A stretch of DNA of 64,000 nucleotides from Nymphaea colorata (lineage: Eukaryota > Streptophyta > Magnoliopsida > Nymphaeales > Nymphaeaceae), in assembly GCF_008831285.2 (NCBI RefSeq), contig NC_045148.1:7011001-7075000 (forward strand), written 5' to 3'. Under the pieces are notes generated by a model. The model made no database searches. It was not told where the DNA came from and saw only the letters and a program-made list of their open reading frames with translations. The position numbers and the translations under genes are program-made. Positions 1 through 64,000 of the stretch are shown here, in pieces. Numbering within the stretch: position 1 is the stretch's first letter; the number at the start of each line of letters is the position of its first letter.

Positions 1-929
1 CACTATGTAATATAGAAACGGCTACAAGGCAATATATAATGCCTACACTCCAAAAGGCTAAAAATTGCTAAAATAGAGAAACAATGATGCAAATAAAAAA
101 GAAGTAAAATAATATCATCTAATTGAAAGTGATTTTTTCACAATAAAAAAACCATCGTTCTCTTTGCCCTAATCTTCAATAATAAAAAAAAAAAAATGAA
201 AGAAAAACCAAAATAACAATTCAAAATTTTCCCTTTTACAATCTCTCTTTCTCTCTTGTTAGAATCTCTTTAATGGCTTCAACAATCAATGAAAAACAAT
301 CTCTCTTTCCCTCTTGTTAGAATCTCTTTAATGACTTCAAAAATCAATGAAAAACAAGAACTCTCCCTTTCTTTCTTCCTCTTCCCTCAAGAACAAAGAA
401 GAAGAGAGATGCACAACAACCCTAAACGCACAAAGAAAATAGGGTGTCCTCCACCTATAGTCCTCTTTTTTTAAAATTTCAGTTTTAATTCATCAAATTT
501 ATCAAAACCATTCCTTTTCATTTTTGTTAAGTACGGATGCTTTTATTTATTTTTTATTTTTTGCTTTGAATCTTCCACATAAAAGTGATTCAACCCAACA
601 ATATCTGTGGTCATCAAATGCAATTCCATGCAATACAGGGGATTCTCTTCCTCCTTCCTTCATAAAGCTTTTTGCTTTTTGCGAACAGAAGATTCCAAGA
701 GTTCTGCACGGCCGTCAGATGCCACTGACCTACTTTATAACGAGACCAGAGGCCCTTGAATAGAGAAAAACGGGACAGGCTAGCCGCCTTACAACAGAAA
801 CAACCCAGGCAGTGCCAGAACTTGGATCGTCTTCGCCTGACACCTTTGATATTCTTCTCTTGCCATCTCTTCATCGTGTAATGAGCTCCAAACTCAATTC
901 AATGGTATTTCAAAAGGATTTATCGCCTG
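1..929. other. AT-rich intergenic DNA, no gene seen
   Basis: No open frame here resembles a known protein. The stretch contains one 58-bp tandem duplication (listed separately) and A/T homopolymer runs. Position 930 is roughly where the conserved downstream flank of sHSP gene 1 begins. Confidence 0.6.
239..354. repeat. 58-bp tandem duplication, two copies
   Basis: Copies at 239-296 and 297-354 are nearly identical and differ at only a few positions. The unit is CT-rich and ends in an A-rich stretch. It is seen directly in the sequence and lies in non-coding DNA. Confidence 0.9.
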
Positions 930-1219
930 CATTAAGCAAGGGCTGCCGTGTTTCTCGAAGGAAAAGAACAGAAGAACATTGGAAGACAATCATTGTATTT
1001 GTGGCGATCCATCGCTAGAGTTCGAACAGCGAGAAATTTCATTTTTATATGCAGAATGTTTCATTACAGAGCGGCTCTCATATGATATGAGTCACCTCAG
1101 GCCCGACGGTACAAGAAAAACGCATAAAGAGAGAAAGGGGCATAAAGCAAACAAGGGATACCACTATTGTATTCTCAGACAGCAAAAAGTAGAAAAAACA
1201 GAGGTCTATGCCCTGTTTC
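930..1219 (-). other. Conserved downstream flank / probable 3' UTR of sHSP gene 1
   Basis: About 275-290 bp beyond the stop codon is recognisably the same sequence downstream of all four sHSP genes (also 4590-4864, 15545-15824 and 21335-21610). Shared landmarks on the plus strand are an AAGC(A/G)(A/G)GGGC-like stretch, then AGAAACA and a GAAGACAATCA-like block. This shows that the duplication units included 3' flanking DNA. Where the transcript ends is not evident. Confidence 0.6.
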
Positions 1220-1705
1220 TCAAGCCACCTTGACCTCGATGATCTTGGGTTTCTTGGGTTCAGGAGGCGGCAGCTTCTGCACCGTCACAGTGAGCACGCC
1301 GTCCTGGTACTCCGCCGAGATGGCGTCGGCATTGGCGTTCTTGGGCAGGTTGAATTTCCTCATGAACTTCCCCACCCTGCGCTCCATCCTCAAGTACTTC
1401 ACCTCCGCCTCCTTCTCCTTCTTTTGTTGCCGTTGCTCTTCCCTCTTCCTCTCGCCGCTGATGTTGAGGACATTCCCTTCCTCGATCTGGACCTTGATTT
1501 CGCCGGACTTGAGCCCCGGCATGTCGAGGACGAAGACGTAGGAGGAAGGGTACTCCTTGACATCGGCAGGCGTGGAGGACATGGCCCGGGTATCGCGCAC
1601 GTAGCTGCGGGCGGGCGCGTTCAGCTGCTTCTCCATCTCGTCCGGGGCGCTCAGCAGCTGGTTGAGCGTCGACAGCAGCGGCTGCTCCACCATCAGCACA
1701 TCCAT
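1220..1705 (-). CDS. Class II cytosolic small heat-shock protein, gene 1 (161 aa)
   Basis: This is an ATP-independent chaperone of the alpha-crystallin family, which forms oligomers that hold unfolding proteins during heat stress in the cytosol. The 161-aa protein (about 18 kDa) has a variable N-terminal arm (residues 1-44), an alpha-crystallin domain (about 45-145) with [20 protein letters not shown] at its start, a [16 protein letters not shown] segment, a DGVLTV strand, and the class II tail PPPEPKKPK followed by the I-E-V anchor at 156-158. No intron, signal peptide or targeting extension is seen. The loop after ISGERKREE is long and Lys/Glu/Gln-rich. The start is the Met-Asp-Val also used by genes 2 and 3. 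It is GC-rich in AT-rich surroundings. Class is confident; the individual orthologue is not assigned. Confidence 0.96.
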
Positions 1706-1852
1706 TTTTCTACTCCTTTTCTCTCTTTCCCCCTCCTCTTGGCGTGGAGTTTGTTTCTGTGCAACTGAGGTTCAAGGTTGATCGCGATCGAAATATCTGT
1801 ATAGGGGTTTGATCGAACGATTGTGGATGGGAGGAACGAAGAATAGATTGGC

Positions 1853-1860
1853 AATTTATA
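1853..1860 (-). promoter_or_regulatory. TATA box of sHSP gene 1
   Basis: The minus strand reads TATAAATT about 150 bp upstream of the start codon. The same box sits at a matching place upstream of the three paralogues, which predicts a 5' UTR of roughly 100-120 nt. Confidence 0.75.
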
Positions 1861-1927
1861 GGGGAAGCAGAGAAGCTCTGGAAGGTTGCAGAGAGATCTG
1901 GAAGGTGCCGGATGGAGGGAGACAGTT

Positions 1928-1976
1928 ATTTCTTTCCGGCGTTGCACCATGATCTAGAACTTTCCGGATCTAGAAC
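1928..1976 (-). promoter_or_regulatory. Heat-shock element region of sHSP gene 1 (proximal site decayed)
   Basis: A distal site reads GAA (1957-1959), TTC (1962-1964), GAT (1967-1969), so two perfect units and one imperfect unit at 5-bp spacing. It lies between or within two direct copies of GATCTAGAAC (1951-1960 and 1967-1976). At the place aligned with the perfect HSEs of the paralogues (about 1930-1942) only one TTC unit survives. Heat control is inferred from the motif. Confidence 0.6.
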
Positions 1977-2009
1977 CTGCGTGTTCTCGATTTTTGGACC
2001 AGACTCTTT

Positions 2010-2816
2010 GCCCAAAATGAATCAGGTAACCCAAAAAAACACGATAAATTAAATGATGTTTAAAACTTAAAAAAACATGTTTTTTGAAAAAAAACATTCA
2101 AAACAAAAAACGAGGTCTTAACGCATTTTTTCACGTTTTTTTATTTTTTTTAATTTTTTAATGCTAAATAGTTTTTTTTTTATTTGTTACAAATCTACTT
2201 TTGATGTTTGTTTCATTAGTTTCTTTTTTATTTTATTTTATTTTTTATTTTTTAAAAATTTAACATATTTTTTTTCTTGTTTCTTTCAAGCTCACTTTAT
2301 TATACTCGAAAAAAACTTTACCATATTATATTTGAAAAAAATCTTACTGTTTAAAACTTGGAAACATTATTTGTATCTATAGTTTAGATTAAATATAATT
2401 CATTCTGTTATTTTGGGACTTAATAAATTAACGTAAGATACAAATACAATTCGTTCTATTATTTTGTGACTTAATAAATTAGCATAAGATCCAAATATGC
2501 ATTTTCCTGATACTATAAAAACATTATTTGACTAACATGTGCTTCTTATCAAAACAACATCAAACATTATTTGACTAACATGTGCTTCTTATCAAAACGA
2601 CATCGTTAAAGAACATAATTGGATTGTGAAAAAAAGTTTTTTAACAATCAAATTTTAATGGGTCTGACTTTTATCCCTTACTTAGTGGTATGTGATCTAT
2701 CAATCGTTCAGTCTCAAACCATAGCACAGTTGTCGATCCCATGATCACGACCCTGGTATTGGGACCGACAATGTTATAAGAAGCGTACGCTTTACAAAGA
2801 AAAAACACGATTCAAG
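2010..2816. other. AT-rich intergenic DNA with short tandem duplications
   Basis: No coding signal. Two partial copies of a unit of about 58 bp (about 2395-2505) contain TAATAAATTA(A/G)C and AGAT(A/C)CAAATA. Similar wording recurs upstream of sHSP gene 3 (about 16740-16850), suggesting a shared repeat beyond the promoters. A 43-bp tandem duplication follows (listed separately). Confidence 0.5.
2519..2604. repeat. 43-bp tandem duplication, two copies
   Basis: Copies begin at 2519 and 2562 with the words AAACATTATTTG. They differ at about one base near the end, so the duplication is recent relative to the surrounding repeats. Confidence 0.9.
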
Positions 2817-3345
2817 GTGTTTTTTAGAAAAAATGCCTTGAGGCAGAGCAGTGAGGCGCACGCATCCCTGAAGCATGCGCCTCACTTGGTAGAGGGGTAC
2901 GCCTCTACCTGTGACACGTTCCACACTTCAGGCGTACGCCTCAAGAACAAAGTCGCCGGAAGTGTCCGATACACTACGAGGTGCAGGGAGAGGGGAGGTC
3001 GCCGCCTCCCCTCTACAGTGCTGGTGACGCCTGACAAGGAATCACTGGCAGTTCTGGGCAGCCGGCGACGCTTCACCAGGAGTTGCCACTCCAGCACCAG
3101 GAAGGGGAGGCGATGGCCTCCCCCAAAACATAGATTTGGATACACAAAGAAGAAAAGGCAGAGGGAGAGAAACAAAGTGGAGATGGAGCCAAAGATGGGA
3201 AGTGGAACCACCGAACGAGCTATGAAGGAGGAAGACGCGGATGGCTTGTTGAGCGATAAAGGTGCTCCGTCGATCGAAGGAGGAAGATGCATTGGCAAGG
3301 GGGAGAGGAAGGGGTACGACTAACGGGCAAAAAAAAAAAAAAAAA
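2817..3345 (+). repeat. GC-rich repeat-like segment with GCGTACGCCTC words and a 3' A-tract
   Basis: A local GC-rich island carries overlapping open frames on both strands (168 codons plus, 138 codons minus). Neither resembles a known protein. Short repeated words such as GCGTACGCCTC and GAGGCGCACGC occur between 2845 and 2945, and related words (GAAGC, CGCCTCGCGCCTCG) reappear at about 4050-4090. The segment ends in about 18 A residues at 3330-3347, as a retroposed copy might. It is probably transposon-derived, but the family is not identified. Confidence 0.4.
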
Positions 3346-4589
3346 CTCCTTTAATGATGCCCTTTATTGACCGGACCACTTAATGGACCTAATATTATTA
3401 AGATCTGGACAATAAGGTGAAGATATAAGCAGCTCAAATTTGGTAGGCTTTCTAGTGTTTACTGCACATCACACTATAAAACTGACTTTTATGCAATTTG
3501 ATGTGGATTTGGATTGGATTTTAATGTAAACTTTAAATTAATTGAATCTAAAACAAGCCGTTCTATGACCCAATGTTTATATCATGAGTTCATATTCGAT
3601 TGGTATTGCTTTAAGTTCAATTTGGGTTAGACTTTCTGTTCTATTCTAAATTTGAATGGGTCCATTTTGTGAGAACCCCAAGATAAATAAAGGTAAGAAA
3701 CTCAACAATATTAGAAGTTAGGTAAATGAAACGAACAGTAGTTTATAAGTTCTGGGTATGGTGTTAATATTTGTTGCATTATGTGTTGTTAATATTAAGG
3801 TATGCTTAGTAATTTGAGCTTTTGCGTACATTTAATTAAACTCATTGGATGCTTACACAAATTACAAATTACGCAAGCAGTCTTTGTACTAGTACTATGT
3901 ATGTTATGACATTGTTTTTATTTGGATTTACAAATTATTGTGATTTGCATATGTTGTGTGTTGTTTTTTATTGATATGCTTAAGATTGTAGTCATTTTTT
4001 TAATTATGTTGTTATTTTTATAAATATTATATAATTCACAAATTTGTCCGTGAAGCTTACGCTTCAATTAACGCCTCGCGCCTCGCTTTCTCACCTTTTA
4101 CAACATTGGGGACCGATGCATCAATCCAAAATTTTGTACCATAAATCTTCAAAGAGATAGAAAGACAAACTAATGCAGGAGCAAAGCATGGAATAAAATA
4201 CTTAGTTTCAATTTGGTGTTTTATTTACTATTTTGTTTTATATGGTTCCCATTCTAGTATTTTAGGTTTTTATTTATTCTTATTTTTAGATCCAGATCCA
4301 GGGAACCGTATGGAGCCTGTTGTGGAGCCTCATTTGTGATTAGTTTTTGAGTGAACGAAAACCTTTATAGCTATTGTCGTTCTATTTTTCGTTCCCTTTT
4401 GGATCAGTTTCTATAGTCTTTAGATTAGTTAGGCGTTTGATCGTGGATGCATCACAAACAGTTACAGATTAATTAATCCTAGAAAAGAAGAAGAGACCTT
4501 ATATCTTCGATATATTGGAAAAGAAGGTGGAGGCTTATCCTCCAGCGCTTCTATTGTAGAACTAAGAAGCTGATAAAAAGGAGTGATTG
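3346..4589. other. Intergenic DNA, no gene seen
   Basis: AT-rich, with no supported coding sequence. Apart from a short CGCCTCG-rich stretch at about 4050-4095 that echoes the 2817-3345 segment, nothing recognisable is present. Confidence 0.5.
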
Positions 4590-4864
4590 TCTGTATCAAG
4601 CGAGAGCCGCCATGTTTGTCAAAAGAAATGCTCAGAAACATTTGAAGACGACCAATTGAAGCACATTCACTGCATTTATAGTAAGAAATCATTTTACATT
4701 CAGAAGATGTCATTACAGATGGACTCCCATCTCAATTCCTTAAGGAAAGGAAACGAACAAGATGAAAAAGGAGACAAAGAGGCATGACACGACCAGGCAA
4801 CACAACTAGTTTATCAAGGCCAGAAAACAGAACACAAACAGAAACCACAGCGGGGCACCATTTT
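4590..4864 (-). other. Conserved downstream flank / probable 3' UTR of sHSP gene 2
   Basis: Clearly related to the flanks below genes 1, 3 and 4, with the same CCGCCATGTTTGTC-type start and AGAGGCATGACACGA-type end as gene 3. It is non-coding and was probably carried along in the gene duplication. Confidence 0.6.
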
Positions 4865-5359
4865 TCAAGCCACCTTAATTTCGATGGTCTTGGGCTTCTT
4901 GGGCTCAGGAGGCGGCAATTTCTGCACCGCCACGGTGAGCACGCCGTCCCGATACTCGGCAGAGATGGCATCGACATTGGCGTTCTTGGGCAGGTTAAAT
5001 TTCCTCATGAGCTTTCCCACCCTGCGTTCCATCCTCAAGTACTTCACCTCCGCCTCCTCCTTTTCCTTCTCCTTGTGTTGTTCCTCTTGCTCCTCCCTCT
5101 TCCTCTCGCCGCTGATGCTGAGGACATTCCCCTCCTCGATCTGGACATTGATTTCGCCGGACTTGACCCCGGGCATGTCGAGGACGAAGACGTAGGAGGA
5201 AGGATACTCCTTGATGTCGGCAGGCGTGGAGGCCATGGCCTTGGTGTCGCGCACGTAGCTGCGGGTGGGCGCGTTCAGCAGCTTCTCCATCTCTTCCGGG
5301 ACGCTCAGCAGCTGGTTGAGCGTCGATACAAGCGGTTGCTCCGCCATCAGCACATCCAT
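4865..5359 (-). CDS. Class II cytosolic small heat-shock protein, gene 2 (164 aa)
   Basis: Intact intronless paralogue of gene 1. It begins with Met-Asp-Val-Leu-Met and carries the conserved [19 protein letters not shown]-terminal arm, the alpha-crystallin domain opening with [28 protein letters not shown] (Leu where the others have Phe), and the class II tail [16 protein letters not shown] with an I-E-I anchor. The charged loop after GERKREE ([14 protein letters not shown]) is three residues longer than in gene 1 and about ten longer than in typical class II proteins. It differs from its siblings by DGVLTVAV in place of DGVLTVTV. An intact frame and an intact promoter with a four-unit HSE argue for a working heat-inducible gene. 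Confidence 0.96.
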
Positions 5360-5510
5360 TTCTCTACGACTTTTCCTTTTCTTCTATCTGTTGCTCTGAA
5401 ATTGGTTTCTGCTTCTGCAATGGATCCTCGAGAGAGAGAGAGAGATTGCTGTTGTTGTCTTGGCGTTTGATCGAGTGACTGTTGATGGGGAAATGGAAAA
5501 CGGATTGGCC

Positions 5511-5518
5511 AAGTTATA
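5511..5518 (-). promoter_or_regulatory. TATA box of sHSP gene 2
   Basis: The minus strand reads TATAACTT about 155 bp upstream of the start codon, in the same relative place as the boxes of the paralogues. The 5' UTR below it contains a short GA repeat at about 5432-5445. Confidence 0.7.
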
Positions 5519-5574
5519 AGGGAAGCGGAGAAGCGAGATGGAAGGTGGGAGAAAGAACCAGAATCCGCCCGGTG

Positions 5575-5594
5575 TTTCCCGAAGCTTCCCGGAG
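5575..5594 (-). promoter_or_regulatory. Four-unit heat-shock element of sHSP gene 2
   Basis: TTC (5576-5578), GAA (5581-5583), TTC (5586-5588) and GGA (5591-5593) at exact 5-bp spacing: three perfect units and one near-perfect unit, centred about 65 bp upstream of the TATA box. This is the best HSE in the window and the expected binding site for plant heat-shock factors. Confidence 0.88.
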
Positions 5595-5629
5595 CAAAAG
5601 AATCCTAACTACAATTCCGCGGGCCTTGC

Positions 5630-6600
5630 TCGCCCTATAAATCGGCGTCCGAATCTGAAATTCGGTTTTATAATTTAAATCTGATTTGAATCCAAATTTT
5701 ACATTCACGTATAAATCCAACTCAAAATTTTGAATTCAATCCAACCGATTTCCAAAAGGTGAGAGAAGGATATTTATTTAAAATTAAATACGATACAAAT
5801 CCATTCAAATATTTATATATACTAAATAAAATACGATACAAATCCATTCAAATATTTATATATACCCAAATCTAAGTCTGATTATGAATTTAATACAATT
5901 TTTTCATTACATATTTAATTTTTTTCCATATACCATTTTTTTGAAACGATTCAATCAATATCCAATCCAAATCTGACATATTGACATCTCTAATCACCAT
6001 TAAATTATATTATGTCACCATGTTTTATCAAAACTTGCTCTTTTGATATCAACCCAATAAAAAAACAAATCCATGGGCCTGTGTTGACCTTATATTGTGG
6101 ACTGTTTGTGAACGAACTGTAGGGCAACATCCACCATCCATGCACACACTACAAGGTGTAATATAATAGTATCTACAATTCATATGCTGAAAGAAATCTG
6201 CGAAAAAGTTTTTGCCCCACCAATAGATATATAGTTCTAATTTCAATGAAGGGCTATTAAATCCTTGGAGGAGAATACTTACCACATATTTCAAGGAAAG
6301 GACTAACAACAGAAAGCAAGTCCCTCTGTCTAACCAAGATCGATCAACACATGAGCACTAACAATAGACTGTAAAATTTTCCCATGAAAATTCTTTTTAA
6401 TGCTTCATCAAAGCATAAAATCCTTGATTTGAACTGAAACACAAAAAGCTTGCCACTAAAATATTTTAATGACAATTACTAGAAATTTCTATTTATAGAA
6501 ATAACATTTGGCAGAAAGCAAATGCAGCCTTAAAAAAATATAATTACCTGGCTGTAACTGTTTATTTCAAATTAGCTAATTGAAAATTATTGTATGTTTC
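5630..6600. repeat. Degenerate AT-rich repeat (TCCAAATC / AATCTGA family) and plain intergenic DNA
   Basis: From 5640 to about 5990 the sequence repeats words such as AAATCCAATC, ATCTGA and TTCAAATATTTATATATAC (an almost exact short tandem copy at about 5795-5865). This family recurs at 22500-23420 and 33060-33430. From about 6000 to 6600 no structure is recognised. Confidence 0.5.
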
Positions 6601-6620
6601 CATAGTAATTATTGTATTTG

Positions 6621-6890
6621 CTCCTCGTAGCTGGTCAAATTGGTAGAGTGGCGAAAGGCCAATGGTTATCCTGATTCATATATCTGCTACTCCTCCTCTG
6701 CAAAGCAAAGGGTGGGTACGCGATGCTTAGTTGATGGATGTGGTACTCCCCACCTAGGTCCTGAGGCCAATGGTTAGTTTGATTCCTATAACTGCTAATC
6801 TTCTTATGCAGAGCAAATGGCGGGCACGCGATGCTTATTTGATGGGTACGAGATGCTTAGTTGATGGATGTCTCACTCTTGACTCAAGTC
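6621..6890. repeat. SINE-like segment with a duplicated unit of about 108 bp
   Basis: TAGCTGGTCAAATTGG at 6628-6643 resembles the A box of a tRNA-derived SINE, and a degenerate B-box-like stretch follows at about 6672-6685. The unit beginning AGGCCAATGGTTA is present at 6656 and again at 6764, both times ending in words like CGCGATGCTTA and TTGATGG. There is no poly-A tail or clear target-site duplication, so the SINE reading is tentative. Confidence 0.4.
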
Positions 6891-7511
6891 CGAAGCAACC
6901 TTCAACCAAGTTCATGGTAAAAAAGAAAGTAGCTTTGGGTCAACGACAAGAGAAAAGAGGGAAGGCTTTCGACCACTTTCGGTATCTTCTCCTCACCTCT
7001 AATGTGGGCTCTAATATTGTTAAGCTCAAAAACACAAACTTGATTAGATAGCGTGCCTCCAAGCTACACATGATACAAAAAAATACGATTTTTAGCTTAC
7101 AATCTTCGTATATATCTTAAGAATAGGGGATCAATAAACTTAACTGATAACAATTTAAAAGGGACCCAAAAGACAATAAAGGTTCTAGATATCATATCAA
7201 GAATTCTTCCATCTAAACATCTTGAAGATTTTCACGTTGAAAATCTCTTCTCAATCCATGCCATAACACTAAGAAAACTTAGCATGGACAGCCTTGTGCG
7301 ACCAGAATGGTCCACTTTAAAGTAACAAAAGATCATCATATCATTAGCATATTCATAAAAGTTGCCGCCACAGGTAGAAAGGATAATTAAACCAGCAATC
7401 AAGCGGCATGCTACACCGCTTAGCACATGTCTATGAGAAATCTACATTTACATTTGGAAAAGATAATCCAAGACAAAGTTACCTTGGATAATTCCATGAG
7501 AAGTGCTCTAC
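6891..7511. other. Intergenic DNA, no gene seen
   Basis: No open frame looks real. The 93-codon plus frame at 6770-7051 overlaps the duplicated SINE-like unit and resembles no known protein. Confidence 0.45.
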
Positions 7512-9276
7512 CATTCACTGAAACTACAGAAGAATCACATAAAACCCAAACTTTTTGCACTCATTGAATATGAAAGCCCAAATATTAAAGAGTATTTTGG
7601 ATGAAATGACCAATTAGAATGATCCTAAGGCTTAAGAGACGAATTGCCGTTTATACTACCTTATGATGAGAACCTGACTTAGAATGGACTACCTCATAGG
7701 CCAGCAAGAAGCATTCTAATTGAATTGAATGGTCTTGTAGGAATACCCCTTGTAATTTAGATAGCAGTCTACTAATACTTTGCATTATGCAATTCACGGT
7801 AATGTGATCTATAAATTCATAAGGGCAATTACAATAGAGATTTTAATGCTCCTCAGTCTTCCATTGGAAAAAAAATATTTCAGATGCATTCACATTGGCC
7901 TTACTGACAATAGCACAGTAATTCTTGAGAAGTAATTTATATTAGAGCTAGGGCAACTCCATAGCACAGTAATTCTTGAGAAGTAATTTATATTAGAGCT
8001 AGGGAAACTCCTCTTTATGTGCCTTCTTTACTACTCAACTCATTTAATTTTTTGAAATCAAAGCTGCGAAGAATCTATTTCCATGTTCGCTAACCCAAGG
8101 CCCACAATCAACTGAAAAAGATGACAACTAAGAAAATTATCTTTAGAGAAAGAACAACATTACTACAAAAAGACAATACGCTAAGCAAAGATTCTATCAT
8201 CGTTTGATTGTTAATGCCATCTTTGCATATTCTATAAATGGCATATTCCTCATCTTCCGAGGAGCATAGCTATGAAAAGGCATAGGCATCTGCCTTTCAA
8301 CCACAGAACTCATAATTTTTGCTCCTCACAAATTTTCAAAGAGAGATACACTAAGCGAAGGTTTATTCTAGAAAAAAGAGATCCTAAAAAAAGAGATCCT
8401 TCCACTTGATTTGTATAGATAATCCTCAACATGAGGCTGCCCTAGAAAATTTTCTCCAAATTGAATTAAAAATTTGGTTACAAGGTGGCATTCTAAAAGA
8501 ATATGAGAACGATTGTCCGGAAAAAAAATATCCGTATGAAAACTACATGTCCATTACCTGAGCTAAAAGACTGTCAGAAAAAAACCAAAAAAAAAAAAAT
8601 TGTCATATAATCAAAGATGAGTAAGAACATTCAGGAACCTATTACTACAAATATATCCACTCGCATGCAATTCCTTCGATTTGCAAATAATGACCATTCT
8701 TCACCTCTTCAATTGATATTGCAAGTATTGAAAGAGATGCAAGCTCAAAGACAAGGAGCTCTACCAATCTTATCCTAAGGACAGGAAACTGCATTCAGAT
8801 CTCCAGCGACATTATGGGGTCTTTGGCAGCATCAACAGCCCAATGAAGAGTTGAAAACGGAGAACTCTAGTATGCAAAAGAATTGTAACCCAATAGCCAC
8901 CATCTTCAATATAACAAATTAAGGAGACACAAAAATTGCTTTTCAAGCACTAAAAATTTCTTCTATCGAACAAATCAAGCAATGAAAGCTAGTATGAGGC
9001 TTATGATCATTATCAAAATGTTGAAAATTATGCTTGGTTCGACATCCCGAAGCCTCTCTCACTTTCCATCCAATTATCCTCACGAGTAGAAAAAAAATAA
9101 AAAGCAGTACCATTCAAGCCATGTTCTTTATTGCTGCAACTCTTTCAAACACCCAAGGTTTCTTGTTACCTTGTTGTTCCACTTCGCCTGTATGAAGCAA
9201 GGGTCACCATGTTTGTCGAAAAAAAAAGTTCAGAAACACTAGAAGACAATCAATGGAAGCATAGCTATAGTATATA
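7512..9276. repeat. Duplicated sHSP downstream block, copy A, without its gene
   Basis: This block aligns throughout with 14054-15628, the DNA downstream of sHSP gene 3. Both start CATTCAC and share long runs such as CATAAAACCCAAACTTTTTG, and both run into the conserved 3' flank (GAAGCAAGGG(T/C)C) up to ATAGTATATA. In copy B the sHSP coding region follows about 200 bp later. Here homology stops at 9276 and hAT transposase sequence begins. It contains its own 51-bp tandem duplication (7910-7960, 7961-8011). Confidence 0.88.
7910..8011. repeat. 51-bp tandem duplication inside block A
   Basis: Units start ATAGCACAGTAATTC at 7910 and 7961 and are almost identical. Block B has only one copy of this unit (about 14408-14455), so the duplication happened after the blocks separated. 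Confidence 0.88.
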
Positions 9277-10702
9277 GTTTTAACAAATGTAATTGCTAAG
9301 CATCTTGCAGAGTGGGAGATTAAAAAAAAAATATCCATTACAGTTGACAACGCTTCATGACAACGCTTCATCAAACAATGTTCTTGTTAGAAAATTAAAA
9401 GAGAACATGGAAAAAAGTGGCATCAGCTTGTATTATGGAGGTAAATTTTTTCATGTGCGATGTTGTGCACATATTTTGAATATGATGGTACAAGATGGGT
9501 TGAGTGCCATTAAAGATTAAATCATTAGCATTAGAGATGCAGTAAAATATATCAAAGTTTCACCTTCAAGACTCCATGGTTTTGCAGCTGCAGCTAGAGA
9601 GTTGGAAATTTCAAAGACAAAGAAGTTAGTGTTAGATGTACCAACTCGTTGGAATTCAACATATTTTATGTTGAAAACAACTCTTGTATATAAAAATGTT
9701 TTTGCAAGATATAGCATGGAAGACCCAGGCTTGGTATGATTGCTTGGACCTGAGGATTACGAAAAAACAGCAGTGATATGTGATTTTCTTCAAGTTTTAT
9801 ATGACGTGTCCACTTTAATTTTTGGGTCATCTTATGCAACAGCGAACTTGTATTTTCTTGAAATTTGGAGAGTTCAAGAAATATTGCGGGAAAAGGTTGA
9901 AAATGAAGGTGGGTTTATGAAGGCAATGACAGTGAAAATGAAGGAGAAATTTGACAAATATTGAAAATCATGTAACTTGTTAATGATTATTGCAACCATA
10001 TTAGATCCACGCGTGAAACTCACATTATCTGAGTTTGTCTTCACAAGAATTTACCAGTCAAGAGAAGAAAGGGAAGAACAAATGCAAATGATAAAACATT
10101 CTTTACAAGATGTTTATGAAAGTTACATTCAAAGAAATGAAGTGGATGTCAATATTTCTACTGCATCAACTCATTCCTCTAGTATTCGAGGTCGAGAGAG
10201 TCAAGACACACCACGTGGTGGAAGAAAGCTATTTTTTAAATTCTTAGGTAAAGTTGAGAATGTTGCTTTTCAGGTCACCAAATCTGAGATAGACACATAT
10301 TTGAAGGACATATTGATTAAGCATGATGATAATGGTGATGAAGATTCTTTCAGTATTTTGCAATGGTGGAAGGATAAGGAATCTAAGTATCAAATTCTTT
10401 CACAAATAGCACGTGATCTGTTGTCAATTCCAATAACTTCTGTTGCTTCAGAAAAAGCATTTAGTGCAGGAGGTCGAATTGTTAATGATAGTCATAGTTC
10501 ATTGATGCCAAAAACAGTTGAAGCTTTGGTTTGTTTGGGTAATTGGGTAAAGAATGATGGTGATCCAATGCATGAATTTTTAACAAAAGTATGTTTTGAA
10601 AAAATTGTATTCATTAAATATTTTGTGAATAATTTGTTAATTGACTATATATATTTCTTTAAGGTTGAGGATGAATCAAGTGAATATATATCATTAGAAT
10701 GA
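9277..10702 (+). pseudogene. hAT-family transposase (RICESLEEPER-type), truncated and broken
   Basis: The translation matches plant BED zinc-finger / RICESLEEPER-like hAT transposases. It contains VDNAS-SNN, GGKFFHVRCCAHILNMMVQD, LDVPTRWNSTYFML and LLMIIATILDPRVKL, then the C-terminal dimerisation region with SVASEKAFSAGGRIVNDSHS and LVCLGNW. The N-terminal BED finger and first catalytic part are missing. A 13-bp tandem duplication (9345-9357, 9358-9370) shifts the frame. In-frame stops then follow at 9518-9520, 9737-9739 and 9962-9964; the last replaces an expected Trp. A short intron (about 10589-10663) can be removed near the end to give VEDESSEYISLE and a stop. It cannot make an active enzyme. 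Terminal inverted repeats were not identified. Confidence 0.92.
9345..9370 (+). repeat. 13-bp tandem duplication causing a frameshift in the hAT pseudogene
   Basis: TGACAACGCTTCA occurs twice in direct succession. Reading with a single copy gives Val-Asp-Asn-Ala-Ser-Ser-Asn-Asn, the expected conserved transposase stretch. The second copy adds 13 bases and creates a TGA. Confidence 0.92.
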
Positions 10703-11220
10703 TTGAAGTTGTCTCTTGGTAATGCTTGTTTTTTGTCGTTGTTTTGTTTTCTTCTTTTTCTTGATCTAATGTGATTCTAGTGTCTGTTTCAGTTGCCTCT
10801 TGCAGTTTTCTGTTTTGATGTCAAGTGTTCATGACTCATGCTTGTGTGAAGAGCTTCTATATGAAGTGAGTATGTGAATTCGAGTTAGTGATATCGTTTC
10901 TTAACTTTCCTTTAACTCTTAAGAGCAGTATTTTAAATTTGGCAATAATGTGACATAGCCTTTTTTTTCTATGTTATTCAGGAGGTGGCTGTTATTGTGG
11001 CTAGAGGAAGGGATGATTCATTTTCAAGTTTTGGTTTCTTGAGAGTTGAGAGGAGAGAGGGTTCTCAAAACATTTGTTTACATGTTTTTACATACTTATG
11101 AACAAGCTATTTATGTAGAAGTCCCATTCATTTGGAATGAATTTGATGGACTAGTTTTCTGCACTGTCATTTTATTTGTTTATGATATACTGTATGAAAC
11201 TTTGTAACTTGTAAGTTCAG
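10703..11220. other. T-rich non-coding stretch between the hAT and RPN1 fragments
   Basis: Probably the 3' untranslated DNA of the hAT element followed by unassigned sequence. A short exon-like piece near 10981-11030 begins after an AG but could not be matched to any protein. Confidence 0.4.
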
Positions 11221-11225
11221 AAGTC

Positions 11226-11311
11226 CATCAGGGATCTACTGTTCTTGGAATCGCTATGGTTGTGAACTTGCGGTGGCTGAGGAATTGGGACTTGAGATGG
11301 CAATTCGCTCA
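11226..11311 (+). pseudogene. RPN1: Fragment of 26S proteasome regulatory subunit RPN1 (PSMD2)
   Basis: Two short reading segments match the conserved region of plant RPN1, the large scaffold subunit of the proteasome base. HQGSTVLGIAMV is encoded at 11226-11261, and AEELGLEMAIRS at 11276-11311 in another frame. In intact RPN1 only two residues separate these motifs; here there are 14 nt instead of 6, so an 8-bp insertion breaks the frame. The following text (about 11445-11514) starts with a plausible AG acceptor and an AVPL-like reading that might be the next RPN1 part, but it diverges too much to be sure. This is a gene fragment, not a gene. Confidence 0.72.
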
Positions 11312-12179
11312 TATGTGAAAGGTAGCCAACTATCATACCTTTTATAGTTTATGTTTCTTTCTATATTTCTTTAAAGAAAGTGTAGTTTGTATTATTAGTT
11401 TTAAATTCTGGATATTTTCCATATTCTTCACTTTAATGCAGTTCCCCTTATTGCAGCTCGTTGCAATGACAGCAACCATGCTACAGCTGTTGACCATGCC
11501 AGCTATTCTGCTAATGTGAGTACAGGGTGTAATAGGATTTAGTATAATTTATCGCTTTCCTTGTATTATATGATCTAATGGCCTTAGATCTAGTTGAGTT
11601 GAGTCACTGGGTTACACAAATCAGCATCTGACTTCATGTCTACCTGGTCCTTGTTGGTGAATGCGTAGACGCAGTTGGTGAAAAACACAAGTTTGTGTCA
11701 AAAAATAGATTCACTTGGTTAAGACTTGATCTCTGAAGGCTTAGTCACCTTAGTGTGCTATATTATTTTCATGAAACAAGGAACTTTGGGCATACTGGAA
11801 ATGCTAGCTAATTGTATTTGCTTATTCAGAACTGAGTCAAAAATTGTCCTTGAGAAAATAATTGGTGGATGTGTTCATTGTTGCATTTCTTGCCTGTTTA
11901 ATCAAGTGATTCAGTACTGAGATCTATGTTGTCTGATATTCATTAAAAATAGGTTTATAACATATTGTCATAATAGATTCATTACTTGTGTTTAAAAATC
12001 TGAATGATCAAGGCTTCCTTTTTCTTTCCCCTTTTTTGTCTGACTTCTCTTAAGTTATTTTGCATCATTAATTGAATGTTCTTTGTTGGTGCTTGGGATG
12101 GTAAATTCTTAATAAGCCTTATGAGGGACTAAGTTCTTGAGAAGCCTTATGGGGGACTAAGTTCAGGCTTTGTTCTTGT
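11312..12179. other. Non-coding DNA between the RPN1 and GDI fragments
   Basis: An exon-like piece at about 11445-11514 may be further RPN1 debris. A GACTAAGTTC-containing unit is repeated at about 12118-12165. Nothing else is recognised. Confidence 0.35.
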
Positions 12180-13575
12180 TTGCTTTATGCAAAATCTTTG
12201 GCACGCTTTCAAGGGGGTTCACCTTACATTTATCCTCTGTATGGACTGGGAGAGCTTCCCAGGTTTCTCTCAATTCTTAACTTGCAAAATTTTAAGTTTC
12301 TTCTCTTAATGCTTAGCCATATTAAATTAACAAGATATGTAGGCATTTGCTCGTCTAAGTGCTGCGTATGGGGGAACCTACATGCTGAACAAGCCTGAGT
12401 GCAAGGTACTCGATCTTTCTTCCGCTAATGTTGAGACGTTGAAGTTTGGTTTAAACTGACATTTGATAATCATAAGAACCTAGAGGACCAACTCCCTGAA
12501 CTTTGCCTTGTCAGAATTATAAGCAGAGATGCAACAGTCCTTGTCATTTTTTTGTTTTCTCTTTAATGTATATGCTGTGTTGATATATTTCTTATGTATT
12601 CTTGTTGTTCAGATTTTGTGTTGATTCCTTCTCTGGAATTTTGATTTTCTTTTCATATTTAGCAAAGATCTTTTGTTATGTATAAGAATGTTCATGAAAT
12701 AGGTAAAATTCGTTAGCTAGTCATGGACCTTTCAAAAACTAACTAACATATGGTACCTTTTGCAGGTGGAATTTGATGAAAGTGGAAATGCTTTTGGCGT
12801 GACATCTGAAGGTGAAACTGCTAAGTGCAAGAAAGTTGTATGCGATCCATCTTATTTACCAAACAAGGTAAACATTTTCCAGCATCCAGTCTCAGCTTTT
12901 TGCTTCAAGTTGTTTTTTTCTTTTTCATGACCGACTTTTAATTACCATTTTTTGAATTTAACAGGTTAAAAGGGTTGGGAAGGTTGCCCGGGCTATTTGT
13001 ATAATGAATCATCTCATTCCAAATACAAATGATTCACACTCAGTACAAGTTATTCTGCCTCAGAAACAACTTGAACGCAAATCAGACATGTAGGCATTTA
13101 ACTTTTGAAGTGCTTGTGACACCAGTTGCAGTCATTATGTGTTTTCAGCAATATTTATTTCGGCTGCATGTCCAAGTTTTTTACTTGCTTCATTGCTTGT
13201 CTACATTTTTAGCTGGAGTTGCTGTTCCTCAGCAATACTCCACCATTAGATTCTCAAGTTCGGTTTGTGGATCACTGGCCTAACCATAAGCAATGAAAAT
13301 TTTGTAACTCTATTGTCCATCAGTAAAAGCATTTTCATCAAGTGCAAGGTCAACACTGATCACACACTCTAGGGCCAAGGAGATGGTTAAACTGTAAATG
13401 GTTGCATGGTAGAGTCGGAAAACTTTCCCTTAAGAGTGTTAGTTCCATTATTTCACCAATCACTGAAGATGACTTTGATATTCATGCGTAGAACTTATTC
13501 TTATGTTATGTTGGTTACAGGTATCTCTTCTGTTGCTCCTACTCTCAAAACATAGCACCAAAAGGAAAATATATA
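12180..13575 (+). pseudogene. GDI: Rab GDP-dissociation inhibitor (GDI) pseudogene, internal exons only
   Basis: GDI extracts GDP-bound Rab GTPases from membranes. Five exon remnants keep their splice sites: 12180-12262 (LYAKSLARFQGGSPYIYPLY, then GLGELP), 12343-12405 (AFARLSAAYGGTYMLNKPEC), 12766-12867 (VEFDESGNAFGVTSEGETAK to YLPNK), 12965-13089 (VKRVGKVARAICIMN to RKSD) and 13521 to about 13575 (YLFCCSYSQNIAPKGK). Together they cover only the middle third of the usual protein of about 445 aa; both ends are absent. One base is missing at the end of the first exon (CTTCCCAG in place of the expected CCNCAG), which breaks the join to the next exon, and the last exon runs into unrelated sequence with no donor. 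Because introns are retained, this is a DNA-level copy and not a processed pseudogene. Confidence 0.9.
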
Positions 13576-13619
13576 ATGTTCATAAGATCTGACTCCCAAC
13601 CCATATAATGTTTAATTTT

Positions 13620-14053
13620 GTCAACTCAAATAGGACCTATTATTATTATTATTTTTTTAAGTTGAAGTTTTTTCAGGAAATCATAGGCAAAAAATAATTA
13701 TGAGGATAAACATTAATGGGACATTTGATTTCCTTGGTAACGAGTTAATCGAGCCTTGATCGACCTCGATAAGGATGAGTACCAAACGAGTTTATTGAGC
13801 CTTAATTGAGCTCCATAAGGATGAGTATCAAACGAGTTTATCGAGCTCGAGCTCAACAAGTAAGAATGAGTAGTTAAACGAGCTTAATCGAGTCGAGCTC
13901 GAGCTCGACAAGTGACTATCGAGTCGAGCTCGAGCCAGGATAGTCGAGCTATATTCGATCTCGAGCCGAGTCGAGCTCGTGTCTTACTTAGTCGAGCGGA
14001 GTTCGAGCTGACCGAGCTCGGGCTCGACTCGGCTCGTGTTCTGCCCTATATAA
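13620..14053. repeat. GAGCTCGA-rich degenerate repeat
   Basis: From about 13740 the sequence is a dense series of TCGAGCTCGAG, GAGTCGAGCTC and AACGAG(T/C)TTA words, many self-complementary, with two short direct copies of AAGGATGAGTA(C/T)CAAACGAG (about 13771 and 13818). It ends abruptly where block B begins. Related, more decayed stretches occur at 30620-31010, 36255-36445 and 62030-62410. Confidence 0.75.
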
Positions 14054-15628
14054 CATTCACCAAAACTACATAAGAATCACATAAAACCCAAACTTTTTGC
14101 ACTCATTGAATATGAAAGCCCACATATTAGGAGTATTTTAGATGAAATGACCAATTAGAATTATCCTAAGGCTTGTAATGGACTACCTGATAGGCCAGCA
14201 AGAAGCATTTTAATTAAATTGAATGGTCTTGTAAATGCCCCTTATAGTTTAGATAGCAGCCTACTAATAACATGCATTATGCAATTCACGGTAATGTGAT
14301 CTATAAATTCATAAGGGCTATTGCATAGAGATTTTGCTAATGCTCCTCGTAGTCTTCCATTTGAAAAAAGTATTTCAAATGCATTCACATTGCCCTTATT
14401 GGCAATACCATAGTAATTCTTGAAAAGTAATTCACATTAGAGCTAGGGCAACTCCCCTTTCGACACCTTTAATTTTTTGAAATCAAAGCTGCGAAGAATC
14501 TATTTCTGTATTCACTCAAGGCCCACAATCAACTGAAAAAGATGACAACTAAGAAAATTACCTTTAGAAAAAGAACAACATTACTACAAGAAGATAATAT
14601 GCTAAGCTAAAATTCTATCATCTTTTGATTATTAATGCCATCTTTGCAGATTCCATAAATGACATATTCCTCATCTTACGAGAAGCATAGCTATGAAAGG
14701 CATAGGCGTCTTTCAACCACGGAACTCGTAATTTTGATGGTCACAGTTTTTCAAGGAGAGATATAATAAGCGAAGATTTATTAGAGAAAAAAAGAGATCC
14801 TACCACTTTCTATAGATAATTCTTAACATTAGGCTGCCCCAGAAAATTTTCTCCAAATTGAATTAAAAATTTGGTTACAAGGTGGGATTTTTAAATAATA
14901 TGTGTATGATTGTCCGGAAAAACTATGAAAATTACCTGAGCTGAAAGACTGTCAGAAAGAAACAAAAAAAAAGATTGTCATATAATCAAAGATGAGGAAG
15001 AACATTCAAGAAACTATTACCATCAGATACATCCACTCGTATGCAATTCATGTGATTTGCAACAGATGATCATTCTTCACCTCTTCAAATGATATTGCAA
15101 TTATTGAAAGAGATGCAAGCTCAAAGAGAAGGAGCTCTACCAATCTTATCCTAAGGACAGAAAACTGCATTCAGATCTCCAACGACAGACAGCTATGGGG
15201 TCTTTGCCAGCATCAACAACCCAATGAACATTTGAGAACGGAGAACTCTAGTAAGTAAAAGAATTGTAACCCAATAGCCACCATCTTCAATATAACAAAT
15301 TAAGGAGATGCAAAAATTGCTTGTCAATCACCTAATAGTTTCGTCTATCGAAGAAATTATGCTCATGATCATTATCAAAATGCTGAAAATTATGCTGGGT
15401 TTGACATCCCAAAGCCCTCTCACTTTCCATCCAATTATCCTCGTGAGTAGAAAAAAAATAAAGAAGCAGTACCATTCAAGCCATGTTCTTTGTTTCTGCA
15501 ACTGTTTCAAAGACCCAAGGTTTCTTGTTGTTCCACTTCGCCTGTATGAAGCAAGGGCCGCCATGTTTGTCGAAAGAAATATTTACAAACACTAGAAGAC
15601 AATCAATGGAAGCATAGCCATAGTATAT
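14054..15628. repeat. Duplicated sHSP downstream block, copy B (next to gene 3)
   Basis: Aligns with 7512-9276 apart from small insertions and deletions. It has no believable open frame, and its right end is the conserved 3' flank of sHSP gene 3. It shows what the DNA beyond 9276 should have looked like before disruption. Confidence 0.88.
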
Positions 15629-15824
15629 ACAGTAGGAAACTCGCTTACATTCAGAGGGTTTCGTTACAGATCGACTCCCATATCAAGTCACCTCAAGTCC
15701 TGATGGAAACGAAAAAGATGACAGAAGGAGATACAGTAGAGGCATGACACGAACAACCAACACAACTAGTTTATCAAGGCCAGAAAACAGAGCAGAAACA
15801 GAAACCACAGAGAAGCACTATTTC

Positions 15825-16319
15825 TCAAGCCACCTTGACCTCGATGGTCTTGGGTTTCTTGGGCTCAGGACGCGGCACCTTCTGCACCGTCACGGTGAGC
15901 ACGCCGTCTCGATACTCAGCCGAAATGGCATCAACGTTGGCGTTCTTGGGCAGGTTGAATTTCCTCATGAACTTCCCCACCCTCCGCTCCATCCTCAAGT
16001 ACTTCACCTCCGCCTCATCCTTCTCCTTCTCCTTGTGTTTTTGCTGTTGCTCCTCCCTCTTCCTCTCGCCGCTGATGCTGAGAACATTCCCCTCCTCGAT
16101 CTGGACCCTGATGTCGCCGGATTTGAGCCCCGGCATGTCGAGGACGAAGACATAGGAGGAAGGGTACTCCTTGACGTCGGCAGGCGTGGAGGCCATCGCC
16201 TTGGTGTCGCGCACGTAGCTGCGGGTGGGCGCATTCAGCAGCTTCTCCATCTCCTCCGGCACGCTCATCAGCTGGTTGAGCGTCGACAGCAGCGGCTGCT
16301 CCACCATCACCACATCCAT
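15825..16319 (-). CDS. Class II cytosolic small heat-shock protein, gene 3 (164 aa)
   Basis: Intact intronless chaperone gene of the same family as genes 1, 2 and 4. The frame is open for a further 40 codons upstream, but the Met-Asp-Val-Val-Met start at 16319 is chosen because the paralogues start there and the extension is 5' UTR sequence with no sHSP character. The alpha-crystallin domain opens [20 protein letters not shown] and contains [20 protein letters not shown]. The charged loop ([17 protein letters not shown]) is long. The C-terminal motif reads [17 protein letters not shown], so the first prolines of the usual PPPEPKKP are altered. The promoter has a TATA box and a perfect three-unit HSE, so heat induction is expected. 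Confidence 0.96.
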
Positions 16320-16453
16320 TTTCCTACAGCTTTTGCTTTTCCCCTTCTTGGTGATGCGGAATTGGTTTCTGCGTCTGCAAATGGAGATTAGAGAGCGCGC
16401 TCGCGAATCTTGGGGTTTGATCGAGCGATTGTTGACCACAAGTGCATCGGCCC

Positions 16454-16461
16454 AATTTATA
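16454..16461 (-). promoter_or_regulatory. TATA box of sHSP gene 3
   Basis: The minus strand reads TATAAATT about 140 bp upstream of the chosen start codon, identical to the boxes of genes 1 and 4. Confidence 0.78.
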
Positions 16462-16518
16462 AGGGAATCGGAGAGGTTGCAGAGAGAACTAGAAGGTGCT
16501 CATGGAAGGAGACGGTGA

Positions 16519-16533
16519 TTTCCCGAAGCTTCT
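16519..16533 (-). promoter_or_regulatory. Three-unit heat-shock element of sHSP gene 3
   Basis: TTC (16520-16522), GAA (16525-16527), TTC (16530-16532) at exact spacing, built around GAAGCTTC, about 60 bp upstream of the TATA box. The layout matches genes 2 and 4. Confidence 0.87.
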
Positions 16534-16714
16534 TTCTTGCATCTCGAGATTTTTGGAGCATTCCGTATTGCTTGGTCGCAGCAAAAGAATCTTCTCGAGG
16601 GTTTGCTTGGCCTTTGGACCGCCTTCTTCTCCAACTTTGCCTCATCGTGTGCATCCTGGACAGAACTATATTTGCAGAGAACCGCTGAACAGGTGTAACT
16701 GCACTGTTTGATTT

Positions 16715-17620
16715 ACAATTTGAATTCATTCCGCTACTTTTAGATTTAATAAATTAAGCTCAGATCCGTAGTTCTCCAATTTGAGTTCAATCTGATCTGC
16801 TATGTTTATAATTGATAAACCAAGCTAAGATCCAAATATGCATTTGGAATAAGTTTGCAACTCGACTTCCCGGAATTTGGACCAATATTTATTTTGTTGA
16901 TTTTATTCACACAAATAAGCTAAAATGAGATATAAAAACAATGCCACGTTTTCCATCGTTTTCTTGTCATGAAATACCATGTAACGTAGATGCTGTCTCA
17001 AGGTTCAACATTTTGAGTGATCGGTTTCAGAATTCAGATTTGGCTTTGGATAAAGAATTTCAGTTGTTCTAGATATAATAGATCCATAGTAACGGGCAAC
17101 ATTTTGAGACTGATTTTTCCAGCCTTTATATTTTTTTCTCACTCTCTCACCTACTCTTTTGTTCATTGCTTTCTTCTTTTATATTCTTTATATTTTTTCA
17201 CAATTATTCTCTTTTTTATACTACTGTTAGTAGATCATAGAAAAGGAACGTTACTTAAAAAAAACCACTCTCAAATTGGGACTAGATTTAATAAATTCCT
17301 TCTTATGCTTATCACCTTTTATTAAGAAAAGGATAAGCATAGATCTCTTTATGCGAAAATAAGGCTGTTTAAGTGCAGTAAATGCAGTAAAAGACTGACA
17401 GATTTCTAATGTACTCAAAAAAGCGTTGTGGCATAATGTATGGTGCAACCAAACAAAACCGAGGTTTCCATCACTTCCTCATATATGAGATCCAAGGTTT
17501 TAGTTCACTGAGGATCTCATATCACAATACATGAAGTCACATAAATTCTTATGGAACCTCCAAATTAAATCCAATTTATATGAGGATCCTGTTTTTCTTT
17601 TTTTTTTTTGTATATATGGA
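16715..17620. other. AT-rich upstream and intergenic DNA
   Basis: The first about 140 bp carry the TAATAAATTAAGC / AGATCCAAATATGCATTT words also seen upstream of gene 1. The remainder is T-rich with no gene signal. Confidence 0.45.
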
Positions 17621-17624
17621 ATCT

Positions 17625-17895
17625 AGGCTTGGGCATTGCCCGATAAGAGTCGGGCCTGGCAGGCCCATGCCTGAAACCCAAGCGCAGGCCCGGCCTGGTT
17701 AAAATAAATTTTTTAAATATAAAATATTTTTTTAAAAATAAAATATATATTATTAATAAAATGAAAATAATTTCGAAAACTTTCTGGTCCAATCGAACCA
17801 TATCGGGCAGACTTGTGCTGCCTTTTTCGGACCCGAACCAGGGCCCGATCGAGCCGGGTACAAGGTACCCATCGGGCTAGCAGCCCACCTCTACT
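17625..17895. repeat. GGGCCCG / CGGGCC-rich repeat flanking an AT-rich core
   Basis: CCGATAAGAGTCGGGCC and GGCCCGGCCTGG words on the left and CCCGAACCAGGGCCCGATCG words on the right flank about 100 bp of AT-rich DNA. The GC-rich arms are partly inverted relative to each other, so the segment may fold back. It is a common kind of degenerate plant repeat; the family is not assigned. Confidence 0.5.
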
Positions 17896-18960
17896 AGAAT
17901 CTAGTCCTTGTTTACTTGCGGGTTCCATCTAAAAGGGATTTCACATTCGAGGCACACAAGAATCGGGAAGTAGCATAAAAACTAAGGTGTCTCTTAATAT
18001 CAATGTATGTATAACAATATGGGCATAATGTTTCTGTCTATTACCAAACAAACCAAACAAGAGAAAAAAGAGATGGACATAATGTTTCTCTGTCTATGAC
18101 CAAACAAGAGAAAGAAAGAGAGCTGGACCGAAGCTATGCAGATGATTTTATAAAAACATTAATATATATGTAAACTCTGTATGTATTTGAAAACATTTTA
18201 TGAAAGTGAATTAATGAAATTAATTATCTATTTCTGATGAGATCTGATATACAATTACTTTTTTGAATATCAGTGCGTTTAGCTTGTATAATAACCTTTT
18301 GTGTATGAAAAAATCTTATTTAGTTTAAAAGAGAGTCAAAGTTGATTTGTTGTGATTCATTAAGTCGTCACCTAAGAACTGATTACTAAAAAGTAATATG
18401 ATATCATGCCAACGTTGAAATTAACCACCATTAATTCTTCTTGGAAATACCATGGCACTTTAACTCAGAGTGCAAGAAACTATCCAGCAATGCAAAATCC
18501 TCTATTTTTAAGGGTGAAACCGAATCATATTTAGAGACCCAACTGTTTGAATTTAAAAAAAAAAATTAGGATTGAAAACATGGAGTTTGGAAAGTTAATC
18601 ACAAACTATTTGCATGACAGATGGATAGAGAAAGAGTGAGTTGACATGACTTGCTTAGAAATTTTGATGCTAAGAGCATACCAATCCAGTGCCCGACCCA
18701 ATGCTCAGCCTTATGTCAAAGAAAGAAAACATTCATTTCAACATTTCGGAAGATAATCCTCTCACAAGATGTTATGAATTTAGGGTTTTGAATAAGTTTG
18801 GGGCAATAGTCCTTTCTTTTTGAGCTTGATTTATCAATTAAGAGTTCTTATTTCAATCTGAATTCCATATTATTTAGAAATATCATATCATTCATGCATA
18901 AATATATGTTTTGCTTTGTTCTACTTTCAGTAATGTGCTTCATGGTGTACATTTTATGTA
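17896..18960. other. Intergenic DNA, no gene seen
   Basis: No supported coding sequence or repeat structure beyond a short imperfect duplication of GACCAAACAAGAGAAA-type words at about 18040-18115. Confidence 0.45.
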
Positions 18961-18969
18961 GTTTGCTTT

Positions 18970-19415
18970 CGGGGTGGAGTCAAGGTAGGGCCCGGGCCCT
19001 AGCTCTACTCATTTTTTTTTTTAAATTTCACTTGTTCTATATAAAAAAATTTGAAAAATGATATTTCTGTTCTAATAAAAATTTCGAAACTTTTATGGAG
19101 CCCGCCTCATGAAAATTTTTCCGGCGCCACCCCTGGTTTCATTCACTTCAAAATGCACATAATAGAGGAAGATAAAGCTAAATAAAACTGATGTAGCATA
19201 TGACCCGAGCTGACCACGGTACAAAAGAGTAGTTTGGAGCGGCTGGTGTTTAGAGGGAAGCCTTGCTAAAACTTTTTTCAGGGGGGCTTATTGTGGTTTT
19301 AGAAACTTTCACAGGGGCCAAACTAACTTTTTTGGAAACATTACATGTAGAGTTTTAAAATCTAGGGGGCTCATGGCCCCTCCTAGTCTCTCCCTGGCTC
19401 CGCCACCGGTATAAA
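18970..19415. repeat. Transposon remnant with GGAGCC / GGCTCCGCCACC ends
   Basis: Begins near GGGGTGGAGTCAAGG and ends at CTGGCTCCGCCACCGG, with GGGGGGCTTATT, AGGGGCC and GGGGGCTCATGG phrases inside. The same type of sequence recurs at 34468-34640, and short traces occur near 52720-52740 and 58770-58890. The superfamily cannot be named from this alone. Confidence 0.55.
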
Positions 19416-19803
19416 GACATATACATCAGGCCATATACCGGGCTTAAAACTATTTATCCAAATATCCAAGCAAGCCCTTTGGAAGGCTAGATCTATCATT
19501 ATTCTTGGTGCATTCCGGTTTTCGATTTAGCTCGGCGATGCTCGTGGGGTTAGAGGAGAAATCTTCTTCTCCACTGCGTCAACTCTCATTGGTGAATAAA
19601 TTATGGTAAAACATGGCTACTTGTTAATTTGTTGGTGAATACATGTTTATATTCTTATATATTTGTCTGGAAATGCCTATAACTGAATCATTTTGTGCAT
19701 CTTGTTACCTATTGGATCACTTAAGTCTGTGCAGTTGCTTGTCCTTTGCATCAATGCTGTAATTTTTTACTGACAAAATTGGTTTTGGTTGTTACAAGCA
19801 CAA

Positions 19804-19845
19804 GTATGAAGTATGTGGCAGCATGTATGAAGTATGTGGCAGCAT
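19804..19845. repeat. Exact 21-bp tandem duplication
   Basis: The unit starts GTATGAAGTATGTGGC and occurs at 19804-19824 and 19825-19845 without mismatches. Confidence 0.93.
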
Positions 19846-20104
19846 GATAAATATCGTTCGATTAGTGATCGATGGCATACATTTGAAATGCGTGTAACAT
19901 ACAACTCAACGTTCTAGCCGATTTAGTATATGCTGGAATTTTATGTGATTCACATATGCTGTTTGAGTACTTGTTTATTATTGTTTTTGCTTTCATGTCA
20001 TTTGCTTGCTATTCATTTTGTTTTGTCTTCCTTTTTCTATTTTCAACCATTCTTTTTGTCATCCAAAGATTTCGATTGCCGTGTTTGCAGGCAAATGCTC
20101 TCTT

Positions 20105-20142
20105 ATATACATACATACATACATATATATATACATACATAC

Positions 20143-20179
<37 letters not shown>
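20105..20179. repeat. (ATAC)n / (AT)n microsatellite
   Basis: Alternating blocks of ATAC and AT repeats over about 75 bp. It generates several spurious Tyr-Ile-rich open frames on both strands. Confidence 0.95.
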
Positions 20180-21334
20180 AGAGCAAACAGGCTGCATGTT
20201 ACAATGCATTTATTCTCAAAATTATTGAATGAAGCAACTGCATGGAAGGTTTTGCCATGCACGGATATGAACACCTATGTTCTCGAAACATCTGCTTTAA
20301 AACATTTAAACTGAAACGCATTGTTCTTCCATCAAACACCTTCATAGGACTTGTATTTTGAGTTTCATTATCACGGTTTCTACCTGCAAAAAAAAAAATA
20401 AAACCTAGACCCAGCAGGGAGGTATATTCTCTCCATAATGGTGAAAATAGACACAATAAATGCAAATTGATTTTGCTTTTCATGAGCTTCATGCTAATAG
20501 AAGAGATAAAAGGAGAGAAAGAGAGCCTCAACAGTCAATTCCAGCTAGAGGAGCATGGGTACAACCCATTTTCTTCTCCAGGATACTTAGTGCAACTGAA
20601 TTGCACAACATTGTGCAGATTTTCAGTCTGCAACTGCACTTGCATCAGTTTATTTGAATGTATGGGCAAGAGATCTTTGAAACCTGAAAACTTGATGACA
20701 GATGATCTCAGATTTCTCAAGTTAGACATGCTACATCTTATCTAAAGATCCAAAATAAGTTGAACATAATGATTGTGCTGTTGGAGAAAATTCAACACAG
20801 AAGCACAAGAGGTTAGTTAATGAAATATAACTGTGCATGATTTGCCTAACTTCTTTACACACGACCCTGTGAACAGAGTGACTACCAGCCATCTTTGTTG
20901 GAGAAATGCAAATGGGAGGCAGACAGATTTATCATGCCACAAAGCAGCATGAACATTTAAAGATCAGTCACCCTTTACATGCTTTAAAACGAAACAAGTC
21001 ATCCATCAACTTCTGATCTTATTAATCAACCAACGATCCAGAGGTCATTCTTTTGGCATGCCCTCGTGAAGAAAGCACAAAAGTTGGAACTGCATTCGCA
21101 CTTACGATGACGATACCATATTTTTTTGGTTGCTCAAAGAACCTTTGAGACAGACAACCAATCGAGCTCTAACTGTGAAGCCTTACTACAACCACAAAAC
21201 CCATACATTTTGACACAGCTCAAACAGGAGAATGGCAGTCCGGAAGAAACCCAATTTCAATGGCAAACAAAAGCGAGTAATTGCTTGTATGAAGCAAGCG
21301 CAACCATGCATCCCAAGAGGAGTGGTTTCTGCAT

Positions 21335-21610
21335 TAAGCGAGGGCCACCATTTTGTTCAAAAGAAAGGGTCAGAAACATTAGACAAAAGTCAATTGAAGC
21401 ATCGCCACAGTATTTAGAGTATGAAACTAATTTAACATTCAGAAGCTTTTATTACGGATGGACACTCATGACAAATCATCTCACATCTGACGGAAACAAC
21501 AAAGATGAAAAAAGAGACGAATGAGGCATGACAGGAACAAGCAACAGAACTAGTATGCTAGGGCGAAAACAGAGCACAAACAGAGACCATAGATAGAGGA
21601 GCTCTATTTC
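21335..21610 (-). other. Conserved downstream flank / probable 3' UTR of sHSP gene 4
   Basis: Related to the flanks of genes 1-3, with the AGGGCCACCATTTTGTTC-type outer end and the AATGAGGCATGACAGGAAC-type inner part near the stop codon. Confidence 0.6.
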
Positions 21611-22099
21611 TCAAGCCACCTTGACCTCGATGGCCTTGGGTTTCTTGGGCTCAGGAGGCGGCAACTTCTGCACCGTTACGGTGAGCACGCCGTCTCGGTA
21701 CTCGGCCGAGATGGCATCGGCGTTGGCGTTCTTGGGCAGGTTGAATTTCCTCATGAACTTCCCCACCCTGCGCTCCATCCTCAAGTACTTCACCTCCGCC
21801 TCCTCCTTCTCCTTGTGTTGTTGCTGTTGCTCCTCCCCCTTCCTCTCGCCGCTGATGCTGAGGACATTCCCCTCCTCGATCTGGACATTGATTTCTCCGG
21901 ACTTGAGCCCCGGCATGTCGAGGACGAAGACGTAGGAGGAAGGGTACTCCTTGATGTCGGCAGGCGTGGAGGCCATGGCCTTGGTGTCGCGCACGTAGCT
22001 GCGGGTGGGCACGTTCAGCAGCTTCTCCATCTCGTCCGGGACGCTCAGCAGCTGGTTGAGTGTCGACATCAGCGGCTGCTCCACCATCAGCAGATCCAT
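21611..22099 (-). CDS. Class II cytosolic small heat-shock protein, gene 4 (162 aa)
   Basis: Intact intronless sHSP. An open frame extends 97 codons further upstream, but the Met-Asp-Leu-Leu-Met start at 22099 matches the paralogues and the longer version would run through the TATA box and HSE, so it cannot be coding. Order of parts: N-terminal arm with [18 protein letters not shown], alpha-crystallin domain from [32 protein letters not shown], a charged loop that reads [17 protein letters not shown] (Gly where the others have Arg), [27 protein letters not shown] and the class II tail [16 protein letters not shown] with an I-E-V anchor. Role as for gene 1: cytosolic holdase during heat stress. 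Confidence 0.96.
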
Positions 22100-22238
22100 T
22101 TTTCCCCGCCTTTTCCCTTTCCCCTTCCTGTTGGTGCGGAATTCCTTTTGCTTATGCAATGGATACCCAGTAAGCGACGCGAGCGAATTCTTCGCCTTGC
22201 GGTTTGATCGAGCGATTGTTGATGGGAAGCGAATGGGC

Positions 22239-22246
22239 AATTTATA
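22239..22246 (-). promoter_or_regulatory. TATA box of sHSP gene 4
   Basis: The minus strand reads TATAAATT about 145 bp upstream of the start codon, identical to gene 3. Confidence 0.78.
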
Positions 22247-22316
22247 GTGGAAAGGGAGAAGTGTGATGGAAGGTTGCAGAGGGAACCAGAAGGTACCCGA
22301 CGGAGGGAAACCGTTA

Positions 22317-22370
22317 TTTCCGGAAGCTTCTTTGAATGTTTCCCGCCTTTCTCGACTTCTAGAAATTTCT
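22317..22370 (-). promoter_or_regulatory. Two heat-shock elements of sHSP gene 4
   Basis: The proximal HSE has TTC (22318-22320), GAA (22323-22325) and TTC (22328-22330). The distal HSE has TTC (22357-22359), GAA (22362-22364) and TTC (22367-22369). Both are perfect three-unit sites. A further TTC-GAA pair lies at 22398-22405. This is the richest HSE array of the four genes. Confidence 0.88.
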
Positions 22371-22499
22371 GTATTGCTTGGACGCTGCAAAAAACTATTC
22401 CGGAATCTGCACGGTTTGCTTGGCCTTTGGACCCGGACAATCTCCGACCGAACTGCTTACGAAAATTGGACCTTAAAAAAAAAAAAACATCCCGTTAAA

Positions 22500-23420
22500 A
22501 AAAATCAGATCAGATTTCAATTTAACAAATAGCATCTAATTAGATTCGGATTTAGTTTCAATTAAACATCTTATATGCAACGTTCATACATTTTAAAAGT
22601 GTATTCAAAAGAAGGATGTGGATGTGAATTCAATCATTCGATCCGGATTAGATTCAGATTGTGAATTGTAGTTTGGTAGATATGGTATAAATTTTTCTTG
22701 TTTCATATTAAAATCCCAATCTAAATCCAAATATGTAAACATCTGAAAATACAGATATAGTTAAGAGTATATACGTATCGGATTTAAATCCAATCTATCC
22801 ACATCTCTACATCTGCGCAACAGCTTGCCCCATTATGTGAGGCCCTTCATGTTTCCCAACAATTATTTAAGATAATTTTATGACAAGAAAATGAATCCCA
22901 TATCTGAAGATATGCTCAGAAGTTTTTGGTACAATGTCAGAACTAGAACAATATGATCAGATATTTCGTAAAGTTCGAATCATAAATAACTTCTATTATT
23001 AATCATATCTGTTTTTTCGGATATTCATATATTCGGATTCGAATTCGGATTCAAATTCGAATAAAAAAAGTCATCTGAATCAGTATTTGAAATCCGATTT
23101 TACAATCTGAATCTGATCCAAATCTTATTTTTATATTTATATCCAAATCCAAATCCAAATTTTGATCCGAAATTTGCCAATTTTCAAAATTTAATACATG
23201 ATATTTGTCTAAAAATGAATCCGATCCGAATCCGAATCCGAATCTTATCTGATATTTATGTATATCCAAATCTGAATCCGATGGGTTGTCATTTATTAAA
23301 TCTGAATCCGATCCGATTTCCTAATCAGATATGACATTTTTTTCCATATCCGATTTTTTCTGATCGGTTTGTTCGTATATCTAATTCAAATAGAAGATAT
23401 TGACATCCCTAAGTGGAGGC
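22500..23420. repeat. Degenerate AATCCGAAT / TTCGGATTCGAA repeat
   Basis: Long series of AATCCGAATC, GATTCGGATT and ATCCAAAT words on both strands, densest at 23025-23130 and 23215-23330. It shares wording with 5640-5990 and 33060-33430. No open frame is credible; probably fragments of a large old transposon family. Confidence 0.65.
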
Positions 23421-26400
23421 TTGTATAGGCACATTGACCATGAATGTTAATTTTGGGGTCTAAAACGACTTTCCAAAACTCACAAAGGAGAAGGAAAATT
23501 ATAGTACCATCAGTGAAAAAGGTGAGCATCTTCTCAGACCTAGGGTTTCAACGACATGTACAGAAAGACCCACTTTGCTTTTCTTTGCTAATTGCCAAAA
23601 GATTCCATTGCCATGTGAGTTTGAACTTTAAACCTTGGGTGTAAATTCTAGCACAGTAAATTGAAGTGCAGTAAACTACCTATTCTTATTCTAGCCTTTG
23701 AAAGTTGTCCACAAGTGTAGCTTTGAGCAGATACTCCTTGCTAGGAAAACTTACATTGGCAGTTCTTACTTGTTAATTGGCCTATTAACTTGTACGCGAC
23801 CAGCCAGACAAGGTTAGTTCTGAGTTCCGCTCTGGGAGCTTGGCCTCCCCACCTTTACGGCTATTTCTATCTAACAAAAGCACACTATTTTATGGAGCTA
23901 GTGACTTCTTTACTTTCATATACGTTGCTCTGGCTTTCTTTCCATGTTTCTTGAAGAAAAATCTTGTGTGTGATTAAACTTCTCAAGTTGCAAAAACTGT
24001 CATTCCTTTGTGAAACTTCATGCACCAGCATGTGCTTAGATCATATGGTTGCGGACGCAGAGTCGCAGACACATGTGTGAGCAATTTCATAAAGCTTGGG
24101 TGTCAGTTAAAATTGTACACCTTGCACACAAACACATGTTCTTGTAGACATAAATAGTTCTAAGTTCTAACTTTTCAAGGAGTAGCTGGCCCAACCAAAA
24201 TAATAATAAAAAGTTTTTCAAACCTAATAAAATGTGACTGGAATTGGTCAAAGTTGATTCAAGTTCAACATGCTTTAGGCATGTCTGAACTGTTTCAAGG
24301 ATGGACCGATGTTCTAAAATTGTTTGCACAGGTGCTGCTGCCTTTAGAGTCTTCGTTGACATAGTTATGCATCACTGGTAAAAGAAGAATCATCTCAATT
24401 CTGAGTCTCATCCTTGAAGGCGAGGGTGCTGTATTATTTTTTGAAGTCTCAACTCTGTTTGTTATCATAACCACTTCAATGTTTAAAACTATTTGCTGAG
24501 TTAACGAGCCTTTGCTGTCATAAATGAAAAGCAAAAGCTTCAATGGTGGATAGAGAGCTCCAGTCTACAGGCAACGTTTATGGATTTTTGGCCATCCCTA
24601 TATCATGTTAGATGGCAATCTCTAAACAAAAGTGTCGACAAAGTTTTCTAAACATCTATGTTTCTGATTTACCACACCAGAATTTGCTGGCCTTTCTGCA
24701 AATAAAAGATCTGGGAATCTAAGGCAAGTTGATCTTAATGAAACACTTTCAATGCTGCATAGAAAGCTCCAATCTAGAATGAATGCACTGCTGTCTTCCT
24801 TGGCTCAACAAGCAATTTCTATGGTGCTTAAATTTGGTAATAATGAACCAAAATCATTTATTTTTTCTTATGCACATCAAAATTGAGGAGGGCGGCAGTA
24901 GGGGAGTGCACGATAGATGATGACGGGAAAATGGGTCAGTCAAATCCTTTGCCTAAGATGTTATGACGGGTCTAATGATCTATACTTCTGTTATTAAACT
25001 TCGATTATTGGACAAGAAATTTCATGTTGTCAGGTTTTTCCGCTTACACTTGCTCCATTTGCTTGAATAGGAGCTTTTCTTGACTACAAGAGCAACAACA
25101 TGGAGCTTAGGAAGAACATTCTTTACTAATTATTTATGGTTCTGCACTCCTAGTAAATCAAACTTATGTGTGGCTTTTGAGTAATCGAAGATGGTTTATC
25201 TTTGGTTTCTGTTACCACCTTCTGTTATCACATTGAGAAGTTTCAGTTCACATTTGCAGTATATTATGAGCATTTAGAATTTAATCATATAAATTTACTT
25301 AATCAACTTTCGCCCGTACAATTGAACTGAACAAAGCAGCCATATGAAGTTTTAAATTCCTTGGTCATTCATGAATCATCAGATGCTTAGCGCTCTGCCT
25401 CTCTATCTCTCTGTCTCTGTCTCTCTTTTATATATATGAAAGCTAAATCCTCACATCCCACTGTTGGGACAGCCCATACAAATGAGCTTATCTCTTCTGT
25501 TTAAGCAGGACTAGTCTGACATTTTGAATTAAAAGGTGACTTTTTCTATCTGAAGATTCAAGTAAGATCAGGCACGCTGACAAAACTAATCAGATGTTCA
25601 AGATTCGCTCGTTCAAGCTCCAGCAATACCTGCGGAAGCACCAAGCTAATTCAGACATGACAGAAGAACATACGTTAAAATTTTTTCTATATTTCAGAAC
25701 ACACAAAAACTCAGAAACATACAAAATTTCAACTATCATACCCTGCATAATTGTCATAATCTAAAGAACAAGTGCATTTTTGCTATAAACTTACTTCTGA
25801 GTCAATTGTATCATGTTCTAGATATAAGCATTTTCTGATGCAAAAATCAGGTTTTCGAATCTGTGAAGTGTGAACTGCTGGACAACCTATGTTTTTGTCC
25901 ATGTGACTACTGGTCTCAAACTTGGCCTAGCTGACTTAATCCGACCGTCCAAACTGTCCCGAAGAAAGCTCTCAATATGGAAGTTCTGTAATCTGGATAC
26001 AGGGAGACGGTTGAGACCCTTAAGCCATGTAATCTTGCTGACAACTCCACTATTCTCTTCATTCTTCAAGAAACACAAAAGTTATCCTTGTTCTCTTTTA
26101 ACTTTTCACTTTTCAGCAAAACAAGCTTTTGAAATATCCAGATATTGATAACGGATTCAAGTTCCATTTGTATCCATGGAAGCTATCTCATCTGATCTCT
26201 TTTGCAAATTTCACAGCTAAGTCTGTTGGGGCTGAGATTTGGTATTTGTAGAAGTTTATAGTTCCCTAGGTAGTAGAACTTTTTTGCATTTTCGATGCTT
26301 GATTGTCTGTCTGTCATCTTCCTGGAAGAAAAATTGAGAGAGAGAAAAAGCAGAGAAAAGTGAAAAGTTCGGTCATTTATCCGAACTTTATAGTAAAGAT

Positions 26401-27050
26401 CTTGCTATCCAGTATGCTTAGAAATCCCAGTATTTTTGGAAACTCCATGCGGTTGACCAAGTGATATGATTGTAAAACGAAGCCAATTGACCTGATCGTA
26501 AAAGGAACCCAATGGATGTCTCTGTCAACCAATTGATCATTGTAAAAGGAATCCTATGACTGTTCTTCGCATAGTTGCTTAAGAAAATTCAATTGCTCGA
26601 GTACATTAGTAGCCTGCTCATGAGTAAAATACAAGTCCTTGATGACATTACTAGGACATGTAAGAGGGAATTTTCAGTGGCATACATATGACAAAACATG
26701 AGCTTCATGAACGATTCTGTATGTCTGCACTGTTTGTTTTGATAAGTGAGTGGATCTTGGCTTGAGACCGAAGGTGCCTTTAGTGTCTCCCTAGCCAATT
26801 AGATAGAGAACCATGAGAAATGACCTGGATCATCTGGTCCCCTATTTGATCTGGACAAAGCTAGAAATGGTTTAGAAAATAGGTGACTTTGTTTCTCAAC
26901 TATGCCAAGGGCAATTATGATTTTGTTAGCTAGCTGCAAATTTTGAAAGATATCATTCATGAATTCAATGTGCAAAATGTTTAAATAGGTCTACTAATTT
27001 GTGCAATGAAACTTGGTCACCAAAGTTTTCAATAGGAAATGAAAACCTAA
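23421..27050. other. About 3.6 kb intergenic DNA, no gene seen
   Basis: Scanned on both strands: no protein match, no tRNA-like fold and no repeat beyond a short CT run at about 25398-25430. The open frames present are short and lack any recognisable motif. Confidence 0.5.
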
Positions 27051-27260
27051 GGGGGTTGTTTGGATTATACTCCAAAATACTATTTTAGTTTTGCATTTAG
27101 AATAGATTTTTTAGAGTGCTTTGGTGGCATAAAAATTGGGTTTGAGAAAAACCAATTTTTGAAGACATTGTAATTTCAAAATGAAAAACCGAAACCACCC
27201 TCATTTTGGGTCATTCATGAATAATCTGAATTTTAGATGTATCATTCAAACACACAAACA
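27051..27260. repeat. MITE-like element (GTTTGGAT ends)
   Basis: Starts GGGGGTTGTTTGGAT and ends near TCATTCAAACACACAAAC, whose complement resembles the start. Size about 210 bp and AT-rich inside. No target-site duplication was confirmed. Confidence 0.4.
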
Positions 27261-27349
27261 AGTTTTTGAGAATTCATTAAAACCAAAGCTAACTTGATGA
27301 GAACTGAACTCAATAACGAGGAGAAAGGAAACCACTAGCTATGTCACAT

Positions 27350-28050
27350 AGGTACGGGGTGCGGGTGCAGGTGCGGGTCCCAGAGCGGCGCATCTCCAAA
27401 AATTTAAGTGCGATGGTGGTGCAAAAATATTTATTTATTATGATTAATTTATTATAATACACACACACATAAAAATTAAGAAATTTAGAGTATACACTCT
27501 ACACTACACATTTTATGGATAAATTATATATGAATAGTATATATTATATACTTATATAAGTTATAAGTATTGTGTATCTGTCATATGAATGTAACATATT
27601 AAGCATTAACATGCTTACAAAGTGCAAACATTAAACAGGTAAACAAAAAACAAAAAACAACAAGGACAAAACATAGAAATGGAAAAAAAATGCTAAATCC
27701 TCTTTTTAACGTTAAAAAAATTTTAAATAAAAAAAATCAAACAAGGATGAAAATAGTCTTGACGTGGTTTGCCCGCACCCGACTCGAGTCAAACACGAAT
27801 TGGGTGCGTGTCCAAAATGGACGAAAATGATGGGATGCAGCTGACCGCACCCGACCCTTGTTGACTCGTGTTGGGTGTGAATCCGAGCCGCACCCTCACC
27901 CGATTTGTGTCGACATGGGTGGGGCAGTATTTTTGCAGCGTTCTTGTGACTTAGACCGTAGGGTGGGGCGAAGAAGGAAAAAGATATCCCAAAGAAGTCG
28001 AAGGCACTTTCCCCTTCCCCTTGTTGCAGGGTTCGGGCCAGTTTTGGGAC
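27350..28050. repeat. GGGTGCGGGT / CGCACCCGA repeat
   Basis: The left end (27356-27400) has GGTGCGGGTGC words. The right part (27765-27930) has inverted CGCACCCGA, ACTCGTGTTGGGTG and CCGCACCCTCACCCGA words. AT-rich DNA lies between. A related pair of motifs brackets 55640-56030. Confidence 0.55.
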
Positions 28051-29985
28051 ATTCATGAATTTATGGTTGTTCTTTCATCTCCAGAGTAACATCTGCCATC
28101 ATTTGCAGTCAACAGAAATAATGTTCATGATAATCTAACTGATTATGGAGTTTTCACAAGCCCACCAGCTTCCTATAAAGACAAAATGAAAAACTAAAAG
28201 GGTTGCCCTTTTTCTAAAAGGCAAAATCACCATTGACAAAACAAAATGCTACTATGAAATGAAAGGGAAAATGCTTTCTATGGATTTACTTTGATCCTTT
28301 AAACGTCATATCTACTTTGCAATACTACAAAAGAATACCGACACACACTCAGTTATAAACACGCACACATAATACAAATATACAGAAATATCTGCATACA
28401 TAGACGCATAGGAAGAGAGACGCACATTAATGGACAGACAGTACCCATCATACACGTGCTATCGCAAGTTATGAACGTCTCATACCCCTCCCACTTCTAA
28501 TTCCTGCTTTGCTGCTCATTTTTGTTGAATGCACACCATGTGAAAATGGACTATGGTCCGGATTGAGCCTGGATTAAGCTAACCAAACACATGCACTTTC
28601 AGGTGTAAAATTCTTGAACATTTCTCGATCGACCCTTTAGTTATAAGGTGAAGGAAATTGAGCAGTTGTTGTTCAACGCATATGCGTTCGTCCGGAGCGA
28701 AAAGGGCTATCTAAATCTGTCTGTCGTTCACATGTATAATTTATGAGTGGCAGGCCGCCGCAAAATCTAGGATAAAGATCATCACAAATACACACGCAAG
28801 GCAAGCCGCAACCGATCTCTTTATATCATTTATTCATGCTGCAGAGTTATCACTGCAAATATACATTTTTTTAAGATGAGAAACCGCCATTCACGAATTG
28901 AAGGTGTTGGTAGAACTACTCAGAACACTTCTGCAAGTGCATGGAGCAGGAAGCGCCTTGAGTTGGAGGATCATGATCTGAAACGTGGCGTTTCGTGAAG
29001 GTGCCGGTGATGCTGACGATAGCTGTTTCATGAAAGAGCATTCTAGAGCCACGTGACGGACGTGAAAGAGAAATAATGCAATCGATGTCTAGAAATTAAA
29101 GAAGTGTGGAATTACTTCACAAAAAACAATATTAGTTAGCAGGAGTCGCTTTCCGTGGCTGAGATAGGCTCTGTCAGAAAAGATAGATCCGAACTTCATT
29201 TGACAGCCCTTGCATTCATCTGATCTGCCTTTTCTATTTTGGCAAGAAATTTTATTTTAGAGGCCAACTATTTATTTTGAACCCGATAAGTGCTTCAAGT
29301 TTCTGGAATTTTCTTTCGTGTCGAGCATTTTTTCTGGAAAATTGTCAATTGCAAAACATTACTTTTTGGGAAATTGGGTAATTAGCCAGTCAGTTTCACA
29401 TCTAGAGATCAACAAGTTTTAGAATTTGTATTCTCTTTTCAGGGTACGTTTTATAATAGGAAGCTTTGCAAAAATTAACCAAATTAAACGTTTAAATACT
29501 TATTATGAATTATTAGCCTTCTGAGGAATGAAACTAAAGCTAGCTACAGTGTCTGAACTCGGTCACTGGCGACAAAAAGCAAGCTCAAATTAAGGTCCAA
29601 TTAGTACAACGATCACATGTTCCTCAACATTGGGAAATGTAGGTGGAGGAAGGGTAATTATAGTGTTAATGGTCCATGATCGGATAGTACGATGTCCTGT
29701 AGCTAATGAAAGTAACATAATGTTTTATGGACATGCTCCAATTTTGCATCTGTTATACTACTAGGTACTATCTTACCATATTTTCATCGTTGACGTAAAA
29801 CAAAGCCTTCAAGTATGCGAGTTTGGGTCCATCCATTATATCTGTTGAAAAACATAAAATCATACTAAAGCAAAAGAAAGCCAGAAGAAGAGATCAAGTT
29901 CTGTAGGCCGCTTCGTGCACGTAACCAGCATACACCGAATGTAGACCATACTACCAATATGCATATTTACTTTAATACCCAAACA
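28051..29985. other. About 1.9 kb intergenic DNA, no gene seen
   Basis: No supported coding sequence, RNA gene or repeat array found on either strand. Confidence 0.5.
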
Positions 29986-30437
29986 TTGCATGTGCACAAT
30001 AAATACTTTTAATCATGTCGTTATTATCATACCTCTATCATTATCTCGTACCGCTGTCATTACTTCGTACCCCTGTCGCATCTCATACACATTATCTCAT
30101 ACTCGCTGTCATTATCATATTCTACTTATTATCTCATATCCATTATCTCATGTCCCATCAAATGATAGGAGTATGAGATAATGAAAGAAGTATGAGATAC
30201 TGACCTATATATGAGATAATGGTATGAGCGTGAAAAAGAACCAAGATGCTTTTTTGCCGCCCATAACAGTATATTAGTTATAATGATATGCATATATGAA
30301 CCAACAAATTTTATCTTTATCAAATCCCTAATTTTTTTTTATGGTTTATTTTTTGTCCCTACAAAATTTTCTGTTGGTATTAATCATTGGTATTTTTTGT
30401 CATGGTTAAAATGGTGCACCAAAAAACCATACATGAC
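29986..30437. mobile_element. Foldback (inverted-minisatellite) element, copy 1
   Basis: The left end has ATTGCATGTGCA and CTTTTAATCATG; the right end has CATGGTTAAAATGGTGCACC, which is close to their reverse complement. Inside, the left arm repeats TTATC(T)CATACC(N)TGTCAT-like units (30020-30155) and the right arm repeats the complement, GTATGAGATAATG (30170-30230). The 5' outside flank (from 29890, GATCAAGTTCTGTAGGCCG) also resembles that of copy 2. No coding capacity, so it would be non-autonomous. Confidence 0.7.
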
Positions 30438-30619
30438 ATGAAATATATAACCAGCTTCACTAGAAGAAAGCAAGTTAATCTACTTCTTACCCCAAGGTAT
30501 TATAGTACACTGGGCAGCAATGCATTCCACCTTATTAAAGGACTTGACTTCAAATTCTGAGGTGGTCCCTCTCATGTTTCAATGCACTCTTATCCTTTGG
30601 ACTGTAATAGGTTATGAAT

Positions 30620-31010
30620 AGGCATGTCCACCAGCCAAACTGAGCCAGCTTGAACTCAGTTCGAGTGTCTTGAAAGAAACTCGAACTCAACTCGATCTCT
30701 TAAAACTCGAACTGCGCTCGATTCAGCTCGTTTAAGCTCCAGCAGAAGATTGGCTTAAGCAGAGCCAAGCATTTCATTTAAAAATTATTTTTAAGGAAAA
30801 GGCAACATGTAGATTGAACATAGAACCTCCCACCTACCAATCACGTGTAGACACATTTAAGCAACCTTATTTTCTAATAACTTTATGGGCAATATTTTAT
30901 ATATTTTCTTTTTCGAGCTTGACCAAGTTTAACCAAGCTGAGCCCACTTAACTCAAGCTTGACTCGTTTATGTTGTCGATTTCATTTCTTAACTCGAACT
31001 CAAGTTAGCT
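30620..31010. repeat. Degenerate GAGCTTGA / TCGAACTC repeat
   Basis: Words such as CTCGAACTCAACTCGAT, GAGCCAAGC and AACCAAGCTGAGCC recur. Same family as 13740-14053 but more decayed. Confidence 0.55.
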
Positions 31011-31052
31011 TGACTCATTGAAAAACATCTTTGGACATGAAAATGATACCAA

Positions 31053-31500
31053 GGGCCCGTTTGATGGGCATGATATTTCCTGTAGTCATGTAAATAACAT
31101 TCAAATTTTTGAAAATTTTTTTTACCCATCAAACTTGGGATGAAAAAAGTGAACGTTGGGTTGGTTTTCAAAAAGTTTTTTTCTGAAATTTCTTTCCATA
31201 TCAAGGGGTGGAAAAAAATTTCAGGATGAAAAGGGTTACTGTTGGATTCTCAAGCTATGATTAATCTAACTATTTTGTCTTTTCTTCTATCATTCTTAAC
31301 AAACCGAGAGATTTATTTTCTGAAACATAAACCTAAGTACAACAAACATAAAGAGGTTTTAGAAATCTAGATTTTTTTTCCGTTTCTTTAATTCCTAAAA
31401 TAAGTTTATGTAAACTTCTTTTCAACTCATATTTTCAATGTATCAAACGACCCCTAAAAGAGAACGACATATTTCCAATGCATCAAACGTGCCGTAAAAA
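31053..31500. repeat. MITE-like element (GGGCCCGTTTGATG ends)
   Basis: Starts GGGCCCGTTTGATGGG at 31053. The right end carries TATCAAACGACCCC (31441) and a second tandem version CATCAAACGTGCCG (31480), both close to the inverted start. The interior is AT-rich and non-coding. Confidence 0.55.
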
Positions 31501-33059
31501 GAGAACGGCCCCTAAAACAGAAGAAAGCAAGTTAACGTAATTCTTGACTATGAAAGGCCACATCTCCGCCTTAAAATTCCTAGCACCTAAGTCCCTTATA
31601 TTTATAAGGAATTTTACATCCGTTTCCAATGAATACTATTAAACAAAAGGAGTTGATGCATGGTAGCTCTCATTTGATAACTCTCGCACGATTTGGCAAT
31701 TGTTACATGCTTTACCATTCTTGCCCATGATCTTAGCAGCTACGATATTCACGCCCTCATTAATGCTACTTTAGAATTGTCCTAATCATGAACGTCATCT
31801 TCTTTCAATATCAAACGCATGCCAGGCTTCGAATTGCGATATTGAAATCAATTCCTTCCATGGACAAGCCATTCATGCATGTGAGCATTTAAATTTTTTG
31901 CTTATTGTTGTCGCATTAAAGAAAAGGATCGATCGTTCGATGCACATTTAACGTTCACGCACGACCGGGCATCACAGATGCGATATCTGATCATGGCACC
32001 TCGCCCCGCATCTCCCAAACACGACCTAATGGTTAAAAGGGATAATATTTTGGTCGAGTAAAAACTTACAGTAGATTTCAAGTGTTGACCACAGCAAAGA
32101 TGTTTTCTTTGTTTAAGTGGGCAACTCCGCCCCAAACTGGCTCCTTCTCCCAGTATGGCAGATCCTAGATTGCATACATAGGAGTCACTTTGGCTTTTCA
32201 AAAAGGTATAAACTACGATGACCGGGTGCTGTGCACGCGCGCACACACATATATATAACTTGATTCAATCCCATGAGATACTAGATGTTGCTGGATGACT
32301 ATAACTTAAAATTTACCGCTAAACACATTAATGTTAGTGATGGTTTATATACTACAACAATGGTTTGTGGTGGCTTTAGCGACAATTTGTGCTATTTTAA
32401 TTGACATATTTTTAAATTTAAGCAATAACCCTCCAATCATTTTAAGCTTAGTCCAGTCACGGTCACTTGATATATTGCACAGGTTTGATTAGATACACCT
32501 GCTCGATGCATTGCATCAGATAATATGTTGTGATATTTTCAAAAGATACTCTTCATTCAAGCTTGCATGGGGAGATCCATATTTATATATATATATATAT
32601 AGCAAAAATTGCAATCAACCGGCTACTTTGATTGTTGGATGGTTATTTTTTAATTCTTGTAACAAAAAACCATTGCAAAAAATGTATTCTACTGCTTAAA
32701 ACCATGGTCAAACAACTCCAAATGCACATTTTACTATGGTTTTAGCAACCTTATATATATTTGTGGATTTCTCCATTCAGGATTGGATGGCAAAATCCTT
32801 TAGACTCTTAGAGCAGATGCCCATTGCATTGAGCTGTGTGTTCAATCACATACACTCAATATAATGCATCGAGTAGAACTGGTTGGATGATTATATTTAT
32901 ATATATATATCATGTCTTCACGTATGACTTTTATTTTATCAGATCCAGCTACTTCAATTACGATTGGGACCATTTATCCAAGCGATATAGAAACCGTCAA
33001 CATCATTTTTCTATGGGTGGAAAGTTTGAAGACGTATATGAGTAAAAAATTGTTCGGTA
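31501..33059. other. About 1.5 kb intergenic DNA, no gene seen
   Basis: Contains short (AT)n runs near 32250, 32585 and 32900. The 114-codon minus frame at 31902-32246 has no recognisable motif. Confidence 0.45.
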
Positions 33060-33430
33060 AAGAATGGGGAAGTCAATAAATGAGATTTGGATTTGACATA
33101 TATTCGACCTAACTGGTTCTCGAAAAAATCAGATATTAAATAAAAAATTGACATCCAATAAAAAAATCGGATTGCATTCAGATTTAAGAAATGATAGGAT
33201 CAGATTTAATTTTGGATTCAAATTTAAATAAATATTCGATCAGACTTAGATGCTAAAAAATTTAGTTTTAAATAAATATCGTATATGATATCCATACATG
33301 CTGTAATCGGTTCTTAACATATACTAATACAGTTCCAATTGAATTTAAATCAAATTCAGATGCAAAACTAAAGATTTAGATTCAGATATAGTATATATCT
33401 TTGTTTATTAACATTTAATTTTGAATTCAT
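33060..33430. repeat. Degenerate GGATTCAAATT / CAGATTTA repeat
   Basis: Repeated AAATTCAGAT, TTTGGATTCAAATT and AGATTCAGATATAG words place it with the 22500-23420 family. Confidence 0.5.
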
Positions 33431-34467
33431 ATCCATATATGTATGGCTGCCTAATCAATCCGTTGCATATCACAACAATTTTCGACTTTTTATGCAATTA
33501 CCCTGCACCCAATCCGTCTAACGTTTTTCACTGGTAGATATTATTAGATATTTCGAGAGAAGACATAGTCCGGCCTGTCGAAAAGTCAGAAACCCAACTC
33601 GAACAAGATTAGGTTGCTAGCCCACTGGTTGCAGCACCCGGTTTTAGTGATCTTCTCCTACCCATCTCCCCACTTCTTAATTTTTGTCGTTCAATTACAC
33701 AAGTGACCGGTGGGCACGTTGCCAGGCTTCTCCCTTGCTGTTCACAGATCCCTTATCTTGGACTAAATGAAACGACCTCTTCCTCTCCATCCAATCGCCA
33801 TAAACATGGGATATGAATCATGTGGAAATTTGGAGCAGATTTGGGGATAGAGTAGGTGGGGAAGTTCCCAAACATTTTTTGGGAACTAGAAGACGAAAAG
33901 ATCTTATTCAGTTAGATTTGAAGAACTATTTTTCTATCATTTGTAAAGTTGCTTATAATCTATAGCAACATAAAATTATTATATATTTTGCCGATCTCTG
34001 ATGCAGGTTATGTTCAATGCATGTTTCTGGCGTGGGGAGGCAACATTCAGCCCCACAGCTAAAATTTGTGCAACTGGCAGATCAGAGTGGTGCAAGCTAA
34101 CAGTAAATGACAAAAATGTCTGCATCATAAAGTGAGACACATGAACCAAGTTGGTCCTTTCTTTGCCAGTGGATGCCGTTAAATGCATAAAGTCACGAAC
34201 CGAAGATAGTACAAGGTAAATCTTTCTGCTCAATTACAGCAGTACTGTTCCTTCCCATATATTGCAGAGTGAATCTCAATGAATGGGTCGGGAAGATGCG
34301 ATGAGTTCCACAATGTGGAAAATGAAGTAACGCTGCCATTAACGTCGTGCATTGATCTTGGCTTCTGACAAAGATGTTTAAAATCAATGGCAGCCATTCC
34401 GGCCCGAAGAATCGATGGAAGTACATTGACAAGGTTTACAGCGGCCAGCAGCTTACGGCATCAGGAT
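33431..34467. other. Intergenic DNA with a GCTAGCCCACTGG repeat trace
   Basis: At 33612-33740 a stretch starting TTGCTAGCCCACTGGTTGCA has relatives at 43100-43220 and 54870-54980, so it is a dispersed repeat. The rest has no recognised content. Confidence 0.45.
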
Positions 34468-34640
34468 AAGAACTAGCGGCGGAGCCAAGGGTTTTTCATG
34501 AGAAGATCGAATTATAGTTTCAAATTTTTGATAGGGACCTAAATATAATTTTTCAAAATTTCTATATAAGATAAATATATATATTTTTTAAATCAGTTTA
34601 TAGAGGAGCTAAAATCTTCAGGCTATTCCGGTGCTCTCGT
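34468..34640. repeat. Transposon remnant (GGCGGAGCCAAGGG start)
   Basis: Begins GCGGCGGAGCCAAGGG and has the AT-rich body of the 18970-19415 family, at reduced length. Confidence 0.5.
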
Positions 34641-35690
34641 AAACCAACCATCACACACACACACGCACATACACCCTTCAATGCCATGTATTTGACCGTA
34701 TGTGTGAAAGTTTGGGGCATTTAGATGGTCAGGGAAATCATCTTCCTAACTATCTCTAATATATTTTAGATGGTCCGTTAGTCCACAAAACGGGTTACGT
34801 GCACAATGCAGAGGAGTGTGTAATAACCAAAATAACCTTTCAGTTAAAAAGTGAAGCTTTTCAAGAACATAAAAAAAGTTATAAAAAAGTTAAAAGTCTT
34901 AAACGTACATTAAACTTACATTTTTTTATGAAAAATTTTCAAAATATCCCACCACCATTTTTTCCCTACCTTGTATATTTGCATAAAAGATCATGGGGAA
35001 CAAACAGGGAAGGGAGAGACTTCGGCCTTCACTCAGATTAGAAGATTATCTTGCTCCTCACTGAAAAAGAATTTTTTTGCCATTTCTTTATGTGTTTCAT
35101 GTAATGGTGCTAGTATTGTCATGAATACGAACAAGAAAAGGGAAAATTAAAACATGAATAGTCACAATGGGGACCATTCATCAAGGAAACGGACGATGGA
35201 GATTATAGATTTGCTTGGGAATATAATTTGGCGGATCATGTGATCTGGGGATCGATCACCGTGACTACTGTAAGTCGACCTGCAACATTCTGAAACCTTC
35301 TGAATTCATTGCCCTTAAACCAAAACCTTATCAGTTCTTTAATATGATATAGCGACAACGGTGGTGACAGGTTGGAGAGCGGCCACTGAAGGGATGAAAT
35401 TAATGTTTAGTCAAGAAAGAGATAAGCGAAGTAACAAAGATGTAGATGAAAAAAGTCTGGAATTGTGGCTGCCTTTGTCCGATCCGATCATTGCTTTGAT
35501 GGTCTGAAAGCTAGTTATTGCTGGGCAAGTGTATTTTCTTTCTCTTTTATGTAAGTGAATTAAATATGAAGGATCTTGCTCTCCCTCCACATGCATGTTC
35601 AGTTTCCATTATCATCAACTTGGCTACAAAAGCGTACTGACATTCAATACGCTTTCTTCTCCGGGCGTCGAGATAGTGTGATTCTCAAGG
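34641..35690. other. Distal upstream region of the first RING-H2 gene
   Basis: No coding signal. A short CACACACACACGCACA run lies at about 34653. Upstream regulatory sites may lie here but none can be named. Confidence 0.4.
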
Positions 35691-35692
35691 GC

Positions 35693-35700
35693 TATAAATA
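35693..35700 (+). promoter_or_regulatory. TATA box of the first RING-H2 gene
   Basis: TATAAATA about 200 bp upstream of the start codon. The second RING-H2 gene has TATAAAT at 57362-57368, about 225 bp upstream of its start, so the layout is conserved. Confidence 0.75.
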
Positions 35701-35899
35701 CCAAAGGGGGAGGACAGGCAGTCCATCAAAGAACGCCTTTTAGGCCATTTGAGCACTCTCTGCCACTCTCCTCCCTTTACGTTGTTGTTATAGTCAAAGA
35801 AGGCTTTCTTCTTAATATCATTCGCTCCTCAGAAGCAGAATATATTAGAGCACTTGTGCAGGCGGACGTTTTTTTTATATATAGATATATATATACGCA

Positions 35900-35990
35900 A
35901 TGTTGAGGAATCAGATGGCGTACTTCAGCCGATTCTTGGAGGTTTTCAAGGCTATCTGCTTGACGACGGCGACTTGCCTTGTTGCTCTAG

Positions 35991-36025
<35 letters not shown>

Positions 36026-39000
36026 CTCTCTCTCTCTCTAAGCAAGTTCTCTAAACAAGAACACAGGAAAAATCCTACCATTTTCATGCCGTATATTGCA
36101 TTAATTTTCTTCACAAAGTTTATGCTCTTTCTCTCTCTGACCGATGATGGTCGGGTTGGGTGGCGCATTGTAGCAACATCCTTAGTCCGAATTATGGCTG
36201 GGTAACTTATTACAGCCATGTCTTTAGTTCAAATCTTTTAACAGTCCTATTCTTAAGGCTGTTCATGAGCCAAGTTCAAGCCAAGCTGAGGCGGCTCATA
36301 CTTTGCTCGAGCAGCCTAAGACATACCTTAAACTGACTCGAGCTTGGGTCGAGATGGAGTTAGCTAACTTGAGCTCAGCTTGGCTCAAGCTTGGAGAGCT
36401 CGAACTTGGCTCAGCTAAGCTTGAGCCAAGGTTGAGCTGGAGCTTCGCTAAGCCATATATAAGAAGTTGCTTTTCAATATAAGGGGAGGGAGACATTGAG
36501 GTTTGACCATTGAACCTAAAGGAAAGTTGGGAGTTAACCGAAAGTTAATACCTAAAGAAAGGAAAGTTGGTTGTTCCATTTATTTTAGGTGCAACCTGCT
36601 TATCGTGCACGTGACTGTTGCACAGAGAACAAGGGTATCATCTCAGATTGAGTTAACAACTCAGATTAAGTTGCTGTGAAGTTCTTGGGAGTGTTGGACT
36701 GCCGACCTAGCTAGAAGGTGCAGTATGTTTATCATGCCTCATTGTATTTCCCAGACACCTAAAACCCTTCAGCAGCCCATGAACGGAAGCCAGCAACATT
36801 CCACCACTTGGGCTTCAATTCATTAGACCTGCACCACTTTTCCTAACAAAAGAAAGAGAAAATATCTCTTCTGCTTGGACCCCCATCTTGGAAAAGGCTT
36901 ATATGTGGTCCATATTTCCCGTCGAGTTGGTCCTGCTCAGTGTTGGAAACGTCTGCATGCATGGGACCTACTGGTTGACACTCTTTTTTGTATGAATAAA
37001 GTCTTAAAAACTAAGGATAACCACTATTTGTGCTTGTGTAACACACAGTTCCATTTCAGAAAGCAAAAAAAGAAAAGAAGGAAAGCTAAAAAGGTGAAAT
37101 TCCTTTCCATTCCATGAGTCAACATCAATGCCAATTGGGGATCTCTTAACTCCAATCACATGCACGAGCCTTCAGCAAGGCAGCAAATCTCCTTCATGGG
37201 ACCCAATGCTGTTAATGTTGCATCCACATAAGTGAATCGATTTTACAAATTAGAAGATCTGCATAGAATCAGCCCGTACGTCCTAATCATTTCTGGACTT
37301 TTCTTTGATAAATTGAATGACCAACTTTTTTATATTACATTTTTTTTTTCTTCCACAGCTGTCTTCTTCCTTGTATTATTGGTGCCGAGATTGAGGCTTC
37401 GTGAACCTTCCCCGATTTATTTGGGGCAGGTTCATCGAATGGTGTGGTACCGTTCCATTGGCCAAACGACCCCATAGGTGCCCGACAGCGGGGTTGCCGT
37501 GTCCTTAATCGATCATTTTAATATACCCATTCAGACCAAGTCTCATATTAGGATACAGTTCAGCAACAGTGGTGGTTTTGATGAATTAATTTAAGCATTT
37601 ATTGACAGTAAAAATGGCTTTCATATCAATGCATGTCTATAAGTAATCCAATTTAAGGCATTGACCATATTATGTTTGCTTACTTCATTAAATCATTTGA
37701 TTGGTACGCGCATCCGGTCGGTCACGAACTGACAAATTGGGATTCTGTGCATCCCATTTTTGGTTATTTTGAGAAAGTGACACAAGAAAGCCTCCCCACG
37801 TCAAATCTTTAATTTTGCATACGGTTTTCATTTATATATGTATATCCAAACACTGAACATATGGCCAAAGGTTCATTTTGCATCAAAAACTCCATAATAT
37901 TTTTTCAAGTATTGATAAACACGCGGTGCTGATTCACTTGAATGCTTTTGAATCTTTTTGTTTACGTGCAGTCGGCGCAGTTATCGGGATGGTAATGGGG
38001 GCCGTCGCCGGCCAAACGAAGGAAACGGGAGTCTTCCGTGGAGCCGGCATCGGCGCATTCGGTGGTGCTGTCCTTTCAATGGATATTTTTGAATCAGTTG
38101 TCCATGGCCAAACACTTTGCCTGGTGAGCTTCTTCTCTAACCAAAACAGACAAACACAGTATGATAGGATTGGTCATGCTAATGACCACTGAATGTTGAT
38201 GATAGTGCAGGAGGCAGTTTTGGTGAGCATGGTAAATGGGAAAGTTTTCAGGGAATGGGTCATTCCAGCCGTCGTTGATGCATATGAGCAACAGGTAACC
38301 TCTAATATCACCATGGCCGTCAAAGAAGACCGACGCAGTAGCATTAATTATGTAGTTAATATGTCCGCATGACACCACCATAGATTAACAAGTCACTACC
38401 ACGCTACCATCGTCATCCTCATTAGCATCAAAAGAAGAAAACTGTCTACTGCACACAGAAATCCTCCAGCCCTTTTGGGCCAATACCTGCTGCTTGAGTA
38501 AATGCTAGCACAATACCATGTCCGGGTTTGGTGAAAAGCATCAAACCCTACTAATGACTGGATTTTGGTTTCATTTAGTTTCATTCCATTTCATTAATCA
38601 ATGTCTGATTAAAGTGATTTATCTCTAACTCAAAGGAGGTGTTTGACTATCTCGTGCCCCAAGTTTTCAGACCCATTGAAAGATGCAGACTGCAGAGTCT
38701 ACAACATGGTTCTGCAATTCCTGGGGCACTCTAGGAATCGGGATTTAATGGCATATAACCACTAATTAATGTGAAGTTACTTTTTAATACGATTTACATA
38801 CAAGGGGATACTGGGCAAAGACTTATACATATACTGCTTGTGCTCCACAGGTCGAAGGGTTTGAATCAAGCTATGAAATGTCAATCGATATCTTCAGTTC
38901 TGGCGCTACAGGAGGACTGCTGCTCGAATCGATCCAGAAACTGAAAGTATTTGACATTTCATATGAACAGGCGCAAGAAGATAGCGGGCATCAAACGTCT

Positions 39001-39268
39001 TGTGCTATCTGTCTGCAGGTAGGGGCCTCAAGAAACTCCTAGCGGTGATAAATATTGATCTGTAGCCTTAAAAATTGAAGCTAACTGCTACTATTGGTGA
39101 TCACTAACAATAGGTCTTCTCCTTTCCTTTTCACATCAGGATTTCCAAGATGGGGATGCTGTGAGGAGATTGCCTCAATGCCGGCATATATTCCATGGAG
39201 TTTGCATCGATGGATGGCTATCAAGGCGCAGTTCTTGCCCAATGTGCAGAAAGGAAATTGTGATATAA
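35900..39268 (+). CDS. NIP-type RING-H2 membrane protein (putative E3 ubiquitin ligase), gene A, 5 exons, 207 aa
   Basis: Exons: 35900-35990, 37972-38123, 38211-38294, 38851-39018, 39140-39268; all introns GT-AG. The 207-aa product matches NEP-interacting proteins (NIP1/NIP2-like, also called NEP1-interacting protein-like). In Arabidopsis, NIPs bind the plastid polymerase RPOTmp at thylakoid membranes, and proteins of this fold can act as E3 ligases. Residues about 15-45 are hydrophobic and Gly-rich (CLVALVGAVIGMVMGAVAG), a membrane segment continuing into a glycine-zipper-like stretch to about residue 70. The C-terminal RING-H2 ligands are C160, C163, C179, H181, H184, C187, C198 and C201, with a CAIC start and a CPMC end. 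Exon 1 has a second in-frame Met at residue 6. Intron 1 (about 2 kb) opens directly into a CT microsatellite. Confidence 0.92.
35993..36039. repeat. (CT)n microsatellite at the first intron donor of gene A
   Basis: Two CT runs separated by TTTTT start two bases after the GT donor (35991-35992). The donor therefore reads GTTCTC, a poor match to GTAAGT. Confidence 0.92.
36255..36445. repeat. GAGCTCAGCTTGGCTCAAGCTT-type degenerate repeat in intron 1 of gene A
   Basis: Dense AGCTTGAGC, GCTCGAAC and TTGAGCCAAG words. Same family as 13740-14053, 30620-31010 and 62030-62410. Confidence 0.6.
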
Positions 39269-40110
39269 CTATTCAGTGTTCTTAAATTGTTTTCTTTCTT
39301 TCTATATATATTTTTTTGAGAGGAACGAGGAAAGCTCACCTGTCTTTGTTCTTGAAAAATCCAAGCTGATAATTGAATTGATCACATTCTGGAGAAATCC
39401 TTTCAGCTTCAACGCAGACAATTTGATCACAACAGCAACTGTGTGAATCAATGGCTGCCAGAGTCCCAATTGCCTGCCACAGGAGTTAGAACTATTTTAC
39501 AGAGAGACCATCATATATGAAATCGCCCTTTAACAGCAGTATTTGTCGAATGCCCGCCTGTTTAAAAGATGAAAACAAACAGAGGAACCGATATGAGCTG
39601 AAATAAACCGATTCTGTCAAATCGGGCTCCGTATCGGATAATAATATAGAACGGACATTTAAAGATGATGAATTGATCACTATTATCGATATGTTATCTA
39701 TGTAAGTTCCAAAGCCATGCATGCAGCGAATCAATCGTTGGTGGGCTAGCCGACTCCTATCGTTTTATATAAAAAGGAACCCAAACAAGAGAGCATGTCA
39801 CTTGCTCCAAACGGTGTAGGGTCAAGATGGCAGGCTGATGAATTTGATTTTCATAGGTATTATTTTTCTGGGTTGCGAAAGATCGCAAACTCTACTTTTG
39901 AGCTGAATGGAATAACTATATGTTTATTCAATCTCAACGTAGCTCTAGTCGCCGTAGACAAGAGAGGATATGGGAGCTTTGACCTCTCACTTGCATAGTT
40001 GGATTTTTCCATGACACATGAAAGAAAGCACGTCACTTTCACGTAGCAGTGTAATGGAGAACAAATGGACAGGACTTTATTGTGATTTTGGATTCAGTTG
40101 TTCTCACAGG
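39269..40110. other. Downstream region of gene A, no further gene
   Basis: Holds the 3' UTR of gene A with an undetermined end and about 800 bp without any supported coding sequence. Confidence 0.45.
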
Positions 40111-40202
40111 GATCAAGCTTTGTATGCCGTTCTGTATAGATAACCAGCGTATGTCAAATGTGGATCCTACTTTCAATATGCATACTTGCTTTAACGCCTA
40201 CA

Positions 40203-40930
40203 CATTGCATGTGCATAATGAATATTTTTAATCATGTCGTTATCTCATACCTCTATCATTACTTCATACCTCTGTCATCTCTCATACACATTATCTCGTA
40301 CATTATGTAATTATCATACCTTTATCATTATCTTATACTCATGTCATTATCACACCCATGTCATTATCTCATACCCATTATCCCATTGGCCCTGTCATTA
40401 TCATTAATTTATAACGTCTCATCCCCATTATCTTATACCGTTGTCATTATCATACTCATTTTATTATCTTATACTCCATTTATTATCTCATACCCATAGC
40501 ATCTGTCTTTATTAGATACTTGTAACATCTGACATAATGACAACAAGTGGTATAAGATAATTACTGAAGTATGAGATAATGATGGCTATGAGATAATGAT
40601 AGGAGTATAAGTTAATGATGGCTATGAGATAATGATAGGAGTATAAGTTAATGACAATGGTATGAAACAATGGTAAAAATATGAAATAATATGTATGATA
40701 ACAACTGAGGTACGAGATAATGACATATATAAGGTACAAGATAATGACATATATATGAGATAACGCTATCAAAGAAAAAAAAATGAAGATGTCTTTTCGC
40801 ATATTTACAAGTTTTACCGTTACCGAATCCAAAATCTTCTTTTTGCCGTTTCATTTTTTGTTCACACAAAAAGTTTCTTTTTGTATTAAACATAGACATT
40901 TTTTATCATGATTAAAATGGTGCATGAAAA
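40203..40930. mobile_element. Foldback (inverted-minisatellite) element, copy 2
   Basis: The ends match copy 1: ATTGCATGTGCATAATGAATA and TTTTTAATCATG on the left, CATGATTAAAATGGTGCATG on the right, forming an imperfect terminal inverted repeat. The left arm (about 40240-40500) is a run of TTATC(T)CATACC(N)TGTCAT units; the right arm (about 40530-40765) is the reverse complement (GTATGAGATAATGA). The right arm contains a 36-bp direct duplication starting GATGGCTATGAGATAATG (40581 and 40617). The element is about 280 bp longer than copy 1, mainly through unit number. Confidence 0.75.
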
Positions 40931-43900
40931 ATTGATATACGACACAGCGTGTATAACCCACTTCGGTTCTCACAGCTATGGTATAGACTCAGCTGGGGGT
41001 GCGGTGTCTGTTCTACTCACAGTTCTGAAGATCTACTACAAAAGGCGCACTGCACTCTACACTGATAAATTAGAGGAGAGAAGTGAGAACCTTTTTCATT
41101 GGCGTTGTAGGAAAGAAACTTGGAGAAGATAAAAAAAAAGTACATCTAATATCAAGATGCATCCCATCAAAGATGGTCTAGAATGCAAAGTTTTCTGTTC
41201 TTCGACTCCTTTAACATTTCATGATTTCTAACACTCACATAATTTTTTACTCCAAATAAAGGAAATCACTGCCAGAGATACCTCAAGTACTCGTGGCAAC
41301 GGTTGAGAAAGATACAATATCTGTCAATATGCATATGAGCTAGGTACGAATATGCAATGACTTGTACGGTAAAATAAAAATTAAGGCAAATAAATCAATG
41401 AAGTGGTGCGGTCGATGCATGCGAACAATCAGCAGAATATTTTAGAATTGAGCCACAGATTTGCCAATTCAGTAATCGTAATTGTGAACTAATTGACCAA
41501 AGGCTTACCCCTGACCAACCTTATCCCCTCATGGATAATAAACCGTATTATCTTCTCTTTTTTTCTTTGTAGAATATCCCGACAACTCAGCCCATTTTAC
41601 TTAAAAATGCAATATTGTAAAAGAATTGCAGAAAGATACTTTTTCCGAGGCAGCAAGCATTTTCACTGGGCTCATGTTTTGCAGTCATTATTAAAAGCAT
41701 GGGGTGAATATTCTAGAATACAAAAGCATGAGCGTACAAAATTAAGCTAATTAAAAATTGGCCCCACTGGAACTTTTGCAACAAAGATCTTTCATCAATA
41801 TTTAGTGCACATACATATATATATCATCAATATTTAGTGCAAACAGTTAAACTTATATGGGCACCCACCCCACCACCCCCCCAAAACCCAACACACACAC
41901 ACATTATATATATATATATATATATTAACTTAATTACCGGGCATAAAATAATCAATGTACATTTATGACAGGAAATAAGAAAGCGAGAGAGAAGTAGGAA
42001 GGAGGTGGTCCTAGAGTCCTATATATGACAAGAAAGAAATGATTAAAAAGTGCTTGTCCCTTGTGAGACTTGAATGCATATAAAGTTGGAAATTGGGTCA
42101 CAGGCAGATTAACTCCAAAAGACCAAAGTTCATTCCACCACAAAATTAATTTTATATATATATATATATATATGTATAAACCTTTGGATTTTTTCACAAG
42201 AATTATTTAGTTCGTTTGAAACAATTAATCGTATAAACTTTTGGACTGTTTAGTTCATTTGAAACCTCCATAAAATTATTTAGTTCATTTGAAACCTCCA
42301 TAATGTTAATTGTATAAACCTTTGGACCTTTTTCACAGGAATTATCATTTGAAACAGTTAGCTAGGCAGTGAAGGATTTTTCATCTAACATTGAGCAGGC
42401 AACGGTACCCTAACTTTCTTTTATCATGTAAGCATGATGAACGCGAAGGCCAGTTATAGTGAAGAACTAAATAGATACAGCATCACTACCCATATTGCAG
42501 CATTTTATACTCAAACTTAATTTTAGCTAGACAATTTAATTTATTCTCCACATATTTCTGAACAATGTAAACGTCATGGAACTAAAAATTAACCTAACGG
42601 AGAATTTGAGAAATTAATTAAACCAAGAAAAATTAAAGCAGGCGAAAGATTATCCTGAATCAAAGCAAGAACAGTGGATAAGTCATTAATTTGTTAAGAT
42701 TAACTAGTTTGGAGCATCATATTTGGAATAGATGACGTATTTAGAATATATAACGCTATCTGCACACCCCTATGCACGATTTTTTGTGCACGAAGGTATA
42801 CAATGACAAAAATGCTTCCATTAAAGTACAAAAACAAACTTTTGAAAGGGGTATAAATGCCCACTACTTTATAAAAAAAATTAAAAATACTCCATCTCCT
42901 TCCTTTTTTGTTGCATACTTGTTGCACGCACAGTGATGTGCACACAAATATGCACGCGCCTTGTAGTGCATGGTTAGATAACATTGAAAATTCAAACAAA
43001 ATGTTACGACTCCAAGGTGTAGTAACAAATCAAGGGTCAACTTGGTTTTTCATCTGGGCTACGAGAACAAGCTCAAACTTATTGCTGCAATAACGCATGT
43101 TGGTTAGCCCACTGGTTTCAGCACCTGGTTTTTGAGGCCCTTCTCGCTGGCCCGCTTCCATTACTCATGGCTTCCACTTTCATGGAAGGGTCACTGGTAG
43201 TCATCTTGCCTTGTTGGCTGCCTACTGTCCATGCACCACGGTTTTGGATCAGACCTCTAGCCAAATGCATCACCAATTAATGTTCCTTTTCGTGTTGCCA
43301 TATTCTTGGATTGAATAGTTTGGATTTTGGCAGGTCTATGAAGGCTATCGGGCTTGAAGATAGCCCTATCTTCTGGGGATCTTTTTGATTTTTTAAGATA
43401 AAAGATTGGGCTCGGGAAGTGGTAGTTGGGAAGAAAATTTATCATGAATTTTAAGATAGTGGCTGCGTTGGGAGTTGAGTACAGTTAGGATATTGGAGTT
43501 ATACTTTATGCAATTGGAAAAGGAATTAAGCTAGATTCCGTCCTCTTTGTATTCACATTGACATGCACATGGACTTAATGAACTAGAACAGATGCCGTTA
43601 TGGGCATCATCACCATCGTTGTTACATCTCACCATGGAGGGCCACATTTCTGGAGAAGAACCCACAACGCCTCCATAATCATGCACAACTTTCTCTTGTT
43701 ATTAACTGAGCTGCATAAACTAAAGTGGAGCGAGATTGGCGAGCAATCAAATAACTCTAAAACAGTTGCTGACTTTGCTGCAGTGCCACCATGTATACAA
43801 ATGGAAATCTGATTGAATATCATATGTAAGTGACCAAAGCGGGTTTTATATATCCGTCATATTATTAGCATAATATGCATCATTTTTCCACAATGTAGTT

Positions 43901-45120
43901 ACCATCGCTGATGTTCTCTCTTAGATATTTCAGTTTACAATCAGCGATTTCAGAAATGTCAAGTTATCAACATGGCTCCTAAAGTAGCGCGTTACATGTG
44001 CATAATCATATGTAAGTACTTGTAACTTTCATTGCCTGCAATTCCCTTCTTCGATGCCATGGCAACATCAAAATACTTTTTCCCATGCATGTGCATGTGG
44101 TCGAAGGGGTTTGATGGGAGACCGTATCTAATTGCATGGATTTTGGTAGGTATAAAGTCTGATATCAGTGCCATTTTTGTGCACATGCACTTTCAAAGCC
44201 AGCAATTTCTGCTGTCAATACCGTGCTCTTTTAATTTCAGATGTGAATTCTCTTAATGGTGGTGTTCACACAGTCTCCCATTTTCTAGTTAAGTTGAATC
44301 TTAATTTGTGATCATTAATGTATTAATTAGCCACTACATGCTAATTTTAGGTGGTAAACATACTAGCTATTGGGCTATAAGAATCCAAACATTACTAAAG
44401 TATCGTGTAATTGAATCTTATACAGTTTTATCTTGTATTTGGCTGCCCAATTTGCCTTAACGAATTTGAGAATTTTTCATTGTTTTCTTGGAATAGAAGT
44501 TGCTTGAGCCTCCTCTGGGTTGTTCCCACCTGAATGACATCCTTTATGTTTTCCAATTTGAACAAATGAGTTTGGTTGTCATTACTAATCATTTTCGTGG
44601 ATCTTGCTTTTGCTTGCAATGGATTCTTTCCCTTTTTAGCTTGTCATAGGGTCTTCCTTTTTCTTTTATCCCACACACACATATATGATGGAGAGGGAAG
44701 GTCCTTATTTTTGGATGCCTATTGTTGTGCAAGAGGATGTAAGACCTACTTGGAACATCCAAAGGTTTTTGGTTAAAGGAGAGTGTCCAAAGTTTCATGC
44801 TTGTGTAAAATCCAAATTGATTAACACATTATAAGGATGAGAGATACTATTACTTAGAAAGTTTTGCTTTAACAGCTTGATTTGGAGAAGACCCCTTTTA
44901 GCTTTGAAACGTCTCTTCTGTGCTTTCAATACGAGGAACAAACATGAACATTGTTTATATCATTTATCTCTCTCTCTCCTTTTGTTTCCTAGTGATCAGA
45001 TGTGTTAACATCTTGAATGTATAAGCCACACTAGGGCATCTTTTATTGAGCCCCCCACATTGGGGCATTTATTGATCACAATTTTTTTTTAAAAAAAAAT
45101 AGGACTTCCTAAATTGATCC
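40931..45120. other. About 4.2 kb intergenic DNA with microsatellites and small repeats, no gene
   Basis: Short (AT)n runs lie at about 41905-41926 and 42153-42172. At 42200-42360 the phrase TTTAGTTCATTTGAAACCTCC occurs in two direct copies plus partial ones. At 42740-42975 short words (TATCTGCACACCCCTATGCAC, then GTGCATGGTTAGATAACATT) look like weak inverted ends of a small element. At 43100-43220 lies a GTTAGCCCACTGG repeat trace. No open frame is credible. Confidence 0.45.
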
Positions 45121-45183
45121 TAGTGCTACCTGGATGACACTCATTTCACACAATTCTTCTTCTTAACATTTGATCGTTGTCTA

Positions 45184-45925
45184 GAATTGACTACACTTCT
45201 CATTGTTCATAGTAGCTATCAGGAATTGGCTACACTTCTTCCTTTTACTTTTGTCACGTAGTTAGATCTTCAGAATTGAGAATATGTTTCATTTTAGCTA
45301 GCTTTTGTTCTTATAATCAGTTCTCCAAAATTGGCCACAGTTTTTATTTTGAACCTTTAATGTCGGAGCCATTTTTTGGAATTGGCTACATTTTCATTTT
45401 AAATTTTGATCTCAAAGTCAGCTCTTTGGAATTAGCTACACTTTTACTTTTGATGTCAAAGTCAGGTAGGCTACGCTTCTCATTTGGTCTAGTGAACTCA
45501 TAGTCAATTTTATGGAGTTGGCCATATATCATCACTTTAAACTTTGATTTCACAGTCACTTCTTTGAAGCTGACTATGCTTTCAGTTCAACTTGTCTTAC
45601 AACTTGTCCAGAATTGGTCGAAGACTTTATTTTGACCTCTATGTCTTGTGATATGTTCTCGAGAGTGGATCACACTTTTCCATGTTTACCTTTCATAGCT
45701 AGTTTTCCAGAAATGACTACACTTTCATTTCAACACCAGTTACGACCTCTTTTCTAGAATTAGTTGCATGCTTTTATTCTAGCTGTTTTCATTATCCATT
45801 CTCATGAATTGGTTACATTCCTTTTATTTAACTCCTCTAGCAGCCCGTCCTCATGAGCTAATAGCACCCTTCTGTTTTGGCTTCTTTCTTTGCATGATCT
45901 CTTTTATGGATTGATCGCACATTGT
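45184..45925 (+). repeat. Degenerate tandem array, period about 48 bp, about 16 units
   Basis: A core like GGAATTGGCTACACTTT recurs at about 45184, 45222, 45271, 45326, 45378, 45428, 45467, 45512, 45565, 45610, 45661, 45709, 45756, 45804, 45852 and 45907. Spacing is 38-55 bp and mostly 45-53. Between cores lie T-rich linkers with TTTGAT(T/G)TCA(A/C)AGTCA-like text. No frame is open across it, so a repeated protein is unlikely; an old minisatellite or satellite piece fits better. Confidence 0.75.
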
Positions 45926-46850
45926 TATGTTCTATCTTTCTCATACTTCATTTGCTCTCGTATTCAAACTTTCCAACAGACCAAACCTAGTAGTTAGACA
46001 AGTGATCTTGAATACCTTTCCAAAATCCACCTTCTAGGAGACTAGGAGAGTCAACTATGAAGTTTAACCTTTCAGCCTATCCTTTCATACCTTTCACAAG
46101 GAACCTTACGTGGGAAAATTCTCGAGAGTTTGTTTTCCTTATGAGTTTTCCACCATAAGCCCCTACCAAAGGACAGTTCAAGTGGGACTCATTTCTTGTG
46201 TTGCACTTGTGAAATTATCTTGATCTTAGACAATTCTACTAGATATTCATGACTAAACAAACCTAAATTTAGATGACCCTAGGATAATTAGGGAATGTAA
46301 TGAATCCCTTAAACCTGAGTTCATCATGCTCAGATCTTGTCTTCGATCCTGCAAGTTAATTGACCAGGCCAGTTAGTCATGAGCTTCTCTATTAGGAAAG
46401 AGAAAAACATTTTCTTAACTACTGGAGGAAACCCTCATCACCAATAATCTCACTAGGAATTTGTGACCCATACAACCTATTTGCATCATAAAGGACCTAC
46501 AATGATCTTGTAGGCCATTGTGCTTCGCAAGCACCTTTTCTTCAGGGAAAATAGTGGTCCCTATTTAGGCAGTATGTCAATGAACGTTAGATGCTTTCAA
46601 AAACTTTTTCAACTTTTTTGCTTTGACAAAAAAGAAGTTTGAAGCTTTTGCAATGAATGATATAAGGAGAAGACTCTACACTTCCCTACATAAAGCATTG
46701 AGACAAATTCAATAACAATAAGAAATTCAAGATTATAATAGGCTATTAGCATTATCAATCAAGTATTTGCAAAGATATAGTAGGAGAGTTTTGAAAGGAA
46801 AGAAACAATACTCTGTGAAAGCTTGGCTGGTAGCAAAATGAGGATTGAGA
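45926..46850. other. Low-CpG degenerate DNA, no gene seen
   Basis: Has the look of old methylated transposon sequence: few CG dinucleotides and many stop codons in every frame. No motif is recognised. Confidence 0.4.
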
Positions 46851-46859
46851 GATCACATA

Positions 46860-47285
46860 CATAAGGTTGTGAAGTATCTTAGGGGGCTAATAAGAGGGTT
46901 GGCTACATAATAGATTATCATGGTTCCTAGCTTTTTGACGTTAGAACTGAAGCTGCTAGGAGGCACATTGGGATCCACTAAACCAAGAGTTTGGCTCGAT
47001 ATGAGTGTGTGTCGAATTATTACAGTTGGTATCAGAGTATGGTTCTACACTCAAACCTGAGGCTGATACATGCTGACAAGTGTCTCTTGAGAGGAGTGGA
47101 CTATAACACTTTTTCGAAAAATTTAGTCTTGTATATAAGTTTGTGAAAAATCTTGGGAGACCTATAAAGAGGCTAACTAATTGATAGATTGTCTTGGTTC
47201 CTAACTTTTTATCACTAAAACCGAAATCACTAAGAGATAATTGGATTCACCAAACCAAGAGCCCGTGCATAGCGTGGAAGTGGGC
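46860..47285 (+). repeat. LTR retrotransposon fragment with a tRNA-iMet-type primer binding site
   Basis: TGGTATCAGAG at 47027-47037, three bases after an LTR-like TTACA end, is the hallmark primer binding site complementary to initiator methionine tRNA. Sequence before it (about 46862-46995) is repeated imperfectly after it (about 47130-47275), including TGGTTCCTA(G/A)CTTTTT and CACCAAACCAAGAG-type words. No gag or pol sequence is recognised. Confidence 0.6.
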
Positions 47286-50200
47286 TGACGAGTGACCTAA
47301 TTTCCACTCCAAAAAAAGCTATGAAACATGACAATTTATTACTTAGGAACGTCCCATGAAGTCCTCCAAGATTCATTACAGTAGTAGATACATGGCTAAG
47401 CTTTCCAATGGGGTGTTACAATCAAGAGTATCAGATTAACATGAACTTAATTTGCATTCATTTTTGTAAAGGTTAATTATTATGAATATTTGTCTTATCA
47501 AAAACCCACAAGGTGAGGTGGTAGAACATGTGACAAAGCTATATAAAACCACTAGACTAGTGGAGCTTTATGATAGCCTTTGAAGTAGCATTGTTTCTCT
47601 CAAAAAGTGAATATTATCTAAAAGAAAAACCAAAAGAAGGAAACAAGAAAGTCAAAAGCAAGAAAAATTCAAAGAACAAAGTAAGAACGTCAAAAGTCAA
47701 GAAATCTAAAAAGGAAAATAAAAATAAAAAAAAAAGTCAAAAGCGAAATGATAGAAAATTAAAAGAAAAGAAAAATGTCTACCAAGAAATAAGAGGCATA
47801 ACCATTACAAAGATTAAATCTTATGAAATCAAAATTTAGCATTTCAGTTTAGGCATAGGAGCTCTTTAATGTCCCATTATACTTCGAAGATGTCATATTT
47901 CATTTTCTACCACCTATCGATCCACTTAAGAAAAATGTGATGACCAAAACCTTCAAAATGGGTCCATTAGAGAAGAATGTGATCAGCATGATGCCCTCCA
48001 GTTGTTCCCTACTGTCTCAAGAGAGATGCTTTATCCAAGATAGAGTTTTAACCTAGACCTATTTTTTTCGTTAAAGTTCTTATATAAAGCTTGAGCTGAG
48101 TGTGCTTCGAAAACTTCTTTTTTTCCTTTTGAGACATCTAAACATTTTTTAAAATTGAGCATCTGCATTGTGAAGACCAACCCTCCTTACTTCTTTTAGT
48201 GTTCCCTGTCACACCCACTTAGGATGGTTAAATTAGAGACTTTCATCCTCATCTTTCCTTTCAAACCTATGTTAGTATAAGAAGTTAGGACTTATTTTCC
48301 TTATTCATGATAGGAAATTAAATCTTATACTTTCATTATCACTTGTCTTCTCGTGCCTATTTAGGATAATTGCTAAAACCTCAGAGTTACAATTCATATT
48401 TCTTTCTACACTCATTCAAGTTAAGGGGTTAACTGTGAGCCCATTTTCAAAAATTATCTTCTTTTAAATTGATGCTACCTTTTCTTTTGATGTGATAAGG
48501 CTCTAATGGCTCTTGCTTCAATCCTTTCAGGTCAAGGGGTCAAACTAACTTTCTTGAACATTTCAAAACTAAGTTAATGAGATGTTCCGTTAAGTGTAAA
48601 ATTTGGTACATTCTATATTTGTCACTGAACTTGAATATTGAGCATCAAAATAGCAAGATGGGCATGTGTGAACATCACAAATTTTTTACTTTGAATGACT
48701 ATTTTACTCTTAATCGTCCATTTTTTTTTATTGCTTTCACATTTATTTTCAACTTGTTTGCTAACTACCTTCTCTTTATTTCATCTTTGAGCCTAGAAAC
48801 TGCCAAACTATAGTATTTTACCTCAATTAAGATCCTCCCTACTTCAACCCGTAGAAAAGCCTAGTTTACCGGCCTAAACTTATGTCATTTTACCTATGTT
48901 TGTGCACATTCTTAAATAGTGAGATCCTTGACTCTCGGTTAGTCTTAAAATGCCTTGCTCCACCCACCAATAGGCTATATTGCCTAAAAACATAAAAAAA
49001 TAGTCTTAAAATGCCTTGCTCCACCCACCAATAGGCTATATTGCCTAAAAACATAAAAAACCCTAATATACTGGGTGACCCTCAGACCTTTTTTTCATTT
49101 TGCTCTTGAATCCTTGGAAAATCCTAGAAATTGAGTATATTAGGTCAATCAACTTCAAAATGTGCTTAGTCCAGCTTAGGTAAGCTCTTCTCAGCTAAAC
49201 TAAGTTTGGAAGGGTCCATTTCTCCAAAAATGGTAGGTTTGGAGCTCAATTTATAACTTTGTTGGCTTGTAGAATACAATGTTTAAATTTTAGTTCTATA
49301 GAGTTTATACCCAATCAATAGGTTACCCTCACCCCCATATTAATGTCGTGATTTTTAGCTCACTTCAGCCTGATCAAGTTGAGCCACCCTGACTGGCTTA
49401 GGACACAATCATCACATTAAAATAATGTAGTCTTAGTTCAATTCCAATTACTTTGCCTTAGATTGAGTTCTATTCAGTTTCATCACTTCCCCTAGTGTCT
49501 ATCATTTTATTTTTAATCTATGAACTCAATTTTGATTGAATCCTATAATGTCAACTCTTATTGATATGAGAATAGCTTCTTCATGAGCAAAAATACCTTC
49601 CTACAACTCAGTTCTAATAAAAGTTCCCTCATTGAAGTATAATGCTGGTTTTACACATTCTCTAACTTTACCCACTTCACTCCTATTTGTGTCTGCAGCA
49701 TAATTTAACTAAATTTTCACAAGAAATCACTAATTTCTCGATTGATAATTGTCTAAGAGCCATTAACCTAGTTCCCCTAGTTGTCAAACTCAATCCAGAG
49801 GTTGCCAAACAAGCTTTTTTCCCAATGTATTTCTCATTTTCTCACTTTTCTTACCATTTTCAGTTGCGTTTTCTTAAAAAAAAATTGTAGTTTATGGGTA
49901 AACCAAGAAATCTTTTTCAAATTTGTTTAAACCAGGTCAAACTAGCCAAGAGGCCCATGTCATATCCTAGTTGGCTTGCCAAACCTAACCAAATTTCATA
50001 ATTCGCACCAAGGGGAAAATAGTCATTTCACATTTCTTGTCTAAGGTCAATCTGGAATTAGTTTATATGCACATATTTTCCATTTCCCCAAAGTCTTGCA
50101 CCCCTTAGCCCAAACATGAACATGTTCAACAAACATGAAGCCAGCCTGATTTGAACCTTCTAAGCTCTAAACCTAACCCTGAATTAGTTTGATTCACAAA

Positions 50201-52710
50201 CTATCCCAATTCACTAAGCCAAGACTCAGTCAGCCTAGCCTAGTTTGACCCAGACCTGCTAAACTTTTCCTAAACTAGTCCTAACCCAATAGAACCAAGA
50301 ATAAACACCGGCTCAATGCCTCATTCAATCTCGGCCTGGGCCAAGCTTAGCAGGCTCATGCCTACTAGTTCAGTTTTACGAACCAGTTTTAGTTTGATCT
50401 AACCTACATGGTTCATTCTCACCATGAACCCAACTTTGTGTGCTCGAGCCTACTGGATTTAACTTTGCTAACTAGTATCATTTTGGCCTAATCTGCCTAT
50501 GTTTAATCAATTGAACACATACCAAAACCACCAGCTTCAGTGACTTTGCAAACTAAATCCATGTTCCACAATTTGATATCTGTTTGAAATCCAAATCATT
50601 ACTCTAGATCTTAATTTTGATATTTAATTAAATACTCTACTTGAAATTTAAATTAAAAAAATCCCTTTTCTTACTCAGATTTTAGTACAAATCCAACATT
50701 AAAATCTAAACTAGAGATCTAAAATCCCTAGACATACCATGTGTCCCTGGGATAAGCCTAGTCATTCAAGCTAGGATTAATATTTTCCTTAAGTTATTTA
50801 AACTTCAAATGGGCAAGAGGTCCCCCCCAATTAAAAATTTACAAAATTCTATTATATGACATTATAGACAAAGCAATAGGGAGGGGGGTGCCCTATCCTT
50901 GGTGACTTGACTTTTTCTCATATATGTTCTCATTTCTTTTTTTTTTCCTTCATATTTCTTTAGATCCTTGGTGACATATCTCTTTGGTACAGTGTCCTTG
51001 AAGCTTCGCTCTCAACACCCAAACGTCCACAAAACACACACTCACCCACACACAAAAGAACCCTCCTTGTGTTGCCTGTCAAAATTAGAAGGAGGAAAGA
51101 AGAAGGAAGAGACAAGAAAGAGTGAAGGTTGAGACCTTTAATGGAGCATGTACAAATAACAGAAACAAGTAGGCTTTAAATTTTTCTCTCTCTTTGTTTC
51201 TTTATTATCATATTTTTAAGTCTCTATAGAGGCTTCATCTTTTAACTCTAATAAGCCATTGATGAGAGGTTGAGGATGCCTTCATGGATGAAGTTCCCCC
51301 TCAAAGCCAACATCGTATTCCTTAGCTCTTTCCTCATTACTAGTTTTCCTATAGCAAATGGCTATTATTGAGAGGCTTAGACTGCCGTTATGAACATTAA
51401 CTCCCTCTCAAGGTTGATGTTGTTTGTTGTGACATTTGGTCGCTGTTATTGTCATTGGTTTCATTTGTTTCCATGGTCATTAAAGAGGTTGAGACCGCCA
51501 AAATCATTCATGCATGATTTTGTAGATTTTCAATGAAATGCATGGTTTGTGGAATTGAAGTCATCATCACAACAGGATCAACTCAATCCACATATAACCG
51601 ATTTGCATACTTGGTCACATTATTATTATTTTGAAATTATTTTATGTTATGTGCATGTTATTTTCTCGTTTGTGTGCATTATCATATCATATTTAGTTTA
51701 TTCATGAATCTTAGGTTGATTCTATGTTTTATGTGAGAATCAGAGTGTTTACGTTGTCAAAGAGCGCTTTTCAAGGTTGTAGAAATCATGTTCTGAAATT
51801 TGGTCACGTTAGGAACTCAATAACATAATTTTTAAGTGCGATCTTCATAATTTATAAAAAGAATTAGTTTCTTGCATGTGTCCAGTTATCCTGCATGATC
51901 TTTTGGTCCCATATAAAGTATCTAGCCTAGGCATTGGAAAGATTTAGTTATCTCAATATTTTGTTAGGTTTAGTTCTACTTTTTTGCACTTTATGTTTTT
52001 TGTTATGAGGTTGCTGCTCCATGGTTAGTGTTCTAGGTCCTCCTTCCCAATTGTTTGGGATCTTTTATTTTGCATATACGGTGTCTACCTATGCATTTTG
52101 GAGTTCATCCTGGTCGTTATAGTCTTCTACCGTCCCAAAGTAGGACATTGGAGCATAATGCTTGTTTTGCTTTACTCTAGAAAGTTAATCGATATATTAG
52201 CTCCATCAGCCATGTCTTATTTTTTATGATATTCTCTAGATCATCTACTTGATTTGTCCATTTACAGGTGCATACAGCTTTTACATTAAGTTTGATGATT
52301 GATTTCAACAAAATTAGTTCTTCTCTTGTCTATGATCAAGCTTTAACTACTAGCCTTCTTCGTAACATAGTGCGTCATATGTGAGTGGTTTAAGGCAATA
52401 TTTCCCTGTGTCATCATTCGCCATGTTAACTTTCATTTTTCACAGCCGTTCGAGATAAGTAGAGGTCAGTTGACATGATTTCCAAGTTTCAAGTGGATCC
52501 ATGGTTTGCAACATGATCTATGCTATAGGCATGCCATATATAAATGGACGTTCAAGAATAGATTATCTTCATCTAGAATGACTCACTTGGTCAATGTTAT
52601 GTTTTAGTGGTTTATTGATTGTCTCTTATGTTAGAACATCCTCTTTGAAAAAAGTAAAGTATGTATGTTAAATTTAAAAAAAAAATCTAAAAACAAGGAT
52701 TGACGCATGC
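47286..52710. other. About 5.4 kb decayed repeat DNA, no gene
   Basis: Stops in all frames, few CG dinucleotides, and phrases repeated loosely. The 89-codon plus frame at 47570-47839 is almost pure Lys/Asn/Ser from A-rich DNA and is not credible. A 61-bp exact duplication lies at 48940-49060 and a C-run after GGGCAAGAGG at about 50813. Probably remains of one or more LTR elements, including the one at 46860. Confidence 0.45.
48940..49060. repeat. 61-bp tandem duplication, two essentially exact copies
   Basis: The unit starts TAGTCTTAAAATGCCTTGCT at 48940 and again at 49001, with no mismatch noticed. Its preservation in otherwise decayed DNA shows it is recent. Confidence 0.93.
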
Positions 52711-55700
52711 ATGTATAAATGGTAGCTCCGCCCCTGGATAGAAGCCTCTGGCTGACGTGAGCTCCAGTGTGTTGCTGAACACACTGCTGTGTGTCAAGTC
52801 GTTAGTAATGATTACATAGTGCCGAGATTTTAATACGCTGGCCCATCATCACAGGACAGGTTGTCATTGTTTATTGACACCCAGATTTTCTGGCCCGCCA
52901 AAGATATTCTGGAGGTGCCGTTCTTAATACCTGTCATTCTACGTATCTAATTGAGAACTCTCTATGCATCATTGCAGATAACATTCACGGACATAAATAT
53001 GAAAGACAGAACTCACATGATCTATCTCCATTATTGGTAACCCAAGTTCAAATCCTAATTTTTCCGCCTTAAAAGTTTTGAAATATGTGATTGGCCCTCG
53101 TAGAAGGATTCAAAAGTTTTATTTACTCATACGTACCATTTATTGCCTTCAGCTTCCATAACAAAAAATCATAGCTCGCCACTGGGTGTAAGCTGCTACC
53201 ATCTTGCCATGAAGATGTTCTTGATCCTCATATGAGAGGGAGAGATTCAATTGCTGTTCGTCGGAGGGAAGTGTTGATGCATGTGGAAAAAGTGGAGGAG
53301 TGGAGCAATCGTGGAGACGGAGTTAATATTTATCATGGGAATTGATTGTCGGTGGCTATGAATGCAGCACCAATACACCCAGATGAAATGCCTCCGCAAA
53401 ATTGGAGAAATATTGTTTCAGATTCCCTAGGAAGGATTATTTTCTGTAACATATGTATTCGCCAAGGATTTCATCCATGAGCTGATGTTGTTTGTGGCGG
53501 ACGCTTCTCCTGGTTTGGGACCCCTCTCCAATTCAGCAATGGCACACCATTCTACTCATGTGGTCATGATAGACATGAACTTAAAAAACTCGATGGACAA
53601 GAAATTAATGTGACGATACCATGAGATCTTAGAGCTAGCATTTGGACGTTTATCCTTGTAGGGCGCTTTCATGTTCATTCCTACTTCTTGGCCATATATA
53701 TGCAAGATGAATGTTGATTTGGTTCTAATAATTTGGAGTTAGAACTTCAACTAAAACTGCATGTATATGCCATTTTGTAAATTTAAAAATTTATTACTAT
53801 TCATATTGTTCTCTCTTGATGAAAAACACATGTTTAGGCTCTTAATTCCTATTCCTCACTGATCGATTGGAGCCGAATGATCGAATTTGATCCTAATTAG
53901 TTTGTCTTCAATAGGACATTCGCACTTTTGGACATCCAGTTTCCTCAACAATTCAGAAATCTTCGTCGGCATTTTTAAGTTAAGATCTCTGATAAAAATT
54001 ATGATGTTGAGGAACCCAGTAGATCTAAAACTATCAATTAAGATTGCAACACATATATGACAGTCGCATAACTATGCATATCCTAGTAATGAAGCTTTCT
54101 ACTAAGAATTAAAAAATTTCTAAAGAAAGGTACCTTTGTTTTGAGCTCATGGGACATCAACTCGTTTTGTTGTAAAATGAGTGCAAGTTGAAACACAACA
54201 TAGATATTACCCCAAACAATCGAAAGCAGGTCTCATACTTCGAGGGAATGGGAGAAATGGTGAAAGTTTCAGCTGTCAATCAGGCGGTAGGATGAGAATG
54301 AAATATTCCCGTGCGCATCCACGGGATGTATCATTGCCACAACAGGAAACTACAATTTTTTATTAGATCATTGAAAAGCCCGGGAAAATACCCCAGCGGC
54401 CTGGAATAAACTAAGTCCTACAATGAGAAGCTGAATTATCAGTGTCGGATTTCGTTGGACTTTCTTTCTAGAATAAAAGTTCACATTTAAATATTTTTCC
54501 CTTACTTCGCCAGCAAGTTTCGACTCTGATATACCTGCTCACTACTGTTCTAGATTCTTTTGAATTTTGGGATGCCCAAACGAGTGCGTCGAACGTGTGG
54601 CCCTTGGCAATTCCATATGCGTACCACATTCCTCAGTGTAAGCTGTCATAGTAAATAGGCTTCTGGGTATGTGAACTGTCCTAGTAAATGGCCTTCTTGG
54701 AACTTGAGCAATCATACCATAAATTGTAACGCTTTGACATGCAGTATTGTTTCCTTGGTAGAAAGATCCTTTTAATTCGAATGAAGGAGATGCCAAGATG
54801 CAGTCGGCTGTCGGAGGAACAAGAGCAATTTTTATGAAGTCAAAAAGCAGCTACCAATTCACAACAGGTGGCTAGCCCACTGTTTGGAAAAACTTGCTCT
54901 TGGCCTCTCTCTCTCACACACATTGATTGGAGCTCCAGTTTTCAAGAGGAACTGGTGGCCATGATGGCACATTGTTCCCATATCTTCAGCATGGCCAGGT
55001 GATCTTCAACGAAAGGTGTCGCCCAGATCATTGGCCGTGCTCACATTCCATCCCATGTATAATTTCAAATTTGGATGATCTGGGTTTGAGAAAGTAGTTC
55101 TAAAAGATTCGCCATGGAAGACATGTGGATCATTTTTAAATTTATTCAATTTCTTTTAGCCATTCTGCTTGTACAGCAAATTGCAATATCACTGCGGTTC
55201 TTAACTACTGGCACATGTATCAGGAATAGGGTTCAAATCTCTATGTTAACCTGCCAATCAACTTCCACTCCATTATTTGAGTTCTCCAGGCACAAATATA
55301 TAGTGGTAACTATGAGATTTTGGCACTATAGAACAAATAGTGCAATAAATTGGGAAGTGTTCCAATTGATTGGGCTGGTTATGACAATTGATAAAATTGC
55401 CACAGCCGATATAGATAATGTAAAGTAGCAGTTGAATGCAATTGTCAGGATTAATCATCATGGATTCAACTCCTTAGTGGTACAGCAAATTAGATAAATA
55501 ATACTTTGAATAAATGGCTAAAATCATGCATGTTAGAAGTTAAGTATTAAAGAAGGAGCATTGATGAAATGAAAGGGGAGATGCAGAATCATTTTTTAGA
55601 TATATACTAGAGACACCACTCCCAGAATTGAAGATCCAGCCGCACCGCACTGCACCCACATCACCAACTCAATCGTGTAAAACTCCACGGCAACTGCCTA

Positions 55701-55810
55701 TTGAAAGAACAGAACCTTTGCTAGGTGAGCGCACCGAGAATCAACTACAAGAGGCCCACAATGTACCTTTGAATCTAGGTCACAAGGGTGGGTGGTGTGG
55801 GTGCGGCGAG

Positions 55811-55811
<1 letters not shown>
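52711..55811. other. About 3.1 kb intergenic repeat-rich DNA, no gene
   Basis: Traces of the GCTCCGCCCC transposon family (52720) and of the GGCTAGCCCACTG family (54868-54980). From 55640 the CCGCACCGCACTGCACCC words belong to the 27350-28050 family. No believable protein-coding frame. Confidence 0.45.
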
Positions 55812-55812
<1 letters not shown>

Positions 55813-55867
<55 letters not shown>

Positions 55868-55870
55868 ATA
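55813..55870. repeat. (AT)n microsatellite
   Basis: About 58 bp of nearly pure AT with one interruption (TTTATAT). It is flanked by GGGTGCGGCG on the left and, further right, GGGTGCGGGTGCGCC (about 56015). Confidence 0.95.
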
Positions 55871-57361
55871 TTATTTGTTATATAAGTAATTTTATTTCAA
55901 TATTTTTTAATTTTTTTATCAAGGTTACCTTGAATCAATATATCAATGAAAACTTGGCCAAAACATTTTTCAAAACAGCCAAAACTCATTTGATGCCGTG
56001 TCAGGCCGCACTAGGGTGCGGGTGCGCCAACTATGGCTTTGAACTTATTGCGAACCACCTACATAAACCCGGACCTCGCTCCTTAGTTGTCTTGTCCACT
56101 TGAGTTGATTTGTATTGATATATTTTGCTTATGCATATACGTGCCAACATATCTTGTTAGTTGGGAACACTTGACAAGGAATAGAATTGCTCTTGAAAAA
56201 ATGACTGTAAATTGACGAATGGTGAGTTCAAGCTTGTCTCATGTTGGTGCAGGTGAAAAGCTTGTTTGATTAGAAAGGCCAACGTCAACACCATGATCGA
56301 CATATTAATGCTCCATAAAGTTTATAATTTGTTGAATTTAAATGTATTTTATTTAGACAAATAATTCGTTCGACTGTCATGCGTGCATTGCCAATTGTCT
56401 GTTAAGAGAACCATGTCTGTCAATTAATTGGTAGGTTCGAACCGATCATACTTATTGTATATAGTTTTTGGAAACGGGAAACCAAACTTTGATTGCCAAA
56501 AGGGAGAAATTAACCGTGTCACGTTAATACAAGCAATTTTTTTGGTTTCGATTAAGAAGCAACACGAGAATGAGACTTTATTAATACTTGATATAGAAGT
56601 CGTGAATTACTCATCAGAATTAACCTTTCGTCAATATTTAATATTTTATTATGTAAAGCTTTTCAAATTTGGAGCATTGCTTAACCAAAAAACTACATGC
56701 ATTATACAATATAATGCAGAAAATAATCTCTAGAACAAAATCTATTCTTCTGAGACAGATTACCATAGAGGGGAAGATGGTTAAGTTGGTTCTTCGATCG
56801 ATTTATCAAGAAGGATCCATATCTTCCATTAATGCACAAAACAATGCAACTAAGCCGGTGAGCGGTTAATTCTGCAGAAGGACAGCAGTCGAGAATATCA
56901 CGCCATGGATATGAGCTGGCAGATTTAGCGCACAAGTGATTGTGTACACCCAGTTACCACTCTGACTTAAATATATATCAGCTGGGTATTCACCAACCAA
57001 AATTTAACGGAAAATAATGCGAATAAACATGTCGCCAAGTTGTAATTGTCATGCCTTCTGAGCATTTCATTTTAATACCATTTTCAGCCAAACGTTCCGC
57101 GTCCTCTCTGAGCAGCTGATCGGTTTTGTAAATGATCTAGGTTTGTCGCTGTGGCCGGATCCAAAAAGTGATCGCAAAGACGAAAGAGACAAAGGGAGGC
57201 GACATGAATGCAGAAGAAGGACAATCGTCACTTTAATGATGAAGACGATGGCGATGCAAGGTTCATATGAAACTTGACATTAATGAAGTCGATGGCGACA
57301 CCCATTTTCTTTTTGCGTAATCTGGCCGTTTTCATTTTTCTGCTGGTGCAATGGCCAAATC
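55871..57361. other. Upstream region of the second RING-H2 gene, no other gene seen
   Basis: No coding signal on either strand. The last few hundred bases form the promoter region of gene B. Confidence 0.45.
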
Positions 57362-57368
57362 TATAAAT
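57362..57368 (+). promoter_or_regulatory. TATA box of the second RING-H2 gene
   Basis: TATAAAT about 225 bp upstream of the start codon at 57592, in a position like that of gene A. It also rules out a start at the in-frame codon near 57367. Confidence 0.72.
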
Positions 57369-57591
57369 GCTTGTTGGCACTCGCGATGCCTTGCAAGGGC
57401 CAATCACAGTAGTGACCTCCTCGTTTTTACGCTTCTTCGGGTCTAATCTTCTTTTCCCTTTTGGGTATACAACTTCCTGTGAGGAAGCAGGCATCCCTTA
57501 TCCTTCTTGTGGGGAGTTCTTTATCTGCTCTGCTGCACCAAAAGAAACCTACAAAGCACGGCTGGTGATTTTGCTTGAGCAGGAGATCAAG

Positions 57592-60500
57592 ATGGCCAGA
57601 TTCTGCAGATTGTGGGACGTCTTATGGTCAAGCTGCTTCGCGATTTTGTCGTGCATTTTTGTTTTAGGTACTACTCGCTTTCTCCCCTGACCTCTGATAT
57701 ATATATATTCCCGAAAATGAAAGATACCTCCAAGGTTGCACAAGTAGTTGCTAAACATTAACAAGCCGTTTGGATGACACCCCCAGGTTTTGCCTCCAAA
57801 ACCAAAGATTTGATGATAGTTTGAATGATATCAAAATACTGCTTTTTGAAAACTCAGTTTTCACGTGTTTTCTTGTGAAAACGAAAACCTTGACCCCTCA
57901 GGTTTTCCATCCAAATTTCAGTTTCCGTGGGAGCGTAGGAAAAAAATGAAAAAAAAAAACCTAATTTCCTACTCCACATACACTACCCGTCATCATATAT
58001 TAAAATTTTTTAAATATAAATAAGTCCATCATAGTTTCCTCAATAATATATGTAAGTTCTTGTGACAAGTACCTTTCTTAGACATTTAAAGACATGGGGA
58101 TCAATGATACACTTTTTGAAAGGATGAGTGGTTCATTTCACCACCCTTAAGAGAGGCCGTTATTTTACAACCCATGTTCGGGATCTTTTACAGTTTAAAA
58201 GAAGAACGCACTGATACTTGACAGTAACCACTTCAAAATTTAGAACGAGTTCTATAAAAAGTGGGCTATCTTACCACCCAGTACGCAACCACCTTTTAAG
58301 GTACATCAATTATACACTTAGTTTTCAACTTTTTTTTAATGTCCTTATAATTTTTGTAACATTAGTTGTAGAATATTTACCGCTTTATATATATATATAT
58401 ATATATCATTTTTGCCATCCAAACAAAAGAACCGGTTTTAAAAAACTAAAAACCTCATTTAGCTTAGGATGTCGACCAAATGCCTCTTAATAGGTTCTGA
58501 CGGAAGTATTGGATCTTCACTTATAAAAAGTCGTTCACTTTTTCAAGATGAGGTGGTTTATCCAACGCATCGTTCTTGGAAACACTGGTGATATGATGGC
58601 TCCTCGAATTAATTTAGATTAATCATATCTCAAGCAAGGTAAGAAATGATAGATTTCGAAATTATCGTGGCATTTCTTTTGGTTTTACCAATACCTTAAC
58701 AGAAAATGTTGTCACTTAAATATTAGTGTTGGCCCAACAATGTCTACGCCATAATTACAACAACCGACCAGTGGCGGAGTCATCTATGGTGTTTTTTTTT
58801 TTTTTCTTTTCGCATTTACATTTTCAAATATTTGGTGCATATGAAAATTTGTGAACAAATGAAAAAATTTCTGGCTTTGCCACTGCCACAGACCCATTTG
58901 TTTTTTTGTTCGTAAACAACCGATCACATGGAAGCGTTTAATATGTTGACATAGAGCCCAACAAAGACTGTAGGGTTGGTTGTGCATCTCAGATGGAATT
59001 GATGAGTTTCTAAGAAATCAATGGTGCCATATGAGGGAAACTTGTCACGGATTTCACATTTTTCATATTACTGCAACAGATATTGGCCTTATTCTCCCGA
59101 TGAAGAAATGGTACTGAGGACACTTGTTGCAGCTTGCAGGGAAATCAATCAGTTTGTTGGTGTTCAAGGACTAAGAAGATAAGGGGCCTCAAGTTAAATC
59201 TATAGCTTTTAAGATATTAAGGGGAAAATTTTGTGTTGATGAAAGTGCTTTTAATTACTTCCACGCAGGGCACGACGAAGAAACTTTGGCAGTAATATTT
59301 CTACCAAACTGGGATCTCTACTTGAGTTAGGCTCCGACTTTACAGTTATTTGCGGAATGAGTACATCATGGAATTCTGAAATTTGAGACCCTTTACATGA
59401 TTATGGTAGACGAGAAGCAAGTCTTCCTCGCTTTTAAAATTACGAGCAGTGAGAATAAATACAGCCTCTAGATCTGTACTGCCAGTGTGACAGAAAACAC
59501 GCGTTACAAAAAAAAAATCTGAAAAAATATTAAAAACAAATCAGCTGAAAAGGGGAAAAAAATCAATTTTTGTATGATCATCGTCAAAATGAAAAAAGAA
59601 AAAGGAAAAAGTGCGTTCTTTGTGTTTTTCCCATTTTGTTTTTAGTTGTTAGCATTTTATGTGCTTTTTTACGTTTTTTTAGTTACTAAATTTCTGTTTT
59701 GACTTTTCATTTTTAAGATCTTTTTAAAACCTTTTTTATGTTTGTCAAGATTTTTTTGAGAAAAAACAACTCCCTTGTATCATACTCCAGAAAAATTGTC
59801 ATTTAAAACCTAAGAACGATATTTGTGACGATGGTACTGCCATATGTGGAAAAAAAGAAGGCAGTTACTAACAGGGATTTAAAAGGCACAAATAATTATT
59901 TGAATCTGAGAATGTGTAAACCCTGCATAATCGAATCTAGCGTCTCTTGATTGGAACCCAGAAGGCAATATATTATATATTGTGTGTGTAGATTCACTTA
60001 GCTCATTAGTACCGAGATATATACAAATGTTAGAAATGTATCAAAATGAATGGTTTCAATTGGTTGTGTAAACCTAACATCTAAATTTGGATCCTGATTT
60101 TTATATTAAGCACCTTCTTCTTATCTTGTCTGCTTCAACGGTGCCCAGTAACAGATGCGCATTGAATTGAAGCTATCATTTGCTACATATATGCTAAAAC
60201 ACTGTATAATATTGCGATTGCGTGAATGCAGTTGGTGCATTTGTTGGAATGATCACGGGGGCCATTGTCGGAGAGACAAAGGAAATTGGATTCTTTGACG
60301 GAGCTGCTGTCGGTGCATTTAGCGGTGTAATCCTATCAATGGAAGTGCTTGAGTCAATGGTCTATGGAAGACTACTTTCCCTGGTAAGGCATCACCGATA
60401 TATATATATGTTCTTTGAAAAGATGGAGATTTTAACTCTTTCGCCACTGTGAGCTTTATATATATATGTTCTTTGAAAAGATGGAGATTTTAGCTCTTTA

Positions 60501-63500
60501 GCCTTTGTGAGCTTTGAGGCTGCAGGCTGCAGCAAACAGACGATTGACCATGTATTTTTTATATTTGCCCATTTATGCAAAATTTATACAATGGGGTATG
60601 AAACTCGTTCGTCCAAGTGCTTGTAAGGGCCGAAACATCATTTTCCAAAATTCTTATATGAAATAAATGAATGCTCCTAAAATTTACATATAACTTTTTT
60701 TAAAAAAAAATTAAAGTGGGGCCATGGTCGATGTGGCCCCCCTTTTGACTCCCCTTGTCTCCTTAGCTTAGCTTGATGGTGTGTGTGGTTACAAATAATC
60801 TGAAGAGGGTCACCATATCTGGTTGAGGTTGGTGTCTCGTAAATTGTGCACTCCCCCTTCAATCCCTGTAGGTACTGCTACCTTTAGTCATAAAAAGTAA
60901 GGGTGCAGTATCAATGGGGGAGTAGAGCTTGCAGGCTGAAGGTTGTCTGCCATCCATCTAAGCTCCAGCACAACCCAGAATCCCTAAAACAGGGAGAATG
61001 GGGAAAAGGCTCCTTGAGCCCTCCTTTCTAGACGGTGGTGGGGTTAGGCCGATATTGTTTAAGGGTAGCCACCAATATTCTTTTTCCGATGTAGTGTAGA
61101 GGTTAAATGGCTGCATCCTCCTTTTGATAACGTTAATATTATGTTCTCAATTTGAATTTTCTATCTTGCTATCCTTTTCCTGCCTAACTTCTTATTCGAG
61201 GGTTGGTAGTGTAATAAATACCTTCTGAAACCACCCTTCGTTCGCCTTTTATTCATCTTTTGTCCTTCAACTCCCCACCTGTCTTTTTCTTAGAGTCGTA
61301 TTTGGAGTTTGTGGCGCATTTTTTCTTGGTGGTGAATTTGGAAGGAGTGCAACAACAGGGTCTTGAGTGGCACCTTCTAATCATCGGAGTCTGTGGCACG
61401 CCTTGTGCAAAGAATGTCCACTTTGCTATTTGGCTATGGCGCCATTCTTCGTCTACTACTACTGGGTGACTCTGCCACCCCGTTTGTCCATTCTCTTTCT
61501 CCTCATCTTATTTGTTTTATTGTGTTGCTAATTTGTATATTTCGTTCTTTTATTTTGCTTTTGCTGTTTGTTATTATAGTTAGAGGACTTTTTGTTCCCA
61601 AATTTTGTTATATATTTTCATTTTATCGGTTCTCTTTCTCTCTCTTTAATGCGCATCATTTGAATTCTTGTAGAATTAAAACATACTTATAAGAGTCATC
61701 ATTCATCTTCATTTGACCTAATCGCTAGATGCATCCATCATTGTCCAAATATAGAGAATGACATCCTGCAACTTTGCTGAAAAAGGCACAAGCTAAATCA
61801 TAACTGACGAGATCTACTGACCGTGGATGATGCAGGAAGCTATCATTTTCAGCATGTTAAACGGGAGAGTTTTGACGGAATGGGTCACGCCAGCGATAGA
61901 AACTGCACTTCAGCAGCAGGTAACAGAATCCACTATCATGGTTGGCTGCCCATGGTATTGCTCTAAGTCTTTGTTAACAGGATTGTACTTAATTAGGATG
62001 ACTCGGTCATAGGCCATTACCATGACCAGTCTGACTAGGACTGCACAACGAGCCGGCTTGACTCAAACTCACTCAAACTTGACTTGAGCTCAACTCGTTT
62101 ATAAATGAGTCGAACTTGAGTTTAAATTTGTATTTGAAATATTAAATGTACAAGTTGAGTTCGAGTTATAATAATTCAACTCGCTTAAACTCAGTTTGGC
62201 ACAACTATGTAAAACCAATTCATCATAATTAAATTAGCTAAATGAGTTAAAAGAAATGAGACAAGTTAACAAAAAACAAGTTAAATGAGTTAAGCGAGTT
62301 GAGTTCGAGCTAGATGTTGTATGGTCGAGTTGAGCTAAAGCATGTTTTACAAACCTCGACACAAATTTTTAAGTTGAGTTATGCTTCAACTTGGTTCATA
62401 TGCAGCCCTAAGTCTAACCTTGCATTCAAATTCTATTAGAACAATGCACAATTATGAGCTTTGAATAGATTAGTTTTCAGGTGTATAAGAAAACTGGATG
62501 AGGGGATCGATCTATGCCCCTTTGCTGTGGGAAAATCAAATGAAAGTCCTCCTTCCCCTGAAAGATTCTTACTAGGAAAGTACGTAAAGCAATGGGGCTC
62601 TTAGCTGGGACCAAGGCTCACTGCCCAAGCAAACACATGGCGAGCCTTTTTTTTATGCTACCTTCTTATCTTCCACAGGTTGATGGAGTTGACACAAGTC
62701 CTGAGGTGGCCTTCAACATCTTCAGTTCAGGTAGCACAATGGGATTATTGCAGGATTCGATCCAGAAGCTGCAACTGTTCGATATCTCATATAAACAGAA
62801 GCACGATGTTTACGTGCATCAAACATCTTGTGCTATCTGTCTGCAGGTAAGAAGTGACCCAACACTTGCACGACCAGTTTCCTGCAATTCCGTATATGCA
62901 TGATATAGCACCTCCCATTCATTTTCTTTTAAATTAAAGGAGATCCGTTTAAGGTTTTACCATGAGAAAGCTAGAGGAAAATCAAAACCTATATGTAGGA
63001 CCATTCATAATTGAACAATTCCACATTTTTTTACTTAATCTCATTTTCGAAGATATTGATTTTCAGGCAGTATTTATTTCATTAGCAAGGATGTTTGAGT
63101 TACTGAATTTTTTCAATGTGTTCAGTGTCACTGGCCTAGCTGAAATACCAGAGATACTGTAACTCAAAAGCACAAATTGTTTGAGCAGCTTTCTGGTTCA
63201 ACATGGCATCTAAAAATAGCATGCATGCATCAGCCAAAGTTTTTTTTTTTTATGTATATCCATAACAAGTGCAATGATTGATCAGTAGGTAGGCCACATC
63301 TTAAGGTCACAATCTCTCTTATTGTTTAATACTTGAAACATCAATTGGTTTTGTGGAAAAATAGAGATGGAGCTTTGTAATTTTGCTACGGCTTGAGTTT
63401 CAGTAATAACAGGAAGTGTATATTTAATCTTTAATGCCAGGATTTCACAGAAGGGGACGCTGCTAGAAGGTTGCCTAAATGCAAGCATACTTTCCATATA

Positions 63501-63569
63501 TTTTGTATCGATAAGTGGCTAGTAACGCGTGGTTGTTGTCCAATATGTAGATCAGATATTGTCGTATAG
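57592..63569 (+). CDS. NIP-type RING-H2 membrane protein (putative E3 ubiquitin ligase), gene B, 5 exons, 202 aa
   Basis: Exons: 57592-57667, 60232-60383, 61836-61919, 62679-62846, 63441-63569; all introns GT-AG. Exons 2-5 have exactly the sizes of gene A (152, 84, 168, 129 nt) and the same phases, so the two are paralogues. The 202-aa protein has a short N-terminus, a hydrophobic segment (about residues 11-40, with [20 protein letters not shown]), a Gly-rich stretch ([18 protein letters not shown]), a conserved middle part with [20 protein letters not shown], and a C-terminal RING-H2 with ligands C155, C158, C174, H176, H179, C182, C193 and C196. The start Met-Ala-Arg is chosen because it follows the TATA box and aligns with exon 1 of gene A. 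Introns are longer than in gene A (2564, 1452, 759, 594 bp) and hold repeats. The role is inferred from the family. Confidence 0.91.
57765..58427. repeat. MITE-like element (CCGTTTGGATGAC ends) in intron 1 of gene B
   Basis: Starts CCGTTTGGATGAC and ends GCCATCCAAACA, an inverted match of about 11 bases. The interior is AT-rich, non-coding, and includes an (AT)n run at 58386-58406. At about 660 bp it is at the long end for a MITE. Confidence 0.5.
60405..60520. repeat. 58-bp tandem duplication in intron 2 of gene B
   Basis: Two copies of a unit holding ATATATGTTCTTTGAAAAGA and ATGGAGATTTTA, with only a few differences, begin about 22 bp after the intron 2 donor. Confidence 0.88.
60521..61835. 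other. Remainder of intron 2 of gene B
   Basis: About 1.3 kb of intron. The part at 60700-61110 reads like an inserted repeat (GGGGGAGTAGAG, GGGAGAATGGGG, GGTGGTGGGGTTAGG words), but no family, inverted end or coding frame is recognised. Confidence 0.4.
62030..62410. repeat. Degenerate TTGAGCTCAACTCG repeat in intron 3 of gene B
   Basis: ACTTGAGCTCAACTCG, GAGTTGAGTTCGAGC and GTCGAGTTGAGC words mark it as a fourth member of the GAGCTC-rich family (13740, 30620, 36255). Confidence 0.6.
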
Positions 63570-64000
63570 CTTTGTCTAATGGGCTTTGCCTTCTCTTTTT
63601 CATCATTTTCTCATCTGTACTTGTAATTGATTACAACTTATTGAATTGAGAAAAAAAATTTGAAGAAACGTGGTCGGATTCAAATCAAGCCCGGTTAGAT
63701 TTTGGCTTGTGCATGTTTGGTGAGAATAGCAATACGAGGAACCACGATACCCTCAACTGTCTATCCATGTCAAAATCAAATTTGGAGGATACCCACTTTG
63801 GCACAATCTGGTGTGTGGGCGATCTGCCTCCCCATGATCTGGCAATAAAAAAAAATAACAAAAAGAAAGAGGACAAAAGCAAAGGGTTCATAACAAGGGT
63901 ACTAGATGCCAATCTCTACATATTTGTTGGCATACAAATTAAGACTTACATTAGTTTCAATTAGAATTTAACTCAAGCAGTAATTGCTGCCAATTCATTG
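63570..64000. other. Downstream of gene B to the window edge, no further gene
   Basis: Contains the 3' UTR of gene B (end not determined). The 75-85-codon frames on both strands resemble nothing known. Confidence 0.45.

Follow-up and report, generated by a model that had tools for sequence, protein, structure and literature searches.

Tandem gene arrays undergo birth and death. With eight HSP20 places in about 41 kb and a duplication followed by a loss, the sHSP locus described here resembles such arrays, and differs from them in that the join is readable inside a transposon, whereas the loss of a whole gene is something that we infer. Repair of staggered breaks that leaves duplications at insertions, a model related to the single repair event considered below, was reportedly put forward by Vaughn and Bennetzen in 2014. 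In the maize work on reversed-ends transposition (PMC3744419), the target site stays intact at the first copy of a duplication, and a transposon end plus target opens the second copy. Our locus is like that Ac duplication in having an unfilled target at copy 1 and a transposon end with target at copy 2; it differs in its truncated element, in the lack of a nearby partner and in a duplication that is apparently older than the element. In Pack-hAT (Pack-TYPE) elements, as described in PMC8903248, hAT sequences enclose a fragment captured from a host gene, as they do in the hAT studied here, which differs from them by its transposase remnants and its lost 5′ end.

The DNA analyzed, hereafter the window, is a stretch of 64,000 nucleotides from Nymphaea colorata (C11:7011001-7075000), and the genome searched comprised 407.8 Mb in 783 contigs. 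A profile search with PF00011 gave 53 matches genome-wide. An sHSP cluster of ~41 kb, at C11:6991988-7032958, holds eight PF00011 places, four of them inside the window. An earlier interpretation made from the letters of the window (the sequence-only reading) had described a four-gene cluster from which a fifth gene was lost or displaced; its count is right for the window, but the cluster has eight places, so a lost gene would be the ninth. All four window genes are on the minus strand (gene 1, 1220-1705; gene 2, 4865-5359; gene 3, 15825-16319; gene 4, 21611-22099), each carries an HSP20/alpha-crystallin domain (PF00011), and we take them to be class II. Gene 3 encodes 164 aa, and its 3′ region is the duplicated segment discussed below. 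Divergence among the four coding regions is merely 0.064-0.111, and the 280-bp 3′ flanks of the same genes differ by K2P distances of 0.28-0.59. To the left of the window, ~6995192-6996371 and ~7004005-7005177 form an inverted pair of ~1.2 kb with 78% identity, each half covering one sHSP place; the cluster therefore also expanded via inverted duplication. Among the entries listed by a full-text literature search none named the locus, which does not in itself prove its absence from print.

Two blocks of related DNA flank a transposon within the cluster. Block A (7507-9276), the left copy, and block B (14049-15629), the right copy, which runs unbroken into gene 3, were delimited by aligning one to the other; counting the presumed target site of the hAT, they measure 1770 bp and 1581 bp, respectively. 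BLASTN aligned 7509-9276 with 14051-15629 at 1698 bits, and none of 20 shuffles of A in 2-base units scored above 34.6 bits when compared with the window. At 1420 of 1568 aligned bases the blocks are identical (148 sites differ; K2P 0.101, bootstrap 0.086-0.119). The sequence-only reading had called A the same DNA as the block below gene 3, which is borne out in the sense of an old, diverged copy, since the two differ by 9.4% substitutions plus indels. It had also placed the end of the match at 9276, about 200 bp short of the coding region: the match does end at 9276, equivalent to 15629, and the gene 3 stop codon lies 195 bp further on. The final 90 bp of A are 91% identical to the gene 3 3′ flank, and 71-89 bp within them match genes 1, 2 and 4 at 76-81%. 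The last ~88 bp of A are sHSP 3′ flank, and the duplicated unit extended at least ~88 bp into it. A conserved flank had been claimed below every gene of the cluster; the flank piece present in A was found below the four window genes but, at a threshold of E 1e-8 over 90 bp, not at the other four cluster places. Judged by the flanks (K2P 0.101 for A/B vs 0.28-0.59), the array predates the A/B duplication, a comparison that depends on the flanks only, because coding divergence is 0.064-0.111.

In a genome search with A, in which 4/4 candidates were scored, we recovered A and B themselves together with three partial matches, two of them on C5 (71% and 79%) and the third on C3 (69%), and no third full-length copy. 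The nearest HSP20 place is ~150 kb from the C5 piece and megabases from the C3 piece. A dispersed repeat found away from sHSP genes had been named as the result that would tell against the sequence-only reading. We rejected block A as such a repeat, there being just three partial matches at two loci beyond A and B, and since A is not a high-copy repeat, that objection fails. The middle of the duplicated block (window 8053-8935 and its counterpart in B) has partial relatives at ~70%; the two loci concerned, on C5 and C3, resemble one another outside the shared piece too, and the open reading frames of the first (L031), inspected by eye, suggested no gene. Within A, a 51-bp unit occurs twice (7910-8011; 98% alike) and once in B, so it was either doubled after the split or lost from B. 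The DNA left of A (5557-7508) was used as a further query, with 40 of 475 candidates scored. It matched dispersed sequence at ~5647-6015 and two loci within 6244-6517 (85% and 79%); among the candidates scored nothing matched right of 6517, and hence no second copy of this neighbour was seen.

The DNA between the blocks (9277-14048, plus strand) is a 5′-truncated hAT that carries a Rab GDI gene fragment. Its transposase, of which the later part is present in a broken frame, matches PF05699 (E 6.4e-27) and PF14372, and the hAT dimerisation domain places the element in the hAT superfamily. A genome search with 9277-14050, in which 40 of 1218 first-look candidates were scored, returned many matches that begin at the very first base of the query. 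Eight relatives were extracted with their flanks (L035-L042). Left of the point equivalent to 9277, each of the seven others shares at least 800 bp with L035, and 9277 is therefore internal to the element. On the right, matches of the relatives to the window stop at 14048 in five of eight cases and, in one case each, at 14049 and 14056, the match of L042 falling short of the hAT end; these BLAST ends mark the 3′ terminus, which together with the 3′ subterminal repeats occupies 13724-14048 (plus strand). A perfect 8-bp target-site duplication with a TAGGG-type left end was found in 3/7 relatives examined (5680, 8798 and 7815 bp long), and the pattern used did not find a left end in the other four. 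Measured against the 5680-bp relative, the window hAT has its 3′ end and is missing ~2.7 kb at its 5′ end. No further member of the same family was found across 94 kb.

The Rab GDI cargo (11910-13574, plus strand) consists of exons with introns and was delimited by matches to C13 and C3 and by PF00996. From 12147 to 13572 it matches C13 at 96% (K2P 0.030, 0.021-0.040), and from 11910 it matches C3 at 92%. Three exon pieces match PF00996, one of them also matching GDI chains in PDB; the exons sit between hAT internal sequence and the hAT 3′ end, and the hAT 5′ end is missing. The C13 piece extends further right than the cargo and so was not copied from the window hAT. No hAT ends were found around the C13 and C3 pieces by the patterns used. 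Because cargo could enter a hAT after it has landed, the age of the cargo cannot by itself date the insertion.

The boundaries of the blocks differ in kind. The left boundary of B is the transposon end at 14048, followed directly by a presumed 8-bp target site, TATAACAT (14049-14056), which is filled. At the left edge of A, an unfilled counterpart, TCTACCAT (7507-7514), is attached to its own left neighbour, and 6/8 bases of the two sites are identical. Since TCTACCAT adjoins that neighbour directly, with no element between, block A is best read as the unfilled version of the hAT site. The other edge of A, at 9276/9277, joins the block to the interior of the hAT transposase gene; hAT sequence had been noted within a few bases of this point and in fact begins at 9277. 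Comparison with B and the eight hAT relatives shows 2 bp (TA) common to both sides of the join and no filler. With the hAT terminus at 14048 and the cut inside the transposase at 9277, the edge of A is a deletion or repair join, consistent with end joining that followed a deletion or with repair. An edge between host and transposon DNA can mislead, the edge here being a join and the insertion point lying 4.8 kb off.

The observed duplication, hAT terminus at B, unfilled site at A, cut through the transposase gene and 2-bp overlap are best explained, with a probability that we put at about 0.65, by a duplication, then insertion of the hAT, then a deletion. A segment including at least the gene 3 3′ flank would have been duplicated, presumably in tandem. 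The hAT, which now holds the Rab GDI fragment, would later have inserted at the lower edge of the present block B. A deletion would then have joined the left copy, 195 bp below its would-be stop codon, to the hAT interior through end joining at a 2-bp microhomology, taking the remainder of the left copy, the right-copy DNA left of B and the 5′ portion of the element. Because unfilled and filled transposon sites lie side by side, a single locus suffices to put duplication, insertion and deletion in order, which makes it a well-preserved example of change in a tandem stress-gene array; the events are ordinary genome evolution, unusually legible at this sHSP locus.

The order itself is suggested by divergence. 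Had the hAT already been in place at the A/B split, its branch should be at least half of the A/B distance (0.051). Three-point estimates of the hAT backbone branch from ten pairs of five relatives ranged from 0.031 (minimum) through 0.037 (mean) to 0.048 (maximum), and half of A/B exceeded the branch in 300, 294 and 198 of 300 bootstraps, respectively; taking the minimum of the ten estimates (300/300) favours a younger hAT, and with the maximum just 198/300 support the order. In a maximum-likelihood tree of 15 copies the hAT branch is 0.034. A/B differ by 0.041 transversions per site, the hAT and L038 by 0.019. The hAT looks younger than the A/B split, and as its branch is shorter than half of A/B, the order duplication, hAT, deletion is preferred. 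A closer hAT relative among the unscored candidates would make the branch still shorter. Even smaller is the distance of the GDI cargo from its C13 relative (K2P 0.030), although cargo may have been acquired after landing. Against this order, the rates of a transposon and of an AT-rich flank may differ; against the model, 6/8 rather than 8/8 target-site bases agree.

Three other histories were weighed. A single repair event at a break at the hAT below gene 3 would need no fifth gene at any time: one side would have been copied from a hAT-free homologue, giving A, and the other from a hAT-bearing sister, both ends then being joined inside the hAT. This one step would yield the duplication together with the empty site, the occupied site and the 2-bp join. 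On such a history, however, A and B should not predate the hAT, barring alleles that were several per cent apart beforehand, and A/B divergence exceeds that between the hAT and its closest sampled relative in 300/300 bootstraps; we consider it unlikely. Reversed-ends (alternative) transposition of hAT termini could also have made the tandem duplication directly and set the hAT between the copies, its 5′ part being lost later. It would put an unfilled site at A and a transposon end with target at the start of B, as is found with agreement at 6/8 bases. It would also put the endpoints at transposon termini, whereas 9276/9277 is inside the transposase gene, and on that far side of the junction the hAT has been cut short; the 94 kb contain no family partner and the order of divergence opposes it, and we judge this origin very unlikely. 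The sequence-only reading had foreign DNA entering at 9276 and removing or displacing a fifth gene. The match of A does end where the hAT begins, but 9277 is transposase interior, the terminus of the element is at 14048 against B, and searches with A and with 15630-20000 (40 of 1213 candidates scored for the latter) found no displaced intact gene, so that entry at the edge of A is hardly tenable.

On the preferred reading, duplication followed by hAT insertion and deletion, DNA beyond A would have been lost. Whole genes were duplicated repeatedly in the cluster, so the unit would sooner have included a gene than lacked one, and given this model we rate the loss of a complete sHSP gene with that DNA at slightly better than even odds. 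A fifth sHSP gene is plausible and unproven. Of the claim that such a gene was lost or displaced, it stands that A duplicates the gene 3 3′ region, that the transposon junction is illegitimate and that A is not a high-copy dispersed repeat, but the searches given next found neither a remnant nor a displaced intact copy. The PF00011 genome search gave no HSP20 match between A and B. A comparison of 9277-14048 with the 5′ side of gene 3 and with genes 1, 2 and 4 gave no clear remnant, the strongest being a 16-base match to the gene 1 region at E 0.007 and the rest having E of at least 0.06. The search that had been proposed, for an sHSP gene elsewhere with an A-type 3′ flank, revealed no displaced intact gene in the genome with A as the query. 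The same was true of 15630-20000, which spans gene 3 with its 5′ side and what is left of its 3′ flank (40 scored of 1213 candidates), and of the left neighbour of A (40 scored of 475).

The search with 15630-20000 brought up DNA of another kind. PIF/Harbinger elements are defined by a 3-bp TWA target-site duplication and GGGGGCGTTTGAT-type ends. Among the 40 candidates scored of 1213, the closest pieces resemble gene 3 (window 16091-16609 and 16720-16844) at 89-94% identity and lie at six genome places, one each on C3 and C5, two adjacent on C8 and two on C7. They comprise the promoter and leader of gene 3 together with its first half: the entire 16091-16609 is present in three fragments, one starts from 16222, and two hold the promoter side only (from ~16437 or 16447). 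In one locus (L051) the matching stretches are 605-902 and 1403-2063. At L052 and L053 the fragment lies within elements of ~1.3 kb that have GGGGCGTTTGAT-type ends and target duplications at both ends (TAA/TAA and TTA/TTA, respectively; 2/5 loci), and at the other 3/5 loci the right ends alone were matched. We assume these elements to be PIF/Harbinger-like. A perfect heat-shock element, TTCCCGAAGCTTC, is present in 6/6 fragments and is shared by genes 2 and 3; at gene 4 there are two different perfect heat-shock trimers, and the pattern used found none within 600 bp of gene 1. In L051, L052 and L053 the sHSP start opens a frame of 82 codons, L054 has an 89-codon frame that soon departs from sHSP sequence, and the sHSP start was not found in L055.

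In a tree, the fragments group with gene 3, whose own branch is 0.033. Of 407-409 non-coding sites, 27-29 distinguish the cargo on C3, C5 and C8 from gene 3; set against the A/B differences (148/1568), this gives Fisher p values of 0.08 and 0.17, and gene 3 and a lost sister are therefore not separated as donors. As judged from the gene 3 branch in the tree, the split between cargo and gene 3 appears somewhat younger than half of A/B, and the comparison leans towards gene 3 as donor. It is distinctly unlikely, in our estimation, that the promoter and first half of the lost gene survive at the six places as cargo of a PIF/Harbinger-like element; if they do, a transposon would have spread a heat-shock promoter from a gene since deleted at its own locus. 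A by-product of this analysis, small elements resembling transposons that bring a heat-shock promoter to new sites, may matter more than the history of the locus itself.

Two further repeats were seen in and beside the window. A short dispersed repeat at 18773-18970 has many genome matches at 75-84%. Directly left of the window, C11:7009539-7010598 is a local array with self-matches every 113 bp; steps of 226 bp match better, and the array resembles a satellite with a doubled unit.
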